Virus record (IMG/VR): IMGVR_UViG_3300023174_000052 | Location: 62,001 to 126,000 of that record | Source of the DNA: a virus | Reading direction: 5' to 3' (one strand) | Length of the DNA: 64,000 bases | In this document: positions 1 to 64,000 of the stretch, in pieces | Layout of the letters: the number at the start of each line of letters is the position of its first letter | How positions within the stretch are numbered: position 1 is the first letter of the stretch | Made by a program: the position numbers and the translations under genes | Notes under the pieces: model-generated | Seen by the model: only the letters and a program-made list of their open reading frames with translations | Database searches by the model: none | What the model was told of the DNA's origin: nothing

Positions 1-2367
1 TATTTTATTTCCATCGAGTTCTAAATCGCCGGCTAAAATAGTGCGCTTTTGTCCGTCACCAGAAAGAGTAATAACTGTGTCGTTGTTAGAATCTCTTATG
101 TCGTTACCCATGACTCTAAGATCGGCCGCAACCTTGAGAGAAGCGGTAAGCGTAGGAGCATAGGCAGTGACGGTTATAGATCCATTTGTGAATGATCCAC
201 CATTCGCATCACTTATCGTTATCGTGCCAGATACGCCTGGTGCAACCGTGATCGTAGAACCACCGCTATACGTTTGATTATCCCACGAAGTAACTGCTAC
301 TAAAGCATTAGATAGTGAAGATAAAACGCTCGGTAATACGAACGAACGTTGCGTTGAAGTCGAAGCGAGCGTAATAACTTCCGTTATCCAAGAAGCAGGG
401 AAAGTGATAGTTCCTTGATCGCCCGAATATGTTTGCGTATCACCATCGATAGCGAACGTGAGATTCTGAGTCGAATAAACAGGAACACCATCATCGAATG
501 TAATTCTTGTAACGCTTGCTGAATCTTTGATATCGTTGCCAGAAACAATTAAGTCGCCGGCGACGGTTACAGTTCCCGCATTATTACCGATCACTACTGC
601 GGTTGAAGCGGTTACGAAGTTAAACGAAGCCTGTGTCGTTGTAATGTCGCCACCGTTAATAGCAACGTCATTATAGAAGAGCGCGTTTGAACCAGTAATG
701 TTTCCACCGATCTGAAGATCGGACGAACCCGAGATAATTCCGAGCGTTGTTAATGTACCAGAAACTATCTCATTACCAGAGACAGTTATGCTTGAACCAG
801 TCAACTGGATAGCGACTGCGCCTGTCGAACTTTGAATATCATTACCAGCGACCTGTAGATCGCCAGCCAATGTGACAAGCCCCGTTGATGCTCCGATACT
901 AACTGCCGTAGCAGCTCCTGCCATATTAACGGTCGTCGCAACAGTATTAAATAACGTCGCTGTAGTTTGCGATGTTATAACGTCTCCGCCATTGACTGCA
1001 ACGTCTCCTGCAACGATAACGTCGCGACCTGACATCGTAATTGTGACCGAACCGTCAGAGGCTTTAATATCATTACCCGCGATTTTTAAATCGCCGGCGA
1101 CGACGACGTCAGACGCTGCATTACCGATATTAACGCCTGAAGTTGCTCCACCCGCGATATTGACAGACGTTGCGTTTGCATTAAACACAGTAGCTGTCGT
1201 TTGAGTCGTCGTGATATCGCCGCCATTAAGCGCAAGATCACCATACAACATCATGTTTGAACCAGTGATATTTCCACCGATCTGTAATCCACCGGATCCT
1301 GATATCGCGCCAGCTGCAGTGACTTCAAAATATTTCGTAGAAGTATTATAGTCACCAACCAAAATGCTATACGGCGTAGCTAGACCTCTTTCTGCCCCTA
1401 ATCTAAGCTGTCGACCGATTTCGGTACCACCGTTACCGAATCCACCGTTAGCTGAAACTGACTGCATAGAGAATATGCCACCGTCTGCATTAATAGCGCC
1501 GTCGTTATAGATAGTAACACCAGACGACCCGAATCCCCCGCCGATCTTCGCATTATCAGCATCGATCATACCAGAGATCTTGATATCTCCTGAACCTGAA
1601 ATGTGGCTTCCCACCAACAGTCTTGAAGAGCCTGAAATAACTCCTATTGCCGTTAATGTGCCCGAAATGATTTCATTTCCAGAAACAGTGACGCTTGAAC
1701 CAGTTAACTGGATAGCAACTGCTCCTGTCGAACTCTTGATATCATTACCGGATACCTGCAAATCACCCGCGATTGTTACATCACGAGCAGACATGGTAAT
1801 TGTTGCTGTGCCGTCGGAAGCCTTGATATCGTTACCAGTAACCTGTAAATCTCCCTTGACTTCGACGTCTGCACCCAGAAGCTCTAGAGCGTCGGCCGTA
1901 GAAGATTTAATCGTATTGCCAGTTACTTTAATATCGCCAGCGAGCGTTGTAAGTTTGTTACCGTCGCCAGACATCGTGATGACAATGTCACCGTTTCCGT
2001 CCTTGATGTCATTGCCTTTGACCTGTAGATCGCCGCCGAGAATAGCGTCGCCAGAGCCAGTGATGTGACCACCGACCTTAAGATCAGAAGAGGCAGATAA
2101 GACACCGATGAACTGCGCTGTGGCGTGTTTAAAAACGCCGGCTGCAACGCCCGTAAAATCTTTGGTATCGTCGCCTTGAATACGCTTGACAGACGCTGCA
2201 AGTTGACCTAAAATTCCTTCGAGGTCTGTCGCGCCGATTGCCGCGGCGCCTGCAGGCTCGAGTCTCGATTGAGCTGACAAGGACTGATTAGCGATATCAG
2301 AAATCGCCGTTAGTGAACCAGTAACTGCTGCGAGTCTAATTTGACTGCGTGGAGTTGGTGATGACAT
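1..2367 (-). CDS. Repetitive fibre-like virion protein, 3' end beyond window
   Basis: An open frame runs from ATG 2365-2367 through base 1 without a stop, giving at least 789 residues; the C-terminus lies outside the window. AGGGG sits about seven bases before the ATG. The protein consists of beta-rich repeats built on motifs such as AGDLQVxGNDI, GDITTTQ and ISGSGxLQIGG, with many Gly, Ser, Thr and Asn residues and almost no Cys. Such composition is usual for tail fibres, whiskers or other trimeric virion appendages. The same style of repeat occurs in the neighbouring 1167-residue protein. Nucleotide-level repeats inside the gene (for example around 780-860 and 1680-1760) suggest internal duplication. 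The virion role is inferred from composition and position; no enzymatic domain was recognised in the visible part. Confidence 0.75.
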   Translation of the reverse strand, partial: MSSPTPRSQIRLAAVTGSLTAISDIANQSLSAQSRLEPAGAAAIGATDLEGILGQLAASVKRIQGDDTKDFTGVAAGVFKHATAQFIGVLSASSDLKVGGHITGSGDAILGGDLQVKGNDIKDGNGDIVITMSGDGNKLTTLAGDIKVTGNTIKSSTADALELLGADVEVKGDLQVTGNDIKASDGTATITMSARDVTIAGDLQVSGNDIKSSTGAVAIQLTGSSVTVSGNEIISGTLTAIGVISGSSRLLVGSHISGSGDIKISGMIDADNAKIGGGFGSSGVTIYNDGAINADGGIFSMQSVSANGGFGNGGTEIGRQLRLGAERGLATPYSILVGDYNTSTKYFEVTAAGAISGSGGLQIGGNITGSNMMLYGDLALNGGDITTTQTTATVFNANATSVNIAGGATSGVNIGNAASDVVVAGDLKIAGNDIKASDGSVTITMSGRDVIVAGDVAVNGGDVITSQTTATLFNTVATTVNMAGAATAVSIGASTGLVTLAGDLQVAGNDIQSSTGAVAIQLTGSSITVSGNEIVSGTLTTLGIISGSSDLQIGGNITGSNALFYNDVAINGGDITTTQASFNFVTASTAVVIGNNAGTVTVAGDLIVSGNDIKDSASVTRITFDDGVPVYSTQNLTFAIDGDTQTYSGDQGTITFPASWITEVITLASTSTQRSFVLPSVLSSLSNALVAVTSWDNQTYSGGSTITVAPGVSGTITISDANGGSFTNGSITVTAYAPTLTASLKVAADLRVMGNDIRDSNNDTVITLSGDGQKRTILAGDLELDGNKI

Positions 2368-2398
2368 GCTAGAACCCCTAATAGTTGAAGTATTTGTG

Positions 2399-2514
2399 CT
2401 AAACGTTTAGACTTCGACTTTGACTGAACCGAGGTTCAAATGGGCATGCGTGAAGCGTTTTAGCCCGATGCTCATTTGTTACATATCCACGTCTTGAGTC
2501 ATTTACACTCAAGA
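2399..2514. repeat. Cluster of four inverted repeats in an intergenic region
   Basis: Between the fibre-like gene and the DUF5659-like gene lie four consecutive inverted repeats: the 12-base palindrome CTAAACGTTTAG at 2399-2410; TGAACC/GGTTCA with a two-base spacer at 2425-2438; a nine-base imperfect pair at 2439-2447 and 2468-2476 (one G-T); and TCTTGAGT/ACTCAAGA at 2492-2499 and 2507-2514. None is followed by a clear U-tract on either strand, so they are not ordinary terminators. They would lie in the mRNA leader of the fibre-like gene or act as protein-binding sites. The function is unknown. Confidence 0.6.
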
Positions 2515-2556
2515 GATTGTAACTTTTCGTAATAATTTTTGATTATATGTAATCAA

Positions 2557-2775
2557 CTAAGACTTATATAATCTCCTTTTAACCTGGCGCATCGCTGCGT
2601 CGTATCTAGGGTAATCTGAGGCTAGATACTCCCTCTCCATGACTTCAGCCTTTCCGTCTGAATTATCGAAAACAAATTTAAACTTATTTCCAATTTTAGT
2701 CGCAGTTATGAGATCGGCTCCTCTCATAACCAAGTACGCTGATATCGCGATATCTGATGTTTCGTAAGTTCGCAT
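2557..2775 (-). CDS. Small DUF5659-like protein
   Basis: This 72-residue protein starts TSDIAISAYLVMRGADL and continues with a KFKFVFDN strand, an YxxSDYPRYDAAMRQVKRRLY helix and a basic end. The order of a T-S-D-x-A-x-x-A-Y-L start, an FVFD strand and a final K-x-L-Y helix resembles the DUF5659 family of small phage proteins of unknown function. The ATG at 2773-2775 has only a distant GGAG upstream. It stands alone between two fibre-like genes. The family match is from memory of the pattern and was not searched. Confidence 0.6.
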   Translation of the reverse strand: MRTYETSDIAISAYLVMRGADLITATKIGNKFKFVFDNSDGKAEVMEREYLASDYPRYDAAMRQVKRRLYKS

Positions 2776-2845
2776 AATCTATAAAATATCTCCGAACGCC
2801 TGCAATTTCGCGCAAGATTGTAAAAATTATAAAATTTATATCTAT

Positions 2846-5800
2846 CTAAGAATATTGGTAAGTTGCGTAGAATCTGTACTCTTCGTCTACATCATCGTCA
2901 AGAATAACTATTTGATTCGTGTCAAAAACGAAATCATCACCTACGCCTTGCTTCAAAAGTTGTCCATTCATAAATAACATAATCGATGATGCCGGCGTCG
3001 GAACGTGAGATAAATTAGCAATCCATAAACCCATTATAGGATTGTAAAAAAATGTAATTTGTTCATTCACTTCATAATAAGCCGTCCCAGAATATGCCAT
3101 GTACGTAGCGATGAATATATCGTCAGGATCTAATTCTTCTAAGGAAGCATTGATGTATATTTTTTTTCCGACTATCGTGTAATCTTTTAAACTTCCTTGT
3201 GAAAGAAGTTGCCCGTTCCAAAACAACAATAATCGAGCGGGTTCTATAGGTTCGAATTCCAGATCTCCTGTTATGACTCCATCGACTTCGAGTACATTAA
3301 CTCTTTCATTCAAAATATATCGAGATGATGCTTCAACGTAAGGATACATGACTGCAATAGTATCATCTATTTGTGGGGTCGAACCAGAAGCGAACATCAC
3401 CGTTTTACCCGATGTTGTATAATCGTATCCTGCTCCACAAGTTAATAATTGACCATTCAACCATATCATCAATTGTGAAGAATCAGATGGAGTACGCGTA
3501 GTCTCAAATAATCTATTTGAACCGTTTATTTCACCATCTAATCGTTCGTTAAGAGCTAACTTCGAGAGATACGCAGCAGAAGAACCGACTTGAGGATCAA
3601 CGGAAAAAATGACTTTTCCAGCTGACGACGTCGTAATCAAAATGCCTGTTCCCTGTTCGGCTTTACGACTATTTTGTATAGAAGAAGATTCGTAAGTTAT
3701 TATGGGTCCAGAAATCGTTCCTGTTATCGTACCCGTCGCATAAGAATTTATCGTGACAGATCCATCTGACCCTGTTGAAAGAATGATTCCATCACCCGCT
3801 CTTAAAAACGGAGAACCATCTGAGAGTTGAGTTAAAGAACCTGTGAGACCTCGTAGGAAGGTAACTTCTCCCGTAAACTGTGCTCCGGTCAAAAATGGTA
3901 TAGAAGCTACGTCGATAGCTAACGATACGGAACCAGAACTTCCTCCTCCAATGAGTCCCTGTCCTGCTATGACTTCTGTGATATCTCCTATGGGACCCGT
4001 ATTCGTGATAGTGATCGATCCATTAGAACCAGTCGATATATCAATGCCCGTACCAGCTATTAAGTACTGTGAACCATCTGTAAGTTGTGTTAAAGACCCT
4101 GTAAGTCCACCACCAAAAGTTACAGCTCCCGTAAACTGGGCACCGGTTAAAAATGGTATAGAAGCTACATCGATAGCTAACGTAACAGAACCAGATAATC
4201 CACCACCAACTAATCCAGTCCCTGCGATAACCTCAGTAATGTCGCCGACCGGTCCAGTGTTTAAAATTGTTATCGAACCATCTGACCCAGTCGTTAATGA
4301 AATGCCATCACCGGCCCTTAGATAAGCGGAACCGTCTGATAGTTTGGTTAGAGAACCAGATAAGCCAGTATAAAAAGTGCCAGGTCCATAAAAAGAAGCA
4401 GATTCAAGCGTAGAAGAACCAGAAGCATGTAAACCAGACGAGAAAGACACTTCGCCTGTGAATCGCGTGCCTGTAAGAAACGCCACTACTCCCGGGTCAA
4501 CAGATAACGAAACTGCGCCTGTTGTCCCTCCCCCAACCAATCCGAGGCCGGCGTCGACTTCAGTAATATCACCTACGGGACCTGTATTAGTAATCGTAAT
4601 CGATCCATTAGACCCAGTCGATATATCGATACCAGTACCAGCTAACAAGAAAGGAGAACCATCGATTAAACGGGTTAGAGAACCTGATAAACCCGCTGCG
4701 AATTTAGTCGGACCTGTGAACGTCGAGCCACTCAACTTGGCTATGCTTCCAGTGTCGACGTAGATGTTCATCTTTCCACCTGGACCGCCATCGTTTATCT
4801 TTATTCCAAAAGAAGAAGATAATACTCGACTACCTGTAAGCTCGGCGCTTGATGAAGCTAATATGTAAGCTGCGCCTATCGGTGGAATACTCGCCGTAAT
4901 ATTCGAAGAGATGACTATTTCACGTGTTGGCTTAACGGTTAACTCTATACCAGGACCAGCCGCCAATTTTGTAGCGATGGTAAAGTTACCATTAATCATG
5001 TCTTCGTGAAATTGTATACCATCGCCTTCTATTATCGCAAGGCTTCCTGGTAGACCCGCATCTTTGTGGTGCGTCAAAAATGGACCACTTACGAAAGAAC
5101 CCGTCTGCGCAGCGATCGTGATAGAACCATCAGACCCAGTAGAAAGTGTTACATTCAGTCCCGCCTTTAAATACGGATCGCCATTCGATAATTTCGTAAG
5201 GGAACCACTTAACGCCGTCGCCGAAAGAGTACCTGCGACGTTCGCGTTTCCGTTGGATTTTAAATAAGACGCTGTGACAGGACCAGAAAAAATAGCGCCC
5301 GTTAAAAATGCGACCTGACTATCTAAGACCTTTAAAGTATAAGAGCCACCTGCTCCTGCATCTACGCTACCTAAACCTGCGCCTAAAGATAAGACCCTTT
5401 CCTGTGATAATAGACCCGACGAATCTGCAGAGAGTAATAAATACTTAGCGTCTAAAGGTGCCGCTGACGTTAGCGCCGCGGCGATCGTGATAGAACCATT
5501 CGAGCCTGTCGAAAGAGTGATATTTGAACCAGCCTTGAGATAATCGCTTCCATCGATAAGCTTAGTTAAAGAACCTGTTATCTTCTGTAAGATAGCAGTC
5601 GTAGCGTTTATATTCGTCGTGTTTAAATTCGTAGCGCTTACGTTCGTGCTATTCAGATTAGTCGAATTTAAAGTCGGAGCTGTCACTGGGCCTGTAAATA
5701 CAGCACCTGACTTTCTAACTACCGTAGAATCTACTTTTACAACTGGCGAACCACTTGACGTATCTAATATTACGCCATCGCCTGCGCTTAAAACCTTCGC

Positions 5801-6349
5801 GCCAGCAAAACCCGGTACTGACGTTAAAGATAGAAAGGGCAGCGTAGATAAAGAAGTTCCATCTAAAGTAATCGAATCTGCTGTTAACGAACTAACTATT
5901 AGATTCGCAGTTGCATCGAATCCTATCGTAGCAGATGCAGTATCGAAAGTAATGGGTCCTGTCGCCTTGAGGACTTTGTCATTACTTAAATCGGTCGTAG
6001 CCTGCCATGTAAGATAAGGACTATTTTTTGGAGCAGACGCTACCGAACCTTCGACGACGGCGTTAAGAGTGAAACCACCATCACCGTTATCTACGACCTG
6101 GACGCCATCACCACCACGTAGCGCATACTGTCCATTTGGTAAGACAAGAGTTCCAGATGCTCCGTGTTTTACCCATAATGAACCTGACATATACGAGTGG
6201 CCGATGACCCGTAAGTCAGATTCCATATAGTCGGCTATACCTACAACAAGATCATGGGGAGAAATCACGCTTACGATTTCGCCCCGATTATCTTTAATTT
6301 TTAAAAGGTCTGCCTCGCGGGCATCCTTCTTTGTAATTTGTGTAGCCAT
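2846..6349 (-). CDS. Large repetitive fibre-like virion protein
   Basis: This 1167-residue protein starts at ATG 6347-6349, just after AGCGGG. The N-terminal ~120 residues are non-repetitive and could be an attachment region. The body holds several copies of a unit of about 85-110 residues with the signatures GSLTxLxDGSxYLxAGxGI, STGSxGSITI, GDITEVxAGxGLxGGG and FLTGAxFTGxVTF. The C-terminal ~230 residues carry three copies of a different module with an NGQLLxxGxxxDY core, often found in phage structural proteins. There is no recognised chaperone or enzyme domain. The composition (Gly, Ser, Thr) and location beside another fibre-like gene support a tail-fibre or appendage role; exact placement in the virion is inference. 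Confidence 0.75.
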   Translation of the reverse strand: MATQITKKDAREADLLKIKDNRGEIVSVISPHDLVVGIADYMESDLRVIGHSYMSGSLWVKHGASGTLVLPNGQYALRGGDGVQVVDNGDGGFTLNAVVEGSVASAPKNSPYLTWQATTDLSNDKVLKATGPITFDTASATIGFDATANLIVSSLTADSITLDGTSLSTLPFLSLTSVPGFAGAKVLSAGDGVILDTSSGSPVVKVDSTVVRKSGAVFTGPVTAPTLNSTNLNSTNVSATNLNTTNINATTAILQKITGSLTKLIDGSDYLKAGSNITLSTGSNGSITIAAALTSAAPLDAKYLLLSADSSGLLSQERVLSLGAGLGSVDAGAGGSYTLKVLDSQVAFLTGAIFSGPVTASYLKSNGNANVAGTLSATALSGSLTKLSNGDPYLKAGLNVTLSTGSDGSITIAAQTGSFVSGPFLTHHKDAGLPGSLAIIEGDGIQFHEDMINGNFTIATKLAAGPGIELTVKPTREIVISSNITASIPPIGAAYILASSSAELTGSRVLSSSFGIKINDGGPGGKMNIYVDTGSIAKLSGSTFTGPTKFAAGLSGSLTRLIDGSPFLLAGTGIDISTGSNGSITITNTGPVGDITEVDAGLGLVGGGTTGAVSLSVDPGVVAFLTGTRFTGEVSFSSGLHASGSSTLESASFYGPGTFYTGLSGSLTKLSDGSAYLRAGDGISLTTGSDGSITILNTGPVGDITEVIAGTGLVGGGLSGSVTLAIDVASIPFLTGAQFTGAVTFGGGLTGSLTQLTDGSQYLIAGTGIDISTGSNGSITITNTGPIGDITEVIAGQGLIGGGSSGSVSLAIDVASIPFLTGAQFTGEVTFLRGLTGSLTQLSDGSPFLRAGDGIILSTGSDGSVTINSYATGTITGTISGPIITYESSSIQNSRKAEQGTGILITTSSAGKVIFSVDPQVGSSAAYLSKLALNERLDGEINGSNRLFETTRTPSDSSQLMIWLNGQLLTCGAGYDYTTSGKTVMFASGSTPQIDDTIAVMYPYVEASSRYILNERVNVLEVDGVITGDLEFEPIEPARLLLFWNGQLLSQGSLKDYTIVGKKIYINASLEELDPDDIFIATYMAYSGTAYYEVNEQITFFYNPIMGLWIANLSHVPTPASSIMLFMNGQLLKQGVGDDFVFDTNQIVILDDDVDEEYRFYATYQYS
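3780..4710 (-). repeat. Tandem ~260-330 bp repeats in the fibre-like gene
   Basis: Within the 1167-residue protein gene, consecutive segments beginning near 3850, 4110, 4366 and 4700 (plus coordinates) encode near-identical units starting GLxGSLTxLxDGS. The nucleotide sequence is also similar; for example, the stretches around 3980-4060, 4240-4320 and 4570-4650 are near copies of each other. Spacing of about 258, 257 and 334 bases indicates tandem duplication and one longer variant unit. Such repeats permit length variation by recombination. Confidence 0.7.
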
Positions 6350-6380
6350 CCCGCTCTAAATAAAGGTCAAGTTAAAGTTC

Positions 6381-6400
6381 CGGCGCATAAATATGCGCCG
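6381..6400. terminator. GC-rich hairpin between genes
   Basis: A perfect eight-base-pair stem, CGGCGCAT and ATGCGCCG, with a four-base AAAT loop lies just after the stop of the NTP-pyrophosphatase-like gene and before the fibre-like gene. The following minus-strand sequence has only short T stretches, so as an intrinsic terminator it is weak. It could instead be an mRNA-processing or stability hairpin. Confidence 0.45.
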
Positions 6401-6406
6401 AATTCG

Positions 6407-6784
6407 CTAATAACCTTCTTCGACGCGTTTTAGGATGATTCTATGTTTACGCTCGTAAGCCTCAACGAATTCTTTAGTATCTACTCCGACGTAGAGCAAA
6501 ACGTTGAAAAAATAATTGAATGAGTCAACTATTTCCTCAAGAAAGTGTTCTCGATCGAATTCGTTTAATTGAGATTGACGATGCACCTTAGAATTCTTTA
6601 AAACCTGTAGAGCCTCGAACATTTCTTCAACACCGCGAAGGGCAGTCTCTCGAAGAAATACCTGAGAATCTCTACTCGTCGGATCCAAAGGCATGTCGTG
6701 GACTGCAGAAGGAACTCGGCGCTTGAGTGCGTTCAAAAACTCCTTGCGGAGTTCGAACATATGTTCTAAATCATTAGCTGACAA
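6407..6784 (-). CDS. All-alpha NTP pyrophosphatase (dimeric dUTPase/MazG-like)
   Basis: This 125-residue, almost entirely helical protein probably starts at TTG 6782-6784 after a GAGGG sequence and overlaps the preceding gene by 11 bases. The C-terminal part reads EEIVDSFNYFFNVLLYVGVD followed by a Y-x-x-K-H-x-x-x-x-K-R helix, the arrangement seen in dimeric dUTPases and related all-alpha NTP pyrophosphatases, where Glu/Asp residues hold magnesium. A mid-protein ExxxxxE pair (RGVEEMFEAL) could be the first metal site. The family hydrolyses (d)NTPs to monophosphates. Being the last gene in a thyX cluster, it probably sanitises dUTP or another pyrimidine nucleotide. The substrate cannot be read from sequence. 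Confidence 0.6.
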   Translation of the reverse strand: MSANDLEHMFELRKEFLNALKRRVPSAVHDMPLDPTSRDSQVFLRETALRGVEEMFEALQVLKNSKVHRQSQLNEFDREHFLEEIVDSFNYFFNVLLYVGVDTKEFVEAYERKHRIILKRVEEGY

Positions 6785-7013
6785 CTTGTCCCTCGTTATA
6801 ATCTTGCATTAACTGGCCTTGTTCAAGAACAGTCAACAAACTATCAATCTGATTATCATGAGACTTAAGACACGCTGCGCTTGGAACTAACTGCCCATCC
6901 TTCTCTTCGAGTTCTAAAAGTCGTAGATTATCAACAACGTCAGTGCCTGTCAAAATAGCAACCTGCAATTGTCGAGCAATTAAAACAATAGTATCATCAG
7001 ATAATTTCAACAT
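6774..7013 (-). CDS. Conserved small phage protein of unknown function
   Basis: This 79-residue protein begins at ATG 7011-7013, overlapping the stop of the DUF1599 gene by one base in a TAATG arrangement that suggests translational coupling. The N-terminal half contains the pattern LSDDTIVLIARQLQ followed by AILTGTDVVDNLR, which resembles small helical proteins of T4-like phages with no assigned function. The C-terminal part is acidic and glutamine-rich. I recognise no catalytic motif. Its place between a DUF1599 protein and an NTP pyrophosphatase suggests a nucleotide-related or accessory role, but this is only context. Confidence 0.6.
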   Translation of the reverse strand: MLKLSDDTIVLIARQLQVAILTGTDVVDNLRLLELEEKDGQLVPSAACLKSHDNQIDSLLTVLEQGQLMQDYNEGQVVS

Positions 7014-7348
7014 TAGATTCCCTCTCCATTTGAATTGAATTGTAATGGAAGATTTCGAAAAGTTTCATTCTCTTTTTTTGCTGAATCTTCCATCGTCATA
7101 ATCGCCATAGCTGCGTAATTGTGCAAGTCAATCAGAGTATCCCTAATAGACTCGTTATCTACAAGAGTGACTCCTGAATTGTTGATAGACATGAGACGTT
7201 TAATCTTATCGCCCATTCGAACGATTACACCGACAGGTCCAAACTCTGCGAATGCGTCACCATAGTCCCTATTCTTCTTCGCGAACAAATTTCGAGCCTC
7301 TTCTTGAATCATTCGCATTTGCTCGACTCGTTTCTCAGTTCTGTCCAT
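7013..7348 (-). CDS. DUF1599 (nucleotide-modification-associated) protein
   Basis: This 111-residue protein starts at ATG 7346-7348 after AAAGGAG. It contains the characteristic series F-x-x-K-N-x-D-Y-G-D-A-F (residues ~22-33), G-x-x-V-R-x-x-D-K-I-x-R-L and, after a short insertion, D-N-E-S-I-R-D-T-L-x-D-L-x-N-Y-A-x-M-A. This matches DUF1599, also called nucleotide modification associated domain 1. The domain is often found in phages near thymidylate-synthase-type genes; its biochemical activity is not firmly established. It overlaps the glycosylase gene upstream by 14 bases and the small gene downstream by one base, so the cluster is tightly coupled. Confidence 0.75.
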   Translation of the reverse strand: MDRTEKRVEQMRMIQEEARNLFAKKNRDYGDAFAEFGPVGVIVRMGDKIKRLMSINNSGVTLVDNESIRDTLIDLHNYAAMAIMTMEDSAKKENETFRNLPLQFNSNGEGI

Positions 7349-7853
7349 AGTGCTCCTTTAAAAAGTCGTGGTATTCGTTTAATGCGTGATCTTTAGGCTG
7401 CACTTCCTTCCAGTCTCCAAGGATGAAAATGCGATATGCATCCCTTGCGTACTTTCCAACTCCAGCCAATTCTTCAACATCCATCCACTGACCAGAATGA
7501 TACTGGAGAGACATCTTCTTTAGCGTTGCAGCTCGTCGTCGCCACATGCCTAATGGTTTAATCAACTCTTGCAATTCTTCTTCGTCGGCCTGGGATAACG
7601 CAGCTGCATTAGGCCAGCGCTTGAACATCTCTTCAACCACGGGCTCCATCTGTTTACGCGTCGTCAAATTAAGACAAAGACAACAGACCAGAATCTTCCA
7701 GCCATCGGGCCAATACTTTTCTTGAATCAGCCCGTACTTAGGCGGAACCCAACCTATCAGTGTTTCTGGTTCTCGATGAATGCCTTGACCGTAACCGGCC
7801 AGAGTTCCTGTACAATTTCCAACATCGCATTCGCTACTCGCTGGATTTCCCAC
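7335..7853 (-). CDS. MBD4-like HhH-GPD DNA glycosylase
   Basis: Residues ~37-165 align by eye with the glycosylase domain of vertebrate MBD4: a Y-G-L-I-Q-E start, W-K-I-L-V-C-C-L-x-L-N-L-T, the LIKPLGMWRRRA segment, a helix-hairpin-helix LAGVGKYARDAYRIF (residues ~129-143), and WKEVQPKDHALNEYHDFL, in which Asp155 matches the catalytic Asp of MBD4. MBD4 removes T or U opposite G. There is no iron-sulphur cysteine cluster at the C-terminus, unlike EndoIII/MutY. The frame opens at GTG 7851-7853, within thyX, overlapping it by 97 bases; the first ~35 residues are outside the domain, so a later non-ATG start near the thyX stop is possible. Substrate in the phage is unknown. Confidence 0.8.
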   Translation of the reverse strand: MGNPASSECDVGNCTGTLAGYGQGIHREPETLIGWVPPKYGLIQEKYWPDGWKILVCCLCLNLTTRKQMEPVVEEMFKRWPNAAALSQADEEELQELIKPLGMWRRRAATLKKMSLQYHSGQWMDVEELAGVGKYARDAYRIFILGDWKEVQPKDHALNEYHDFLKEHYGQN

Positions 7854-8473
7854 TGTGCTCCCTCATGAGTTCGTAGTTCGATAAAGTGCATAACGTTTCG
7901 AAGATTCGCGGTACAGTAATATTCAGTGTAGAGATTCTGGGGTAGGACCATTCGAGCCTGCTCTCGACAGACTCCCTTCGCAGACAATTCTTCGTATAAT
8001 CGATGGGCGATTCCGACGAAGGCGTTCATAGACTCTGCTGCGTTACCACAATCGCCAGTCTCATGTGGATCACGATAACACCAACTCATTTCTGGATTGA
8101 TTAGTTCCTCAGCGTTAGAGGCCTGACGATTCGACTTATGCTGACTTCTAAATGTCTGAGGTAGGTAGAATTGAATATTTTCGTCAGTGTAACGACGTGA
8201 CACCTCATTGTATGCCGCGGTGCGGTGGCGCATGTGTTGAGAACGAACAAAAAGAGGAACCTTTACTCGAAAGGTGACGACGTTATGTTCAAGCGTTGAT
8301 GTATGCTTATGGTCGATAAGGTACTTGATAAGCTTTTCGTCCTTCGTATCAAGCGAATCCTTATGCTTGTTAAACGAGACACGCGCTGCGTTAACAATGG
8401 TTAAATCCGTTCCCATGTGCTCAACTAACTCGACGAATCCAATCTTATCGTCGTAAAGATATTTCCTACTCAA
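7757..8473 (-). CDS. thyX: Flavin-dependent thymidylate synthase ThyX
   Basis: This 238-residue protein carries the ThyX signature RHRx7S at residues 82-92 (R-H-R-T-A-A-Y-N-E-V-S), followed by RRYT. Other family segments are the TSTLEH motif near residue 60 and QARMVLPQNLYTEYY, which holds part of the FAD and dUMP site. ThyX methylates dUMP to dTMP using methylenetetrahydrofolate, NADPH and FAD. The start is TTG 8471-8473, seven bases after a strong AGGAGG. Internal residues ~105-150 form an insertion seen in some phage ThyX proteins. It is the first gene of the nucleotide cluster and is divergent from the plus-strand VWA gene. Confidence 0.95.
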   Translation of the reverse strand: MSRKYLYDDKIGFVELVEHMGTDLTIVNAARVSFNKHKDSLDTKDEKLIKYLIDHKHTSTLEHNVVTFRVKVPLFVRSQHMRHRTAAYNEVSRRYTDENIQFYLPQTFRSQHKSNRQASNAEELINPEMSWCYRDPHETGDCGNAAESMNAFVGIAHRLYEELSAKGVCREQARMVLPQNLYTEYYCTANLRNVMHFIELRTHEGAQWEIQRVANAMLEIVQELWPVTVKAFIENQKH

Positions 8474-8555
8474 AGAAATCCTCCTATTAGAATCTTATAT
8501 CATTATGAGATATTTTTAACATACGAGAAAACATATTTAATCGCAGGAGTCATTA

Positions 8556-9800
8556 ATGTTTAGACTGGCGTTAGTGTTTTTATTAGCCTCGCTCTCTTGC
8601 AATTCAGATTACGCGCTTAATGAAGAAGTTCCACCACCACCGCCTGCACCCGAACCTGACATATTAGTCGCAGGTGGTAGTCTAATCGTCGACGGTCTAC
8701 AACCAGGTTGCGAATCCCCAGGATCTTTTAGAATCTCTAACGTAGGCGAAGCGAATCTAACAGTAGATCAAATAGATGTATTCGCCAGTGCCCCCGTAGA
8801 TTCTATCATTCAACCCTACTCGAATAGATTACCCGTAACTATTATTCCTGGCGATTATTTCGAAGTTGAATTTATGACGACTTCTTCTGACAACGTCGAC
8901 GATGCTATCATCGCGATAGTGCATTCTGATGATCCGGATGAAAGTATTGTTCAAACTCAAGTAGAGATACCTTCAGCGCCAGGAGAACTCAGGGAAGAGA
9001 CTTTCGAAATCGAAGAGGCAAAATCAGCAGACATAATTCTTGTCGTTGATAACTCTGGCTCGATGTTAGAGGAACAGACTGAATTAGCATCTAATGCCCA
9101 ACTATTCGTCGATGAACTAAACGCTTCAAACATAGATTATAGAATTGCTGTTATAACGACAGACTCAAGTTATCATGCCGGGCCCTTCATCACACCATAT
9201 ACATCTAATCCTGCGTCTTTATTAGCATCAGAAGTCCTTGTGGGTATATTCGGTAGCGCAGTCGAAATGGGATTATACGAAGCCAAATTAGCTTTAGAAC
9301 CCCCAGGATTCGCGGCACCTGGTGGGAGTTTTCTTAGAGAAAATGCGAGGCTTTCTATTGTGTGGATATCCGACGAAGACGATTTCTCTGTCGGAGATGT
9401 CTCATCGTATGTATCAGATTTCTGGTCAAAGAAATCGTCACCAGGCGAAGTGTCAGTTTGGGGTATTATCGGAGATCCGATGTTAGGATGCTCGAGTGCC
9501 CAACCCGGTGATAGATACTACGATATCATTACTATCATGGGTGGTGGCTGGACTTCTATTTGTTCAAGAGACTGGGGTGCGCCACTCTCGGCTGTCGCCG
9601 GTAGTGTTGGTGTTGATTCTGTATTAGAACTATCAGGTAATCCAGCACCAGCCACGATAGAAGTAAAAGTTAATGGAACGCAAACATGGAATTGGGTATA
9701 TGTCGTGGCCGATAATTCAATATCGTTTAATCCAGGACATATACCCAATGTCGGTTCGCGTGTAGTAGTAAGTTATCAAACTTACGGAGAATGCGATTAG
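8556..9800 (+). CDS. VWA-domain putative secreted lipoprotein
   Basis: This 414-residue protein is the only credible plus-strand gene in the window. It starts at ATG after AGGAG. Residues 1-15 form a short basic/hydrophobic leader ending LASLSC, a relaxed lipobox, followed by a proline-rich linker. Residues ~35-150 look like a beta-sandwich (Hydin/choice-of-anchor type). Residues ~160-340 hold a von Willebrand factor A domain with MIDAS motif DNSGS and a later SDEDD acidic segment. The C-terminus is another beta-rich region. Proteins of this architecture are common in Gram-negative predators and myxobacterial relatives. In a phage this is probably an acquired accessory gene displayed at the cell surface; its role is unknown. 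Confidence 0.75.
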   Translation: MFRLALVFLLASLSCNSDYALNEEVPPPPPAPEPDILVAGGSLIVDGLQPGCESPGSFRISNVGEANLTVDQIDVFASAPVDSIIQPYSNRLPVTIIPGDYFEVEFMTTSSDNVDDAIIAIVHSDDPDESIVQTQVEIPSAPGELREETFEIEEAKSADIILVVDNSGSMLEEQTELASNAQLFVDELNASNIDYRIAVITTDSSYHAGPFITPYTSNPASLLASEVLVGIFGSAVEMGLYEAKLALEPPGFAAPGGSFLRENARLSIVWISDEDDFSVGDVSSYVSDFWSKKSSPGEVSVWGIIGDPMLGCSSAQPGDRYYDIITIMGGGWTSICSRDWGAPLSAVAGSVGVDSVLELSGNPAPATIEVKVNGTQTWNWVYVVADNSISFNPGHIPNVGSRVVVSYQTYGECD

Positions 9801-10234
9801 TTTTTCTTAATAGAATCTTTTAGTCTGCGTGCTTCGTCTCTACTGACTCGAGGTCTATCAATGACCTTGTCTAGAACACCAGTGACTTTTGAACTTAAAT
9901 CGTCAGTCTTATCTTCAAATGATTTAAACTTCGATTCCATCGCGTCAAACTTTTTGGCAATAACGTCTACTTGCTTTTTTGCACCAGCTACGTCTGTCTT
10001 AAGTTCACCAACTAATTCATCCTTGGCTAACTTCATCTGTTCTCTAGCTTCGTCTATCTGGGCTTGTATTTCTTTCTTCAAAGAAGCTACTGATTCATCG
10101 ACGTCCATCTTTTTGACTAACGCCTTAGAAGTGTACATATCCCAAGAACTTTTTCCTAAAAGAGTCGTAACAAGTAAAGCGATAATCGCCTGAAAGTTAT
10201 CCTGACCGACGGCGTTAATAATCTCTGAAATCAT
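9797..10234 (-). CDS. Coiled-coil protein with N-terminal hydrophobic helix
   Basis: The longest frame starts at ATG 10238-10240, but GGAGG is only two bases from it; the second ATG (10232-10234) is eight bases from the same site and is the better start, giving 145 residues. Residues ~12-26 (QAIIALLVTTLLG) are hydrophobic and could anchor the protein in a membrane, though the segment is short. The rest is a charged heptad-rich coiled coil. The stop overlaps the convergent VWA gene stop by three bases. The arrangement resembles small phage holin-like or membrane-tethered proteins, but no lysis partner (endolysin or spanin) is seen beside it. Function unassigned. Confidence 0.6.
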   Translation of the reverse strand: MISEIINAVGQDNFQAIIALLVTTLLGKSSWDMYTSKALVKKMDVDESVASLKKEIQAQIDEAREQMKLAKDELVGELKTDVAGAKKQVDVIAKKFDAMESKFKSFEDKTDDLSSKVTGVLDKVIDRPRVSRDEARRLKDSIKKN

Positions 10235-10265
10235 TGACATTTCCTCCAGCTTTAAATATCAACGA

Positions 10266-10583
10266 CTATTCAGGGAATTCTTTCTGTATCCACTTACTTC
10301 TTACTTCAATTCTTTTAACTTTCTCTTTTCTATCGAGTTGTTTAAATGCATATTCGGCTTTCAAAGCTTCACTCTTTGTTTGATATGGCCACCAACAAAG
10401 CATTTTAACAGGAATTCTTGAGCGAGTGTATTTTGCCCCTCGCCCAGAATTATGCATCGCTAAACGTCGATCTAAATCGTTCGTGATTCCAGTGTAGAGG
10501 GTCCCGTCCCTACATTGAAGGACGTAGACCCACCAGCACTCATCACCCCAGTATATTTCCTTACTCGAGTCCGTACTTGACAT
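10266..10583 (-). CDS. GIY-YIG nuclease, YhbQ/UPF0213-like
   Basis: This 105-residue protein is essentially a single GIY-YIG domain: WWVYVLQCRDGTLYTGITND (residues ~17-36) contains the VYVL and YTGIT strands, followed by the RR-x-x-x-H helix (Arg and His of the active site) and a downstream Glu in SEALKAEYAFKQL. It resembles bacterial YhbQ/UPF0213 proteins rather than intron homing enzymes, which carry additional DNA-binding modules. The ATG at 10581-10583 lies inside the ClpP-like gene end, overlapping by 23 bases. It may act in DNA repair or host DNA degradation; no target is evident. Confidence 0.85.
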   Translation of the reverse strand: MSSTDSSKEIYWGDECWWVYVLQCRDGTLYTGITNDLDRRLAMHNSGRGAKYTRSRIPVKMLCWWPYQTKSEALKAEYAFKQLDRKEKVKRIEVRSKWIQKEFPE

Positions 10584-11163
10584 CGACGGTCGCAGTAAGC
10601 GTAGGCAGACGAGCGTGATTTGCTAAATTGTGGCGACGCGCCTCATCAGCGTCAAGATACCAGTCGGCATGGCCCTTCGAATGAACGATATCGAGGAAAT
10701 AACCTGGTTCCTTCCCGCAGTTCTTGGCCATCATCTCGTAGACCTTCTTATTCAAACGTTCAGCCTCGCGAACGTCGGCCTTGAGTTCTTCAACCTTACC
10801 CCATGCACCTGACGATACATCGTGAATCATCAATGTAGCATCAGCGTCCATGTATCGCATACCTTCAGCACCGAAGGAAAATAGTAGCGCGCCACAACTC
10901 ATAGCCTTACCTTCGACAACAGTCGCGACTGGTACCTTCGAAGCCTTGATCGCAGCGATCATAGACATGAGAGCATAAACTTGACCACCATAAGAATCGA
11001 TAATGACTGGAATAACGGTCTGACCAGTGTTCTGCGCAAGGCTCATCGCAGAGCAGAAGTCCTTCGCCGATTCTTCATCAAACTTATTCACTCGAATAAT
11101 AACCGGTTCATACTTTAATTCGAGGTCCTTGATGAGCGGCGAAACAGTTGCTTTGAAGTTCAT
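10561..11163 (-). CDS. ClpP-like serine protease
   Basis: The 200-residue protein has the ClpP/crotonase-like fold signature: IPVIIDSYGGQVYALMSMI, then KAMSCGALLFSFG with the nucleophile Ser89, DATLMIHDVSSG with His114, and GHADWYLDADEA with Asp167 as the probable third triad residue. The ATG follows AGGAGGAAGA. Phage ClpP-like proteins sometimes serve as prohead proteases, but here a separate S77-type protease sits in the head module and this gene is among nucleotide and DNA enzymes, so it more likely degrades host or phage regulatory proteins. No Clp ATPase is present in the window. Confidence 0.85.
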   Translation of the reverse strand: MNFKATVSPLIKDLELKYEPVIIRVNKFDEESAKDFCSAMSLAQNTGQTVIPVIIDSYGGQVYALMSMIAAIKASKVPVATVVEGKAMSCGALLFSFGAEGMRYMDADATLMIHDVSSGAWGKVEELKADVREAERLNKKVYEMMAKNCGKEPGYFLDIVHSKGHADWYLDADEARRHNLANHARLPTLTATVDVKYGLE

Positions 11164-11209
11164 TCTTCCTCCTGCCCGTTGAAGCGCGGGCGATTTATTA
11201 TCTAAGTCT

Positions 11210-11238
11210 ACTATAATAAGTAACTTGAATATTTTTAA
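11210..11238 (-). promoter_or_regulatory. Sigma70-like promoter upstream of clpP-like gene
   Basis: On the minus strand TTAAAA (plus 11233-11238) and TATAGT (plus 11210-11215) are separated by exactly 17 bases, about 47 bases before the ClpP-like start codon. The same pair of hexamers with the same spacing, and a shared ACTTA(C/T) before the -10, occurs upstream of the SSB gene, which raises confidence. The short leader contains a GCCCG/CGGGC inverted repeat at 11174-11191. Confidence 0.5.
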
Positions 11239-11270
11239 TTAATTTAATTGTATAATATCTAATTGCACAA

Positions 11271-13007
11271 TTAACTGCACTTTGACGAACCACAAGAAGA
11301 ACACGTCATGCATCCCTCTTGGTATACAAGACTGTCGCTACCACAATTTTGACATGTCTTACCTGCGATCGTAGTTCCATCCTTGATGTATCCCTTAAGG
11401 ACTCGCGAGATTGTCTTCGCGAACGAGAACATGTCGCTATTCTTATCTTTCTGGAGTTGTTCGACAACATATTGGATGGGTACTTCATGACGAAGGGCAA
11501 GAGAAATCGTCCTACTGAACGCACCTTGAGTTGGATTGTCAAATAAGTTAGCTACGTCCTTGAACATTAGCTCATCGTCTTCACCAAGTGGAATCGATAG
11601 ATTGTATGTTGACATTCCATCTCGTTTACCATTCTTGATAAGATTACCAATCTTGTGCTTCTTGGGCGCTTCAATATTTCCTGCTAATCCGCAGAAGACT
11701 TCGTAAGGCTTACCATCCAGAAGACCGATGAGTACCATCCAGTTTTCAGACTCGGTTCCATTACGTACAGTTACACGGTGAATGTCACATGGGATGGACT
11801 TCGGACGCTTCTTCGAATCACGGCCGGGTGGCTTCAATGGGTCCTGCTTCTTTGGAGCTTCCGTAGATACAAGCACACCATTACGACAACCATCACGATA
11901 GACAGTGAATCCCTTGCAACCAGATTCCCAAGCACGAAGATAAACGTCGGAGACTAATTCCTTCGTTGCTGAGTTCGGAAGGTTACACGTCTTCGAAATC
12001 GAGTGGTCAATCCAACGTTGCGCCGCAGCCTGTAATTCTACTGAAGATACCCAATCTACGTCGTTAGCAGTCGCACCCCAATAAGGAGATTCCTCAGGTG
12101 CCTCGAGTCCAGTTACATCCATCCACTTCTTAAACCAGTGATGATAAACGGTGTATTCTGTCCACTTATCTCCCAACTCATCTACGAAATCCACCTTCGA
12201 AGTGAAATCGCCAGGTGTAACCTTACGACGGCGCTTATAAGAAAGGAGGAACGCGGGTTCGATGCCTGAGGTGGTTCGGGTAAGACAAGAGACGGAACCG
12301 ACGGGTGCAGTGGTCGTCAATGCAATATTACGACGGCCAGTCTTACGCCACATCTCTTTTACGCTTTCACCGCATGCGTCCATGATCTTCGAGAGGTATT
12401 CATGATCCTTCTCTTTCTTATATTCGAACATTGGAAAAGGACCACGCTCATGAGCGAGGATACAAGAAGACGTATGCGCAGCAATCGCAAGAGAACGATA
12501 GATCTTTTCAGTCCACGTAATGGACTCTTCGCTACCATACTTTACACCGAGCGCAGCGAGACAATCTCCGAGACCCGTAATCCCCAACCCCGTACGGCGA
12601 CCGTTCAATCCCGCAGCGCGAATCTTCTGCCATAAGTCTCGTTCGATTTGTTTAACCTGGTTGGGTTCGGTGTCTCGTTCAAGCTTCTTAATAATCTTGT
12701 CAACGCACTCGACCTCGAGGTCAACGAGATCGTCCATTAGTCGCTGCGCTCGCATAGCGACCTTATGGAACCTATCGAAATCAAAGCGTGGCGAAGACGA
12801 GAACGGTTCGTTAACGAACGACGTAAGGTTAAGAACCATGAGACGACAAGAGTCATATGGAGACAGTGGAATCTCTCCACAATTATGAACGAGTAATCCA
12901 TTAGCGAAAAAATTGTGTGTATCGTCCACTGTTAAATCATAAACAGTTTCATTTTGTGCCTCTTCAATTGACACAATCTCATCCCAAAAAACATTACCTT
13001 CAATCAT
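11271..13007 (-). CDS. nrdJ: Class II ribonucleotide reductase C-terminal part with split-intein C-fragment
   Basis: This 578-residue protein begins with a 42-residue intein C-fragment (residues 1-42, ending in HN), followed by a C-extein that starts CGEIPLSPYDSCRL. Joined to the upstream N-part this restores the conserved N-P-C-G-E-I-P-L active-site motif of class II (B12-dependent) ribonucleotide reductase. Later segments include TTAPVGSVSCLTRTTSGIEPAF and the C-terminal CxxC-rich zinc-ribbon/redox tail (CQNCGSD...CMTCSSCG). The ATG at 13005-13007 follows GGAG and overlaps the end of the endonuclease gene. Function requires trans-splicing with the N-part; spliced length would be about 831 residues. 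The enzyme makes dNDP/dNTP for replication. Confidence 0.93.
   Translation of the reverse strand: MIEGNVFWDEIVSIEEAQNETVYDLTVDDTHNFFANGLLVHNCGEIPLSPYDSCRLMVLNLTSFVNEPFSSSPRFDFDRFHKVAMRAQRLMDDLVDLEVECVDKIIKKLERDTEPNQVKQIERDLWQKIRAAGLNGRRTGLGITGLGDCLAALGVKYGSEESITWTEKIYRSLAIAAHTSSCILAHERGPFPMFEYKKEKDHEYLSKIMDACGESVKEMWRKTGRRNIALTTTAPVGSVSCLTRTTSGIEPAFLLSYKRRRKVTPGDFTSKVDFVDELGDKWTEYTVYHHWFKKWMDVTGLEAPEESPYWGATANDVDWVSSVELQAAAQRWIDHSISKTCNLPNSATKELVSDVYLRAWESGCKGFTVYRDGCRNGVLVSTEAPKKQDPLKPPGRDSKKRPKSIPCDIHRVTVRNGTESENWMVLIGLLDGKPYEVFCGLAGNIEAPKKHKIGNLIKNGKRDGMSTYNLSIPLGEDDELMFKDVANLFDNPTQGAFSRTISLALRHEVPIQYVVEQLQKDKNSDMFSFAKTISRVLKGYIKDGTTIAGKTCQNCGSDSLVYQEGCMTCSSCGSSKCS
12882..13007 (-). other. 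Split intein C-fragment (IntC)
   Basis: Residues 1-42 of the C-terminal NrdJ gene. The block contains V-x-D-L-T-V-x-x-x-H-N-F-F-A-N-G-L-L-V-H-N, the classical intein F and G blocks with penultimate His and terminal Asn, followed by Cys as the +1 extein residue (codon 12879-12881). All residues needed for C-terminal cleavage are present. Confidence 0.93.
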
Positions 13008-13797
13008 TTTTTAACTCCATGAGTCTTACTTTCTTCCACTCATTAATAATATCTTTTTGTTTTCGATTTATTAATAAAAACAGTTCGTCTGAGATTAATT
13101 CGGCAGATATATCGCCGTATTCTTTTTTAAACATTTCGAATTTGTCGATTCTTTCTAAAGAACCATTTGACCACCTGGATTTAATCTCTACGATCTTGGA
13201 GAGATTATTGTTTTCGTAAATAAAAAAATCGGGTCGATAATATCTGCCATCTGACAGAAGGTACGAACGTGCTTCGACGTCCCATTCTATTCTGTTATCA
13301 TTTAAAAATTTTGCATAACCATATTCCCAAGAACTTCGCAACCAAACATATTTTGATTTAGATTCGTTAAGGTACCAACCCGCAACGTGATGTTTATTAA
13401 CGATATCTTTGTCTTTGTATTTTTCAGTCCAATTCGTCCACGGATTATTAGTCTTGGCACGCTCTGATCTTATCTTTTTTAAACCTTCTGTGACACAGTT
13501 TTGGCCCGCTCGTTTTTCTATTCCTAACGTTTCAAATACAGTTCTTAATCTTGTGTAAGAAATGTTTCCCAAGTAAGAACTAATCAACTTAAAACCCATT
13601 CCATTCTCTTCATACAAAATCGTTAGATTTCGTATTAATTTTTGACAATCTTTATGTGAGGCGTCGATTACATAACTTGCGGTTATCTTTCCACCTCTAC
13701 CTATAAATTCTCTTTTAATTTTAGAACAGGCTATTTCTTGTATTAATTCTCTGGTTTCGTTGATCAGTCCTTCTAACGCTTGAATATGTTCGTACAT
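13000..13797 (-). CDS. Free-standing Vsr-like homing endonuclease in fractured nrdJ
   Basis: This 265-residue protein lies exactly between the two halves of nrdJ. The N-terminal ~140 residues are basic and helical with a helix-turn-helix-like segment (~65-95), likely DNA-binding. The C-terminal region has W157-E158, a W-D-V-E (E175), Y-R-P-D-F (189-191 PDF) and V-E-I-K (204-206), the pattern of a Vsr/PD-(D/E)XK nuclease fold. Free-standing Vsr-like nucleases inserted between split-intein halves are known from phage genes in marine metagenomes, where they are thought to spread the fractured arrangement. Base composition is noticeably more AT-rich than the flanking nrdJ, consistent with independent acquisition. 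Confidence 0.85.
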   Translation of the reverse strand: MYEHIQALEGLINETRELIQEIACSKIKREFIGRGGKITASYVIDASHKDCQKLIRNLTILYEENGMGFKLISSYLGNISYTRLRTVFETLGIEKRAGQNCVTEGLKKIRSERAKTNNPWTNWTEKYKDKDIVNKHHVAGWYLNESKSKYVWLRSSWEYGYAKFLNDNRIEWDVEARSYLLSDGRYYRPDFFIYENNNLSKIVEIKSRWSNGSLERIDKFEMFKKEYGDISAELISDELFLLINRKQKDIINEWKKVRLMELKND

Positions 13798-13846
13798 TTA
13801 CTAATCCCTCCATTTATAAGTATATTGCAAGGATTAGTAAATTTTC

Positions 13847-15028
13847 TCATTTAGAATCAAAGGAAAGAATTTTATCGTCTTTTGTTAAATCTGCCGCTTC
13901 GACCCAACCGCGTTGTGTGTATACGCGGTGATCTGGCGTTAATCTAATTTTCTTTCCTGACTTGGTTTTTAGTTCAAGAATCTTTGCGTCATCTTTCGTC
14001 TTAAACGCAACAGCTGACTTTTTAACGACTTCTTTCTTTTCGGTATCAAAGGACTCTACAAAGAACTGCGCATTTTGTTCTGCCAACTCTTTTACAGTCT
14101 TTTCTCCTGCATTTGTTAGGACCAGAGTATCTCCTGTCACGCATGGATTTGTCGAAATTGACTTATAGCCCATTGACTCGTAAATATCTGCCGTTCCATT
14201 CTTCGTAACATTGTCCCAGAACAAAGCGCCTGGTTCTGCCGAAGACCATGCTGCATCCACGAACTGGTCCCAGATTGCCTTAGCCGATACTGTCTTTGTG
14301 TATTCGGCGTTCTCTACGCTCTTCTCTACGGGCCACCGGAGTGTAAAATCCGTACCTGACTTCACGGCATGCATAAACTCATCCGTGAAACGAATAGAAA
14401 TATTTGCACCAGTTACCTTCTTAAGATCACGCTTGATATTAATGAAGGTCTCGATCTCTGGGTGGCGACAGTCGATTGAAAGCATCAACGCTCCTCGACG
14501 ACCGCCTTGGGCGACCTCTCGACATGAATTTGAGAATCGCTCCATGAACACGCCGATACCGTCAGTCGTACGAGCAGCGTTAGAAGTAGGAAGACCCTTG
14601 GGACGAATGTTCGATACGTCGAATCCTACGCCACCGCGACGCTTCATGATTTGAACCTGCTCTTGGTCAGAGAATAAGATGCCGCCGTAAGAATCTTTAG
14701 GGCTATCGATGACGAAACAGTTCGAAAGCGACTGAATCTGATAGGGATTTCCAATTCCTGACATCGGAGAACCTTGCGGAACAATGTCTGCGAAATTCTT
14801 GAAGTATCCGTAGATTTCTTCTTCAGACATTGGATTGGGATACTTCGATTCTACGTGGGCGAATGCCTTCGCCAAGCGACGGTGCATCTGGTCTGGATTC
14901 GTTTCCAGAAGTTCACCCGCTTCATTTCGAAGCGCGTATTTCATGAATACATCAGGAGCAAGTGGATCTCCATCAAAGTATTCAGATGTTTCACGTAGCG
15001 CGATCTCTTGTACGTTAGTTAAAGACAT
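13847..15028 (-). CDS. nrdJ: Class II ribonucleotide reductase N-terminal part with split-intein N-fragment
   Basis: The longest frame extends to 15058, but the ATG at 15026-15028 has GGGGAG at proper distance and lies right after the helicase stop, so this start (393 residues) is chosen. Residues 1-295 are the N-extein of class II ribonucleotide reductase, with SLSNCFVIDSPKDSYGGI and RRGGVGFDVSNIRPKG segments, ending S-T-N-P. Residues 296-393 are an intein N-fragment beginning CVTGDT. The gene then stops at 13847 and the endonuclease gene follows. The product must be joined to the downstream C-part by trans-splicing. Confidence 0.93.
   Translation of the reverse strand: MSLTNVQEIALRETSEYFDGDPLAPDVFMKYALRNEAGELLETNPDQMHRRLAKAFAHVESKYPNPMSEEEIYGYFKNFADIVPQGSPMSGIGNPYQIQSLSNCFVIDSPKDSYGGILFSDQEQVQIMKRRGGVGFDVSNIRPKGLPTSNAARTTDGIGVFMERFSNSCREVAQGGRRGALMLSIDCRHPEIETFINIKRDLKKVTGANISIRFTDEFMHAVKSGTDFTLRWPVEKSVENAEYTKTVSAKAIWDQFVDAAWSSAEPGALFWDNVTKNGTADIYESMGYKSISTNPCVTGDTLVLTNAGEKTVKELAEQNAQFFVESFDTEKKEVVKKSAVAFKTKDDAKILELKTKSGKKIRLTPDHRVYTQRGWVEAADLTKDDKILSFDSK
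13850..14143 (-). other. Split intein N-fragment (IntN)
   Basis: The last 98 residues of the N-terminal NrdJ gene form a short intein N-half: Cys1 (CVTGDTLV, block A), and block B LTPDHRVYTQRGW with the T-x-x-H-type motif (TPDH), ending ILSFDSK. Length and motifs match natural fast split inteins in nrdJ and gp41 of environmental phages. No endonuclease domain is fused. Confidence 0.92.
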
Positions 15029-15030
15029 TT

Positions 15031-16410
15031 TTACTTGCTCCCCATTACTTCTTTCCATTTTGCTTGTAGGACTCGTTTTCTTTCGCTTTCATCTTGAGCC
15101 AAAGATTCTTGAAGACTCAAACTATTTTCATCAAGGATTCTAATTTTAGAGCGAGAAGTGTCAATGTGTACTGGAAAAATGATGCCATCTCGGCCGGCTC
15201 GATTCTTCGCAACGAACATTCTCCCCATTCCAGTCGCCTTTTCCGAAGGTTTTCGCGATAGAGAAATTACTACGTCGGCGACCATTGCCTTACCATAAGA
15301 TTCAGACATGTTCTCCAAACCTACGACGTCTGCGTTCGAACCCTCTCTATTCGACTGCGAAGCAGTCCAGATTGGGATAGCCTTTTCCATTGCAAGATTT
15401 CGTAGATCTTCATAGATTAGTTTTAGCTCCATTCGTAGAGCGTCGAATTCTCGACTCGAACGCATAATGTCGGCGTAGTCAATAATGATAACATGCGGGA
15501 CGAATCCACGAAGAGCTAACTTTTCTAAGTGATTTCGAATAGTAGCAACTGTACATGTACCGGTTGGATACTCTTTAATAATCAACCTACCGAGTTCCAT
15601 GCCCTTATACATATCGATGACATTTGTCTTCGAATCCTGAATGTCACTCGATGGGATATCCGTTAGATTTGAATCGTATCGAATTCCTACAGCAGTCTCG
15701 GTCAGTTCGAAAGTATAATGAACAACGTTCTTGCCGACCTTTAACGCGTTAGCTCCCATAGCAACAAGAAAGTGAGACTTTCCAACACCAGTTGGAGCGG
15801 CTATAACTCCAAGTTCACCCTTGCCAAGACCACCATTTAGAACAGAGCGTTCGTCAAGCTGTTCGATACCAGTTGGACAAGGCATGCGATTAATCTTAAC
15901 GAAACGCGCTTCCATATCTTCGAAGAAATCATGACCAACAGATGCTGCGATACCAACGGATACCGCCTTCTTCATGAGATCGACAACTGCGTCATACTGG
16001 TCGGTACCGATGAGCTCAACAGATTTATTAAGAGCTTCCTTCATCGCTTGCTTGCGACAAAAATCCAGAGACTTATCTTTTACATACGCGAGATCTCCCA
16101 TATCAGGAAGCGTACGCATGCGTGTTAAGTATTCTACGACCTGCTCTTTAAGAACTTCGTTATTCGTTTCTCGAAGGTCGTCTTTGACGATGGAGATTAG
16201 AAGGGGAAGGGTTGGAAAGTTCTTGTACTTCTCAAAGTACTTGAAATACTTGTCGGTCAAATAAGCGAGATAACGTAGATCGAAAAAATCCGATCGCATT
16301 ACTTCTGTCATTTGTGTAGCCCAAGTTGTATCTGTGATCAAACCAAGAAAGATTCTTTCCTGGAATGGGCGACCGTATTGTCCAAAGTAATTCTCACTAC
16401 CGTCAATCAT
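15031..16410 (-). CDS. Replicative DnaB-type helicase (gp41-like)
   Basis: This 459-residue protein starts at ATG after AGAGGAAAG. The N-terminal ~170 residues are helical (DnaB N-domain-like). The RecA-type motor domain has Walker A APTGVGKS near residue 204, an F-E-L-T-E segment (H1a region), Walker B VIIIDYADIM near residue 305, and the sensor-like IWTASQSNREGS and MVADVVISLSRKP segments. It is a hexameric 5'-3' helicase unwinding DNA at the fork, working with the primase encoded at 61173-62138. It immediately precedes nrdJ with two bases between genes. Unlike several relatives it is not interrupted by an intein. Confidence 0.93.
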   Translation of the reverse strand: MIDGSENYFGQYGRPFQERIFLGLITDTTWATQMTEVMRSDFFDLRYLAYLTDKYFKYFEKYKNFPTLPLLISIVKDDLRETNNEVLKEQVVEYLTRMRTLPDMGDLAYVKDKSLDFCRKQAMKEALNKSVELIGTDQYDAVVDLMKKAVSVGIAASVGHDFFEDMEARFVKINRMPCPTGIEQLDERSVLNGGLGKGELGVIAAPTGVGKSHFLVAMGANALKVGKNVVHYTFELTETAVGIRYDSNLTDIPSSDIQDSKTNVIDMYKGMELGRLIIKEYPTGTCTVATIRNHLEKLALRGFVPHVIIIDYADIMRSSREFDALRMELKLIYEDLRNLAMEKAIPIWTASQSNREGSNADVVGLENMSESYGKAMVADVVISLSRKPSEKATGMGRMFVAKNRAGRDGIIFPVHIDTSRSKIRILDENSLSLQESLAQDESERKRVLQAKWKEVMGSK

Positions 16411-16424
16411 TCTTTCCTCTTTGT

Positions 16425-17381
16425 CTACTTCGTAATCAGGTTAGCAGAGATCTGAAGAAACAGACCATCTACATTAAAAGTCTTGATGCCATTCGTCATT
16501 AATGATCTCATAAATCCAATCTTATTAGCTGCAGGCAGCGGAATTACAAGTGAATCTTCGATTTTTTTGACTTGCGTCCCGCTCAACGAAATTAAGTCCA
16601 GGTTCATGAGTCGCCAGTTCAGTCTTAATAACTGTTCTGACTCTGTGATTTCTTTATAAAACTTTAGCTTAGATTTCTCTGACATTTGTTTAGATTCTTC
16701 GATGACTTCGTCAATAGAAACCTCACCAGTCAAAAACTGCGGGAACTTTTTAGACAGCGTCTTCATTCCAACCCCCTTAACTCCTGGGATAGAATCTGAC
16801 TGATCGCCTTCGAAGCACCTGGCTAAGCAAAAGTTTTTAGGATGAATTCCATACTTTTCGATGATGGATTGTTCATCGATCATCTTTTTCTGGTTCGGAG
16901 ACCAGACCTTGACACGATCATTTATGAGTTGATAATAGTCGTGGTCTGATGAAACGATAACGATATTATTGTCTTTGTAACAGTACCGGGAGATGTACCC
17001 GATGACGTCGTCAGCTTCGCAATCAGAAACATACATTTGACGAACCGGCAATAACTTCAATAATGAAATTAAAAACTTAAGTTGCCAGTCCCTATTTTCG
17101 GGAGAATCGGGTAGCTCATCTTCATAAAATCGATTAAACCGTTGGGGTTTGCGACCACCCTTGTATCCAGGGAAAATGGCTCGACGTCTGGTCGAGCCAC
17201 CTCCCTCCCAGACTATTGTACAAGCTTCTGGTTGCAGCATCCTGATGAGCGAGCCTAACGTAGATAGGAATCCTATGGCCCCACCGACGTGTGTGCCCTC
17301 GGCCATTTTAGGCGATGCAGTGTATGATCTCAAAAATAGATTTGTGCCGTCTATCAGGATGTGTGGCCTTGACAATTTCAC
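16425..17381 (-). CDS. 5'-3' exonuclease / FEN-type nuclease
   Basis: This 318-residue protein shows the PolI-type 5' nuclease layout: HILIDGTNLFLR near the N-terminus (Asp of metal site), FPGYKGGRK (helical-arch region), SDCEADDVIGYI with three acidic residues, IVIVSSDHDYYQLI, and a helix-hairpin-helix region EGDQSDSIPGVKGVGMKT. It resembles T4 RNase H and removes RNA primers and flaps. The frame starts at GTG 17379-17381, overlapping the recA stop; a TTG two codons later is an alternative. It is separate from the polymerase at 21213-22346, so PolI activities are split between genes. Confidence 0.92.
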   Translation of the reverse strand: MKLSRPHILIDGTNLFLRSYTASPKMAEGTHVGGAIGFLSTLGSLIRMLQPEACTIVWEGGGSTRRRAIFPGYKGGRKPQRFNRFYEDELPDSPENRDWQLKFLISLLKLLPVRQMYVSDCEADDVIGYISRYCYKDNNIVIVSSDHDYYQLINDRVKVWSPNQKKMIDEQSIIEKYGIHPKNFCLARCFEGDQSDSIPGVKGVGMKTLSKKFPQFLTGEVSIDEVIEESKQMSEKSKLKFYKEITESEQLLRLNWRLMNLDLISLSGTQVKKIEDSLVIPLPAANKIGFMRSLMTNGIKTFNVDGLFLQISANLITK

Positions 17382-18586
17382 TCCGGAAGAATATTTTCGT
17401 CGAGGTGCATTGCAATAGAACGCATGTCTTCGTAAGAGTCAGGATCAATTTCGATATCTTCTGCCTTGACCGCCCTCTTTACCATCGCTCGTTCAACCAG
17501 GTCATCAAGCCAGGTCTTATATTCTTTGTTTTCAAGAAGCTCGCCGAAATCTGACTTATAGAACTTCTTTTCGATGATCTTCGTACCATCTGGTTTGACA
17601 ACTTCGAATAGCTTCCACTGTGTCGTACCAGAAATACAGACCTTGTGATCTCGAATGATTTCTTCACCGTGCTCTCGCAAGACGTCGAATAACTCTTCAT
17701 GTTCTACGATACCCTTTCCGAAATGAATCTGGAAATTACAGGTTCGGAATGGCGGACCGACTTTATTCTTGACTGTTTTTGCAGAAACATTGATACCAAT
17801 GATTTCTTTCTTGTCATTTTCAATCTGAGAACCGGCACCAAGCTTGATTCTTACTGAAGCGTGGAATGGAATAGCATTACCACCAGGAGTCACTGATGGA
17901 TCTCCGTAAAGTACGCCGATCTTGCTTCGAATCTGATTCAAGCATACAAACAAAACATTTTGATCGCCGATGACACCAGTAATCTTACGCATACCCTTCG
18001 AGAGTACTCGAGCCTGAAGACCGATGGTATCTTTATCGTAGTCGCCTTCTAATTCTGCCTTAGGCGACGACGCTGCGACTGAATCCCAGATGATAGTGAT
18101 CGGTGCATCCTTTTGCATCGCCTTCGCTTTAAGAATAGTCTTTTCGGCGATATCGAATACTTCTTCAGTACAATGTGTATCAACATATACGAAGCGCTTC
18201 GCTACATCGACCCCAAGAGCAGCCAAGTTCTCGGGATTTGTGGCGTTCTCAGTATCGATATACACGACAATACCACCCATTCGTTGAGTCGAACGAGCGA
18301 TGTGCGTCGCGATATGTGACTTACCGATTGAAGGTGGACCGAACATTTCAATGATTCGACCTTCGGGTAATCCACCATTTCGCTTATTAGAAATGATATA
18401 ATCTAATTGTCGAGAACCTGTTGAGACCCAACGTTTAACGTGAGTCGGAGATTGGTCAGAAGCAAGATTATATGCTACGCGATGACCCTGATCTTTGTTC
18501 AAGGACGCGATTAGATCGGCGGTAAAATCTTCAGTTGATGAAGTTTCACCTGTTAATTCAATAGACTTCTTTCTACCTGGTGGCAA
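17378..18586 (-). CDS. recA: RecA/UvsX-like recombinase
   Basis: This 402-residue protein has Walker A GPPSIGKS (residues 83-90), Walker B ITIIWDSVAA, the L1/L2 region segment FVCLNQIRSKIGVLYGDPSVTPGGNA, and IPFHASVRIKL, making it closer to bacterial RecA than to T4 UvsX. It catalyses strand exchange in recombination-dependent replication and repair. The start is TTG 18584-18586 just after GGAGGAAAT. It lies downstream of the SSB gene and its terminator hairpin and overlaps the exonuclease gene by four bases. Confidence 0.95.
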   Translation of the reverse strand: MPPGRKKSIELTGETSSTEDFTADLIASLNKDQGHRVAYNLASDQSPTHVKRWVSTGSRQLDYIISNKRNGGLPEGRIIEMFGPPSIGKSHIATHIARSTQRMGGIVVYIDTENATNPENLAALGVDVAKRFVYVDTHCTEEVFDIAEKTILKAKAMQKDAPITIIWDSVAASSPKAELEGDYDKDTIGLQARVLSKGMRKITGVIGDQNVLFVCLNQIRSKIGVLYGDPSVTPGGNAIPFHASVRIKLGAGSQIENDKKEIIGINVSAKTVKNKVGPPFRTCNFQIHFGKGIVEHEELFDVLREHGEEIIRDHKVCISGTTQWKLFEVVKPDGTKIIEKKFYKSDFGELLENKEYKTWLDDLVERAMVKRAVKAEDIEIDPDSYEDMRSIAMHLDENILPE

Positions 18587-18636
18587 ATTTCCTCCATAAC
18601 AGAACAGTAATGAGATTTAGCAATATTTTCAAGACA

Positions 18637-18669
18637 TAAAAAAGGCAGCTCACCTTTCGATGCGCTGCC
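18637..18669 (-). terminator. Intrinsic terminator after SSB gene
   Basis: On the minus strand GGCAGC pairs with GCTGCC (18664-18669 and 18644-18649), then after one mismatch CATC pairs with GGTG around a GAAA loop, followed immediately by TTTTTT (18638-18643). It lies just after the SSB stop codon, so it may let SSB be made in excess over RecA and later genes. Confidence 0.85.
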
Positions 18670-18684
18670 AGAAATATCAATCTA

Positions 18685-19515
18685 TTACGATTCTAAATCT
18701 GCGAATGCGTCATCAAGATCTGCGAACGCGTTCTTCGAAGGGCTTGGCTTCGAGACACTTTGCGGCGTAGACTTCGAAGTCGTTGAGAATTCTTCTTCGA
18801 GAGAGGTCAACTTCGATGGAGCGCCACGAACAGTACCGACATCATCATTAGAAGAACCGCCGGTTAACCAGTCATTGACACGCTTCTCGATCTCTTCTGT
18901 AGGAGTTAGAGATTCGTAGTCATCAATGTTCGGCACCGTAGTTAACCACTGCTTCGACTGCGACGAGTCCTTCGACAGTGGAGTCTGTGTGGCTCGAGGC
19001 GTAAACTTCGTATCAGCAAACTGCTTACCAGGCTGCTTTGAAGTAGAAACCTTGAGGTCGCGACCGGTCTCAGGATCAGTGATATCACCGTAATCTTCAT
19101 CGAGCATCAAGCGGAGAAGATCCTGATAGATCATCTTACCGAAAGACCATAGACGAACGCCCTTCTCTTCTTCACCTCGAACAATGACAGCAGCGTAAGT
19201 GCGCATCTTCGGGTAAAGCTTCTTGGCCAGTTCCTTGCTTCCGTCTGACCCATCTTCGCGAAGCTTATTGATCAAATCCTGAATTGGATCCTTCTTCTGG
19301 AATTGATATGGAGCAAGAATTGCGGGAGCCTTATCGCCACCGATCCCGTAGTAATACCAACGATCGACGAAAGGTTGACCGTCGTTATTGGGCATAGGGA
19401 CAATTCGAATGTTATAATCCTTGCCTTCTTCCGGACGCCACATAATGGTCGACTTCTTGTTCTGTCCAGAAAGAGTGTTCAGCTTCTTACGAATCGCGTC
19501 AAAATCAATAGCCAT
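18685..19515 (-). CDS. Single-stranded DNA-binding protein, gp32-like
   Basis: This 276-residue protein begins with a short basic helix, then MWRPEEGKDYNIRIVPMP and FVDRWYYYGIGG, the start of the gp32-type OB fold, and later RLWSFGKMIYQDLLRLMLDEDYGDITDPETGRDL. The C-terminus is an acidic tail ending AFADLDDAFADLES, typical for recruiting partner proteins. No cysteine occurs in the protein, so the structural zinc of T4 gp32 is absent. Its start ATG is at 19513-19515 after AAGGA. It leads the SSB-RecA-exonuclease-helicase series and has its own promoter-like element and terminator. Confidence 0.88.
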   Translation of the reverse strand: MAIDFDAIRKKLNTLSGQNKKSTIMWRPEEGKDYNIRIVPMPNNDGQPFVDRWYYYGIGGDKAPAILAPYQFQKKDPIQDLINKLREDGSDGSKELAKKLYPKMRTYAAVIVRGEEEKGVRLWSFGKMIYQDLLRLMLDEDYGDITDPETGRDLKVSTSKQPGKQFADTKFTPRATQTPLSKDSSQSKQWLTTVPNIDDYESLTPTEEIEKRVNDWLTGGSSNDDVGTVRGAPSKLTSLEEEFSTTSKSTPQSVSKPSPSKNAFADLDDAFADLES

Positions 19516-19601
19516 GTTATTTTTTCCTTTTTTGTTTGTTGAATTAAGCTATGAACGACCTCTCGCCCGTTCACCGCTTCCCCGTGCTCTTCGCACATGA
19601 G

Positions 19602-19630
19602 ACTATAGTAAGTGTTTGTTATTTTTTTAA
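19602..19630 (-). promoter_or_regulatory. Sigma70-like promoter upstream of SSB gene
   Basis: On the minus strand TTAAAA (plus 19625-19630) is followed after exactly 17 bases by TATAGT (plus 19602-19607), matching the element upstream of the ClpP-like gene. The leader of about 85 bases before the SSB start includes a GTGC-loop-GCAC hairpin at 19584-19596. Position before a highly expressed replication gene supports a promoter, probably recognised by host polymerase. Confidence 0.5.
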
Positions 19631-20034
19631 GCTTCGTGAGGATATTTTATTTCGCCTTGCAGATATCTCATCGCGTTCTTAGAACCCCTGGACCTGGACG
19701 AACCAAAGGGATTTTCAGCAATAGCGAATGCTCGAGCTAAGCAAGCGACAGAATCGTAATACAACCAATGTTCTTCACGGTCGTAAGAATCTTCATTATT
19801 ATAGTATCTAAAATGATTTTGAAAAGTAAAGTCTTCATCGCCGACGACTTGACCAGACAAAGACTTCGACTCTTTCATTTTCGACTTACGCCTATCACGT
19901 TTAGAACGTTTTCGAATTGGCGCGCCTATTGGTCCAATAAACCCACCAGCGCCTGCTACGCCGCTAAATTCTTCAAGTGTTTCTTCTTCAATCATTTCGC
20001 GTATCAAAGAGCGAAGTCTATCGAGGTGTTCCAT
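19627..20034 (-). CDS. Unknown phage protein with charged N-terminal helix
   Basis: This 135-residue protein starts at ATG after GAGGAT. The N-terminus LRSLIREMIEEETLEEFSG is a charged helix followed by a Gly/Ala/Pro-rich segment (GVAGAGGFIGPIGAP) and a strongly basic stretch (KRSKRDRRKSKMK). This helix-plus-glycine layout recurs in small proteins of T4-like phages without a known function. The C-terminal ~60 residues (HWLYYDSVACLARAFAIAENPFG) look like a small folded domain. Its stop overlaps the SSB promoter region. No function assigned. Confidence 0.6.
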   Translation of the reverse strand: MEHLDRLRSLIREMIEEETLEEFSGVAGAGGFIGPIGAPIRKRSKRDRRKSKMKESKSLSGQVVGDEDFTFQNHFRYYNNEDSYDREEHWLYYDSVACLARAFAIAENPFGSSRSRGSKNAMRYLQGEIKYPHEA

Positions 20035-20043
20035 ATCCTCTAA

Positions 20044-20616
20044 TTATTCAGCTCGACCGAGAACCCATTGCCTTGCGTGTAATAATAGTAAGCCAAGCGA
20101 TGGTTCCGCACCGGCGTAAAACTTCGCTTCATCACGATGCACCCCGCCAGATATTGCGATGGCTGTCCATTCATCAAGAGACATAGAAATTCCTGATGTC
20201 TGTAATAAATAAAGACTGCGATGAGAGACAGGCATTTTAGGCAGCGACTCGTTGTGTCGATACATGATTCCACGCTTGATGTGCCAATCTGAATCTTGCG
20301 GGACCAATAGGTCTCGTGTCTCATCTCCCATTAATCCCACGGCGTGAAACAGTCCTGTAAATACAACACGTTCCATTGGAATTTGTAATTCAAAAATCTT
20401 ATGCATCGAGCGCATTTTAGATGTTACATTTAAAGCAAGATCTAAAAATCCACCGGGATATGCGCCAAAGTAAACTTGTTCAGTCGAAGCGGGACACTCT
20501 ATCAATCTTGTCCCGTAGGCTTCTATGAAATCAAGAGCTCCATGATGCGATGCATCAAGTGTTTCGACAAGCTTTTTAAATTTATTCCACTTATTTTCTA
20601 ATTCTTCGATGTTCAT
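20044..20616 (-). CDS. HD-domain-like phage protein with lost metal ligands
   Basis: This 190-residue helical protein contains FTGLFHAVGLMGDE (residues ~98-111) at the place where HD-domain phage proteins have an H-D pair, and MPVSHRSLYLLQTSGISMSLDEWTAIAISGG (residues ~142-172), where relatives typically show a downstream H-D-G. Here these read H-A and I-S-G-G, so the metal-binding Asp/His residues appear replaced. It is probably a non-catalytic or altered HD-family protein. TATAAT lies eight bases before the start ATG and no Shine-Dalgarno sequence is evident. The family call is inference by pattern. Confidence 0.5.
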   Translation of the reverse strand: MNIEELENKWNKFKKLVETLDASHHGALDFIEAYGTRLIECPASTEQVYFGAYPGGFLDLALNVTSKMRSMHKIFELQIPMERVVFTGLFHAVGLMGDETRDLLVPQDSDWHIKRGIMYRHNESLPKMPVSHRSLYLLQTSGISMSLDEWTAIAISGGVHRDEAKFYAGAEPSLGLLLLHARQWVLGRAE

Positions 20617-20647
20617 AAATGAATATTATAACTGTAAAAGACTTTTT

Positions 20648-21208
20648 TTATGATGCAACAGTAATAATAACAGTCTTTTGTCTAATCTCTACTTTATCTC
20701 CCTTACTTTCGTCCCACGTTATCTTTTGATGACTGTTGGAAGTCGCCATCGCGTACAATATAGAACTCACTATTGATCCACAAGTTCTAGGACTAACTGC
20801 GACTACTGCGTTTTTTCCATTATCGCAAGCGTATTCTATTATTCTTAATAGAATCGTTTTATCTGTGACTCTTGCCGAGTCAAAAAGATATTGAAAATAC
20901 ATGTCACCATCTATTTTCGAAGTAATGATTTTATTAAAAATTGCAGCGATTGTGCTTTGTTTATCACCACCCGGTCTTTCATCTAAAACATTCAACACCT
21001 GTAACAACGAATCAGGATCGCTTTTCGCTAGACCGCTAACATCTTTCGCGAGTTTAGATAATTTACCGGATCCTGCTCGACGGGTGACAGTTCGTCTTTC
21101 ATCGCCAGAATCATCTTTTTCAGATATATCAAGTAATTCCTGAAGGGTTCTTCTTGACACGACCAAAGGCAAGTCGCTATAGATTTCATTATTTTTAAAA
21201 TTGCGCAT
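20648..21208 (-). CDS. Unknown protein
   Basis: This 186-residue protein starts at ATG 21206-21208, four bases after the polymerase stop, with no clear ribosome-binding site, so translation may be coupled to the polymerase gene. The N-terminal third is charged (SEKDDSGDERRTVTRRAGSG), and the rest is helical with a final beta-strand-rich end (KVEIRQKTVIITVAS). Residues ~60-90 (SDPDSLLQVLNVLDERPGGDKQ) show no motif I recognise. Position after a DNA polymerase gene suggests a replication accessory role, but that is only context. Confidence 0.55.
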   Translation of the reverse strand: MRNFKNNEIYSDLPLVVSRRTLQELLDISEKDDSGDERRTVTRRAGSGKLSKLAKDVSGLAKSDPDSLLQVLNVLDERPGGDKQSTIAAIFNKIITSKIDGDMYFQYLFDSARVTDKTILLRIIEYACDNGKNAVVAVSPRTCGSIVSSILYAMATSNSHQKITWDESKGDKVEIRQKTVIITVAS

Positions 21209-21212
21209 ATGA

Positions 21213-22346
21213 TTAATTATGTTCGTTGAACAAGCTTAATCCAAGATAAAATCTACCCATTGGTTCAATGTCGACGTATAGATCATCTTTCGAAAGTTCT
21301 TCGTAAGTTTCTCGTGAACATTCGAATACCAAACTATCGTGAATCATAAAATAAGGCGTGATATTTTTGGATTCAACAAAGTTTGAAAATCCCAACAACG
21401 CGACATCTACTGCGGTAGATTGCACGAAATGTGATAATCTCAAACGATCATCTTCAGGAAATAACGGTCGGCCGTAAAGATTGAACAGCGCATCATTGTT
21501 AAGATATTTTTCTGTCACTTTATCAATAGAAAAAAATCTTGAAACTTTCTTAGAAATTGCAGGATCAGTTTTGCTGCTTCCGTAAAGCGAAGAGATCGTC
21601 GCTATTTTTAATTTAGCTCGTGAAATATCACCACCAATCTCTTCTCCCATTTTTGTGTAAATGTCTCTTGGAGCTTCACCACGTGCCAATAAATAAATGA
21701 CTCTCGGTTCAAGAGAAACAAAATCGACTTGCGCCAAAACATTTCTATGTTTTTTTGGAACAAAGAAACGCCTATCCTCTTTTGACAAAAGCAAAACCTT
21801 TGGTCCTTTCATTACCGTCATTCTTCCTGTTTGTGAAGAATGAGAATAACGAACGACTTCGCACGTTCCGTCTTGTCCAGGTAAAAGAGAGTTTAAATTA
21901 GAAGATTCTCTTGCTTTAAGTTCATTTAATAACGAAGGTTTATCGATGTGTATTCTTTCGAATGAACCAAGTACTTTTCGACCTTTGATTAAGGTTTTAA
22001 AATATTTTTTTGTATCTTTTTCTTGAATTTCTTTTGAAATCTCTCGTAATTTCGAGTTAATGATAGAGACAAAGCGATTTTTTCCGAGTGCTCTCATCCA
22101 ATTGATATCATCTCCATAAATTTGAGCATATGAATTTATCAAGGATTCGTGCACGAATGCGTCGACTTTCATACCGAGAGAACCTGAAATGTCCAGTAGT
22201 TCGCCTTGCTTGAAGGCTTTAGATCCATATACGATGTCTTCTTCGTTAGGGTCGTGACACGTCCTAATTCTACCGTCTTCGTAGAGAGCAAAATCGCTAG
22301 AGAACCCGGTCATATCTCGACTAATAATTACTTTTCTATCAAGCAT
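21213..22346 (-). CDS. Miniature family-A DNA polymerase (PolA-like)
   Basis: This 377-residue protein retains polymerase motifs of family A: YSHSSQTGRMTV (T-G-R at 173-175, palm entry), motif A DFVSLEPR (Asp208, Glu213), motif B R243-x3-K247-x7-Y255-G256, and motif C MIHDSLVFE (His336, Asp337). Spacing between motifs A and B is shorter than in E. coli PolI. The N-terminal ~150 residues fit a reduced thumb; no 3'-5' exonuclease motifs (D-x-E) are visible. It is far shorter than T7 (about 700 residues) or PolI Klenow polymerases. It could be a repair or gap-filling enzyme rather than the replicase. No clear ribosome-binding site precedes the ATG. Confidence 0.75.
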   Translation of the reverse strand: MLDRKVIISRDMTGFSSDFALYEDGRIRTCHDPNEEDIVYGSKAFKQGELLDISGSLGMKVDAFVHESLINSYAQIYGDDINWMRALGKNRFVSIINSKLREISKEIQEKDTKKYFKTLIKGRKVLGSFERIHIDKPSLLNELKARESSNLNSLLPGQDGTCEVVRYSHSSQTGRMTVMKGPKVLLLSKEDRRFFVPKKHRNVLAQVDFVSLEPRVIYLLARGEAPRDIYTKMGEEIGGDISRAKLKIATISSLYGSSKTDPAISKKVSRFFSIDKVTEKYLNNDALFNLYGRPLFPEDDRLRLSHFVQSTAVDVALLGFSNFVESKNITPYFMIHDSLVFECSRETYEELSKDDLYVDIEPMGRFYLGLSLFNEHN

Positions 22347-22416
22347 ATCGTAATGATATTCATTAAATAAATAATTTTTAAATCTTAAAAATAATAATTT
22401 TAGATATTGTTTTAGA

Positions 22417-25400
22417 TTAATCTATGCCTTGTAAAATTTGCGCCGCACGTCGAGCGAAATCATCTAGGTTGATTACTATAGTACCGTTAGCATGTCCCGG
22501 TTCTCCAATATTCTTGAGAGCTTGTATAACATTATAACCACTAGCTAATTTTGAAGATGGATTAAGAACTGCTACTTGTTTTTTACCAGACATGTCTATA
22601 TGCGCGTCGAATGTTATTACGCAATATTTCGGATCCAGAGATTCAGAATATCGTAACGCATTTGATTTAGCATTTTCTCCGATATAGTATCCAGTACCTG
22701 AACAATCTTCTTCGTTAATTATTATAGCGAATTCAAATTTTTGGGTTGAATCTTTCTTTTTGTTCCTAATCATATACATCGCGATTTCATCGATTGCTGT
22801 CGTGAAACCAGTAACTTTAAAGAATAATTTTTCATCCCGCATTTCTTGATCATCGAGTAGTGAAGAATTAGATCTTGAATAATCACTCGTTATATTTTGA
22901 CCTTGTTCGATAGCTGCGTTTTTGAACAGGGTCGAAGCCGTTCGAATTTTTTTCTCAGGCGAAGAGTATTTCGCAAAAGAATCGGTGAATGTTAATTTAA
23001 CCGATGTTGTAAATGACCCTTGATCAAGTTTGTGATCTATACCTGTTACGCTATACGTATTATCTGCCGTTGTTCCTGTTCCAAAGTCGATAAAAAATTG
23101 TTGTCCGTATGATAACAATGGACAACCCATCATCTCTATTGAACACTCAGTAGGAGCAACTTGCATAGGGAGCCCTCTTTGAGATGTAATGTCCGGAACT
23201 GTCGAATCCGTTTTATCCATGCGAAGCATGTTTACCGTAGTTAAAGCAGGATCTGACATCGAACTAAGACCGATGTTATTTATCGTTCCACCTTCTCTAC
23301 CATATTTTATTGTAGGTATACCTTGTGAAATAAATTTTTTAGTTTTATTAATAGATTTATTTTTTAGTAAATTACCCGTGTCTATCGTTACCTCTGATTC
23401 TACTCCCATGCCTTGAGCATTAACTCTTCTTTCTAGATTCGCTATTACTCCCTTGTCTATAAGTCGTTGTAGAATATCTTTCCTACTTGTTTCTATTTCT
23501 GATGCGTTTAATTCTGGCGCTAGCGTCAAAATTGGATGTCTAGGGTCATTTGTGAAACCGAAAGAACTAATGTCGATACTATTCGCCGAGCGTAATAAAT
23601 CAGCAAGCGTACTAAAATTCGAACAAGTTTCATCTATAACGTGCATCCTCAAGATACTTCTTTCAGGATTGTCCTTGTCCTTTACGCACTCTGGCATTAC
23701 GGTTAGTTTTGGTATTTTAAATACTCCGTCTTTTATTCCAGCAGCTTCGATGACAGCGTCTTGTTTCGCGTATTGTTTTGATTGAAAATCTTCTTTTGTT
23801 TCTTTTGAAGCATCTTCGGCGGGTTCTTTTCTTTTATATTCTCCTGTTTCTTTATCGACATCATAAAGAAAGTTAAAGCCGTAAGCATGTGAAGCATTGT
23901 TACCGACGAATCTACTATTAAGCATTCCTATGAATTGCATTATGTTGACTTTTACGTTTTTTGACATAATATCGACTAATTCTTTTTTTAATGCTTCGTA
24001 TGGTATCGGAAACTTAGCTATCGATAAATCTCTCATAAAAGTACATTTATCATTAAACGTATGAAACAAGAAGTGCACTTCGTCATAGTTTCCCGAATTT
24101 ATCAGAGGTTTTCCTACGAAAGATAAAAGCACTCTACCCAACGATATAGGGTTATTTAAAACTTGACTTTTGATTTCTTTTGATACATTAGTACCATCGA
24201 ACAAGCTAATCGGTGCAGAAGGATCCTTAAGTTGAATGTCTGCGCATGGGAATATTTCTACTCCGATAGACAAGGATTTTAATTCGGCGTCGATAGCTTC
24301 GGCTGCAGATTGTTTGTATTTTTCTTTTGCGCTATCTGTCGAACCAAATAAATTGTCAAGTTTATCGGCCAATTGTTTGTCGTTTGGATTCGACGCATTC
24401 TTTTTTATAGATGAGATCTTCTTTTTTAACTCTTCAAGTTTTTCGCCGTCGATCGCAAGAGCAGCAGAAGCAGTGCCCACGGCAGACATCACAACATCTC
24501 CGAAAATTTTCTCGAATCTTTCGCCGTCAATTGTTTTTGCGCTCTTTATTAATTCTCCGATTTCTTCTAAAATAGTCTGCAATTCCTGAGCGGCATCTGA
24601 TGATCCACATCTCGAAATATCTAAAGATATAATATCATTTGCTCCTTTCATTGCAAGAGTTAATGAAACTCCTACTTGTCCAGCTTCTTCGAAATTAAAA
24701 GAAGAGTTAACAACTGTATATTTTTCTCTAACTTTCATCGAATTTAAAAAAGATCCGATAGGATTTTTAAATGAGGCAATACCCGAATTATTTTGATAAC
24801 TCGCTGACGATTTATCAGACGCAGGATTTGACCAACCATACTCTATATCGATATCGGCTTTCGTGTAAAGACCAGGTTTAACGAAATAAGCTATTTCTCC
24901 TAAACGCGAACGATCGTGTAATACAAGTTCTAATTTTGCTGTTTTATAACTCATAAATCCTTTTGTCGACGCGACATTAAAGGATACATTTTTAAGAGTC
25001 ATAAGAGGCCTGAACCTATCTAACACTGCTGGGATATTATTCGTCTTACCTGTTTGACCTCTTCCCTCTTCTCTAAACACGGCGCTATTTCTTTCTGGTA
25101 CTAAGGTCTGCGGGCTGGTGAATAATTCCATTCCAGCTGTTACGGGTCGATTATTTTTATCAAACGATAGTATTGTGTCGTATCCTGCTTTAGACACTGC
25201 TTCGCCGCGGCCAATTAAAAAAGACATTAAAGAAAGCCCGTCGTATGTAGGAGCATCAGTCTCTGCTGATCCTGTCGATTTTATTTTAATGTTAACGTAA
25301 GGAACACATCTCGACATTTCAAGTGTAGTTACTAGCGATGTGAATATACCGACTGATGGTGTATCTCGACTGCCCAATCCGAATCTCGGATTCATAAATT

Positions 25401-25926
25401 CGATAGCGTAAAGTCCGCTAGTGCTTTCGTCAGTATTCGATTGCTTATTCAAAAAAACGATACCCCCAGCAGCTAGGCTGAGTTCCGTTTCAATGTTTGT
25501 AGAATAATCTATGTTATAATTTGATAATTCATTAACGTAACATAAACTTTTATGAAAAGGAACTGTAGAAGTACTTCTTTTGTGAGGTTTGGTTTGATCA
25601 CCCGGCAAAGTTATTCTTATAAATTTTCTGATGCTATCTTCTATAATCGCTTGTTTTTCGATGTCAAATTCCCCAGGGTCCGACGGTTCAATAAGGTTAT
25701 CTAATTTATTAATGAAATTTTGTATGCTTATGCCGCCTTCTACGATTTCGTATAAATCGGACGAGACGTCTTTAATTACACTATTAACAGGCGCGCGGTC
25801 GCCCGCAGATGACAAAGGATCGATTCCTTTTTCTAGTAGTTCGGCTGTTAAAGCGTGACGATCACTAGCTTCAATATACGGAGCTAATAATTTTGCAGCG
25901 TCTGTAAGTTCTCTTGAAATTGACAT
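22417..25926 (-). CDS. Large baseplate hub-like virion protein
   Basis: This 1169-residue protein contains the block KLELVLHDRSRLGEIAYFV followed by a beta segment DIEYGWSNP (residues ~325-365), which resembles hub proteins of the gp27/gpD type. Near the C-terminus SVTGIDHKLDQGSFTTSV and LTFTDSF have the H-x-x-x-x-G-x-F-T-T pattern of hub beta-barrels. A long helical insert (~450-560) separates these. It is encoded after the LysM/gp53-like gene and overlaps it by one base in the ATG region, in a tail operon. The hub role is inferred; no lysozyme domain is present. Confidence 0.6.
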   Translation of the reverse strand: MSISRELTDAAKLLAPYIEASDRHALTAELLEKGIDPLSSAGDRAPVNSVIKDVSSDLYEIVEGGISIQNFINKLDNLIEPSDPGEFDIEKQAIIEDSIRKFIRITLPGDQTKPHKRSTSTVPFHKSLCYVNELSNYNIDYSTNIETELSLAAGGIVFLNKQSNTDESTSGLYAIEFMNPRFGLGSRDTPSVGIFTSLVTTLEMSRCVPYVNIKIKSTGSAETDAPTYDGLSLMSFLIGRGEAVSKAGYDTILSFDKNNRPVTAGMELFTSPQTLVPERNSAVFREEGRGQTGKTNNIPAVLDRFRPLMTLKNVSFNVASTKGFMSYKTAKLELVLHDRSRLGEIAYFVKPGLYTKADIDIEYGWSNPASDKSSASYQNNSGIASFKNPIGSFLNSMKVREKYTVVNSSFNFEEAGQVGVSLTLAMKGANDIISLDISRCGSSDAAQELQTILEEIGELIKSAKTIDGERFEKIFGDVVMSAVGTASAALAIDGEKLEELKKKISSIKKNASNPNDKQLADKLDNLFGSTDSAKEKYKQSAAEAIDAELKSLSIGVEIFPCADIQLKDPSAPISLFDGTNVSKEIKSQVLNNPISLGRVLLSFVGKPLINSGNYDEVHFLFHTFNDKCTFMRDLSIAKFPIPYEALKKELVDIMSKNVKVNIMQFIGMLNSRFVGNNASHAYGFNFLYDVDKETGEYKRKEPAEDASKETKEDFQSKQYAKQDAVIEAAGIKDGVFKIPKLTVMPECVKDKDNPERSILRMHVIDETCSNFSTLADLLRSANSIDISSFGFTNDPRHPILTLAPELNASEIETSRKDILQRLIDKGVIANLERRVNAQGMGVESEVTIDTGNLLKNKSINKTKKFISQGIPTIKYGREGGTINNIGLSSMSDPALTTVNMLRMDKTDSTVPDITSQRGLPMQVAPTECSIEMMGCPLLSYGQQFFIDFGTGTTADNTYSVTGIDHKLDQGSFTTSVKLTFTDSFAKYSSPEKKIRTASTLFKNAAIEQGQNITSDYSRSNSSLLDDQEMRDEKLFFKVTGFTTAIDEIAMYMIRNKKKDSTQKFEFAIIINEEDCSGTGYYIGENAKSNALRYSESLDPKYCVITFDAHIDMSGKKQVAVLNPSSKLASGYNVIQALKNIGEPGHANGTIVINLDDFARRAAQILQGID

Positions 25927-26210
25927 TAAATAAACTTCCCTACATCGTCTAGTTTAGGGATTTTAATCAAAATACCTGGTGGTATTTGCATGCCCCATCC
26001 GATATTCGAAGCGGCTGCAATGATCCACCACAAGGAAGAATCTCCGTATTCTATTCCCGCTAAAACGTCTAGACGTTGTGTCTCTGTCATAATTTGTTCG
26101 CTACATTTTATAGCACCTGATGATATCGCTTTTCTAATATTATAAACTGTTTCACTCGTGCCGTATCTTGTTCCACCTGACATGAGTGGCGAGCTAGCGT
26201 ATCGTCTCAT
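25926..26210 (-). CDS. LysM-like baseplate wedge protein (gp53-like)
   Basis: This 94-residue protein ends with a typical LysM/gp53 pattern: RLDVLAGIEYGDSSLWWIIAAASNIGWGMQIPPGILIKIP. T4 gp53 and LysM-containing tail proteins share the order Y-G-D, W-W-x-I-A-x-x-N and I-P-P-G-x-x-I-x-I-P. The start ATG 26208-26210 follows GAGGAT and overlaps the upstream gene stop by four bases. It probably joins hub or wedge parts in the baseplate. Confidence 0.75.
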   Translation of the reverse strand: MRRYASSPLMSGGTRYGTSETVYNIRKAISSGAIKCSEQIMTETQRLDVLAGIEYGDSSLWWIIAAASNIGWGMQIPPGILIKIPKLDDVGKFI

Positions 26211-28651
26211 AATATCCTCTTGATGCTCTTGCCCAAATAGCCGTTAATAACGTCTTCTGCTGCTTCTGCGAATCTTTGTCCACGTGTTTGCGTCGTGGCC
26301 ACCGCGTCGACGCGATCTTTCTTCGACTGTTCATCAAGCTCAGGGAAAAAAGCTTCTCTAACTGTCTCGCCGACAGGATACGGCACAGCGCGTGGCATAC
26401 CATCATAATCGAGACCCATCGGAAGATCATGTATAGGACTAAATTGTAAACTAACCTTACAATAAATCGGAGCTCGACTTCCTTGTGAAGTTTCCCAAGG
26501 CGCTTCTGCCCAATCGAAACCAATCGATCTTATGCTTCCTGCTAAACCTCGTCCTGATGTTTCTTCGAAACTTCTGACGATAGCGTTTCCACCCCTTTCA
26601 TCATTATTATCATTTTTCGTGATAAAATAATTACCCGGTGTTCCGAAATGTTTCGATATCGAGTCAGCAGCATCAAGTCTGGGCAACGTATTTGTTCTAT
26701 CAACGCGAGAATTAACTACCTGTGTTCTCGCGCGCTCGACTCGCGCATCCAATACGCTAAGTGTAGGTTCGTCCGTAGCATCCGTGTTCTCACGGTCGTA
26801 TACAGCGTCTAGATATACTTGTTGTGCTTCTTGATAATCCATTTCTGTATACGCGGGTCGTTGAGATTCTTGTCGTTCTATACCATATAAATTCTCTGCA
26901 TTAACCGCGACGTATTCGACATTCGCAGCTCGACTACCCGAAGATACCAACGAAGCTGCCAGCGTATCGACACGCATTTTTTTATCTAATTTCACTACGA
27001 CTATAACCGTTCCATCTCTTCGCTTTTTACCATCAGTAACAGTACCTGTCGTTCCTCTTTTGATCGTGATCGTAGAGTGCAAACCGGCTAGTGGATTTAT
27101 AAAATTTATTCCTTGTTTGCAAGTTACAGTGCTAGCAAACACGACGGGTATATCTTCGACAGTTCCATTTACAGGATTCAATAGCATTCCTTCTACACCT
27201 ACGTCAAGAGACATGCCACTTCGTTCTAACGATCCTATAAAATCGTCTAAATTTTTTAATCTTACAACCGCTCCCGATTCTTGTTCAGTTGTTGTATTTG
27301 GTAATTCAAAGGTGCTAGGAAATATATCATTATTACCCAAACCAAAATTACGAGCCAAATTGAATCTTGAATAGTTACTCGCAATTAAATCGCCAACTCT
27401 TAATCTAACGAGTGGAGAAGAAGTTATAACTTGAGAAAATGGTTGTATGACCTTTTGACCATTTAATTCTATTTCTTCGCCCTTTGACCACTGCGGGTAT
27501 ATCATTGTCACTAATCTATTGATCGTCCACCACACTCGATCGAAATCCTTCTCCGACGTCGCGACAATCATAAAATCTACGCCGATAGATCTCGTTGTAC
27601 CTTTATAAACCTGCACAGCGTCCATGCGACCGTAACCCTCGGTATCGTTCCAGTTCGCGTTGTAAGAATCGGAGACATTTTCTACGAACGCATGAAAATT
27701 TAAAAATTCATTTGTTCTAAGATCTTGTATATAAAAAGGAACATATTGCGCTTCCAAAACTCTTTCTATTTCTTTTACTTCTTCTTTACTAAAAGAACTT
27801 TTACTAGAAGCGCCATTTAATTTTGATTTAACCTGCGCCAATTTGCTTCCATTGTATCCGTGATAATCATTTAAAGCCCGTTGAAAACTTTCGGGCATTA
27901 AAACGGGCGCTAAATTTGCAGCGAGTCTATGCGAAATAGATTGTTGATTACTTCCTTTATAAGCTTTCGATCTAGACTGCCACGTAGAAGCATCTTGCGC
28001 AAGAATAGTATTAGCAGTAACTTTATCATTGTCGTCGATATTCGATACATCAATAGACTTATATTTAGAACCTTCTATCGGATTAGACATTTTTGTGAAG
28101 CGATTCTTAGGGAGTCGTATCTCTATTTCAGCCTGCATGGCTAGAGATATGGGGTTAAATTCAGGAATAAAATCGCCCGGGTCGCCCGTTGTTAAATTAG
28201 TAATAATATCGACAGGATCTGGTAGTACGTCTTGGACTGTCAAGACATCCTTCAACATCGACGCTCGTTGTTTTCGTTTTTTCGCCGTGTCGTTACCACC
28301 AACGTTCATAAGCTTATTAGTAACAAGCATATTCTTTGGAAAGTTCCACTTTGCCATTTGAGATTCGGTCGCATATTTTTTTACGTCAGTATTTCCATCA
28401 GCGTCCGGTTCTTCTTGTGTAGGTAGCGGTTGCGCATTGCCCACAGGAGGCGAATACGTAGGATCTCCGATCGGACTAGTCGTTATTAAATGGACTAAAG
28501 TTGTCGGATCGTCAGGAGCAGGTATTTTAACGTTATGCTCAGATTCGCCTAGTGTTCTACGACCAAGATAGTCTCCTAATCTTCTCTTCGTTTCTTCAGG
28601 GAAATCGCCTGTCTCTCTATCGACTTTTAAAAATCTTGAATCTATTGGCAT
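26207..28651 (-). CDS. Tail/baseplate virion protein
   Basis: This 814-residue protein starts at ATG after AGGGGAAA. A recognisable block in the middle reads LNFHAFVENVSDSYNANWNDTEG, then YGRMDAVQVYKGTTRSIGVDF and SEKDFDRVWWTINRLVTMIYPQW, a pattern conserved in virion proteins of large myoviruses that sit between the tape measure and the LysM protein. The remainder is beta-rich and hydrophilic. It is likely part of the baseplate or tail tip that contacts the tape measure or tube end. No enzymatic domain is recognised, and the precise T4 equivalent is unclear. Confidence 0.7.
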   Translation of the reverse strand: MPIDSRFLKVDRETGDFPEETKRRLGDYLGRRTLGESEHNVKIPAPDDPTTLVHLITTSPIGDPTYSPPVGNAQPLPTQEEPDADGNTDVKKYATESQMAKWNFPKNMLVTNKLMNVGGNDTAKKRKQRASMLKDVLTVQDVLPDPVDIITNLTTGDPGDFIPEFNPISLAMQAEIEIRLPKNRFTKMSNPIEGSKYKSIDVSNIDDNDKVTANTILAQDASTWQSRSKAYKGSNQQSISHRLAANLAPVLMPESFQRALNDYHGYNGSKLAQVKSKLNGASSKSSFSKEEVKEIERVLEAQYVPFYIQDLRTNEFLNFHAFVENVSDSYNANWNDTEGYGRMDAVQVYKGTTRSIGVDFMIVATSEKDFDRVWWTINRLVTMIYPQWSKGEEIELNGQKVIQPFSQVITSSPLVRLRVGDLIASNYSRFNLARNFGLGNNDIFPSTFELPNTTTEQESGAVVRLKNLDDFIGSLERSGMSLDVGVEGMLLNPVNGTVEDIPVVFASTVTCKQGINFINPLAGLHSTITIKRGTTGTVTDGKKRRDGTVIVVVKLDKKMRVDTLAASLVSSGSRAANVEYVAVNAENLYGIERQESQRPAYTEMDYQEAQQVYLDAVYDRENTDATDEPTLSVLDARVERARTQVVNSRVDRTNTLPRLDAADSISKHFGTPGNYFITKNDNNDERGGNAIVRSFEETSGRGLAGSIRSIGFDWAEAPWETSQGSRAPIYCKVSLQFSPIHDLPMGLDYDGMPRAVPYPVGETVREAFFPELDEQSKKDRVDAVATTQTRGQRFAEAAEDVINGYLGKSIKRIL

Positions 28652-28751
28652 CGTCGTTTCCCCTATCAGAGTGAATCATATGCGTCTTCGGATCGAAAGT
28701 AACTTAGGACTATCTATGCGCTTAATAAAAGCGTCCATCATATCGTTTTGA

Positions 28752-31700
28752 TTATTTACCTTGCGCTCCAAACGCTGCGGCTATATTCTTTATAGAGGGA
28801 TCATTCGGATTCGCGTTAATCATCTTCGCTGATACGTCAAATATTTCTTTCGCGATATCGTCAGCCTTCATCGTGAGATTTAGCTGGACGTTCATTGTAA
28901 TTGGCTTTCTTTCAAGTTGTATTATACTATCTTTTATGCCTAAATTTTTTCCGATTTTTTCTACTGTAGCATCCATTTGAATGTCGCCGAGACTTTCTAA
29001 CGCCGAATTAACCGCCTTGATGTCGTCGACGATCGCCGTGACTAATGGCGCCATAGTCTTTTCTTTATATGTAGATAGCATGTCTGATACTTTGAAATAG
29101 TCGGGCATAAATCCAGCCAAATTAGCGAGAGGAGCTCGAAGACTGTCAATATTCTTTTTAATAAGGACCGCGTCTAAAGCTTTACCTTCGGATAATTTCA
29201 TTATTTCTCCCAAGGATTCGGCGACTGGTTTTATGGTCCCAATAACAGTCGCAATAGTTTGAGCTTTTTCGTTATTAAAATCGTCGGGTAATCCGTCGGC
29301 TGCGAGAACTACTGAATCGACGATGTACGGAAGCTCAGTTTTTATCGTCTCCATAATTGTTCCCATCGATTTCATAATTTGATCTATTTTATCCGTCGCT
29401 CTATTACCCATTAGGATACCACCGCCTTCAATTCCTGCTAGCGCTTGAATCGGCGATGAGATAGCAGTTACTAAACTTGCTACTGCTCCTATTGCAGAGG
29501 CAAACGCGTCGGCTTTTTCTTTATTGAAACCAGGAGGGATCAACTTTGCTGTTTTGAAAACTTCAGGAATTATATCTTGTATAGCCTTAGATAATACTGG
29601 CAATAATTGCGTAAATCTCACCATAATGAAATCAATTATTTCTGTTGCTCTATTGCCCAACGCCAAACCGCCTTTGATTCCTGCAAGAGCGCTAATCGGT
29701 TGAGTTAAAGCTCCCGCTAAATTAGCTATCTTTCCAATTACGTCTGCAACACCAACGGCCCTTGAAATAACACCTTTAGGATATTTTTGTGTATCTAATG
29801 CGATGGTCATAACAGTAGTGAGCAATCCTGTTATTTTACCTTTTATTTTTTCGAGGAATGAACCCATAGATTCTATCGCGCTAGATGCAGAATTACCCTT
29901 AAAAATTTTAGAAGCAATGTCGAGTTTTCCTGCATCGACGGCGAGAGTGCCGAGTGACGACATAGACTCGACGAGTTTACCTATTAATTCGACTTTTAAT
30001 TTTAGCTGTTCTGGGTCGGTTACATTAATGCGATCTATCGCGCTCAATCCTCTGGCAAGACTACCTGAGGTTTCTTCCATGAACTTCGCCATTAATAGAG
30101 TCGACGCGATCAATGGTATGATATATGGTCCCATAAGCGCGAAAGTTCCGCTAGCGGCGACTAATGCTCCAACTGCTGTCATGCTTACTAAAATTAATTC
30201 GAATATTTTTAAGACCTTACTAGGATCTGCTATATTCGTTCTCGTTATCAAGCTATTAATGCCTGCTGCAAGTACTGCTACACCGAATGTTAAAAACGCA
30301 ACAGCTAAAGGTAATGTAACAAGACCTAGCGCCATGGCAGGAGCTGCCGTTGCCAATGCAATGGAAGCGACAGCGATTCCAATTAATGCCCCGATTCCCG
30401 TGGCAGTAGCAGCAAACACTTTCTTGATGTCATCCCAATCAACCTCTTTGAGAACTCCTGCAGCATATGCGACTGCTTTAGAGAATACAACTATCCCTGC
30501 GGTGGTGAATATCGCGGCTAATAATAGACCGGCCATTCCTATAGTCAATGTCGCACCGCCATCAGCGACCAACGAAGCAGCTGTAAAAGCAAGAACGATC
30601 GTTGCCAATATTCCAAAACCAGTAGCAGCAAATACTTTTTTAATATCATCCCAGTCTACAGGTTTTAATATGTCGGCAGCCATTCGAACTGCGATTGAAA
30701 ACCACAAAATGCCATCGATAACGAATAACGCTGCGACAGTTAAGCCGAGTATCCCTATCAACATTTCAGGAATTGCTTCACTGAGCGCCGACGCTGCGAA
30801 TGCAAGTCCTAACGTAGCAGATATTCCAAGCGCCATTGAAATAAATACCATATTGACTTGATCCCATGATATTCCTGCAAAGAGTGCTGCCGATTCAGAG
30901 ATCGCTAAAGAAAATGCATACACAGCCCCCGATACGAACGCGGCAATAATAAGTAAATTTAATCCTGCTTTAGCAACAGTTCCGGGTTTCACATTCCCTA
31001 ATTCTTCAACAATTCCCATTACTGACTTCGCTGCTTCTCTCATTTTTTCGCTTATTGGAACAGGTTGTTTTTCTTCTCCTGGTTTTACTCCTATTGCATC
31101 TGCTATTTTACTTTTTATTTTCAATACAACGGCGCTTGATATAGCTGATATAGTCGCCTTTAATAACATAAAACCTATGTAAGCTCCGATTACAGGTACG
31201 AGTATCGGAGACAGCGCCTTAAACGCTTCAACAAACAAGTCCCACAAAGCGTGGAGAAGATCAGGGAGCACGTCCATAATTCCGTCTATTAACGGCTTCA
31301 ATAGAGAAGATCCGGCGTTCATACCTCGGATCCATGCAGCCAATTTCTTGATTATATCTGTTAGACCCGACAATAACTTCGGTAACAAAGCGATGAGCGA
31401 TTTTAATAAAAAGCTACCGAACTTCATCATGCCATCGAGAATTGTAGATCCTCTACCGTTTTTATCTCCGAATATTTTTTTAAACGCGTTCGAAATATAA
31501 TCAGTGAATTTATTTATGTATTTTTCAGGATTTTTTTGAAAATCCTTAAACGTACCATCAACTCCATTTTTAAAGTTTTTGACGTCTTTCGTTATACCAT
31601 CTAACGTTTTAGAAATATCTCTAAAGAAACCTGCGACGCCGCCTAACATCTCTTTAACACCTGGGAACGCTGTTACGAAAACGTTTCCAAGTACGCGACC

Positions 31701-33227
31701 TAATCTAGCTGCTGATTTTAACGCGTCCATTATCGAATAGAGAAGTTCTTTCATTGGCTTCGCTTTCATAATGCCATTTGTAAAACCGTCAAAGAACGTC
31801 TTGAACAAGCTTCCGAGATATTGAATAGGTTCGAAAGCTTTTTTGATATTATCTGCCATATTCTGCATTATCTCTTCTTGAGATAACTGCTTATCAGCTG
31901 CGCCTTCTGCAGCAGCAGAAATTTCGTCGTAGGACATACCCATATTTTCTGCAGATAATGCGGCCTCGACCATATTCGCATCCATACCAGCGGTCTGCGC
32001 GAGTAAGTCTTTTTCGGCTCGAGACATATCTTTTATCGATCTACCCGTTGCAGCGAACGACTGGCGTAACATATCGAGACGTTTCGAAGGATCCTGCTCC
32101 TTCATCATTTGCATCGCATCGACATTCATTCCGAAGGATTGCGCGAGTTTAGATGCATTAGTCGCTGCTGTCTCAAAATCATCGAAAGCACCCATTAAAC
32201 CTTCGAGATCCTTGATTTCTAATCCTAATTTTCTAACGTATACAGCTGACGTTGCCATTTGAGCTTTAGTCATAGCTCCGAATTTGCCCATGTTCGACGT
32301 CATGTAAGTCATATCCTTACCCATGAGCTTCGAAGAGATTCCGAATTTTTTGCCCATTTGTACGGATAAATTACCAATCTCTTTCAATGAATCTGTAATA
32401 TTTTCGCCTCGGGCAAGTGCAGTAGACCCGAGAGATTTCATCGCTTCGTTAGTGATGCCGAGACCTTTTTGATAGATCACTACCTGCGCGGCGTTTTCAA
32501 CCATCTGGTTACCTAACGCGCTAAATACTGGTCCCATCGCTTCGGCAGTTTCGCTAAGCTCCTGCATCGCCTTAGCCAAACCATCAGGACCATAACCATA
32601 AATTGATCCTAAAGAGCGACCAGAACCTGCTAAATTACCAGATTGTTTATTTAATTCTTTATATGAATCTATAACAGCCTTGCCTTCATTCGAAGCCAGA
32701 CTTCCAAATTTATCTCTTACTTCTTCGAATGCAGTCCTCAATACAAGCGAATCGTTCGCGAGATTAGCGGCCTCTTCCTGTAATGAACTTAAAATTCCCA
32801 TAGGAATAGAAAGTAATGCTCCACCAATTCCTATAATGCTGCGAGTTAGTGACGTCACAACTCCGACTACGCCACCTAATACATCTTTAAACTTCTGAAA
32901 TGCAGTACGTCCTGCTTTCGCTGCTTGCGTCGCAGCAGGACCAACGTTAGGTATCTCTCTAGCAGCTTCTGTTGCAGCAGCTGTCACGCCTTCGATACCT
33001 GTCGACGCAGATCGAGCTGCATCGGCGGCTGCTGTCAACGCAGCCGCCATATTATCAACACCCTCGGGCTTTTTTGAACCTTTATCTAATAACTCTGCCA
33101 GCTTTTCAGATATCTGGATCTGGTTTCGCAGTACTTCATTTTGCTTAGACATAAGCACAGTTCTTGCTTCCAGCAATTCATTAATCTGGCGCTGAATGTC
33201 TAGATTTCCAGTATCTTCGGTAGCCAC
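28752..33227 (-). CDS. Tail tape measure protein
   Basis: At 1491 residues this is the longest protein in the window. The N-terminus (DIQRQINELLEARTVLM) is a coiled coil; residues ~60-480 are helical and Ala-rich. The centre (~690-1010) has many long hydrophobic helices, including near-repeated segments around A-V-D-W-D-D-I-K-K-V-F-A-A-T-G (twice or more). A tape measure sets tail length, roughly 0.15 nm per residue, which would give a tail near 220 nm. Start is GTG 33225-33227 after GGGAGG. Position after the tube and assembly-chaperone genes fits. An antisense frame of 352 codons across the repeats is a shadow. Confidence 0.9.
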   Translation of the reverse strand: MATEDTGNLDIQRQINELLEARTVLMSKQNEVLRNQIQISEKLAELLDKGSKKPEGVDNMAAALTAAADAARSASTGIEGVTAAATEAAREIPNVGPAATQAAKAGRTAFQKFKDVLGGVVGVVTSLTRSIIGIGGALLSIPMGILSSLQEEAANLANDSLVLRTAFEEVRDKFGSLASNEGKAVIDSYKELNKQSGNLAGSGRSLGSIYGYGPDGLAKAMQELSETAEAMGPVFSALGNQMVENAAQVVIYQKGLGITNEAMKSLGSTALARGENITDSLKEIGNLSVQMGKKFGISSKLMGKDMTYMTSNMGKFGAMTKAQMATSAVYVRKLGLEIKDLEGLMGAFDDFETAATNASKLAQSFGMNVDAMQMMKEQDPSKRLDMLRQSFAATGRSIKDMSRAEKDLLAQTAGMDANMVEAALSAENMGMSYDEISAAAEGAADKQLSQEEIMQNMADNIKKAFEPIQYLGSLFKTFFDGFTNGIMKAKPMKELLYSIMDALKSAARLGRVLGNVFVTAFPGVKEMLGGVAGFFRDISKTLDGITKDVKNFKNGVDGTFKDFQKNPEKYINKFTDYISNAFKKIFGDKNGRGSTILDGMMKFGSFLLKSLIALLPKLLSGLTDIIKKLAAWIRGMNAGSSLLKPLIDGIMDVLPDLLHALWDLFVEAFKALSPILVPVIGAYIGFMLLKATISAISSAVVLKIKSKIADAIGVKPGEEKQPVPISEKMREAAKSVMGIVEELGNVKPGTVAKAGLNLLIIAAFVSGAVYAFSLAISESAALFAGISWDQVNMVFISMALGISATLGLAFAASALSEAIPEMLIGILGLTVAALFVIDGILWFSIAVRMAADILKPVDWDDIKKVFAATGFGILATIVLAFTAASLVADGGATLTIGMAGLLLAAIFTTAGIVVFSKAVAYAAGVLKEVDWDDIKKVFAATATGIGALIGIAVASIALATAAPAMALGLVTLPLAVAFLTFGVAVLAAGINSLITRTNIADPSKVLKIFELILVSMTAVGALVAASGTFALMGPYIIPLIASTLLMAKFMEETSGSLARGLSAIDRINVTDPEQLKLKVELIGKLVESMSSLGTLAVDAGKLDIASKIFKGNSASSAIESMGSFLEKIKGKITGLLTTVMTIALDTQKYPKGVISRAVGVADVIGKIANLAGALTQPISALAGIKGGLALGNRATEIIDFIMVRFTQLLPVLSKAIQDIIPEVFKTAKLIPPGFNKEKADAFASAIGAVASLVTAISSPIQALAGIEGGGILMGNRATDKIDQIMKSMGTIMETIKTELPYIVDSVVLAADGLPDDFNNEKAQTIATVIGTIKPVAESLGEIMKLSEGKALDAVLIKKNIDSLRAPLANLAGFMPDYFKVSDMLSTYKEKTMAPLVTAIVDDIKAVNSALESLGDIQMDATVEKIGKNLGIKDSIIQLERKPITMNVQLNLTMKADDIAKEIFDVSAKMINANPNDPSIKNIAAAFGAQGK

Positions 33228-33273
33228 GGGTCAACGACCTCCCTACATCGTAACTATCGGGAGGCTCAAGTTT

Positions 33274-33510
33274 TTAGAGACCCCAATTCTGTCCTGTAAC
33301 GCGTTCAAATCTCGAAACAGCTATTCTTTTCTGTTCCAAGGCGCTTGCAACTTCATCGATCTTACCTTCTCGAAGCGCTAATAGCAATTTTCTCGAAGTG
33401 TTTGCAGCTTCATACATAACAGAAATAAAAACAGGATCACCGACAAGAGTTAACGTCTTACGATGACCCGAAATATATTCTACAAGAGATTTTTTAATAA
33501 TGGGTTCCAT
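33274..33510 (-). CDS. Small unknown protein before tape measure
   Basis: This 78-residue protein starts at ATG 33508-33510. It is helical and charged (KRIAVSRFERVTGQNWGL end). It lies between the presumed tail assembly chaperone extension and the tape measure gene, so a role in tape-measure chaperoning or tail assembly is possible. No family was recognised and the ribosome-binding site is weak. Confidence 0.5.
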   Translation of the reverse strand: MEPIIKKSLVEYISGHRKTLTLVGDPVFISVMYEAANTSRKLLLALREGKIDEVASALEQKRIAVSRFERVTGQNWGL

Positions 33511-33539
33511 AATGAGTAATTATCTCTTCATTTTTCTTT

Positions 33540-33788
33540 TTATGTAAATCTTCGAAGTTTCGCAGGAACTTGTGATCTTGCCTTATTCGTTAGCGCTCTG
33601 GCTTCGGGTGAATTCGCATGAGCAGCTCTCGAATCTTCTGAACCCTTCATCTCCCGCTGCAATCTCTGTAAAAACCAGACTCTATATTGTACCGGTAGAT
33701 TATAGCACTCCCAATAACTGAATCCCATATAATACATCAACAAGAAGGAGTGCTCTAAGTATATCTCTCTATCAGTCGGCGTCAGGCC
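33540..33788 (-). CDS. Probable frameshifted extension of tail assembly protein
   Basis: An open frame runs from a TAG at 33804-33806 to the TAA at 33540-33542. Its conserved-looking start, T-P-T-D-R-E-I-Y-L-E-H-S-F-L-L-M-Y-Y-M-G, lies upstream of the first ATG-like codons (TTG-TTG-ATG at 33738-33746), and there is no ribosome-binding site before those codons. The only other start-like codon is CTG 33783-33785. The frame is +1 (equivalently -2) relative to the gp26-like gene, which ends at 33772, and the overlap contains a run of seven T. Tail genes between tube and tape measure often use a programmed frameshift to make a longer chaperone. I infer the same here; 33788 marks the first codon after the T run. 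Confidence 0.55.
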   Translation of the reverse strand, partial: GLTPTDREIYLEHSFLLMYYMGFSYWECYNLPVQYRVWFLQRLQREMKGSEDSRAAHANSPEARALTNKARSQVPAKLRRFT

Positions 33789-34632
33789 AAAAAAAGCTGG
33801 CCCCTAGAGGCATTCTCACCTCCGAAGATTCACCACACGCCGTGCAATCGATGAACTGCTTCATATCGATGCCAGGTTCATTCTTGTCGATGAATTGACG
33901 AAGAGTCATAGAATCGCGAGCTGGCATCGAACGAATGAACGACGCAATGAGAGACTTATCTGTCTTTCCATCAACAGCGACGAGAGAAAACTGTAGGCGA
34001 GTTGTCACTAAAGAGTCAGCCTGCGCGCCTGACTTCTTCTTGCGCTCCTGGATCGTCATGATTTCTTCTTCATCAGCACCCGTGAGGAACTTAAAACGAA
34101 CGTTTTTCTTAGTTACAGGTAACTGGAATTCAAAAATATTCGCGCCGATTTCAACAGGCTGAATCTGTAGTTCCTTGATCGGAAGAGAAGACAGGTCGAA
34201 CTCGTGCTTTGAACGGTCGCCACAAGAAGGACAATCGACTTCGGCTGTATACTCAGCACCGTAACCGGTGATTCGAAGCGCGATCATAATCGCGTTTCTA
34301 TCTCCTGATAACATTTTTTGAACGTCTATACGCTTATCAATTACACAAGATTGTAATAAATTCGTGATAACAGTTCCTTTCTTGATGAGGGCACGAGAGG
34401 TTAGAATATCTTCTTCCCTGGCTGTCATCGAGCGTATTTCAACTGTTTCTAGTCCATGCAACGGAGAATCAGACGGGTATACTAACCCATGTGTCGGGAG
34501 TGGTATACTCTCAACGGGTATCTCAAACCCGAAATCATCTTTCATTACGTCTCGAGTCATTACACCGGCAGGGGCGCCACCCATTGGACCTTGTCCACCG
34601 AAAACGCTATTCTTATCACCTCTATCTGCCAA
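33772..34632 (-). CDS. gp26-like baseplate/tail assembly protein with zinc ribbon
   Basis: This 286-residue protein starts at TTG 34630-34632, seven bases after AGGAGG. It contains FEIPVESIPLPTHGLVYP and the central block SMTAREEDILTSRALIKKGT, typical of the T4 gp26-like (T4_baseplate) family. Two CxxC pairs, CPSCGDR and CTACGES, about 125 residues apart could bind one zinc; this is common in the family. It lies between tube and tape measure genes, the place of tail assembly chaperones in other phages. Its last codons (S-F-F-W) contain the seven-T run that may permit frameshifting into the next frame. Confidence 0.8.
   Translation of the reverse strand: MADRGDKNSVFGGQGPMGGAPAGVMTRDVMKDDFGFEIPVESIPLPTHGLVYPSDSPLHGLETVEIRSMTAREEDILTSRALIKKGTVITNLLQSCVIDKRIDVQKMLSGDRNAIMIALRITGYGAEYTAEVDCPSCGDRSKHEFDLSSLPIKELQIQPVEIGANIFEFQLPVTKKNVRFKFLTGADEEEIMTIQERKKKSGAQADSLVTTRLQFSLVAVDGKTDKSLIASFIRSMPARDSMTLRQFIDKNEPGIDMKQFIDCTACGESSEVRMPLGASFFWPDAD
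33789..33795 (-). other. Seven-T slippery run at gene overlap
   Basis: On the minus strand AGC-TTT-TTT-TGG near the end of the gp26-like gene contains seven consecutive T. A +1 or -2 slip here enters the downstream frame (GGC-CTG-ACG-CCG), which is open to 33540 but has no convincing start codon. A -1 slip would read TTG-GCC-TGA and stop at once, so -2 or +1 is required. Phage Mu uses a -2 shift at the equivalent tail assembly genes. Confidence 0.5.
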
Positions 34633-34704
34633 AAGAACCTCCTAATATATCAAATTAATGATACTATCAGGAGATAGCGTTGTAAATTATTCGTCGTAAT
34701 TTTA

Positions 34705-34735
34705 TAAAAGAAAAGGCCCGGATGCCCGGGCCTTT
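34705..34735 (-). terminator. Intrinsic terminator after tail tube gene
   Basis: A ten-base-pair stem (34712-34721 with 34726-34735; AAAGGCCCGG pairs with CCGGGCCTTT) with a four-base loop lies just after the tube stop codon on the minus strand and is followed by TTTTCTTTTAT. This is a textbook Rho-independent terminator and would help make tube mRNA abundant. Confidence 0.9.
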
Positions 34736-34761
34736 GTTCTATCGCATCTAGTATGCAAACA

Positions 34762-35250
34762 TCAGAACTGAAGTATAGCGTTATCCATTTGAATCGTGAG
34801 CGAGATTTCTGTCGCGTCTTCGGTGCCGTAATCGAGGTCGCCGAACTGTGCAGATGTAATCTGCGCGCCCTTGACGTCCCAGAGTTCTACGACGGTACCA
34901 ACTGGGTCAAGCATCTTTAATTGGATATCACGCTTGTAAAAGTCAGCATAACCCGCGCGGCCTGAGACTGACTCGTAGTGCGCGCGGACCCATTCCATAA
35001 CCTGCTGCGCTCCAGACGGAGCGATGGGATCATAGAGCGTGATCGCCATGGTCGAGAAAGTTGCCTTACCCGCGACGTAGCGTTTCGTATTGATCCAGTG
35101 CATTTCTGTTACACCGATATCAACTTGGGGACGAGCAGTTCCCTTAACGAGGAACGAATCGATGCCGTCTATAGCGAGGACCCACCTAAATTTGCGCTTC
35201 GGTTCGAAGCGGTTCGGTAGCATTTCGCCGACTGAGAGTGTTTCTGCCAT
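34762..35250 (-). CDS. Tail tube protein (gp19-like)
   Basis: This 162-residue protein has the standard myovirus tube layout: an N-terminal strand EPKRKFRWVLAIDGIDSFLVK, the loop PQVDIGVTEMHWINTKRYVAGKATFSTM, and a C-terminal strand EISLTIQMDNAILQF. Length matches T4 gp19 (about 163 residues). It starts at ATG 35248-35250 after TTAGGAG. It directly follows the sheath genes and is followed by a strong terminator. Confidence 0.95.
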   Translation of the reverse strand: MAETLSVGEMLPNRFEPKRKFRWVLAIDGIDSFLVKGTARPQVDIGVTEMHWINTKRYVAGKATFSTMAITLYDPIAPSGAQQVMEWVRAHYESVSGRAGYADFYKRDIQLKMLDPVGTVVELWDVKGAQITSAQFGDLDYGTEDATEISLTIQMDNAILQF

Positions 35251-35292
35251 TTTAGTATTCTCCTAATTTCTATATATTCTCTCGGTCGCCTT

Positions 35293-38199
35293 TTATATTG
35301 TGGCGCCCGCATTTGTGACGACGAAGTCTAACGAGACGAACTCGATCGACTTGGTGGGTTGGACGAAGATCTTACCTCTGATGGTGTTATTTTCGACGTC
35401 GGCCTGTGTGGTCGTTGTCGTGTCTATCTTAACCAGGTAACGGTCAACACCAGACTGTGCCTGAATCTGTTTAAGGATTGGATCGACTAAATTAGAGAAT
35501 CGAGCTAATGTCTCTTCGCGATTGGGCTCGAATAGAATCTGGTTAGATGCTACTCTGACACGGCGGCGAATTTCGATGAGTAGACGACGTACGTTAACTC
35601 TATCAAGAGCTGACGTTCTATTCAACAACGTCTTTTGACCGTTGATGATTGGAGAAGGTGATCCTGGAATCGTCGCGATTGGATTGATGTTCGCAGAATA
35701 TAGAGTGTCCATGTTGTCTCTATTTAATTTTGTCTGTGTCTCGGTGACGTCGCCCAGAGCACCACGAGTAAAGCCCGCGGGAGCGAACCAAGGATACGCA
35801 ACTCTATCGTTGAGAGAGAAAGCTCCAAGGGCAGCAACTGACGGTGGAGCAACGACTTCCATTCCTGTCGTTGGGTCTGCGATAACGACGTCAGGGTAAT
35901 ATGCTGCGCCAAACGAGCTATCTAGCTGTCTATCCTTAAACGAAGAAGCTGTAAATGTTACTGATGGCGTTTCACTTGAGCCGGTTATAACTAGTCCGTT
36001 AGTATTACGTTCTTCGATATCCATGATATATAACGCGTCGAATCGATTTTCGACAGCATCAAGAGCGTAGTCAGTAACTCCAGGTTCTCTCATACCAGGA
36101 ATTGTGATGAGTTGGACGTCGACATCGGAGCGTTCTGCGATAACGTCGACTGCCTTTCTATAAGAAGCGACTGTCGCACCAAAAGCGCCACCCTGTGTAG
36201 CCGAATTAACCATCTCGCGAAGAGCAGCAAGGTTGTTCATTTTCGATTTATTGGAGTCAAGGGAATTGACACCGTCGAAACCACCTTGTAAGTTAAACGT
36301 AAATTTAATATATTTCCTACTGCCTAGATCTGCGAGATCGGACGTTTGTAGGAATCTATTAAATGATGCGCCTAAAACTCCATCGCGACTATACGTAGCG
36401 ACAGCCCATTGATTTGGATCGGGTAAACCAGTGATCGAAGCCGTTTTGACCTGTATCTGATCAATTGAGAATAAGTTATTCGCGAATTTGTCTGCTTCTA
36501 CGGAGTCTCCTATCCAGGGGTTCGGGAAATCTGTATGATATTTTGCGAAGTATTTAGAGTAAGAAGCTACGTTGCTATTCGCCCAATTATTTTTGTTTTG
36601 TTCTAAAACACTATCGATTGCTTCATATTGAACGCCCCAGTGCAAGTAAGGGGTAACTCTAATCGATGTTCCGGTTCCTTGCGATATTGTTTTACGGAAG
36701 GGAAGAGGCAATTGTTTAACGTTATCTAAGCTAGCGATACCCGCTCTGTGAAGCATTCCTTTGGTATTCAAGTGATAGTATCCTCTGAACCCGAACGGTA
36801 ACGACGTCGCAGGAACTTCTGCGTTCTCTACTGACGGAGCGACTTCTATTCTTATGTAGTTGGAATTGTTAGGATACAATCCGTCGACGACCAACTTCTG
36901 GCTGCCCGCTTCGCGATCGAAATCGTAATAAACGTGTGTATCGCCAATCACTCTTGCGATGTACTTAGGAGACGAAGGATCCAAGCTTAAACCTATAAAA
37001 GTCTCGAGAACAACTTGGTTGTCATCACTATCTCTAAAGTCTCTTACATATAAATCGAATGTTCCATAATCCGACGTGGGATCTGACGAGGGGGTTAATC
37101 CGCGTATAGAAATCTTAACTCTTTCATTTGGCCATGCGCCGTCATCAAGAGCGTGGACCTTGAATAGATTTTCTCTTTCGCCACCGAACTTTTGTGAAAC
37201 GATCCAAGGAGAAACAGCAGTTGTGAATCTATCTTCGAATCCTTCAAAGTTTGGAATAGAAGTCGAACCGCTATTGTGTCCTAACGCACCTGTTAAAATA
37301 AACGCAACGTTATTCTTGTGGTTAGGTGCTAACGTTTCAGCAACATTTGTACCTGTCACAATAGCAAATGAAGGATAGACATCCCAAGAAGCAGCCAAAC
37401 AGTGTCCTGCGATTTCGGTCTTCGTTAGATCTGTATTGAAGATATTTCCGAAGTAATTTGGAGCGACAGGATCGAATGACGCTGTGATCGTGTTCGGATA
37501 AGATACTGTTGAAATGTGTCCTGACAAGAACATTACAAACTCTTGCTTCGCATTCGAGAGATCGACAGTACCACTTAACAAGCCGTGCATACTACTGGGC
37601 GCGGCGTTTATTGGGAGATCGTTATCTGCGAAAATACTAGATGACAAAGATAGAAGCACACCACTTGGAGTTAAAATAACTCCTCGAAGAACGGGAACAG
37701 CTCCAGCGCCAGTCTGTAATCCTGATTCGCTAAGTAACGTCGAGCCGTTTGATTCGGACATGAAGCAACCTAAAAAGTGCGTGCGTCCGCTTTTGCTTCC
37801 TGCGTTATTGTATGCGTATGGATTCGAATCTAAATCGCCCGAAGTTTGAACCTGTTCGCTACCGACGACGAATCCTGCGTTAGTGACTTTGCCTTTATTG
37901 ACGCCATCTGATACTCTCTTTTTGGCATCTCCAGCGCCCAGGATTCGAATGTATAGACCAGAACCTGCGTTCTTAAGCCATTGATACATCGCGATAGGTC
38001 CCATACGCTCGCCGTTCGAATTACCAAATTTCGTCGTGAATTCTCTATAATTTGCCGCGACGGTTGGAACGTAAGCGGGGCCTCGCTCTGAGGTACCAAT
38101 AACGCCAGCGGGTGTTCCTGTTGGAGAAACGCGGGATGGAGAGGAGAGGTCAATCTCTCTCACACCGACCCCAGCGCTCTTATAAGTCAGCTCTGCCAT
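35293..38199 (-). CDS. Tail sheath protein, paralogue 1
   Basis: This 968-residue protein starts MAELTYKSAGVGVREIDLSSPSRV with GTPAGVIGTSERGPAYVP, the conserved sheath N-terminus, and ends with DRVNVRRLLIEIRRRV...NQILFEPN and SIEFVSLDFVVTNAG, the conserved C-terminal domain that links neighbouring subunits. The central ~500 residues are variable protrusion domains, making it longer than T4 gp18 (659). The sheath contracts to drive the tube through the envelope. A second, similar gene lies directly upstream, so two sheath paralogues are made. Confidence 0.93.
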   Translation of the reverse strand: MAELTYKSAGVGVREIDLSSPSRVSPTGTPAGVIGTSERGPAYVPTVAANYREFTTKFGNSNGERMGPIAMYQWLKNAGSGLYIRILGAGDAKKRVSDGVNKGKVTNAGFVVGSEQVQTSGDLDSNPYAYNNAGSKSGRTHFLGCFMSESNGSTLLSESGLQTGAGAVPVLRGVILTPSGVLLSLSSSIFADNDLPINAAPSSMHGLLSGTVDLSNAKQEFVMFLSGHISTVSYPNTITASFDPVAPNYFGNIFNTDLTKTEIAGHCLAASWDVYPSFAIVTGTNVAETLAPNHKNNVAFILTGALGHNSGSTSIPNFEGFEDRFTTAVSPWIVSQKFGGERENLFKVHALDDGAWPNERVKISIRGLTPSSDPTSDYGTFDLYVRDFRDSDDNQVVLETFIGLSLDPSSPKYIARVIGDTHVYYDFDREAGSQKLVVDGLYPNNSNYIRIEVAPSVENAEVPATSLPFGFRGYYHLNTKGMLHRAGIASLDNVKQLPLPFRKTISQGTGTSIRVTPYLHWGVQYEAIDSVLEQNKNNWANSNVASYSKYFAKYHTDFPNPWIGDSVEADKFANNLFSIDQIQVKTASITGLPDPNQWAVATYSRDGVLGASFNRFLQTSDLADLGSRKYIKFTFNLQGGFDGVNSLDSNKSKMNNLAALREMVNSATQGGAFGATVASYRKAVDVIAERSDVDVQLITIPGMREPGVTDYALDAVENRFDALYIMDIEERNTNGLVITGSSETPSVTFTASSFKDRQLDSSFGAAYYPDVVIADPTTGMEVVAPPSVAALGAFSLNDRVAYPWFAPAGFTRGALGDVTETQTKLNRDNMDTLYSANINPIATIPGSPSPIINGQKTLLNRTSALDRVNVRRLLIEIRRRVRVASNQILFEPNREETLARFSNLVDPILKQIQAQSGVDRYLVKIDTTTTTQADVENNTIRGKIFVQPTKSIEFVSLDFVVTNAGATI

Positions 38200-38221
38200 A
38201 CCAAATCTCCTATCATTACTT

Positions 38222-38230
38222 TATGTATCA
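38222..38230 (-). promoter_or_regulatory. TGATACATA box before sheath paralogue 1
   Basis: TGATACATA on the minus strand lies between the two sheath genes, its TGA being the stop codon of the upstream sheath. The same nine bases occur before the gp13-like neck gene and before a head-core gene. It may be the late-promoter -10 box of this phage, replacing the T4 TATAAATA. Start codon is about 22 bases further down. Confidence 0.4.
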
Positions 38231-41221
38231 TTGAAACGAAACGCCCGAGTTCGTAATTACGAAATCTATCGCAATAAATTCAATTGTTCTCGTAGGAACA
38301 ATGACAATGCGACCGTTAACTCGGTTTGCGTCTATATCTGCCTGACTGTTATTCGAAGAATCCATTACGACTTGGAAACGCTCGATACCTGCCTGCGCCT
38401 GAATAACTCCTAATTTAGGAGTAACTGCGTTAACGAAACGCTGACGCGTGGTAGGAGTATTTTGTTCGAAGAGAATCTTGTTCGCTTCTTCTGCGACCGT
38501 TTTCTTCACTTCGACCATTAGACGTCGAACGTTTAGACGATCAAGTGAAGATTTCGAAAGTTGTAGTGTCTTCTGTCCGAAAATAACGAAACCACCTGAT
38601 GGGAACGATGCGATCGGATTGATGCGTGCGTCGTAGAGTGTATCGCGGTCGGCGGCGTTAAGACGAACCGTAACGTTCTTAACGAAGTCAAGAGCACCAC
38701 GATTGAAACCTGCAGGTGCGAACCAAGGATAAGCAACACGATCATTATACGCGATAGCGCCGAGAATCGCTACTGAAGCAGGAACTTTAATTCTTCTTGG
38801 CGAGCCCGAAGTTTCAATGAATACATCTGGGTAGTATACAGATGTGTAGTTGTTATCTATGTTTAATGCTGCGAATGTTTCTGACGTATAACGAACGCTT
38901 GGTTTCGTGGTCGAATCATCCCATAGTCTAGAACCCGTATCATCGTACGATGCGATGTCTCTTATGTGGACCATGAGAGCATTCGATCGAACTCTATCAG
39001 CTAAATGATCCTGGACGAGTGGGTCTCTAATACCTGGTATCGAAACGATATTCGCGTTTGAACTAAACTCGTCAGTTAATATGTCTGCAGCAACTCTATA
39101 AGAACTGATGATGTTATTGTCGACGCCCGCTCCTGCAACGTTCACATTTAATCCGGCCTCGATATCTCCCCTAGCCTTTCCACCCAGTTCCACAGACGAC
39201 GCTTTGTCGTTCATCTTTCCGTTGTCTCTATCGAGTATATTAAGCCCATCGAATCCACCATAGAAATTATTTGTAAACTTCGCGTATGGTGTGAATCTAT
39301 TGAAGACTACAGAAGAACTATTAATTAGCGTTGCTAACGTTACACGAGATTGTGTTCCGAATGTTACACGATAGTCTGAACCATCTGGTATTCCATCTCT
39401 AACGTAAGCAGCACCTCTCATTAACACATCAGCAGAACCAGTCACGTTTGCGAACGTCGTCGACTCTAAAGCAACTCTAGCTAACGTAAATTTATTCGCA
39501 TTTAAAACGTCTGACGCTGAACCTGATACTAGCGTATCTTTCTTTGCTATACCTAAAAACTTAGATAAATTACGTATTAATTTATTTTCAACGACGCTAT
39601 TATTTGGATCGAGTACAGAATCAAGAGGAACTGATTGAAACATCACGCCCCAATATAATCTCGAATCGACTCTCTCATTAGGACCAGGTGTTCCTATATT
39701 ATCGGCGTTGGTTGTCATAGTTCCTCTCGTAACCTTAAATCTAAACGGTGTAGGAGGAATCAAAGAGTTTAATAAATTTGCGTATGTTACTTCGGCGTGT
39801 AAACGACTTTCACCTGTAAATAACTGACCATCGAATGTTAGACTATTCGAATTATCGCTTAGAGAATCTACTGTCTTAAGGGTAGGTAGACCTCTAAATC
39901 CGAACGGTAACGCCGCGGCGGGAACGTCTCCACTGTCGACCCTATCATTCATTATAACTCGAATCAACCTACTGCGATTCGCAAACTTGCCCGATATTAA
40001 TAGACGTCGTTCAGAATCTACATCGGTGTCGAAATTATAAGAAACTTTCTTATCACCTATCTTTTTCGCGATGTAATTATCTGCTTTAGGATTTAAACTA
40101 AGTTTCGGATAGTATTCGACTATTTGTGGAGAGAGATCGTCATCTTCGAACTTGCGGACAACGACATCGAAACTACCATATGGATTCGATTTATCAGTAG
40201 AGGCCACGATATTCTGAATCGAGACCTTGTAGAGATCGTTCGCAATCGCACCGTCTGATATAGACTCAAAATGAAATAAATCATATTCAAATTTACCGAA
40301 TGGTTGCGATATAAACGCGGTCGTTCTAGGCGCTTGATATCTTGTATCAAAACGACCAAAGTCGTTTAGCCAATTTGTCGATCCTGTTAGCGCAGCTACG
40401 CTTCTTGTCGTAGTATCGATTTTTGCAATTTCTACGTCGACAGGAAAATCTGCATATAAGAGATGTTTCTTTTCTGCGAATAGATCGGGGTCGGTATTTA
40501 AAACCTTTGTAATATAGTTATCGTCTTTTGGATCCAGAGAAGCAGTTAAAATTCTCATAACTCCGCCATTCGACGAAGATATGACGATCTTAAATTTATT
40601 TTTCATCTCGCCGGTCGGACCAGGTCTTGCTTCGTGATGATTTCCATAAGCATATGAACCGCTGTAGTCGAGTAATTGTATTCTCGTGTCTTCAGCAGTG
40701 AATATCATTCCGCGAACGAGGTTTGCAGTGTGTGATGTATACGATGGATTATCTATAAACATAGGTGAGGAGTAATCAGCTTGACCATTAACTATATGTT
40801 TTGCAGATAGAAAAACGACTGAACCTTCTGAGGCACTATAAATTGCAGGAACGCCAGGCTTGTAATAATTCGTATCTGACTTGATTACAAATCCTGCATT
40901 TTTTACTGTGCCTTCGTTTAATGTCTCGTCTATATCATCGGCGGTCTTATTCGCGCCTGCTCCAAGTGTTCTTACGAATGTAAAAGCGCTTCGGTGTTTG
41001 AGCCATTCGTTAGCAGCGTATGTCGCAGGCATTTCGTGGTTTAAACCACCGAATCTAGATTGAAAGTCTTCGAAATTTCCGACTGTCACGGGAACGAAAG
41101 CCGGTCCAAGTTTTGATGTACCAGCTACGCCGATTGGCGTGCCGACCGGTCCCGTCGCGCCGGCGATGAGTTCTATCTCCTGCTCAAAAAATCCAGGAGA
41201 TCGAAAAGTTTGTTCAGCCAT
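38228..41221 (-). CDS. Tail sheath protein, paralogue 2
   Basis: This 997-residue protein begins MAEQTFRSPGFFEQEIEL with GTPIGVAGTSKLGPAFVP and ends LDRLNVRRLMVEVKKTV...NKILFEQN and TIEFIAIDFVITNSG, parallel to the downstream paralogue in both conserved ends. Internal blocks such as NDRVAYPWFAPAGFNRGALDFV are shared, while the middle has diverged. The two may alternate in the sheath or occupy different positions, for example one at the collar or baseplate end. ATG 41219-41221 is preceded by AGGGAGC. Confidence 0.93.
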   Translation of the reverse strand: MAEQTFRSPGFFEQEIELIAGATGPVGTPIGVAGTSKLGPAFVPVTVGNFEDFQSRFGGLNHEMPATYAANEWLKHRSAFTFVRTLGAGANKTADDIDETLNEGTVKNAGFVIKSDTNYYKPGVPAIYSASEGSVVFLSAKHIVNGQADYSSPMFIDNPSYTSHTANLVRGMIFTAEDTRIQLLDYSGSYAYGNHHEARPGPTGEMKNKFKIVISSSNGGVMRILTASLDPKDDNYITKVLNTDPDLFAEKKHLLYADFPVDVEIAKIDTTTRSVAALTGSTNWLNDFGRFDTRYQAPRTTAFISQPFGKFEYDLFHFESISDGAIANDLYKVSIQNIVASTDKSNPYGSFDVVVRKFEDDDLSPQIVEYYPKLSLNPKADNYIAKKIGDKKVSYNFDTDVDSERRLLISGKFANRSRLIRVIMNDRVDSGDVPAAALPFGFRGLPTLKTVDSLSDNSNSLTFDGQLFTGESRLHAEVTYANLLNSLIPPTPFRFKVTRGTMTTNADNIGTPGPNERVDSRLYWGVMFQSVPLDSVLDPNNSVVENKLIRNLSKFLGIAKKDTLVSGSASDVLNANKFTLARVALESTTFANVTGSADVLMRGAAYVRDGIPDGSDYRVTFGTQSRVTLATLINSSSVVFNRFTPYAKFTNNFYGGFDGLNILDRDNGKMNDKASSVELGGKARGDIEAGLNVNVAGAGVDNNIISSYRVAADILTDEFSSNANIVSIPGIRDPLVQDHLADRVRSNALMVHIRDIASYDDTGSRLWDDSTTKPSVRYTSETFAALNIDNNYTSVYYPDVFIETSGSPRRIKVPASVAILGAIAYNDRVAYPWFAPAGFNRGALDFVKNVTVRLNAADRDTLYDARINPIASFPSGGFVIFGQKTLQLSKSSLDRLNVRRLMVEVKKTVAEEANKILFEQNTPTTRQRFVNAVTPKLGVIQAQAGIERFQVVMDSSNNSQADIDANRVNGRIVIVPTRTIEFIAIDFVITNSGVSFQ

Positions 41222-41280
41222 TATAAGCTCCCTACACGTGTCTGTGCTCTATATAACTATCTGTCTCCGATTCGAAATCT

Positions 41281-42516
41281 TTATTTACGACGATCTAATA
41301 TATTGATTATATAAACTTCCTCTCCTCGCCTGGGATTCGAATCTATAACTTGAACTACTATATTTTCTTCTTTACCAGTTATCGGGTCGAATTCTAATTC
41401 GACTTTTCTTTTATTGGATCTTTTATTAACGTAACTTCCAACCGACGTTGTTGCTTTTGATGGAACATCACCCGACATAATTTTTTCAGCTTCACTCTCT
41501 GCGACTTTCACATTACTTGAACCTATAAAATCGCGCGGATCATTATCTTCGATCGTTTCAACATCCGCGAGTACATATCTGTCGATATTTCCACTTGATA
41601 ATACAGACGAAGAAATTTCTTCTTCTATTTTATTCGTCACAGCAACTTCGAAAGAAATTTCAGGCGCCGATAAATATTTTTTAGTTCCATTTGGTATGCC
41701 TGGCGCTTTCGGGAGTATTAAATAAGCGGGTACTTCTACTGTCAATGTAGCTTTTATAATTCTCTCGGAATCTGAATAATCTCCGAAGTTATTATCTTGA
41801 TTTACAGAAGATTCAAAATATGCAACGAACCAATAACCTTTTTTTGTGTCTATTCTAATCGTCCTATTGCCTGGTTGCGGGTATGCTCCTGCTATCGTTT
41901 CGATGATAGTGTTTAATTGTTGGACATATTGACACCAAATAGATATTTCGTATTTTGCAGTAAAATATTTTGGTGTAGGAATAACTGTAAATTCGTAAAG
42001 ATTTCTATCTAACTTCGGTCCAAGCATCCTGCCACTAGATCTCAGCCAATCATAATTAGAGGAACGACCAGCGTAACTAGAATTTTTTAGATTAGAAGAA
42101 TTTATCAAATCTTGGTACGAAGCGTCATCTGGCGAAATCCTTTTACGTATTATCGTTTCGGGTAATTTATCTGATGTTCCACCTTGTTTCGTAGAATCGA
42201 ATTCTAAACCGTTCCTCGTTATCGAAATCATGGGTAGAATAAGCGCGCCGTTTTTATCTCTAAGTGGTGTCGTTTTCGAAAGTACGGCGAATCTTTCTCC
42301 CGATGCGAACATAACAGGTACTCTACGTTGTTCACCTGTATCTTTCGAAACCTTATAAAATAACGGGAGCGTTTCTGAGAATAGACTAAACAATGCTCGG
42401 TCGACGTCTTCTACACCACAAGACGCTATCGTATCGCTAGAATCGGGCGACGTAATTTCGTAGCCGCTCGGAATGACACCAGAGGTACCTATAGCCTTTG
42501 AATAACGCGTAGCCAT
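41281..42516 (-). CDS. Tail completion / sheath terminator protein (gp15-like)
   Basis: This 411-residue protein has an N-terminal region DRALFSLFSETLPLF, then RRVPVMFASGERFAVL and LILPMISITRNGLEF, followed by YEFTVIPTPKYFTAKYEISIWCQYVQQLNTIIETI and GDYSDSERIIKATLTVEVPAYLILP. This order (V-P-V-x-F-A, I-L-P-x-x-S, a ferredoxin-like Y-x-F domain and a final beta-strand with Y-L) resembles T4 gp15, the tail terminator that caps the sheath and joins tail to neck. T4 gp15 is shorter (272 residues). It sits between the gp14-like neck gene and the first sheath gene, as in T4. The assignment is by pattern and synteny. Confidence 0.65.
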   Translation of the reverse strand: MATRYSKAIGTSGVIPSGYEITSPDSSDTIASCGVEDVDRALFSLFSETLPLFYKVSKDTGEQRRVPVMFASGERFAVLSKTTPLRDKNGALILPMISITRNGLEFDSTKQGGTSDKLPETIIRKRISPDDASYQDLINSSNLKNSSYAGRSSNYDWLRSSGRMLGPKLDRNLYEFTVIPTPKYFTAKYEISIWCQYVQQLNTIIETIAGAYPQPGNRTIRIDTKKGYWFVAYFESSVNQDNNFGDYSDSERIIKATLTVEVPAYLILPKAPGIPNGTKKYLSAPEISFEVAVTNKIEEEISSSVLSSGNIDRYVLADVETIEDNDPRDFIGSSNVKVAESEAEKIMSGDVPSKATTSVGSYVNKRSNKRKVELEFDPITGKEENIVVQVIDSNPRRGEEVYIINILDRRK

Positions 42517-42520
42517 TTAC

Positions 42521-43174
42521 TTACTCGTCTCCATAAAATGATGAGCTTCTGCCATCCTCTGCGACTTTTCTAGGGCCCGTGAGAGGTGAATCGATCGTTC
42601 CATTTTCGACAAGTTGCCGCTTATCGTTCGTTTCGCCTTGTTCGTTCTGTTGTACCCCCCGTTGTTGAACGAAGATTTTTTGTACTGCATCAGAATCTGT
42701 GAAATGTTCGCCTGTAGGTCCTTTGGGACGTTTCGATATGATTCCTTCTCGTGCGTACCTTCCTTCGAGTCTATATCCAGTCGTGTGTTCCACCTGCCCA
42801 AATATTTTAGAAATCTTAACGGCCTGAACTATTTCATAAAAAGCCGGGCCGTACGAGAAAAAGTCTCCTGCTCTTACCGTCACGCCCTTATCTAATAAAT
42901 CCCTATAGTGCACCGAAACCTTGACATTGTTCTTCGCGTCGACGCCAAAGTTTGTAGACGTCTGTTCGTATTCGCTCCATTCTACCAAACATTCTAGTTC
43001 AAGTGGAGGATCGAATACTTTTTCGGTCGCCTCTTGATATAAGTCATTGACATTCGACATGTCGGCCCTGGCTCGATAATAAAATACTTTTTGACCAGCG
43101 ACGTCTTTAATCACTTCTTTCGTGAGATCGCTAATCAAATCTAGTTCTCTCGGAGTTATAAATAAACGAGCCAT
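42521..43174 (-). CDS. Neck protein (gp14-like)
   Basis: This 217-residue protein contains VFYYRARADMSNVNDLYQEATEKVFDPPLELECLVEW and VTVRAGDFFSYGPAFYEIVQAV, matching the N-D-L-Y-x-E-A and G-D-F-x-x-Y-G-x-x-x-Y-E-I pattern of the gp14-type neck proteins in T4-like phages. The C-terminal ~70 residues are hydrophilic. Neck proteins connect the portal vertex to the tail. The gene follows the gp13-like gene by nine bases. Confidence 0.8.
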   Translation of the reverse strand: MARLFITPRELDLISDLTKEVIKDVAGQKVFYYRARADMSNVNDLYQEATEKVFDPPLELECLVEWSEYEQTSTNFGVDAKNNVKVSVHYRDLLDKGVTVRAGDFFSYGPAFYEIVQAVKISKIFGQVEHTTGYRLEGRYAREGIISKRPKGPTGEHFTDSDAVQKIFVQQRGVQQNEQGETNDKRQLVENGTIDSPLTGPRKVAEDGRSSSFYGDE

Positions 43175-43183
43175 GTTTTACTC

Positions 43184-44362
43184 CTAACCGACGATTATAG
43201 CTTTTCCGACAGGTATTGGTATCGCTCTAAGCACTTTTTGCAGATTATCGACCTGTTGTGCCTGTCTCTCCATAAGTTTATCGTATGTTAATGTATCCAG
43301 CATTTCTTTTAGTTGAGTTATTAATTTATCTTTTTCGTCTTTTGCTGAACTAATTAAATCGCCACCGTTCAAAGTCAATTCGCCACCGGGAATCGGTACT
43401 GTAGAAAATTTCGATCGAATGAGCCCAAGTAATTCCTTACATAACGCGAAGGCGTATTCTCTAACCCATTGTCTTCCAATCGAATTAACGTGATCATAAG
43501 AAAGATTTCCAAAAGGAACATTCGATAGATTCGAAACACCATTTATCGAAGAATCATTAAATGAGGGATTAAATGGATCCATTTGGAAACCAACACGCAT
43601 AAAAAGATTGTTGAACGCTACGTTCGTATCTACTTGCGGCACTGGAAATATTCTGATTTTCGTTCCATAAATCGACCAGCTATAATTCGAGCGTCGAACA
43701 TTATTCGACATTTTCATTTGACCTCCGCGGAGGACATCTTCGAAAACGGGAAGAACATAGAATACTGTTTCGGGAGTGAATGACTCGAATGAAAATTCGT
43801 TGTTCAAATAGTTGATCGCAGAAGTCGTGTCGAAGAAACGATACGCAGCCTGTGGACTGAGATGGAACACTTCGAATATTCTTAGTTTACCACGATTCGG
43901 ATTTAAAGATGAGCTTATGACAAGATTGCCACTTCCATCTTTTAAATCAGTGTATATGTCGTAATCTTGTTTCCCGGCTTTTAATTGTATCGAACCCGAC
44001 ATCGTATTGTAAGAACCACCTAGGCCTGCATACGCAGAATAAGGTTCAGCAAGACGTAAGGCATACTCTAGAGTCTCGCGAGGTAGTTTTTGTTCACGAC
44101 CAGCTAAACTTCCTGTTTCGGATCCCAATAAATTTAATAATTGACTTCTCGCTTGATATTGATTTAAGATCGAACCGTATTCCAGAAACGCCTCTTCGAA
44201 ACAAGCCCAAATCTGTTTCTTAGTTAATTCGACAGAAAGAACATCGTCGCCGAGCTTTCTTTTGACGAATGTAATCATCGAATCAGCCTCGGATTGAAAT
44301 GCTGTATCCGTGTCGAAGAAACCAAAAGGTGTTGGATTAAGCGTTGTTAAAAATGTCGACAT
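43184..44362 (-). CDS. Neck protein (gp13-like)
   Basis: The longest frame opens at GTG 44381-44383, but the ATG at 44360-44362 follows GGGAG at a suitable distance and gives a natural start MSTFLTTLNPTPFGFFD (392 residues). Family features: an N-terminal helix FVKRKLGDDVLSVELTKKQIWACFEEAFLEYG, a long beta region, and the C-terminal RQWVREYAFALCKELLGLIRSKFSTVPIPGGELTLNG, the W-x-R-x-Y-x-x-A-x-x-K-E-x-L-G-x-I-R motif of gp13-like neck proteins. It attaches below the portal. Confidence 0.88.
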   Translation of the reverse strand: MSTFLTTLNPTPFGFFDTDTAFQSEADSMITFVKRKLGDDVLSVELTKKQIWACFEEAFLEYGSILNQYQARSQLLNLLGSETGSLAGREQKLPRETLEYALRLAEPYSAYAGLGGSYNTMSGSIQLKAGKQDYDIYTDLKDGSGNLVISSSLNPNRGKLRIFEVFHLSPQAAYRFFDTTSAINYLNNEFSFESFTPETVFYVLPVFEDVLRGGQMKMSNNVRRSNYSWSIYGTKIRIFPVPQVDTNVAFNNLFMRVGFQMDPFNPSFNDSSINGVSNLSNVPFGNLSYDHVNSIGRQWVREYAFALCKELLGLIRSKFSTVPIPGGELTLNGGDLISSAKDEKDKLITQLKEMLDTLTYDKLMERQAQQVDNLQKVLRAIPIPVGKAIIVG

Positions 44363-44383
44363 TATGAGAAACTCCCATAACAC

Positions 44384-44392
44384 TATGTATCA
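44384..44392 (-). promoter_or_regulatory. TGATACATA box before gp13-like gene
   Basis: The nine-base TGATACATA occurs on the minus strand just after a terminator hairpin and 22 bases before the gp13-like ATG. Being located between a terminator and a new gene, it is the best candidate among the three copies for a true late promoter. Confidence 0.45.
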
Positions 44393-44431
44393 TAAAAAAA
44401 ATAATGCGCTGGTCTTATATCAACCAGCGCA
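44393..44431 (-). terminator. Intrinsic terminator after 761-residue protein gene
   Basis: TGCGCTGGT (44405-44413) pairs with ACCAGCGCA (44423-44431) around a nine-base loop; on the minus strand it is followed by TTATTTTTTTTAT. It lies after the stop of the 44458-46743 gene and before the TGATACATA box. Confidence 0.88.
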
Positions 44432-44457
44432 AAGTTTCTGTAGTAAAAATTTGTAAA

Positions 44458-46743
44458 TTAACGATTTAATCCTGCCAAACGACCCCAGTTCTCTATCAAT
44501 AGATCGTCACGATCGCTTTTTACTTCGACAACTTGATCTCTAATTATATTTCTTATAGCTTTATCCAATCTAATTCTTAAATCGTCGCCCATTTCTTTTC
44601 TAACATCCTGAGTTATCGCGACGCCTGGTACGTTATCTTTGAATTTCTTTAAAATTTTCGCGATTGTTTCATCGTTCGGAGAATTATTAGGATCTTTTTT
44701 CTTCTTTTCTTCTGGTATATCGTTGATTAATGCTTTTAAACTAATTTTTTCTTTACCGCTGGTGGGTTTTTCTGATTCTGACGAGGCTTCCGACGCATTT
44801 ATCGCAGCTTCGATCCCGGCTTCAATGGACGCCTTGTCTGGTTCCGCGCCAGGTTGCTTAGCAGCCGCGACTGTTGCGACGATAGAAGCTGCTGCTCCTT
44901 CTGGGCCTTTTTCATGTGGATCTATATTTTTAATCTCACTGGGATTCTTTCTTAATTCTTCGATTTGTTTTTTTAGATCTTCGTTGTCTTTTATTAGTTT
45001 CTTTATAAGATCAAACAACTCTTTATCTTTTAATACGCTATCGACTTCTTTAGGACTAGGAGCACCACCGGCACTAGGCGAAGCTTCTTCTGGCGTTTCT
45101 GTCGGCACATCAGGTTGTTTCGGAGAAGGTCCTGATACATCTTGAAGTCTATTGATAAGTTCTTGAATCGCAGCTGCCCTCGACGTCTTTAATCCCTTCT
45201 TTTTTAACCAAAGAGACGTACCACCAACAACAGCAGCTCCTAGACCCAACCCAATCAACCAAGGCGCTGCAGCTGTACCTGCGGCGAGAATAGCAAGTCC
45301 CGTAGCTGTTATTGTAGTGCCCCCTTTCACGAGAACTTTTTTAATTACAGTACTACCAACAAACTTTATAGACTTCACTGTGACGAGAGCTAATTTCGAG
45401 TGATTCTTATATTTTGCTACTCCCCAAAATGCTTCTGCTGGTTTATTCAGGTTACTGGGATCGAATAACGTCGCCTTAAGTTCTGCAGCGCTTGAAGCGA
45501 GATTTTGTCCGCCTTTTTCCCAAGCAGTTTCCAATCCGCCATTCGATACTAAATTACCTGCTTTATCCCACCATCCTTCCTTAATACCCGCGGCTATAAT
45601 TTCCTTAGCGGTTGAGTGAGAATCGATTCCCTTTAATCCGTATGTAAGCCCAAGTTTTTGAAGTTCTTCTACTTTTTCTAAGACAGTTTGTGGAACTTCT
45701 TGTATTGTGTCAGGAGTTGTCGAAGAAAATAACCATTTTACTAACATTTTAAGAACGCCCATCTTGATCAAAAAACCAATCGCAGCAGCTGATAAACCTA
45801 ACGCGATTAATGCCTTTTCAATAGTTTGCGATTTATTTTGCTTAGTAGCGTCCGTATCTTCTCCCGCTTTTATGTCAAGAGATGAACCTTTTTTACCATC
45901 GCCAGCATCGTCAGATTCGCCACCCGAACCGTGGTATTGTCCACCACCAGCGCGTTCGTCGATTTGATCATCTTCATCCAAAACTTTACCTTCTGGTTCG
46001 TCGGTTTCAAACTTTTTATAAACAGCCGATAGTTTTTTGCTATGAAAATTCAACGCAGCACGGAGATCTTTAATAACTTCGTTAGCCATATCGGCTGTGA
46101 TTCCACCATTATCGGGACCTTTTTCTACAGCTGCAACTAAAGTATCATACATTATTGCGACTTTTGAAAGAGCGTGAATAAACACACCTTGTGCAGAAGT
46201 ATCAGCAGGTAGCTTATTTACTTTTATTGCATGTCTAACGTCGTCATCTTTGTCTATATTCGGAAACGAAGGATAATCTGCTTTTATACTATCGAATAAT
46301 TTTTTAACACTTTTATCAGCAGCTTGTTCGTATTTCGCCATTAATTCGTCGTACGCCTTTTCTGCTTCGTCAGCTTCTTTGTCGCCTAATATACCACGTT
46401 TAGCGTCATACATTGCATCGCCAACGCCACGGACAACTCTTTTGAACCAATTGCCAGTTTTCTTCCAGAATCCACCTTTTTTGTCTAATTTGTCACCGTC
46501 GCCTGACGTGTCGTATTCTAACAGTCGACGTTTACCTATGATAGAAAGTACTGTCGGTATTTTCGCAGGAAATCTTATACAATAATTTTCAACTAGTGAA
46601 GTACAAACGTAATCTATACCATAATTTTGAAACACGAATTTTGAAAATTGTGAATCATCCTCTTCGACTAAAATTCTCTTTTGTTCTGCGATAATCCATG
46701 GATCTCTAATCGAAAATAAAGTCTCTGTCAATAGTTGCGACAT
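44458..46743 (-). CDS. Head-module protein with membrane-type helices
   Basis: This 761-residue protein follows the capsid gene. Residues ~310-340 (ALIALGLSAAAIGFLI...MLVKWLF) and ~465-505 (GLAILAAGTAAAPWLIGLGLGAAVVGG) are hydrophobic enough to span membranes. Residues ~565-600 form a coiled coil (DLIKKLIKDNEDLKKQIEEL). The C-terminus ENWGRLAGLNR resembles the ends of the scaffold protein (DRWATLAGIK) and of a core protein (DNWASLAF). This shared tail suggests incorporation into the prohead core. An internal head protein that is injected with DNA is a possibility; that is inference. No enzymatic domain was recognised. Confidence 0.6.
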   Translation of the reverse strand: MSQLLTETLFSIRDPWIIAEQKRILVEEDDSQFSKFVFQNYGIDYVCTSLVENYCIRFPAKIPTVLSIIGKRRLLEYDTSGDGDKLDKKGGFWKKTGNWFKRVVRGVGDAMYDAKRGILGDKEADEAEKAYDELMAKYEQAADKSVKKLFDSIKADYPSFPNIDKDDDVRHAIKVNKLPADTSAQGVFIHALSKVAIMYDTLVAAVEKGPDNGGITADMANEVIKDLRAALNFHSKKLSAVYKKFETDEPEGKVLDEDDQIDERAGGGQYHGSGGESDDAGDGKKGSSLDIKAGEDTDATKQNKSQTIEKALIALGLSAAAIGFLIKMGVLKMLVKWLFSSTTPDTIQEVPQTVLEKVEELQKLGLTYGLKGIDSHSTAKEIIAAGIKEGWWDKAGNLVSNGGLETAWEKGGQNLASSAAELKATLFDPSNLNKPAEAFWGVAKYKNHSKLALVTVKSIKFVGSTVIKKVLVKGGTTITATGLAILAAGTAAAPWLIGLGLGAAVVGGTSLWLKKKGLKTSRAAAIQELINRLQDVSGPSPKQPDVPTETPEEASPSAGGAPSPKEVDSVLKDKELFDLIKKLIKDNEDLKKQIEELRKNPSEIKNIDPHEKGPEGAAASIVATVAAAKQPGAEPDKASIEAGIEAAINASEASSESEKPTSGKEKISLKALINDIPEEKKKKDPNNSPNDETIAKILKKFKDNVPGVAITQDVRKEMGDDLRIRLDKAIRNIIRDQVVEVKSDRDDLLIENWGRLAGLNR

Positions 46744-46793
46744 TAAAAACTCCGAAGTATACTCTCTATATATATCTGAACAAAATGCGCAAA

Positions 46794-46820
46794 TAAAAAG
46801 GGCCGCCCGAAGGCGGCCCC
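46794..46820 (-). terminator. Intrinsic terminator after major capsid gene
   Basis: GGGCCGCC (46800-46807 on plus) pairs with GGCGGCCC (46812-46819); on the minus strand the loop is TTCG, an extra-stable tetraloop, and TTTTTATTT follows. It lies just past the capsid stop codon, as expected for the most abundant virion protein. Confidence 0.93.
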
Positions 46821-46846
46821 AGAGGACCTAAAGTCCCAACATCAAA

Positions 46847-48721
46847 TTAGATGATGTTGAGATCGAGGATTGTGACCGTACCGTAGAAGTCGGCGCGAAC
46901 CATCTTCTTACCGTAACGGGTCATGACACCCTTACGAGGGGTGAAGTCTTCGGGAGCGAAGATGGTCGGAGTGACGATTAGCGGGACGTACGGAGCGTAC
47001 ACGTAACCGGTCTCGAGGTAAGAACCACCCTTGAAGCCGACGAGGACCTTATTACGTGGGAAGTAAGGATCCTTGTAAACGGTGAAGCGGTTGGAGAGCG
47101 AACCGATCTTCTCGGCGCCGATTGACATCGGTGAACCGACCTGGCCAGAGCCGTCGATCGAGTAGACAGGCTTATAAAGCACTGAGGCCTCGAGGATGGT
47201 GGCGACGTCAGGAGAGACGACGATGAAGTTCGCAGAACCGCGGAGAGTCTTGCGGTGGATTTCGTTCGCAACGTCGATAACGGTCTCGACGAGGGTCTCG
47301 TACCATTCACGGACGGTGCCGGTGAACGCAGGACCAGGTTGGACTGAAGAGCGTGCAATCTCAGCTCCAGAGGTCTTGTTGACGAACTTACCAGGAGCAC
47401 GTGACCAGTAGTAGTTCGCGCCAGCAGCCTGGGTGAGGAGGTCGTTGAGGATCTCGCGATCGAGCTCAAGGGCGATCTGCTCAGAAAGGATCTGGGTTAA
47501 CTCAACCTCGGCGTCCATTGAGTGGTACGCGTTGAGGTCCTGGGCGAGCTCTGGTGACCAACGAGCGCGGAGCTTACGGGTCTGAGCTGTAACGGCGAGA
47601 GATTCGATCTTGATGTCGATCTCGGGAATGGCGGGAGAAGGATCAACGCCGAAGTTAGATTCGAAAGAAGGAATCGTGAGGGTCGAACCAACACCAGCTT
47701 CGACATCGAGTAGTGAAGACTGGATGTACGACACTGAAAGATTCGCTTCCGCACCGTCGGTTGAAACTGGTGAACCAGAGACGACCATAAGAATTGAAGC
47801 GCCGGCAGAACCCGTCGCGACGAGCGGTGAAGGAGTGAATACCTTGGTAGTATTGTTCCAAACGCCGAGCTGATTCAAACGACGGACGTTAAGAATTCCC
47901 GCGCCGCCTTGGACCGTATCTGGAATAACGTTGATCTTCGTAGGAACGCCCGCGCCCGAAGCCTTAAAGAGCGAGAAGTCCTTGACCATCGTAGGATCAG
48001 CGTACGGTAGATTCGTGAATGGAATAACGTAGAAGTGGAACGCGCCACCCGCATCGATCAAATTGGCAAGACCAGGATCGAAACCAGTGAGGCGACCGTC
48101 GGTACCAGAAACGGATAGAGGAAGATCCTTCCACACACCGCCGTAATATGAACCAGTTGAAGTCGGCGTAACAGACGAAGCTGAAACGTGGACTCTGGAG
48201 AAACCAGAACCTGCGAGGTCGTACTGACCACCGGTTGCTGACGCACCAGCCTGGATGCTCTTGCCAAGTGGGTTACCGTAGATAGACGCGCCAGTTACGT
48301 AAGTAGCAGCCTGTCCCTTGGTACCGTCGATATCATTTGAACCGCCACGGTTAGTGCCATAGGAGTAATCTAGGTAGAAGAGGAGACCTGAGGGGAGGCT
48401 CATCGGTTGGATTGAAACGAGCTCGTTCGCAACGAGACCACCGAAAACACGGCGGACGATTGGGAACGCGATATTGGTGAAACCGCGGATATCACCACCA
48501 GCAGCAACTGAACCGCCGCCAGCGCCGAGGGAGTTAGCCTCGCGGAGGATCTGGGCGGTCTGGTTCTCGAGGAGGCGAGCCATATTTTCTTTGTTGACGC
48601 CGTCGAGGTTCTTGAGAAGACCGGTGCGTGACCACTTCTCAACGAGGCGCTTGTTCTCGGTACCGAGGTGACGCTCGCGAATTCCTTCGGCGAGCGTATC
48701 TAATGAAAATGAACGTGACAT
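46847..48721 (-). CDS. Major capsid protein (gp23-like)
   Basis: This 624-residue protein has the gp23 N-terminal region (LAEGIRERHLGTENKRLVEKW, then MARLLENQTAQILREANSLG), a central GGDIRGFTNIAFPIVRRVFGGLVANELVSIQPMSLPSGLLFYLDY, and the C-terminal IIDLN-type end (TVTILDLNII), all characteristic of T4-type HK97-fold capsid proteins. A likely maturation site for the S77 protease is L-R-E61|A62, matching the L/I-x-E rule; L-L-E52 is an alternative. The ATG follows AAAGGAGATAAAAAT. The gene has higher G+C wobble use than the neighbours, typical of very highly expressed genes. Confidence 0.96.
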   Translation of the reverse strand: MSRSFSLDTLAEGIRERHLGTENKRLVEKWSRTGLLKNLDGVNKENMARLLENQTAQILREANSLGAGGGSVAAGGDIRGFTNIAFPIVRRVFGGLVANELVSIQPMSLPSGLLFYLDYSYGTNRGGSNDIDGTKGQAATYVTGASIYGNPLGKSIQAGASATGGQYDLAGSGFSRVHVSASSVTPTSTGSYYGGVWKDLPLSVSGTDGRLTGFDPGLANLIDAGGAFHFYVIPFTNLPYADPTMVKDFSLFKASGAGVPTKINVIPDTVQGGAGILNVRRLNQLGVWNNTTKVFTPSPLVATGSAGASILMVVSGSPVSTDGAEANLSVSYIQSSLLDVEAGVGSTLTIPSFESNFGVDPSPAIPEIDIKIESLAVTAQTRKLRARWSPELAQDLNAYHSMDAEVELTQILSEQIALELDREILNDLLTQAAGANYYWSRAPGKFVNKTSGAEIARSSVQPGPAFTGTVREWYETLVETVIDVANEIHRKTLRGSANFIVVSPDVATILEASVLYKPVYSIDGSGQVGSPMSIGAEKIGSLSNRFTVYKDPYFPRNKVLVGFKGGSYLETGYVYAPYVPLIVTPTIFAPEDFTPRKGVMTRYGKKMVRADFYGTVTILDLNII

Positions 48722-48753
48722 ATTTTTATCTCCTTTAAGATAATAGAATTAAA

Positions 48754-50499
48754 TTACTTAATGCCTGCGAGTGTTGCCCAACGATCGACGACCACACCCT
48801 CATTTAGAGTGGTGCCAGCAGACGCCTTACCAACTGGACGGGAAGAACCACCAGCGGAGCGGACGCCCTCAGAGAGGGAACGGCCGTGCTTCGCGAGCGA
48901 CTCGGAGAGGCTTGAATAGAGGAGGTGCGCTTCGCGTAGATTCTTAGCAGAGTCTAGCGCCTCAACAATTGAACGGAACTGCTTGTCAGTGAGAGAAGAG
49001 CTCTGCATTAGCTTGTTCACATAGAGTAGCTTAGCATTAAAGAGTTTCTGCTCATTGAGCTGACGACCAAGCGCCTTGATCGCCTTTGCGGCCTCAGAGA
49101 GGCTGGACTTGAGTGCACGATTGCGACGTGACTCCTTAACTGATTCTTTTTTATCCGACTCATCTGACTCGTCGACCTCTTCGGCCTTCGATTCTGATTT
49201 ACCACGGCCGGCCTTTTTAGCTGCGCCACCTTCGTGCTTATTGAGCTTGGCGGGTGATTCGAACGCATCCTTACCAGCCTTACCGCCGCCGAAGTGGTGA
49301 GCCATGGCAGTCGCGCCGTTAGCGGCTTCACGTAGCGCGCGGAGACGACCGAGTTCACGACGAAGCATAGACTCATCGATTTCGAAGACCTGGCCTTCGT
49401 CCATGCCTTCTTCTTCCTCTTCGCCTTCGTACATTTCACCTTCGTCGGCCATGTCAACTTCGTAAGTCATACCTTCGTCGGCAGACTCGTCTTCTTCACC
49501 GGCGTCTTCTAAGGGTTCTTCGCCCATGTCTTCGCCGGCTTCGTCGCCACCGACTTGCGCTAGGATATCCTTGATTTGAGCCAACGCATCTTCTGCTGAC
49601 ATCTCTTCGCCGGCGGAGTCGTCGGCATCCATCTCGGTGTCATCGCCAGAATCATCATCACCGGCGTCCATCTCGACGTCGTCATCTTCGAATAGGTTTT
49701 CATTAATACCACGACGACCTTCTGATAGAAGGTTGCGGAGTAGGGTTTTAGTAGACATTTCAACAATCTCCTTTTCTATTTTGGTAAGTTCTCGCTTCGC
49801 GCTCTCCGCAAGGGGACCAGGAACTGAGTCCTTGATCTCTTGCTTAAGTCCAATCGCCTTGCGGAGTACCGCGTTGAACTCCTCGACGATACGACCGCCT
49901 GCGCGAAGCTTTTCGCGGCCATTGAGAGTGTCGAGTCCCCTCCTAATCATTTTAAGCTCAAGTTGAAGAGAGCGCGCCCTCTCAACAAGTGTACCGCGAC
50001 CATCGACAAGACGAATAAGATCTTGAACGTTAGATTCATCTAGATTTACTATTTTATCTAACTTCGAAGAAGTCTTCGTTCCCTTCTTAGATTCGGCAAC
50101 AGTCAATGTAACTTTTTTAACGCCTCTTGGAACCTTAATGTCGAGTCCGTCCGCAGAATCAACTGGCGCTGGTGTTGCGACGGGAGGAAGCGCACTAGTA
50201 CCTACCTCTTCGAAATCCTCGGCATCATCTTCGAGATGATCGACGTCGTCGGAAGTCGCTTCCATAGATGCGTCGCCGTCTTCTAGTTCGCCGTCAGAAT
50301 CTTGGGATAGAATCATATCAAGATCGTCATCGTTAACTTCCTCTTCTTCGCCTTCCCCTTCTAGAATTCTTTTCTCTAAGAGTGAACGAATCCTTGGCAT
50401 AACTGATTCGATGAGTTTGTCACGAGCTCGTTCCTCTGCCATTTTGACGAGGTCGTTTGCTTCATTAATAGCTTCTTGGTAAAGTTTGCCTGTTGACAT
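48754..50499 (-). CDS. Prohead core scaffolding protein (gp22-like)
   Basis: A TTG frame extends to 50541, but ATG 50497-50499 (MSTGKLYQEAINEANDLV) gives the natural start, 581 residues. It is very acidic (long D/E blocks ~80-115 and 280-380), helical, with K/E-rich linkers and repeated A-K-x-x-x-x-A-L helices near the end. It precedes the major capsid gene as T4 gp22 does. The C-terminus is VVVDRWATLAGIK; a similar W-x-x-L-A motif ends two other head-module proteins. Scaffold cores are degraded by the prohead protease; several L/I-x-E sites occur. Confidence 0.82.
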   Translation of the reverse strand: MSTGKLYQEAINEANDLVKMAEERARDKLIESVMPRIRSLLEKRILEGEGEEEEVNDDDLDMILSQDSDGELEDGDASMEATSDDVDHLEDDAEDFEEVGTSALPPVATPAPVDSADGLDIKVPRGVKKVTLTVAESKKGTKTSSKLDKIVNLDESNVQDLIRLVDGRGTLVERARSLQLELKMIRRGLDTLNGREKLRAGGRIVEEFNAVLRKAIGLKQEIKDSVPGPLAESAKRELTKIEKEIVEMSTKTLLRNLLSEGRRGINENLFEDDDVEMDAGDDDSGDDTEMDADDSAGEEMSAEDALAQIKDILAQVGGDEAGEDMGEEPLEDAGEEDESADEGMTYEVDMADEGEMYEGEEEEEGMDEGQVFEIDESMLRRELGRLRALREAANGATAMAHHFGGGKAGKDAFESPAKLNKHEGGAAKKAGRGKSESKAEEVDESDESDKKESVKESRRNRALKSSLSEAAKAIKALGRQLNEQKLFNAKLLYVNKLMQSSSLTDKQFRSIVEALDSAKNLREAHLLYSSLSESLAKHGRSLSEGVRSAGGSSRPVGKASAGTTLNEGVVVDRWATLAGIK

Positions 50500-50542
50500 T
50501 GCTTTCTCTGAACGCTCCAGATTAATAACTATACGCCACAAC

Positions 50543-51148
50543 TCATTTTCGTAACAAATTTAAGTCGTGATATGTTCTAACTATCCGTCTAATATTTGAA
50601 ACGGGATCATTATCGTCAAAAAAATCTTCTTCCCACGCTTGCGGAACGTCAACTAAACTTTGCAATGCGCTAGAATAGCCCTTTTTTGTTCCCTTAGTGT
50701 GTTGAATCGGTTTTTGTACCGCGTTCCAACTATTCGATCCACCGACAACAGCTTGCTTCCCAGCATACGCACGCGGTGACGCTACGATTGACCCATTAGA
50801 TGAATTTCTACCGATAGCTTCTCCGAACATATCGAACGGTGTAGCTGCTCCGACAAAATATTGATTGTCGACTGATCTCGCAGACAATGGATCCGAAGGG
50901 CCAATACTTCCTATTTTATTTCTAAATTCAGCCTGGTCCTTTGGATCTTCGACCGTCTCGTCTTCGACGTCTTCTAATTCATCGTCATCGACAGGACTTT
51001 TATATGGATATGTTGTCGCTGATTGTCTTGGGAAATGATTCTTTGGGCGCAAAATGCCGTAGCCTGCGCCCGTGTTCGCATCATAATTTGGAAAGTTAGC
51101 AGGTGAACTTAGCGCTTCCCATAAAGTTTTCTTATTTTTATGATGCAT
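50543..51148 (-). CDS. Head-module protein of unknown function
   Basis: This 201-residue protein starts HHKNKKTLWEALSSPANFPNYDANTGAGYGILRPKNHFPR, contains an acidic patch DDDELEDVEDETVEDP (~55-70) and ends with NIRRIVRTYHDLNLLRK. It overlaps the upstream gene by 11 bases and is followed 43 bases later by the scaffold start. Comparable small proteins lie between protease and scaffold genes in T4-like phages; a core or decoration role is possible, but no family is recognised. Confidence 0.6.
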   Translation of the reverse strand: MHHKNKKTLWEALSSPANFPNYDANTGAGYGILRPKNHFPRQSATTYPYKSPVDDDELEDVEDETVEDPKDQAEFRNKIGSIGPSDPLSARSVDNQYFVGAATPFDMFGEAIGRNSSNGSIVASPRAYAGKQAVVGGSNSWNAVQKPIQHTKGTKKGYSSALQSLVDVPQAWEEDFFDDNDPVSNIRRIVRTYHDLNLLRK

Positions 51149-51671
51149 TCGCCGTCGCGGGTGATTTACCAGGTACTAGTGGAAGTTCTTCTGGACCGTG
51201 CGACATTCTCTTAGAAGATTCGTAAGGATTTCTAGAAGGTGTCGTCGCATCCGTTGAATTACCATCGTTCGCTAGACTATTCGTAACTCTTGTTCCGAAT
51301 CCTTCCGGAGCAGGGCCCTGATCTGTAGGGTTCGATGAACCCGGACCTGGGGACATGGGATTCGGAAGGTACGGCGACGCAGGAAGCCCACCAGCTCCTG
51401 TTTCGACGCTTTCAAGATTTGGTGGACGACGTGATTCGCTAGAAGCATTAGCGCCGAAATCTCTATCGACAGTACCCGCCTGTAGATTTTCGACAACCTC
51501 ACCTTTTAATAATTTTTCTAAAGCATCTTTTTTAAAAGAGTTTATATCTCGTAAATGAAGACCAGGAGAATGAGGAAAAAGAGCATCAATCGTCGCTGAA
51601 TCAGACTTTCCAAGACCGCGAGCGGTTGCTTGTCCTAATTTTGTAATAGTTGGGTATTTATAAGATGACAT
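51138..51671 (-). CDS. Head-module protein rich in Pro, Gly and Ser
   Basis: This 177-residue protein starts at ATG 51669-51671 after AAAGGAG. The N-terminus SSYKYPTITKLGQATARGLG and a helical part (HLRDINSFKKDALEKLLKGEVVENL) are followed by about 90 low-complexity residues rich in Pro, Gly, Ser and Asn. It is placed in the head gene block between core proteins. The disordered C-terminal half suggests a flexible structural or core component; function unassigned. Confidence 0.6.
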   Translation of the reverse strand: MSSYKYPTITKLGQATARGLGKSDSATIDALFPHSPGLHLRDINSFKKDALEKLLKGEVVENLQAGTVDRDFGANASSESRRPPNLESVETGAGGLPASPYLPNPMSPGPGSSNPTDQGPAPEGFGTRVTNSLANDGNSTDATTPSRNPYESSKRMSHGPEELPLVPGKSPATANAS

Positions 51672-51701
51672 CCTATTCTCCTTTAGAGTTTAATTAAAAG
51701 C

Positions 51702-51992
51702 TTACTTCTTAAGTTGACGAACTGCGCGAGTTTTTGCTTCGCGAAGTTGCTTAAGCTTACGAAGTAAAGCCTTTTCATCGCGTTCCATCATCATAATTTG
51801 ATGTAGACGACGCTTTGCTTCCTTCACGGTGAAATCTTCAGGATCTTCTAACGCTTTGTCAGTGCCAAGTTCATCGGCTTCAAGCTCGACTGGATCGCTA
51901 ACAAATTCTTTAGCCTTTTCTCTGAGTACGCGATTACGCTCTTCGAGGACGATCTTGCGAAGAAGCGCGGGTGTTAATTTACGGACTGCCAT
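51702..51992 (-). CDS. Small basic/acidic helical core protein
   Basis: This 96-residue protein starts at ATG after GGAGGTAAAC. It is helical: a basic N-terminus (MAVRKLTPALLRKIVLEERNRVLREK), an acidic middle (DPVELEADELGTDKALEDPEDF) and a strongly basic C-terminus (LRKLKQLREAKTRAVRQLKK). Size, charge pattern and position among head genes suggest a prohead core component in the place of T4 gp67/gp68, without sequence evidence for homology. Confidence 0.6.
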   Translation of the reverse strand: MAVRKLTPALLRKIVLEERNRVLREKAKEFVSDPVELEADELGTDKALEDPEDFTVKEAKRRLHQIMMMERDEKALLRKLKQLREAKTRAVRQLKK

Positions 51993-52021
51993 GTTTACCT
52001 CCAGAGCGAAATGCTCTTATT

Positions 52022-52030
52022 TATGTATCA
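52022..52030 (-). promoter_or_regulatory. TGATACATA box before head-core gene
   Basis: Third intergenic copy of TGATACATA on the minus strand; the TGA is the stop codon of the preceding core gene and the following bases read AATAAGAG. It lies about 30 bases before the ATG of the 96-residue protein gene. An inverted repeat GAGCATTTCGCTC follows at 52006-52018. Confidence 0.4.
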
Positions 52031-52477
52031 AGCTCGCCCACGATTTGTCGCAGGAGAACCAAAAGCTAGCGAAGCCCAGTTGTCAGCGCCTTCGAATAAC
52101 GCTATAGGATCTACGCCGGTATCATTCACGTGAACGCTTCTCCCAGAATCAGCGGCTACTTGCTCGCGAAGTGTGGTAGAAGCAGTATCTTCAAAAATAG
52201 AAGCCATAACGGGATCGTTTGGTACTATATTTTCGACGACCTTCGAAGTAGTCTTTTGTCTTAAACTTGTTTCTGTCGTATTTTTCTTATCGACAACAGA
52301 TCGATGTTGACCTGCAGGTAGAACATAATCTAAAGCCCTTCGTCGAGGTTGTTGTTCGACGTTTTCTTTAACTTGCTGTCTAGCTGTAGGAGCTGCAACG
52401 CCTTCCATCAAAATTTCCAGAAGACATTCTTTAACAACTGCTTTTAATTCGCTTCTTTTCAATTTTTCTTCCCCCAA
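52028..52477 (-). CDS. Head-core protein with W-x-x-L-A C-terminal motif
   Basis: This 149-residue protein has an N-terminal charged helix (KLKRSELKAVVKECLLEILMEG), a basic, disordered centre and a C-terminal GADNWASLAFGSPATNRGRA. The D-x-W-x-x-L-A segment matches the C-termini of the scaffold and of the 761-residue protein. It overlaps the protease gene by 19 bases and precedes other core genes, so it is probably a prohead core protein. No family was recognised. Confidence 0.6.
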   Translation of the reverse strand: MGEEKLKRSELKAVVKECLLEILMEGVAAPTARQQVKENVEQQPRRRALDYVLPAGQHRSVVDKKNTTETSLRQKTTSKVVENIVPNDPVMASIFEDTASTTLREQVAADSGRSVHVNDTGVDPIALFEGADNWASLAFGSPATNRGRA

Positions 52478-53073
52478 TCGATAATATCATTAAAAATTCT
52501 ATCGATTCGGTCGTCCTTTGTAAAGACACGCTTCAATTCGGCAGGATCTATTTTTTTACCTTCAGCCATTAAAAATGCGCCGGGCGTTGAAGGCTCAGCG
52601 ACTACATCCCAACAGATAAGTTGAAAATCGTCTTGAACTACCTGCGAGTCTCCGTCCCTTTTAGTAGAACCTACACCGCGTGACGAAATTCCAAGCGTCA
52701 CGCCTGATTCTACAAGACTCTGTAATATTTTTCCACAAGGGGTATCAAGCAGCTCGACAGTACCATAACATACATCACCGTCCATATAAGCTTCTCTAAT
52801 AATGTGAGATACCTTCTTGAGTTCTACGACGGAAGAGTCAGGATGATCACATTCTCCAAGCGCGCGATTTTCTCGAATAAATTTTTGATAATTTCTAACT
52901 TCTCTTTCAAGAATCGGGCGAGGATAAACTCTACCATTTTGATTTAAGGTTTCTGATTTTTGGAGAATACCTTTCATGACAATTTTTCCACCGTTTTTAT
53001 CTCGGCTCTCCTTAATCATGTCTGGCGTGTAACTGAACTGTGTCCAGCTTGTCAATAACCTAACGTCCGCCAT
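52459..53073 (-). CDS. Prohead protease (gp21-like, S77)
   Basis: This 204-residue protein has the family order: KGILQKSETLNQNGRVYPRPIL, LGECDHPDSS with catalytic His77, VESGVTLGISSRGVGS with the nucleophile at Ser130/131, and QLICWDVVAEPSTPGAFL. T4 gp21 cleaves capsid and core proteins after L/I-x-E sequences during maturation. Its position between portal and scaffold genes matches T4 order. It overlaps the neighbouring genes by 14 and 19 bases. Confidence 0.93.
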   Translation of the reverse strand: MADVRLLTSWTQFSYTPDMIKESRDKNGGKIVMKGILQKSETLNQNGRVYPRPILEREVRNYQKFIRENRALGECDHPDSSVVELKKVSHIIREAYMDGDVCYGTVELLDTPCGKILQSLVESGVTLGISSRGVGSTKRDGDSQVVQDDFQLICWDVVAEPSTPGAFLMAEGKKIDPAELKRVFTKDDRIDRIFNDIIDWGKKN

Positions 53074-53896
53074 CTTCGACTCCTGTCATTTCCTCTATCA
53101 TTTTATTCAAAAGTAAAAACCTGGAGACATTGCCTTCGGTAATGTCGCTCGACGAAAGACTTTCAATTTGTGTTTTCACTTCGTTTAGTTTTTCTTTTAA
53201 AATTCCGTTACTATTTTTATGTGAAAATTCGTTAATAGTTTCGAAAGCTTCACATTTCGTCTTTTCTAAAAGCGGAACTAGATTTCTCTTGTCGCCTTGT
53301 AAAGACATTTTAACCATCTTAAATTGTTCTGTTGTTAATTCTTGTGAAACTTTCTCACAGACCTTTTTCTTCATGATATCGACGGACAATTTACTCGTTC
53401 GTCCACTCATTTCGAGAGATTCGATTTGTTTTCTTTCGCATAACATTTTCGAAACCTTTTGTTCATATTCAACGACTCTAGCTATATCTGCGTTAGTACC
53501 CATACGCCAATCGTTCAATAATGTCTGAACTGTTGCGAATGCTCTATAATCGGGAACTCTTTGCTCAAAAAACATGGGTTGATCGAGTCTTTTATTAATT
53601 GATTTAATTAAAAGACCCTTTTCTCTATCGAGCGCATTAAAATCGTGTTGCTTCGCAGCACGCTTTGCTTCGTCAAGAATTCTAAGAGCGATAGACTCAG
53701 TGTCGACCGTAGTTCTTACGAGCGCGTTAAAAAGTCTAAATTCTCTATGAAGATGCGTTCCAGGTGCAAAGTGTTCACGAACAATCGCCATCGCCTCACG
53801 AGCCTGATCGACGTTTCCATCGATCAAAGACTTCGAGATGAAGCGCACGAGCTGCTCATAAATAATCGCAGCATTTCTCTTTTTATTGTGCCTCAT
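53060..53896 (-). CDS. Conserved head-module protein between portal and protease
   Basis: The ATG 53894-53896 follows GGAGAGTGAGTG and is the preferred start (278 residues); a GTG one codon earlier is also possible. The N-terminus MRHNKKRNAAIIYEQLVRFISKSLIDG is a pattern conserved in helical proteins located between portal and prohead protease in large T4-like phages. The rest is all-helical (coiled-coil-like C-terminal third). It occupies the place of T4 gp67/gp68 core proteins; homology to them is not evident, so it may be an unrelated core or assembly factor. Confidence 0.65.
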   Translation of the reverse strand: MRHNKKRNAAIIYEQLVRFISKSLIDGNVDQAREAMAIVREHFAPGTHLHREFRLFNALVRTTVDTESIALRILDEAKRAAKQHDFNALDREKGLLIKSINKRLDQPMFFEQRVPDYRAFATVQTLLNDWRMGTNADIARVVEYEQKVSKMLCERKQIESLEMSGRTSKLSVDIMKKKVCEKVSQELTTEQFKMVKMSLQGDKRNLVPLLEKTKCEAFETINEFSHKNSNGILKEKLNEVKTQIESLSSSDITEGNVSRFLLLNKMIEEMTGVEDGGR

Positions 53897-55824
53897 CACT
53901 CACTCTCCAGGTCATCACGACCCACTAAAACTTCTGAAAGAATTCCGCTACCCGATTTATTACCTATATTGCCCGAAAGCTTTTTGAAAATATTCTCTAA
54001 TTCTGATGTCATTCTAGGCGAAGTCGAAACGCTCGTTTCTCCTAGCATAGCATCCTTTAATGATATAGGTAGTTCATCTTCGAAAATATTAGCTCCCGTT
54101 AATGTATCTCCGAATGGTCTATTTAAAGTATCTTGTGTTCGACCGCCAGATACCATCGAAGAAAAGTCTGGGAGGTGTTTTTCTCCACGGCCTTTAGACC
54201 TGGTTAATTTTTTCTTATTTATTTCTTTTCCCCACATATTTTTCTTCGCTTCACTCGATGCTTTTACAGGAAATTCGATGTTACCTCGACCGGTGGGTTC
54301 ATAGGCCGAGAATAAATCTCCTCCAGCTTCTTCGCCGCCACCGGCATCTGGGGTCGTAGTATCTCCGCCCGTATCACCGCCCATGTCTCCACCTGCGTCT
54401 CCACCTGCGTCTCCACCTGTCCCACCTTCAGGCGTTGCAGCTTCAACTTCTGCGTCTTCGATCTTATCTTTCTTTCTACCGTCTTTAATTCTAGCGATCT
54501 CTTCTTCTGTAAGGCCGAGAATATTCCTTCGTATCCATGTTTTATCTACAGCTCCTTCGGGAGCTGCACCTGCTATTTCAAATTTTGTCTTAATTAATTC
54601 AAGCTTTTGCATTTGCGCAACAGAACTTGGATTATTAAGCATCAACTTAAAATTTAGAATCGCTTCATCAGTAAACCCATGTGAATAAAGATGAATCATT
54701 GCGATCTTATTCAACTCAGAAATAATGACCTTCTGGATTCTAGATATTGTTCTTGAAAATCGTATATCTTCTTGGGCCAGCGTCGCCTTAGAACCAATTT
54801 CTTCGTCATACCCAAGATACGCCTTTGGTATTTTAAGCGCTGCGAATAATTTCTTTTGGATATACTGTACGTCTTCGACGGCTGCTGTATTTTGTCCACC
54901 TGCCAAAGTGTCGATCTTCGTACCAGACTCTCCACCTCTAACCGGGATGAAATAGTCGTCAAGACCACTAAGTGGATTGAATCGAAGATCGACCCTACCT
55001 GTCGACTTATCGATAACCATATTTCTTTTAAGACTAGATTGTATATTTTGCATATAGTTTTCTACTTCCTCAGGAGGAATGTTTCCTACGTCGATGTAGA
55101 ATATTCTTCGTTCAGGAGCGCGGACAACTCGATAAAGAAGCATCGCATCTTCGCTAAGAATTAACTGTCTCCAAATTCTACGAGCCGATTCTAGAACAGA
55201 CGCTCCATATGGAAGAAACGCGTCGTTCCCCAATAATCTAAAATGCACTACTTGCCAATTTTCTAATACTTTGTTTCCTTTCGTGACCCATCGAAATCGA
55301 ACTGCGAGTGGATCTTCTGGGTCGTATCCTTCTTCTCGTTCCATTTCTGCGATCGGAATTGGAAGCGCATTGATAATCCCAAATTTTGGATCAACGTCGA
55401 GAAACGAAAAGAAGTCTCCATATTTGCAAAGATTTCTTGTCCACATCGGAAGATTGAAATCTATATTCAAATTATCATAAAAAAGATCCTCGAGCAATTC
55501 TCTTATTGCTCGATTGTCAGAATAAATGTGTAATACCCTTCCGTTTTCATCTTGCGATGCGGCCTCTTCCGAATAAATGTCGAGGGCCGAAGAAATTTCT
55601 GGCGTTGATTCCATTTCGCTGAAATCACTGTAACGACTCATTCTATCGAACGAACCATACGCAGAAACTGTAGAAGCGTAGATGTCCGAAACATTTCTTC
55701 GAAAAAGTTCATAGGAGGACGAAGCCGTAGGAGTAGTATACCCTTTTACTTTCCTCTTTACGACGGGTCCTGATCTAAAAAGCTTTGTTAGTCTACTGAA
55801 TAGACTCTCATTTCTATCTGCCAT
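53896..55824 (-). CDS. Portal protein (gp20-like)
   Basis: This 642-residue protein starts at ATG 55822-55824. It contains YDRMSRYSDFSEMESTPEISSALDIYSEEA-type sequence (residues ~58-90), WQVVHFRLLGNDAFLPYGASVLESARRIWRQL, and APERRIFYIDVGNIPPEEVENYMQNIQ, which are diagnostic of T4-type portals, with the stem region LKIPKAYLGYDEE. About 50 residues near 470-510 are Gly/Asp-rich (T-G-G-D-A-G repeats). The portal dodecamer forms the DNA gate at one vertex. The long acidic C-terminal tail is longer than in T4. Confidence 0.95.
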   Translation of the reverse strand: MADRNESLFSRLTKLFRSGPVVKRKVKGYTTPTASSSYELFRRNVSDIYASTVSAYGSFDRMSRYSDFSEMESTPEISSALDIYSEEAASQDENGRVLHIYSDNRAIRELLEDLFYDNLNIDFNLPMWTRNLCKYGDFFSFLDVDPKFGIINALPIPIAEMEREEGYDPEDPLAVRFRWVTKGNKVLENWQVVHFRLLGNDAFLPYGASVLESARRIWRQLILSEDAMLLYRVVRAPERRIFYIDVGNIPPEEVENYMQNIQSSLKRNMVIDKSTGRVDLRFNPLSGLDDYFIPVRGGESGTKIDTLAGGQNTAAVEDVQYIQKKLFAALKIPKAYLGYDEEIGSKATLAQEDIRFSRTISRIQKVIISELNKIAMIHLYSHGFTDEAILNFKLMLNNPSSVAQMQKLELIKTKFEIAGAAPEGAVDKTWIRRNILGLTEEEIARIKDGRKKDKIEDAEVEAATPEGGTGGDAGGDAGGDMGGDTGGDTTTPDAGGGEEAGGDLFSAYEPTGRGNIEFPVKASSEAKKNMWGKEINKKKLTRSKGRGEKHLPDFSSMVSGGRTQDTLNRPFGDTLTGANIFEDELPISLKDAMLGETSVSTSPRMTSELENIFKKLSGNIGNKSGSGILSEVLVGRDDLESE

Positions 55825-57417
55825 TTATTTATACATCCATAATAGTTCGGGTGGTATCGGTGCAGTTGAATCTGAACCGAAATACTTCGAATCGTACCTA
55901 TTCGGTTTCAAGGCGTCTCTGGCGCCGAATTGAATCGGCATATTATTGTTTTTTTGTTCGTTGACTTTAAATCCTGCTGCGAGAGACCATTGACCAGATT
56001 GATACGATTGTGATGTATCTCTGTTTGGTTCAAAAAGACTACATCCAATTGCCGAGGCCATGACGAGATCGTCGTTGAATCCTTTTTGAGCGCGAGCTGT
56101 GTTTCCGATCCAAACGAAAGTCTTAAGCTCATCTAATAACCTCGCTGAGTATATTCTAATCCGTCCTGTGCGAAGGTATTCCTCAAATTTCGTTAAAATC
56201 GTAGGTTTATTTTGTCCTGAGGTGTTAAAACCTATTTTTCCGATCGGAATGTCAACTGCGTATTTGAATCTTATATCATTTATGTGCAGGTTAGGATACG
56301 CTAATTCTTTTAATTTTGTGATGGTCGCAAATCCATATGTGTTATTCTCAGGACAGACTATCGCCTTATTATATTTTAAACCGATTTCGTTGATCAACGT
56401 GCCCAATTGATCTGGTGGTAGCTTTCCTCTAAATTCACAAACCTGTTCACATTCGTTAGTGTCAAAGACTTGTATAGTAGAATAATCTAATGCGTCTCCT
56501 CGAGAAACGTCAGCGGATAGAACGTACTTGTGATTTGGTAGAGCATATTTCCAAACCCAAACTCCCATTTCTGGGCCCCATCTTTCTAACGGGTTTCTAC
56601 ACGAGGCTCTAATCTTTTCATAATCTTCTGCATTTATAAAAGTATCGCCAGATGAAGAGAAGTCGCAAAGTAATTCTTGCGCGATCTCTTTTCTCGTTAA
56701 GTTCCTAGACTCTTGCTCGAACCATCTTTCGTCTCTATCAGGGTGAACGTCCCAAGGTAATTTTATGGGATTAAAATCAGATGTCCCTGCGTCGGCGTCT
56801 ATCCATAATTTATGAAATTGATTTCCGACACCCGACGGTGTACTAAGAATAATCGCAGAACCACCCGTCGACAAGGTAGGGTAAAGACCTTTCCATAATT
56901 CGTCGAAGTCTCTAATGAATGCAGCTTCGTCGACGATCAGTAACGATAGTGCTTCAGAACGACCCGCATCTTCTGACGTTGGAACTGCCTTTATTATAGA
57001 ACCATTAGAAAATTCTATTTGCGTTTTTGTATGCGACGTAATTTCTGAAATCACAAGCCATTCAGGCAATCCCTCTAACATCGTCTTTACTTTTCTAATA
57101 AAGTTTTGAGCAACTGCAAGTTTCGTCGCGATTACTAAAATGTTTTTTTGCTTATAGAAAACGCCTTGCCATAGAGCATACGCAGCAGTGATAGTAGATA
57201 GCCCAAGTTGTCTAGACTTTAAAACGATATTAAAACGATGCTTATTAAATTCTTTTACGCAATCATCCTGGAATGGGTACGTTCTAAATGGAACGAGGCC
57301 TTTTTTAGGGTGCGTAATTTTAACGTACGTATTAATAAAATGTAGAGGTTCCTTACCGCATTTAATGATTTCATTAACCTGCGATTGCTTGGTCACTACT
57401 ACTTTCTGACTAGCCAA
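55825..57417 (-). CDS. Terminase large subunit (gp17-like)
   Basis: This 530-residue protein has an ATPase domain with Walker A SRQLGLST (residues 68-75), Walker B LLIVDEAAFI near residue 157, the coupling motif STPSG, and an RNase H-fold nuclease domain beginning YVLSADVSRGDALDYST (Asp near residue 297), with VCPENNTYG and a later D-D-L-V-M-A acidic site. It packages DNA through the portal and cuts concatemers. Start is a TTG at 57415-57417 overlapping the preceding gene by eight bases; the ribosome-binding site is weak. A small terminase gene was not recognised. Confidence 0.96.
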   Translation of the reverse strand: MASQKVVVTKQSQVNEIIKCGKEPLHFINTYVKITHPKKGLVPFRTYPFQDDCVKEFNKHRFNIVLKSRQLGLSTITAAYALWQGVFYKQKNILVIATKLAVAQNFIRKVKTMLEGLPEWLVISEITSHTKTQIEFSNGSIIKAVPTSEDAGRSEALSLLIVDEAAFIRDFDELWKGLYPTLSTGGSAIILSTPSGVGNQFHKLWIDADAGTSDFNPIKLPWDVHPDRDERWFEQESRNLTRKEIAQELLCDFSSSGDTFINAEDYEKIRASCRNPLERWGPEMGVWVWKYALPNHKYVLSADVSRGDALDYSTIQVFDTNECEQVCEFRGKLPPDQLGTLINEIGLKYNKAIVCPENNTYGFATITKLKELAYPNLHINDIRFKYAVDIPIGKIGFNTSGQNKPTILTKFEEYLRTGRIRIYSARLLDELKTFVWIGNTARAQKGFNDDLVMASAIGCSLFEPNRDTSQSYQSGQWSLAAGFKVNEQKNNNMPIQFGARDALKPNRYDSKYFGSDSTAPIPPELLWMYK

Positions 57418-57778
57418 TTTCGTATGTCACAAATCGACGATAGTACGCGACTTTTTTAGGAGAATGAAACGTAACAGAAATCACTTCAATAGAATCGTCG
57501 GTAGAAACCTCTTTGCATTTCAATGCCTTTCCTGACGCTTCTTTGTAAGTTTTTTTGACTGTCTTTAGTGCGTCATTTATCATGTCTATGGATCTAGTAG
57601 ATTCCTTACCTACCTGCGATCTCAGCGATGCGTCACTGGCGAAATTGACTATCGTTGTATAGGTCAACATCATGCGACCTTCACCAGGAAATTTATAGAT
57701 GATAGATTCGGTTCCGTTTGAAGAACCTTTGATATTTTCAAGACATTGCGCCAGACAGTTTAAGTCGTAAGTTAACAT
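57410..57778 (-). CDS. Conserved small protein upstream of terminase
   Basis: This 122-residue protein is alpha/beta with the segment SIDMINDALKTVKKTYKEASGKALKCKEV, a pattern seen in small proteins beside head or recombination genes of T4-like phages. The start ATG 57776-57778 lacks a strong ribosome-binding site. Function is unknown; although it precedes the terminase it does not look like a small terminase (no helix-turn-helix N-terminal or long coiled coil). Confidence 0.6.
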   Translation of the reverse strand: MLTYDLNCLAQCLENIKGSSNGTESIIYKFPGEGRMMLTYTTIVNFASDASLRSQVGKESTRSIDMINDALKTVKKTYKEASGKALKCKEVSTDDSIEVISVTFHSPKKVAYYRRFVTYEIG

Positions 57779-57779
57779 T

Positions 57780-58115
57780 TTATTTCTCCGTAGTTAAATA
57801 TCTAATCACAAGCAAAGAATTTCGATCTGTTTTTTTGTTTTCTACGTCCTGGGCTGACGGACGGACGCCTTCTTTCCACGCTTTTAGATTCATTTCTGCG
57901 AAATCACTTTCGCATGCCCTACAACAAAAAACTCTGTCATATGCTTCGTTATCTATGTTGCTAGACATGACAGTATCACAAATTGGACAAAAAAATGGTG
58001 CACCGACTTCTTCTATTTTCGAAAAGAAGTCGGCCTGTTTTTCAAGCCCAAACGTAAGCGTCCGCGCCTTGCTTTGATATTTCGATGATGTTGTCGACTG
58101 CATCTTTGATTGCAT
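57780..58115 (-). CDS. Zinc-ribbon protein
   Basis: This 111-residue protein has CPICDTVM (residues ~43-50) and CCRACES (~65-71), two CxxC pairs about 20 residues apart, forming a probable zinc ribbon. The first ~25 residues overlap the end of the SbcDC gene in another frame; ATG at 58113-58115 or four codons later could be the start. The remainder is helical (MNLKAWKEGVRPSAQDVENKK). Zinc ribbons in such proteins often contact nucleic acid. It is encoded between recombination and packaging genes; function unassigned. Confidence 0.6.
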   Translation of the reverse strand: MQSKMQSTTSSKYQSKARTLTFGLEKQADFFSKIEEVGAPFFCPICDTVMSSNIDNEAYDRVFCCRACESDFAEMNLKAWKEGVRPSAQDVENKKTDRNSLLVIRYLTTEK

Positions 58116-61100
58116 CCACGTGTGATATTACAATAATTGTCTTAAAAAATCTCTTCAATGAAACAAGAAGACGATTGCATGCTTCTACGTTAACGTCGTC
58201 AAGAGCGCCGAAACCTTCATCGATAATAAACATATCTGATTTGGGCAAAGACGAAACATTAATGAGAGCGACTCGCAAAGCTAAAGACGCCATCATTTTT
58301 TCCATTCCCGACCCCAATTCTACAGGACGTTGCGAATCGCCATAATCTAAGTTAACATCGAGATTATTTCCGTCAGATACTAAAACAACGGTAAATCCGC
58401 AAATACCTTGTAGAATAGAAGCGATCTCCTGATTAATTCTTGGTAATTGTTGAGCAAGAACAACCTGTGGTAATCCGTTCTTCCCGTACGCTTGGATTAA
58501 TGCTTCGAAGATCTTCCAGTCCTTGACGTGTTCAGAATATTTTTCTTTATCATTTTTATGCTTCGCGAGATTCGAAATCTCAGAACCGATCATTCTCTCC
58601 GTGTTAAGGAGGTTAGATTCTGCTTGACGCAATGAACCGGTCGTTTCCTTTAGTTCGGATTCGATTGATTCGATAATCGCAGCGTTATCTTCGTCGATCA
58701 AATTGAGTTTCATCTCGACGATTTTCTCTTCGATTTCTTTGATCTTCTTAAGAGCGTCGATAGATTTCGAAGCGTAAGAATTCTTTTCGATCGAAGATGC
58801 TTTGGAAGCAGCGTCTAAGCCAATCTCTTCTCGGAGTACTGCTTCGTATTTCTTTAATTTTTCTTCGATAGACTTCGACTTGATTAAAGAAATAGAATCA
58901 TTTGCATCCTTTAATTGTTGCGTTAAATTTTCAATCGTCAGTCGCTGTGTTTCGATGAGTGTCTTATCACGATGCGAATCTTTAATAAATTTGCATGTAG
59001 GAAACTTATCTCCGCAAGGTACTTCTGACAACCTTGAGATAGACTTTTGTTGCTGTTTAAGCTTCTCGTTTTCTTTTTCAAGATCCGATGATAGTTTAGC
59101 CTCGCCGATTTCGAGTTGTCGTAATGAAGACAGTTCTTGTTTAAGAGCATCAATGGGAAAATTATTTTTGATACTCGAAATTTTTTCGAGTCTTGAAGAT
59201 TGTTGTTTGATTTTTTCGTCAATTTCTTCCATACTCTTTTCGTAAGAAATTAAAGAATTTTGCAATTTCGTGAGATCTTGTTCCTTCGACTTAATATCAG
59301 ATCGTGTATATCCAGAACCTGTTCTGGACGTTGCAAGACTTACATTGAGGCTGATCTGTTTTTTCTTTAAATCTTCTATTCTCTTTTCTAAATTACTCTT
59401 GCTATTGTTTAGTTCGTGAATTTTATCGTTGCAATCTTCAATTGCGACTTCATAATTAACGTTCGAACCTTGCTTTAAGGCAACCTTTGTATTATACGAT
59501 TCCTCTTTTAGCTTAACAAGAATCTGATCAAATATCCCAAGATCCAAAAAGTTATTCAATAACTTCTTTCTATCTGTTGCTCCGTTTCTAATGAACGTGT
59601 TCATTTCTCCTTGTGAAGCAAATGAAGTCAAAAGAAAATCGCTGGGCTCGCCGATTAATTCTCGCAGTGCCTTATCTGAATCACGGCGTTGCTCTCCAGA
59701 TATATCTTCGATAATCTCTCCAGATTCATCGATTCGATATAGATTCATCTTCGTGTTAGCGCCGACACCTCGAGGATTGCTCCACTTAATCGACATTCTC
59801 TCTGCGCGGTATAGATTGCCGTTCATTTCAAATTCGACTTTAGCTTCGCAATCTCCCTTCCTCGCGTTAATGACGTGTAGATTGCTGATAGACCCACGAT
59901 CTGTGTCATTAAAAAGAGAGTACATTAATGTACCAGGAATGGAAGACTTTCCACATCGATTTACTCCGAATAAACCGATAACTCCTTCAAGAGACGAAAA
60001 ATCTATACGATTGCCCTTTCCATATGCGAATGTATTTTCCCATTCCATATTTCGAATCGACCACTTACGATTTCGATTAGTCTCAAAATTCTCGAAAGAA
60101 TGTAGAATACTATAAACAGTATTATCAATTCGCTCCCACTCTTCTTGCGTAAACTTTGATTCTCCGAAATATTCGCGTAATGCTTTATTATGAAACTCTT
60201 CGTTACGAAGCGATGATTGCTCTAATTCTGATTCGCCGATTAAAATATTTGAAGCGTTTTGATGCTCAGTAATTCGCCATGTTAATTCGGATGGTTCTAA
60301 TGTCGATTTCACGAGAAAAGAAAACTTTTTAATATCTTCTTGACTCAAAATTTGATCTGACATTACCCGGAGACGACAACCTTTCGAAAATCCATCGCAA
60401 GAAGCGAAGGTAAGATCTGCGGTTCCATCCCATTCAATCGTATAAAATGGATTCGGCGACTTAATTACACGGCGGACTGATCTGAATTCATCTTTAGACC
60501 GAATATCCCATAGAAGATATCCCTTATCAATATCCTCGGAGTAATCCTGTTGAATCGTAGAGCCAGGATATGCGAATCGCTTAGCTGTATCAAGATATTG
60601 AAATTTGTGAATGTCTCCGAACATTCCGAAATCGAATCCTGCGAATAGAGACAAATCGCATTCAGATTCGATCTCCCAGCCAATGTCGGTCATAGACTTC
60701 GCGATTGGTCCGTGAAATAAAGAGATATTGATTTTATTTTCGATCGGTTTAAGGTTTCCCCAATTCTCCTCGTCGAAACAACTAAAATTCGTCCACACTA
60801 CTCCAAATTCATCGTCGTAATACTGCATGGAATCTCGAAGAAAAATAATTCGAGGATTCGAAAGCGTATTAATGATAGGAGTGATCGTATCCATTCGAGA
60901 TTTATTAAGAATAAGACCGTCATGATTACCGAGCGTCACAATAACAGGCGCAATTTCTGCAAGACGATTGAACCACCACGTGAGTCGTTGAATCAACTCG
61001 GGAGAAATTCCCATCGTCTTCGTATGCACAATATCGCCTGCGACGACGATGCGATCAACTTTTTGTTTCTTCGCGTCGGCGGCGAGGCGCTCGAAAACCT

Positions 61101-61164
61101 CAGTATATTCTTCATGACGTTTTAAACCACGCCAATGAACATCTGCAATATGACAAACTCTCAC
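58042..61164 (-). CDS. Fused SbcD-SbcC (Mre11-Rad50, gp47-gp46) protein
   Basis: One continuous 1040-residue frame combines two proteins that are separate in T4. Residues 1-~340 are an Mre11/SbcD phosphodiesterase: IADVHWRG (D8, H10), VVAGDIVHTK, VTLGNHDG, ISLFHGP and MFGDIHKFQ. Residues ~390-1040 are an SbcC/Rad50 ATPase: Walker A GVNRCGKS (~400), coiled coils, a hook with C-x6-C (CGDKFPTC, ~715), signature LGSGMEKMM (~950) and Walker B MFIIDEGFGALDD (~975). It resects DNA ends for recombination. The frame is uninterrupted and both motif sets are complete, so it is a true fusion rather than two overlapping genes. Confidence 0.93.
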   Translation of the reverse strand: MRVCHIADVHWRGLKRHEEYTEVFERLAADAKKQKVDRIVVAGDIVHTKTMGISPELIQRLTWWFNRLAEIAPVIVTLGNHDGLILNKSRMDTITPIINTLSNPRIIFLRDSMQYYDDEFGVVWTNFSCFDEENWGNLKPIENKINISLFHGPIAKSMTDIGWEIESECDLSLFAGFDFGMFGDIHKFQYLDTAKRFAYPGSTIQQDYSEDIDKGYLLWDIRSKDEFRSVRRVIKSPNPFYTIEWDGTADLTFASCDGFSKGCRLRVMSDQILSQEDIKKFSFLVKSTLEPSELTWRITEHQNASNILIGESELEQSSLRNEEFHNKALREYFGESKFTQEEWERIDNTVYSILHSFENFETNRNRKWSIRNMEWENTFAYGKGNRIDFSSLEGVIGLFGVNRCGKSSIPGTLMYSLFNDTDRGSISNLHVINARKGDCEAKVEFEMNGNLYRAERMSIKWSNPRGVGANTKMNLYRIDESGEIIEDISGEQRRDSDKALRELIGEPSDFLLTSFASQGEMNTFIRNGATDRKKLLNNFLDLGIFDQILVKLKEESYNTKVALKQGSNVNYEVAIEDCNDKIHELNNSKSNLEKRIEDLKKKQISLNVSLATSRTGSGYTRSDIKSKEQDLTKLQNSLISYEKSMEEIDEKIKQQSSRLEKISSIKNNFPIDALKQELSSLRQLEIGEAKLSSDLEKENEKLKQQQKSISRLSEVPCGDKFPTCKFIKDSHRDKTLIETQRLTIENLTQQLKDANDSISLIKSKSIEEKLKKYEAVLREEIGLDAASKASSIEKNSYASKSIDALKKIKEIEEKIVEMKLNLIDEDNAAIIESIESELKETTGSLRQAESNLLNTERMIGSEISNLAKHKNDKEKYSEHVKDWKIFEALIQAYGKNGLPQVVLAQQLPRINQEIASILQGICGFTVVLVSDGNNLDVNLDYGDSQRPVELGSGMEKMMASLALRVALINVSSLPKSDMFIIDEGFGALDDVNVEACNRLLVSLKRFFKTIIVISHVDAIKDAVDNIIEISKQGADAYVWA

Positions 61165-61172
61165 TATTTACC

Positions 61173-62138
61173 TCAGAGTAACGAACCAGTCGTAATGTTG
61201 TTGATTCTAAAAATTAGACCACTCATTGGATTCCACTCGGTAGCTGTCTTTTTTAAATTTTCGAATTCTTCATTCGACATATCACCGACATCGATTCCAG
61301 CAGGAATCTTTACGAATTTTATAGAAATGTTATACTGATATAAAATCTTTGCTATTTTATGCGCTTTTATAATCGCATCTGGGTCTAATGCTATGGTTAC
61401 GTTCGTTTGGTTTTCAACTATCCTCCGAAATAACAAAGAATCCTGTGGTAACGTCGAACCTAATAAAGAGACTGCATTTTCACCAGCCTTGAATAAATCG
61501 AATGGACCTTCTACAAGAGTAAGAGGTTTCCTCCAATCGATATCGACTTCATTAAAAATGATCGACTTTCTATTGACCTTTGGATTAACGTATCGATACT
61601 TGGCATCAGGTTCAATCGAGCGAGCGGTCCAATAATTAATCTTTCCTTCTGAATCGAAAGAAGGTATGACGACTCTTCGTCTCAACCTACCACCGATAGC
61701 TCCTAAAATCCTATATCGATAAGCAGAGTCGATATCGATACCACGACGTTCCAAATAATTTACGATTGCCTGTGCGTCTGGGTCTGATGATTCGTATAAT
61801 TCGTCGATGTTCAATGCGTCAGGAAGTTCTACGACCTCGTCTTTGGGTTTTTCATCGTCGATAAAGTCAGAGCGAATGGCATTTTTTTCAAATCTTTCGC
61901 ACCACTCTCTGTGTAAAGACGGAGCAAACTTTCTTAAAAGTGAAGGTACAGAACGACCTTTTACTTCACATACCCAACAATGCCATTGTCCAGTATCAAT
62001 TTTAATAGCTAGCTTTTTCTTATTTTTCCCGCTTCCACACGCAGGACAAGAAAAAGCTACGTTAGCCCCGTCTCTTGCTACTTCGCAATCGCCCAGGGCT
62101 CTTTTCAGTAGCGTCAGTCTTTCGCCTACGTCGATCAT
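61173..62138 (-). CDS. DnaG-type primase
   Basis: This 321-residue protein has an N-terminal zinc site (CPACGSG at 31-37 and HCWVC at 53-57) followed by a TOPRIM domain with LVEGPFDLF (Glu near 206) and IALDPDA (D-x-D near 250). The layout is that of a compact DnaG/gp61-type primase making RNA primers for the DnaB-type helicase. It overlaps the RuvC-like gene by 77 bases at its start and ends nine bases before the SbcDC gene. Confidence 0.9.
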   Translation of the reverse strand: MIDVGERLTLLKRALGDCEVARDGANVAFSCPACGSGKNKKKLAIKIDTGQWHCWVCEVKGRSVPSLLRKFAPSLHREWCERFEKNAIRSDFIDDEKPKDEVVELPDALNIDELYESSDPDAQAIVNYLERRGIDIDSAYRYRILGAIGGRLRRRVVIPSFDSEGKINYWTARSIEPDAKYRYVNPKVNRKSIIFNEVDIDWRKPLTLVEGPFDLFKAGENAVSLLGSTLPQDSLLFRRIVENQTNVTIALDPDAIIKAHKIAKILYQYNISIKFVKIPAGIDVGDMSNEEFENLKKTATEWNPMSGLIFRINNITTGSLL

Positions 62139-62703
62139 GATTGATTGTAAACAGGTCTGGTTTGTTTTTTAACAACAATACAGCTCGAGCGATGACATAC
62201 GCGTCCATGGCATCTTCAACGCCCTTTTCCAGTACAGTCTCGCCTTTTCTTGGCCCACTCTTTAGTACTTTCGTTTGCCATGCGTAATCTTTTTCTTGAG
62301 AATCTACCCACATTTTAACGATCGCTTTTGGATCCGAACCCCGAGGAATCTTTATACCAAGATTATTTCTGGCTATGGTCACAGATATAACATCGGGCGG
62401 GATCGATAATACTTCTCTCGCGAGATAAGTCACTACACCATTAAATCTCGCGAGAGTCATTAAGACATGTGCCGATGAACGACCCCTTTGAAAACCCGTC
62501 AGATTAGCCTCTATTGAGACACGTTCTATGCCCCTTGTACTATATCGTTCTATCTCTTTCTTCACGTCCAGTGCTCTCTGGTGATGATCCGGAGAGTCTA
62601 AATAGACGAAGCTGGCTTCTATTAATTTTCCTGTTTCGTCGATCAGTGCAAAACCCGTACATGACGTGCTTACATCGATTCCGAGATATAATTTAGAAGT
62701 CAA
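62062..62703 (-). CDS. RuvC-fold nuclease (Holliday-junction resolvase-like)
   Basis: This 213-residue protein has the RNase H-like order: YLGIDVSTSCTGFALID (first Asp), VSIEANLTGF (Glu), and GVEDAMDAYVIARAVLLL (final Asp residues), with R-G-R-S-S near the centre. This fits phage RuvC-like resolvases that cut branched DNA before packaging, taking the place of T4 gp49. The C-terminal 25 residues are strongly basic (RRRRKTDATEKSPGRLRSSKRR) and overlap the primase start in another frame. Confidence 0.8.
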   Translation of the reverse strand: MTSKLYLGIDVSTSCTGFALIDETGKLIEASFVYLDSPDHHQRALDVKKEIERYSTRGIERVSIEANLTGFQRGRSSAHVLMTLARFNGVVTYLAREVLSIPPDVISVTIARNNLGIKIPRGSDPKAIVKMWVDSQEKDYAWQTKVLKSGPRKGETVLEKGVEDAMDAYVIARAVLLLKNKPDLFTINHDRRRRKTDATEKSPGRLRSSKRRG

Positions 62704-64000
62704 TTTTAGTTCTCACCATTATTCTATCGCTTGTTCGTTTATTAATAGGTTGCGCCAAGTCTGTCCTTGCAACTATGTTAAGATTATCATCATGAAAATT
62801 AACTCGACTTATTCGAATAAATCCTGTCTGTTCTTCGTTCACGTAATCAGAAAGATATAACGATTTCCAGTCTGGATTCGAGCTTGTGTTTAATTGCCAC
62901 GCTGGCGCGATCGCTGGTATTTCTAGAACGTCGACAGGTTGCATACCTCTCAAATTAACAGTGAATCCATCTTTTCCGAAAAGCTCTCCGTAATAAGGAT
63001 TAGTCACGACCGACAATCCTTCTGGGTACATCACAAAGCCAACACTCGACCATGTTGCATGTTCAGTATCAGCATCTGCTCTATATAAAAACCCCCTACC
63101 GTTATCTTTCAATCTTACCCGCATTGTTCCATTACTACCCGTCAACGATGGATCTATTAATTCGTAACTTTCAGGTAAAATTCGTGTACCATAAAATAGA
63201 TTGGACGCGTCGAAAAAAGTCACGGCATTTGAACTATCGTCCCTTGTTCTTTGGAAAATTGTCAAAACTGATCCAGGAGAAACGCCAGGATTTTCAGGCG
63301 ATGCTCCAGCGATTTGATTCAATATATCGCCATCTTGTATTAATCCTGGGAACAGCGAAGTTGTTGCAATAAGATGCGATAAATTAACGAAAGATAAATC
63401 AGGAGTTCCCATATCGGTGACAAACTTTTCCATGGCTCCACCGTATGAATAGTCGGAGTCAGTTCCGCTGTATAATAAAGAAAAATTAGGGTAAAATTTA
63501 CCATTATCGCATGGCAAAATTGTAAGATTTCTTCTGACAGTCGAACCTGTCGCGTAAAGATAAACGTTCGCTTCCAAGAATGTTGAAGAGTCGTAGTCTG
63601 CTTCGCTAGAAGTTAAAAACAATAGTCTAGGATAGTAACCTCTAACCATTTCTCTGAGGTGATTTTCTATATTTATTTGATGGCCACCTACACCAAAACT
63701 TAACGCTACGTTAAACGGGTCATCAGTTTCTAATATGTCAGACTGAAACGGCGTTTGTAATACTTTCCTTGTCTTCGTTTCTTTTCTAAAAAATGGTGGT
63801 AAATAAAAAAGTAAATCATTCTCAAGTTCTACACCATTAATACTACCGGACGCTAATGACTCTGAATCTCTTCTCGTTTTCCACAATCTTATTTCGTGTA
63901 GTTCTCCCTTAAAAGGGCTCCGCATATCGAAAGTTTCTGGTGCCTCGCTATCGTCGGGAGAATTAAACGCGTCAGTTACTCCTTCATCAACGATCGCAGT
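62693..64000 (-). CDS. LamG-like virion protein, 5' end beyond window
   Basis: The frame stays open to the right edge (25 codons before the first internal ATG at 63923-63925), so the gene starts beyond base 64000; 435 residues are visible. Near the visible start, ELHEIRLWKTRRDSE followed by LLFYLPPFF resembles the end of a concanavalin-like (LamG) domain, a carbohydrate-binding fold of phage structural proteins. The remainder is beta-rich with VNLRGMQPVDVLEIPAIAP. It overlaps the RuvC-like gene by 11 bases. It is probably a large surface or fibre protein; the exact role is unknown. Confidence 0.65.
   Translation of the reverse strand, partial: TAIVDEGVTDAFNSPDDSEAPETFDMRSPFKGELHEIRLWKTRRDSESLASGSINGVELENDLLFYLPPFFRKETKTRKVLQTPFQSDILETDDPFNVALSFGVGGHQINIENHLREMVRGYYPRLLFLTSSEADYDSSTFLEANVYLYATGSTVRRNLTILPCDNGKFYPNFSLLYSGTDSDYSYGGAMEKFVTDMGTPDLSFVNLSHLIATTSLFPGLIQDGDILNQIAGASPENPGVSPGSVLTIFQRTRDDSSNAVTFFDASNLFYGTRILPESYELIDPSLTGSNGTMRVRLKDNGRGFLYRADADTEHATWSSVGFVMYPEGLSVVTNPYYGELFGKDGFTVNLRGMQPVDVLEIPAIAPAWQLNTSSNPDWKSLYLSDYVNEEQTGFIRISRVNFHDDNLNIVARTDLAQPINKRTSDRIMVRTKIDF

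Follow-up and report, generated by a model that had tools for sequence, protein, structure and literature searches.

Organization of the fractured nrdJ locus

The DNA analysed here, which we refer to as the window, is a stretch of 64,000 nt (positions 62,001 to 126,000 of the IMG/VR record IMGVR_UViG_3300023174_000052), and all positions given below count from its start. On its minus strand the gene of a ribonucleotide reductase (RNR), nrdJ, is divided into two open reading frames, each fused to one half of a split intein (IntN or IntC), and an endonuclease gene lies between them. The following features were found:

13847-15028, minus strand: nrdJ-N open reading frame; ATG at 15028 preceded by a GGGGAG Shine-Dalgarno (SD) sequence
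14144..15028, minus strand: NrdJ N-extein, 295 aa, C-terminal STNP (PF02867, 9.5e-37; TIGR02504, 1.4e-58)
13850..14143, minus strand: IntN, 98 aa, with Cys1 and TPDH (block B) (PF14890 positions 2-93; TIGR01445, full length)
13796..13842, minus strand: predicted 14-bp RNA hairpin (fold z -3.1)
13000..13797, minus strand: endonuclease, 265 aa, with an HTH-like N-terminal region and a C-terminal PD-(D/E)XK nuclease (open reading frame, homologue alignment, predicted structure)
13102..13389, minus strand: nuclease domain, about residues 137-232 (invariant catalytic residues, colinear with E-PD-ExK of T7 endonuclease I)
13015..13018, minus strand: GGAG Shine-Dalgarno sequence of the IntC gene, within the 3' end of the endonuclease gene (sequence)
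11271-13007, minus strand: nrdJ-C open reading frame, IntC followed by the C-extein
12882..13007, minus strand: IntC, 42 aa, C-terminal VHN (PF14890 positions 116-155; TIGR01443)
11271..12881, minus strand: NrdJ C-extein, 536 aa, N-terminal CGEIPL (PF02867, 4.5e-50; TIGR02504, 2.1e-87)

The domain matches at this locus are far beyond chance. In the Pfam search, the RNR barrel (PF02867) was matched in both NrdJ halves, and the intein splicing domain (PF14890, 155 profile positions) was divided between the two intein halves; among the NCBIfam models, the intein N-terminal region was complete (TIGR01445, 1.7e-16) and the C-terminal region was also recognized (TIGR01443, 2.4e-10). The RNR could be typed as class II, i.e. 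adenosylcobalamin-dependent, with the NrdJ model TIGR02504 outscoring TIGR02506 in both halves. These matches, together with the STNP/CGEIPL junction, bear out an initial annotation of this DNA, made from the sequence alone, which had proposed a split intein and a class II RNR fractured at its catalytic cysteine. The free-standing endonuclease gene that it placed in the gap is indeed a complete frame, with its own start and its own SD sequence, distinct from both intein frames. The full residue set of a class 1 split intein (Cys1, TPDH, HN and Cys+1), listed there as visible, is present as well. As judged from the sequence, nrdJ is broken immediately 5' of the catalytic-cysteine codon, and Cys+1 is the predicted catalytic cysteine. 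The predicted spliced NrdJ has 831 aa when counted from the start at 15028; an alternative ATG at 15058 is also in the open frame, and the stop codon of IntN occupies 13847-13849.

An enzyme gene in two parts, each fused to one intein half, with a free-standing endonuclease gene between them, is the arrangement of the so-called fractured genes, and the window locus belongs to this known kind. Fractured genes have reportedly been known since 2009 from the work of Dassa, with the NrdJ-1 intein among them (also Carvajal-Vallejos, 2012), and they are the source of the fast split inteins employed in protein engineering. One might still suspect a gene break or an assembly artefact that left two non-splicing fragments. 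We found no point in support of this idea and regard its probability as negligible, as the arrangement is repeated in an independent contig (L002) and in about 50 diverged loci, every splicing motif is retained, and the 175.6-kb record, which has a single RNR and a single intein in total, holds no other RNR. The assembly error that the initial annotation had considered is excluded by the same recurrence.

The endonuclease family and its sites

Across 50 aligned relatives of the endonuclease, E158, P189-D190 and E204-x-K206 are invariant, which assigns it to the PD-(D/E)XK enzymes. The Pfam search gave no significant family match for the window endonuclease itself, and 9 of the 50 family members matched PF05367, the T7 endonuclease I family, at E <= 0.01. 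T7 endonuclease I is also the nearest solved sequence; the match is weak (E 0.005-0.01), with the RS..E, PDF and ExK motifs aligning residue by residue. T7 endonuclease I resolves Holliday junctions; it has no HTH-like N-terminal half and is not known to be a homing enzyme.

The enzyme had initially been called Vsr-like, and this description holds only in part. The fold is that of the PD-(D/E)XK superfamily, which includes Vsr and I-Bth0305I, and, like I-Bth0305I, the window endonuclease is a multi-domain phage protein with a DNA-binding N-terminal part. However, when it was compared with Vsr-like homing enzymes, its catalytic set turned out to be E-D-E-x-K, and neither the invariant His nor the second invariant Asp was found among the 50 aligned relatives; the EDxHD signature is therefore absent, and T7 endonuclease I remains the nearest sequence. 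No sequence match to I-Bth0305I (3r3p) was obtained up to E 10. A structure model built from 50 sequences (pLDDT 88.6), which superseded one built from 7 (pLDDT 68), was aligned to 3r3p by Foldseek with TM 0.61 by target, probability 0.94 and E 0.22, other PD-(D/E)XK folds being ranked higher.

When relatives were sought by the endonuclease sequence alone, 52 of 53 distinct ones were found between an IntN and an IntC at the RNR active-site loop, the insertion site being NP^C in 29 and NPC^[CS]EI in 23. On this comparative evidence, a single endonuclease family has stayed with a pair of neighbouring sites at the active-site cysteine of RNR. About 50 natural IntN/IntC pairs, each with its native exteins, are available from this locus and its relatives. 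IMG/VR contains at least 52 distinct representatives of this particular sub-kind, and the arrangement can no longer be called rare, as it had been. L009 is a free-standing relative of the endonuclease. Searches with four queries (the window, L007, L108 and L153) yielded partial weak matches and no full-length relative among 50,697 phage records, a pattern search of 84,980 genomes confirmed none, and no cultured phage in the collection searched carries the cassette. An origin from an uncultured phage is supported. Intein-free alleles, which had been suggested as something to look for, do exist: nrdJ is uninterrupted in 80 relatives of 60-75% identity.

Transfer of the cassette between phages

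L002 has a fractured-gene architecture identical to that of the window. At the amino acid level the two share 93% identity in IntN, 85% in the endonuclease and 93% in IntC, compared with 74% in the exteins. At four-fold sites, 66 of 109 are identical in the cassette versus 63 of 215 in the exteins (Fisher p 9e-8), the latter equalling the chance level (0.30), and synonymous sites of the flanking genes are saturated. The flanks of L002 are nearer to those of intein-free phages (DnaB 88%, NrdJ 83%) than to those of the window (DnaB 77%, NrdJ 74%). As the cassette is 85-93% identical while its flanks are saturated and come from different lineages, the entire cassette has moved as a unit. The spread into empty alleles independently of the flanks that is expected of homing is thus seen in historical evidence, i.e. 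in sequence comparison, and a mobile, selfish fractured-gene cassette very probably explains the locus.

It might be argued that the split intein was instead inherited vertically and domesticated after a single ancestral entry, the endonuclease being a leftover and the scattered distribution reflecting repeated loss. Inteins and exteins are partly correlated across loci, and an AU test on the NrdJ exteins only did not reject a clade of the window and L002 (p 0.43). On the other hand, this clade was rejected on the concatenation of DnaB, exonuclease and NrdJ (AU p 0.001), a test picked after the extein-only result was known and dependent on the neighbouring genes, which put L002 with intein-free phages. 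Vertical inheritance also fits poorly with cassette synonymous sites far less diverged than the saturated extein sites, with an intact endonuclease (dN/dS 0.05-0.07 versus L002) and with the many precise three-part losses that it would need. We find it improbable. Both intein halves and the endonuclease have dN/dS values of 0.04-0.07; by this sequence measure the cassette is under purifying selection, which is consistent with the initial expectation of an active intein.

Another conceivable scenario is that only the endonuclease is mobile and was inserted into a once contiguous intein, whose halves are passive. The free-standing relative L009 fits this idea, as does the proposal, reportedly made by Dassa et al. 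in 2009, that the way in which endonucleases enter inteins can be seen in fractured genes. Yet between the window and L002 the intein halves (93%) are closer than the endonuclease (85%), and the identity step lies at the outer intein ends rather than at the endonuclease ends; the recent transfer therefore included the intein, and we consider movement of the endonuclease alone even slightly less probable than vertical inheritance. Such an insertion into a contiguous intein may nevertheless be the ancient origin of the arrangement. For the mobile cassette as a whole speaks also the finding that endonuclease distances correlate with intein distances beyond extein distance (partial Mantel 0.40, 0/500 permutations).

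Proposed homing cycle and known systems

According to the mobile-cassette model, the phage's sole RNR large-subunit gene (class II, NrdJ) would be expressed as two proteins, presumably inactive before splicing. We infer that IntN and IntC would come together and splice in trans, linking STNP to CGEIPL, upon which the splicing nucleophile Cys+1 would turn into the catalytic thiyl-radical cysteine. The putative PD-(D/E)XK homing endonuclease would cleave nrdJ copies that lack the intein, close to the conserved codons AAYCC^TGYGG, and repair from the intein-bearing copy would transfer IntN, the endonuclease and IntC together. Of 51 loci, 48 have the IntC start within the endonuclease gene, and this embedding in the 3' end probably makes deletion of the endonuclease costly. 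It is conceivable, although we lean against it, that the enzyme represents an undescribed PD-(D/E)XK homing family near T7 endonuclease I, almost confined to split inteins at the class II RNR catalytic-cysteine codon, homing as a three-gene unit and entrenched by the essential C-half start inside its own 3' end.

In the predicted hairpin the upstream arm lies at 13829-13842, and the 3' arm covers the last part of the SD sequence (GGAGGG, 13806-13811) as well as the first two letters, AU, of the start codon of the endonuclease. On the operon mRNA the hairpin probably represses the endonuclease. A hairpin was predicted at p <= 0.05 in 24 of 52 loci, including the window, with no significant one in the other 28. 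In L002 the arms are unchanged and the loop is altered; covariation among five near relatives was not above shuffles. Hairpins that sequester the ribosome binding site (RBS) are found in T4-type homing endonuclease genes, I-TevI and mobE, the latter of which interrupts a phage RNR gene (PMC2988022). Common to these genes and the window is a stem, predicted in the latter, that conceals the RBS of an operon-borne endonuclease gene, whereas the window endonuclease is placed inside a split intein. A T4-like late promoter in the window was dropped, as TATAAATA showed no excess (3 found versus 3.9 expected), and TATAAATG near the endonuclease start was dropped as a promoter because transcripts would start beyond the SD sequence. 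No RNA family or tRNA was found in the window, and the gap therefore shows no sign of a group I intron.

Comparison of the intein halves with NrdJ-1, suggested in the initial annotation, revealed that the joined halves are related to its structure 8UBS (E 2e-15). The intein of another locus, L003, is identical to 8UBS across residues 2-144; on this sequence identity, L003 is the natural locus of the NrdJ-1 intein. There, too, a split intein interrupts a class II RNR at the active-site Cys loop. A related endonuclease (39% over the aligned part) lies between the halves, and its gene contains the IntC start. The two differ in the site, which is NPC^SEI with Ser+1, one codon later, in NrdJ-1 and NP^CGEI with Cys+1 in the window, and in the host RNR (RTPR-type, TIGR02505, versus NrdJ_Z-type, TIGR02504). 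The comparative evidence points to a split intein and its endonuclease travelling as one unit, and with NrdJ-1 set in its natural locus beside its own endonuclease, fractured-gene homing becomes directly testable. AceL NrdHF is likewise a phage RNR fractured gene with a split intein and an endonuclease gene between the halves (PMC7891396). It differs in involving the RNR beta subunit, a class 3 intein (Ala1) and a GIY-YIG endonuclease, while its IntN, as in the window, has 98 aa (PMC7891396).

Organization of the fractured nrdJ locus

The initial annotation described nrdJ as fractured by a split intein, with an endonuclease gene in the gap, and both the open reading frames and domain searches bore this out. 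The virus record is 175,594 bases long (the window being bases 62001-126000), and three genes, each with a separate Shine-Dalgarno (SD) sequence, make up the locus. The locus is on the minus strand, and the genes upstream of it include those of a RecA/UvsX recombinase, a 5'-3' exonuclease and a DnaB-like helicase.

Genes of the nrdJ locus
13847-15028, minus strand: nrdJ-N and IntN; 295 residues ending STNP, then the 98-residue IntN; SD GGGGAG
13000-13797, minus strand: endonuclease reading frame; 265 residues; SD GGAGGG
11271-13007, minus strand: IntC and nrdJ-C; 42-residue IntC ending VHN, then a 536-residue extein beginning CGEIPL; SD GGAG

The ribonucleotide reductase (RNR) barrel was found in both nrdJ halves, together with one intein end per half, and the middle part absent from the intein profile match coincides exactly with the gap between them. 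Taking the start at 15028 reproduces the claimed spliced length of 831 residues. The NCBIfam type of this RNR is class II, adenosylcobalamin-dependent. Neither a second RNR large subunit nor a second intein was found in the whole 175,594-base record and thus, insofar as the record is complete, a working NrdJ must derive from the two halves. An assembly artefact is discounted, as the same three genes occur in other loci and in L002, an independent 6.2-kb contig found by searching with the endonuclease alone.

N-P-C-x-E is the RNR finger-loop motif, whose cysteine bears the thiyl radical (C439 in E. coli NrdA, C408 in L. leichmannii RTPR). As the window intein is placed immediately before this cysteine, the splicing Cys+1 is also the future catalytic residue, and NrdJ would be expected to be inactive prior to splicing.

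The original observation was therefore correct and its interpretation mostly right. The arrangement itself is already known: fractured genes of this kind were described earlier (Dassa 2009, as cited in PMC3653736), and AceL NrdHF is a previous example of the same layout. What the comparisons add is cassette mobility, site fidelity, a catalytic signature, recurrent hairpins at the ribosome-binding site and an embedded IntC start.

Relatives and catalytic signature of the endonuclease

Relatives were sought with the endonuclease alone and then from an alignment, by means of conserved family peptides, so that members without these peptides would be missed. The 80 relatives listed, of 111 confirmed, gave 53 once near-identical copies were merged. 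Among these listed matches, 52 of 53 sit next to IntN and IntC within an RNR gene, a few of them truncated by the end of the contig, and the endonuclease is in every case its own reading frame; contrary to the initial annotation, the arrangement is thus not rare. Insertion is at NP^C[GASVC]E in 29 of the 52 listed loci, window included, and one codon later, at NPC^[CS]E, in the other 23. The endonuclease tree requires at least three switches between the two sites, two of them forced by starred branches. One endonuclease family accompanies inteins at points exactly one codon apart, before and after the catalytic cysteine, a one-codon slide of the homing unit.

Class II models were the best match in all eight loci typed individually (the window among them), and the class II models RTPR and NrdJ_Z were the commonest RNR matches across 50 C-halves. 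Over residues 2-144 the intein of L003 does not differ from that of PDB 8UBS (NrdJ-1), which makes L003 a natural locus of NrdJ-1; the endonucleases of L003 and the window are relatives. The only free-standing relative among the matches listed, at 5635-6279 of L009, has no intein adjoining; a NUMOD3 match occurred in one member of a seven-sequence alignment that includes L009. In six loci (L101, L107, L134, L156, L158 and L170) the same RNR gene carries a second intein or intein-like half besides the endonuclease-bearing one.

Four residues, E158, D190, E204 and K206, are invariant in 50 aligned relatives, and no invariant histidine was found among them. The term "Vsr-like" is acceptable at the superfamily level, but the EDxHD signature of I-Bth0305I-type enzymes does not apply. 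The best match among solved sequences was T7 endonuclease I (E 0.005-0.01), to which all four catalytic residues align; its Pfam family was matched by 9 of 50 members at E <= 0.01. For a structure model built from the 50 sequences (mean pLDDT 88.6), the top Foldseek matches, which lack significant E-values, included many PD-(D/E)XK proteins, TnsA among them (probability 1.00); the I-Bth0305I catalytic domain gave TM 0.61 by target, at E 0.22. Helices 69-76 and 81-91, invariant G68, K70 and R85, and helix-turn-helix matches in single members suggest a putative helix-turn-helix DNA-binding half.

Mobility of the cassette

Intein-free alleles, which the initial annotation had proposed to look for, do occur: the site is uninterrupted in the 80 nearest nrdJ loci (60-75% identity). 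Amino acid identity between the window and L002 is 93% in IntN, 85% in the endonuclease and 93% in IntC, and falls to 74% in both exteins, with the step at the outer intein ends. Four-fold sites are identical at 66/109 positions in the cassette versus 63/215 in the exteins (p 9e-8); as the latter agreement equals the value from base composition alone (0.30), the flanks are saturated and the cassette is not. The DnaB, exonuclease, UvsX and NrdJ exteins of L002 are all nearer to intein-free phages (e.g. L018, L019) than to the window. When DnaB, exonuclease and exteins were combined in a tree, a clade of window and L002 was rejected (AU p 0.001); the extein-only AU test did not reject it (p 0.43). 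These identity, four-fold-site and flank-tree comparisons indicate that the cassette, with its intein, was transferred as one unit. The dN/dS values of 0.05-0.07 (endonuclease), 0.04-0.05 (IntN) and 0.06 (IntC) show that each of the three parts is maintained.

Endonuclease expression and other genes of the window

In the stretch from the IntN stop to the endonuclease ATG, a 14-bp stem (z -3.1) is predicted that includes the SD end and some of the start codon. The predicted stem is kept in L002 with an altered loop, and strong predicted stems of quite different sequence occupy the same position in L004, L096, L108, L153 and L160; predicted hairpins reached p <= 0.05 in 24 of 52 loci, with about 3 expected. 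The layout is that of I-TevI and mobE, where a hairpin prevents early translation (PMC2988022). As covariation was not above shuffles in the five nearest loci, and no late promoter was evident within the 64-kb window, we infer a role of the hairpin in endonuclease expression from its position and recurrence. Near the endonuclease start, the T4 late-promoter box recurs as its reverse complement, TATTTATA, in one clade (L098, L103, L108, L119, L122, L125), and forward-sense TATAAAT recurs there in loci outside this clade.

The IntC start lies within the endonuclease gene in 48 of 51 loci, the overlap in the window being ATGATTGA. Deletion of the endonuclease would often take away the start of the essential C-half, which resembles the T4 seg genes, where embedded promoters favour retention (PMC2988022).

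About 0.7 kb downstream of nrdJ-C, adjoining a ClpP-like protease gene, a 105-residue GIY-YIG protein is encoded at 10266-10583 (minus strand); it is the only one in the record and could be the product of a second endonuclease gene. Two mutually adjacent minus-strand genes, at 35293-38199 and 38228-41221, encode proteins of 968 and 997 residues, both with C-terminal thirds matching tail sheath; by these matches they are a duplicated sheath gene of a contractile-tailed phage. The gene at 8556-9800, a single plus-strand gene amid minus-strand genes, encodes a protein that, judged from its sequence, starts like a lipoprotein and has a DIILVVDNSGSM stretch resembling VWA.
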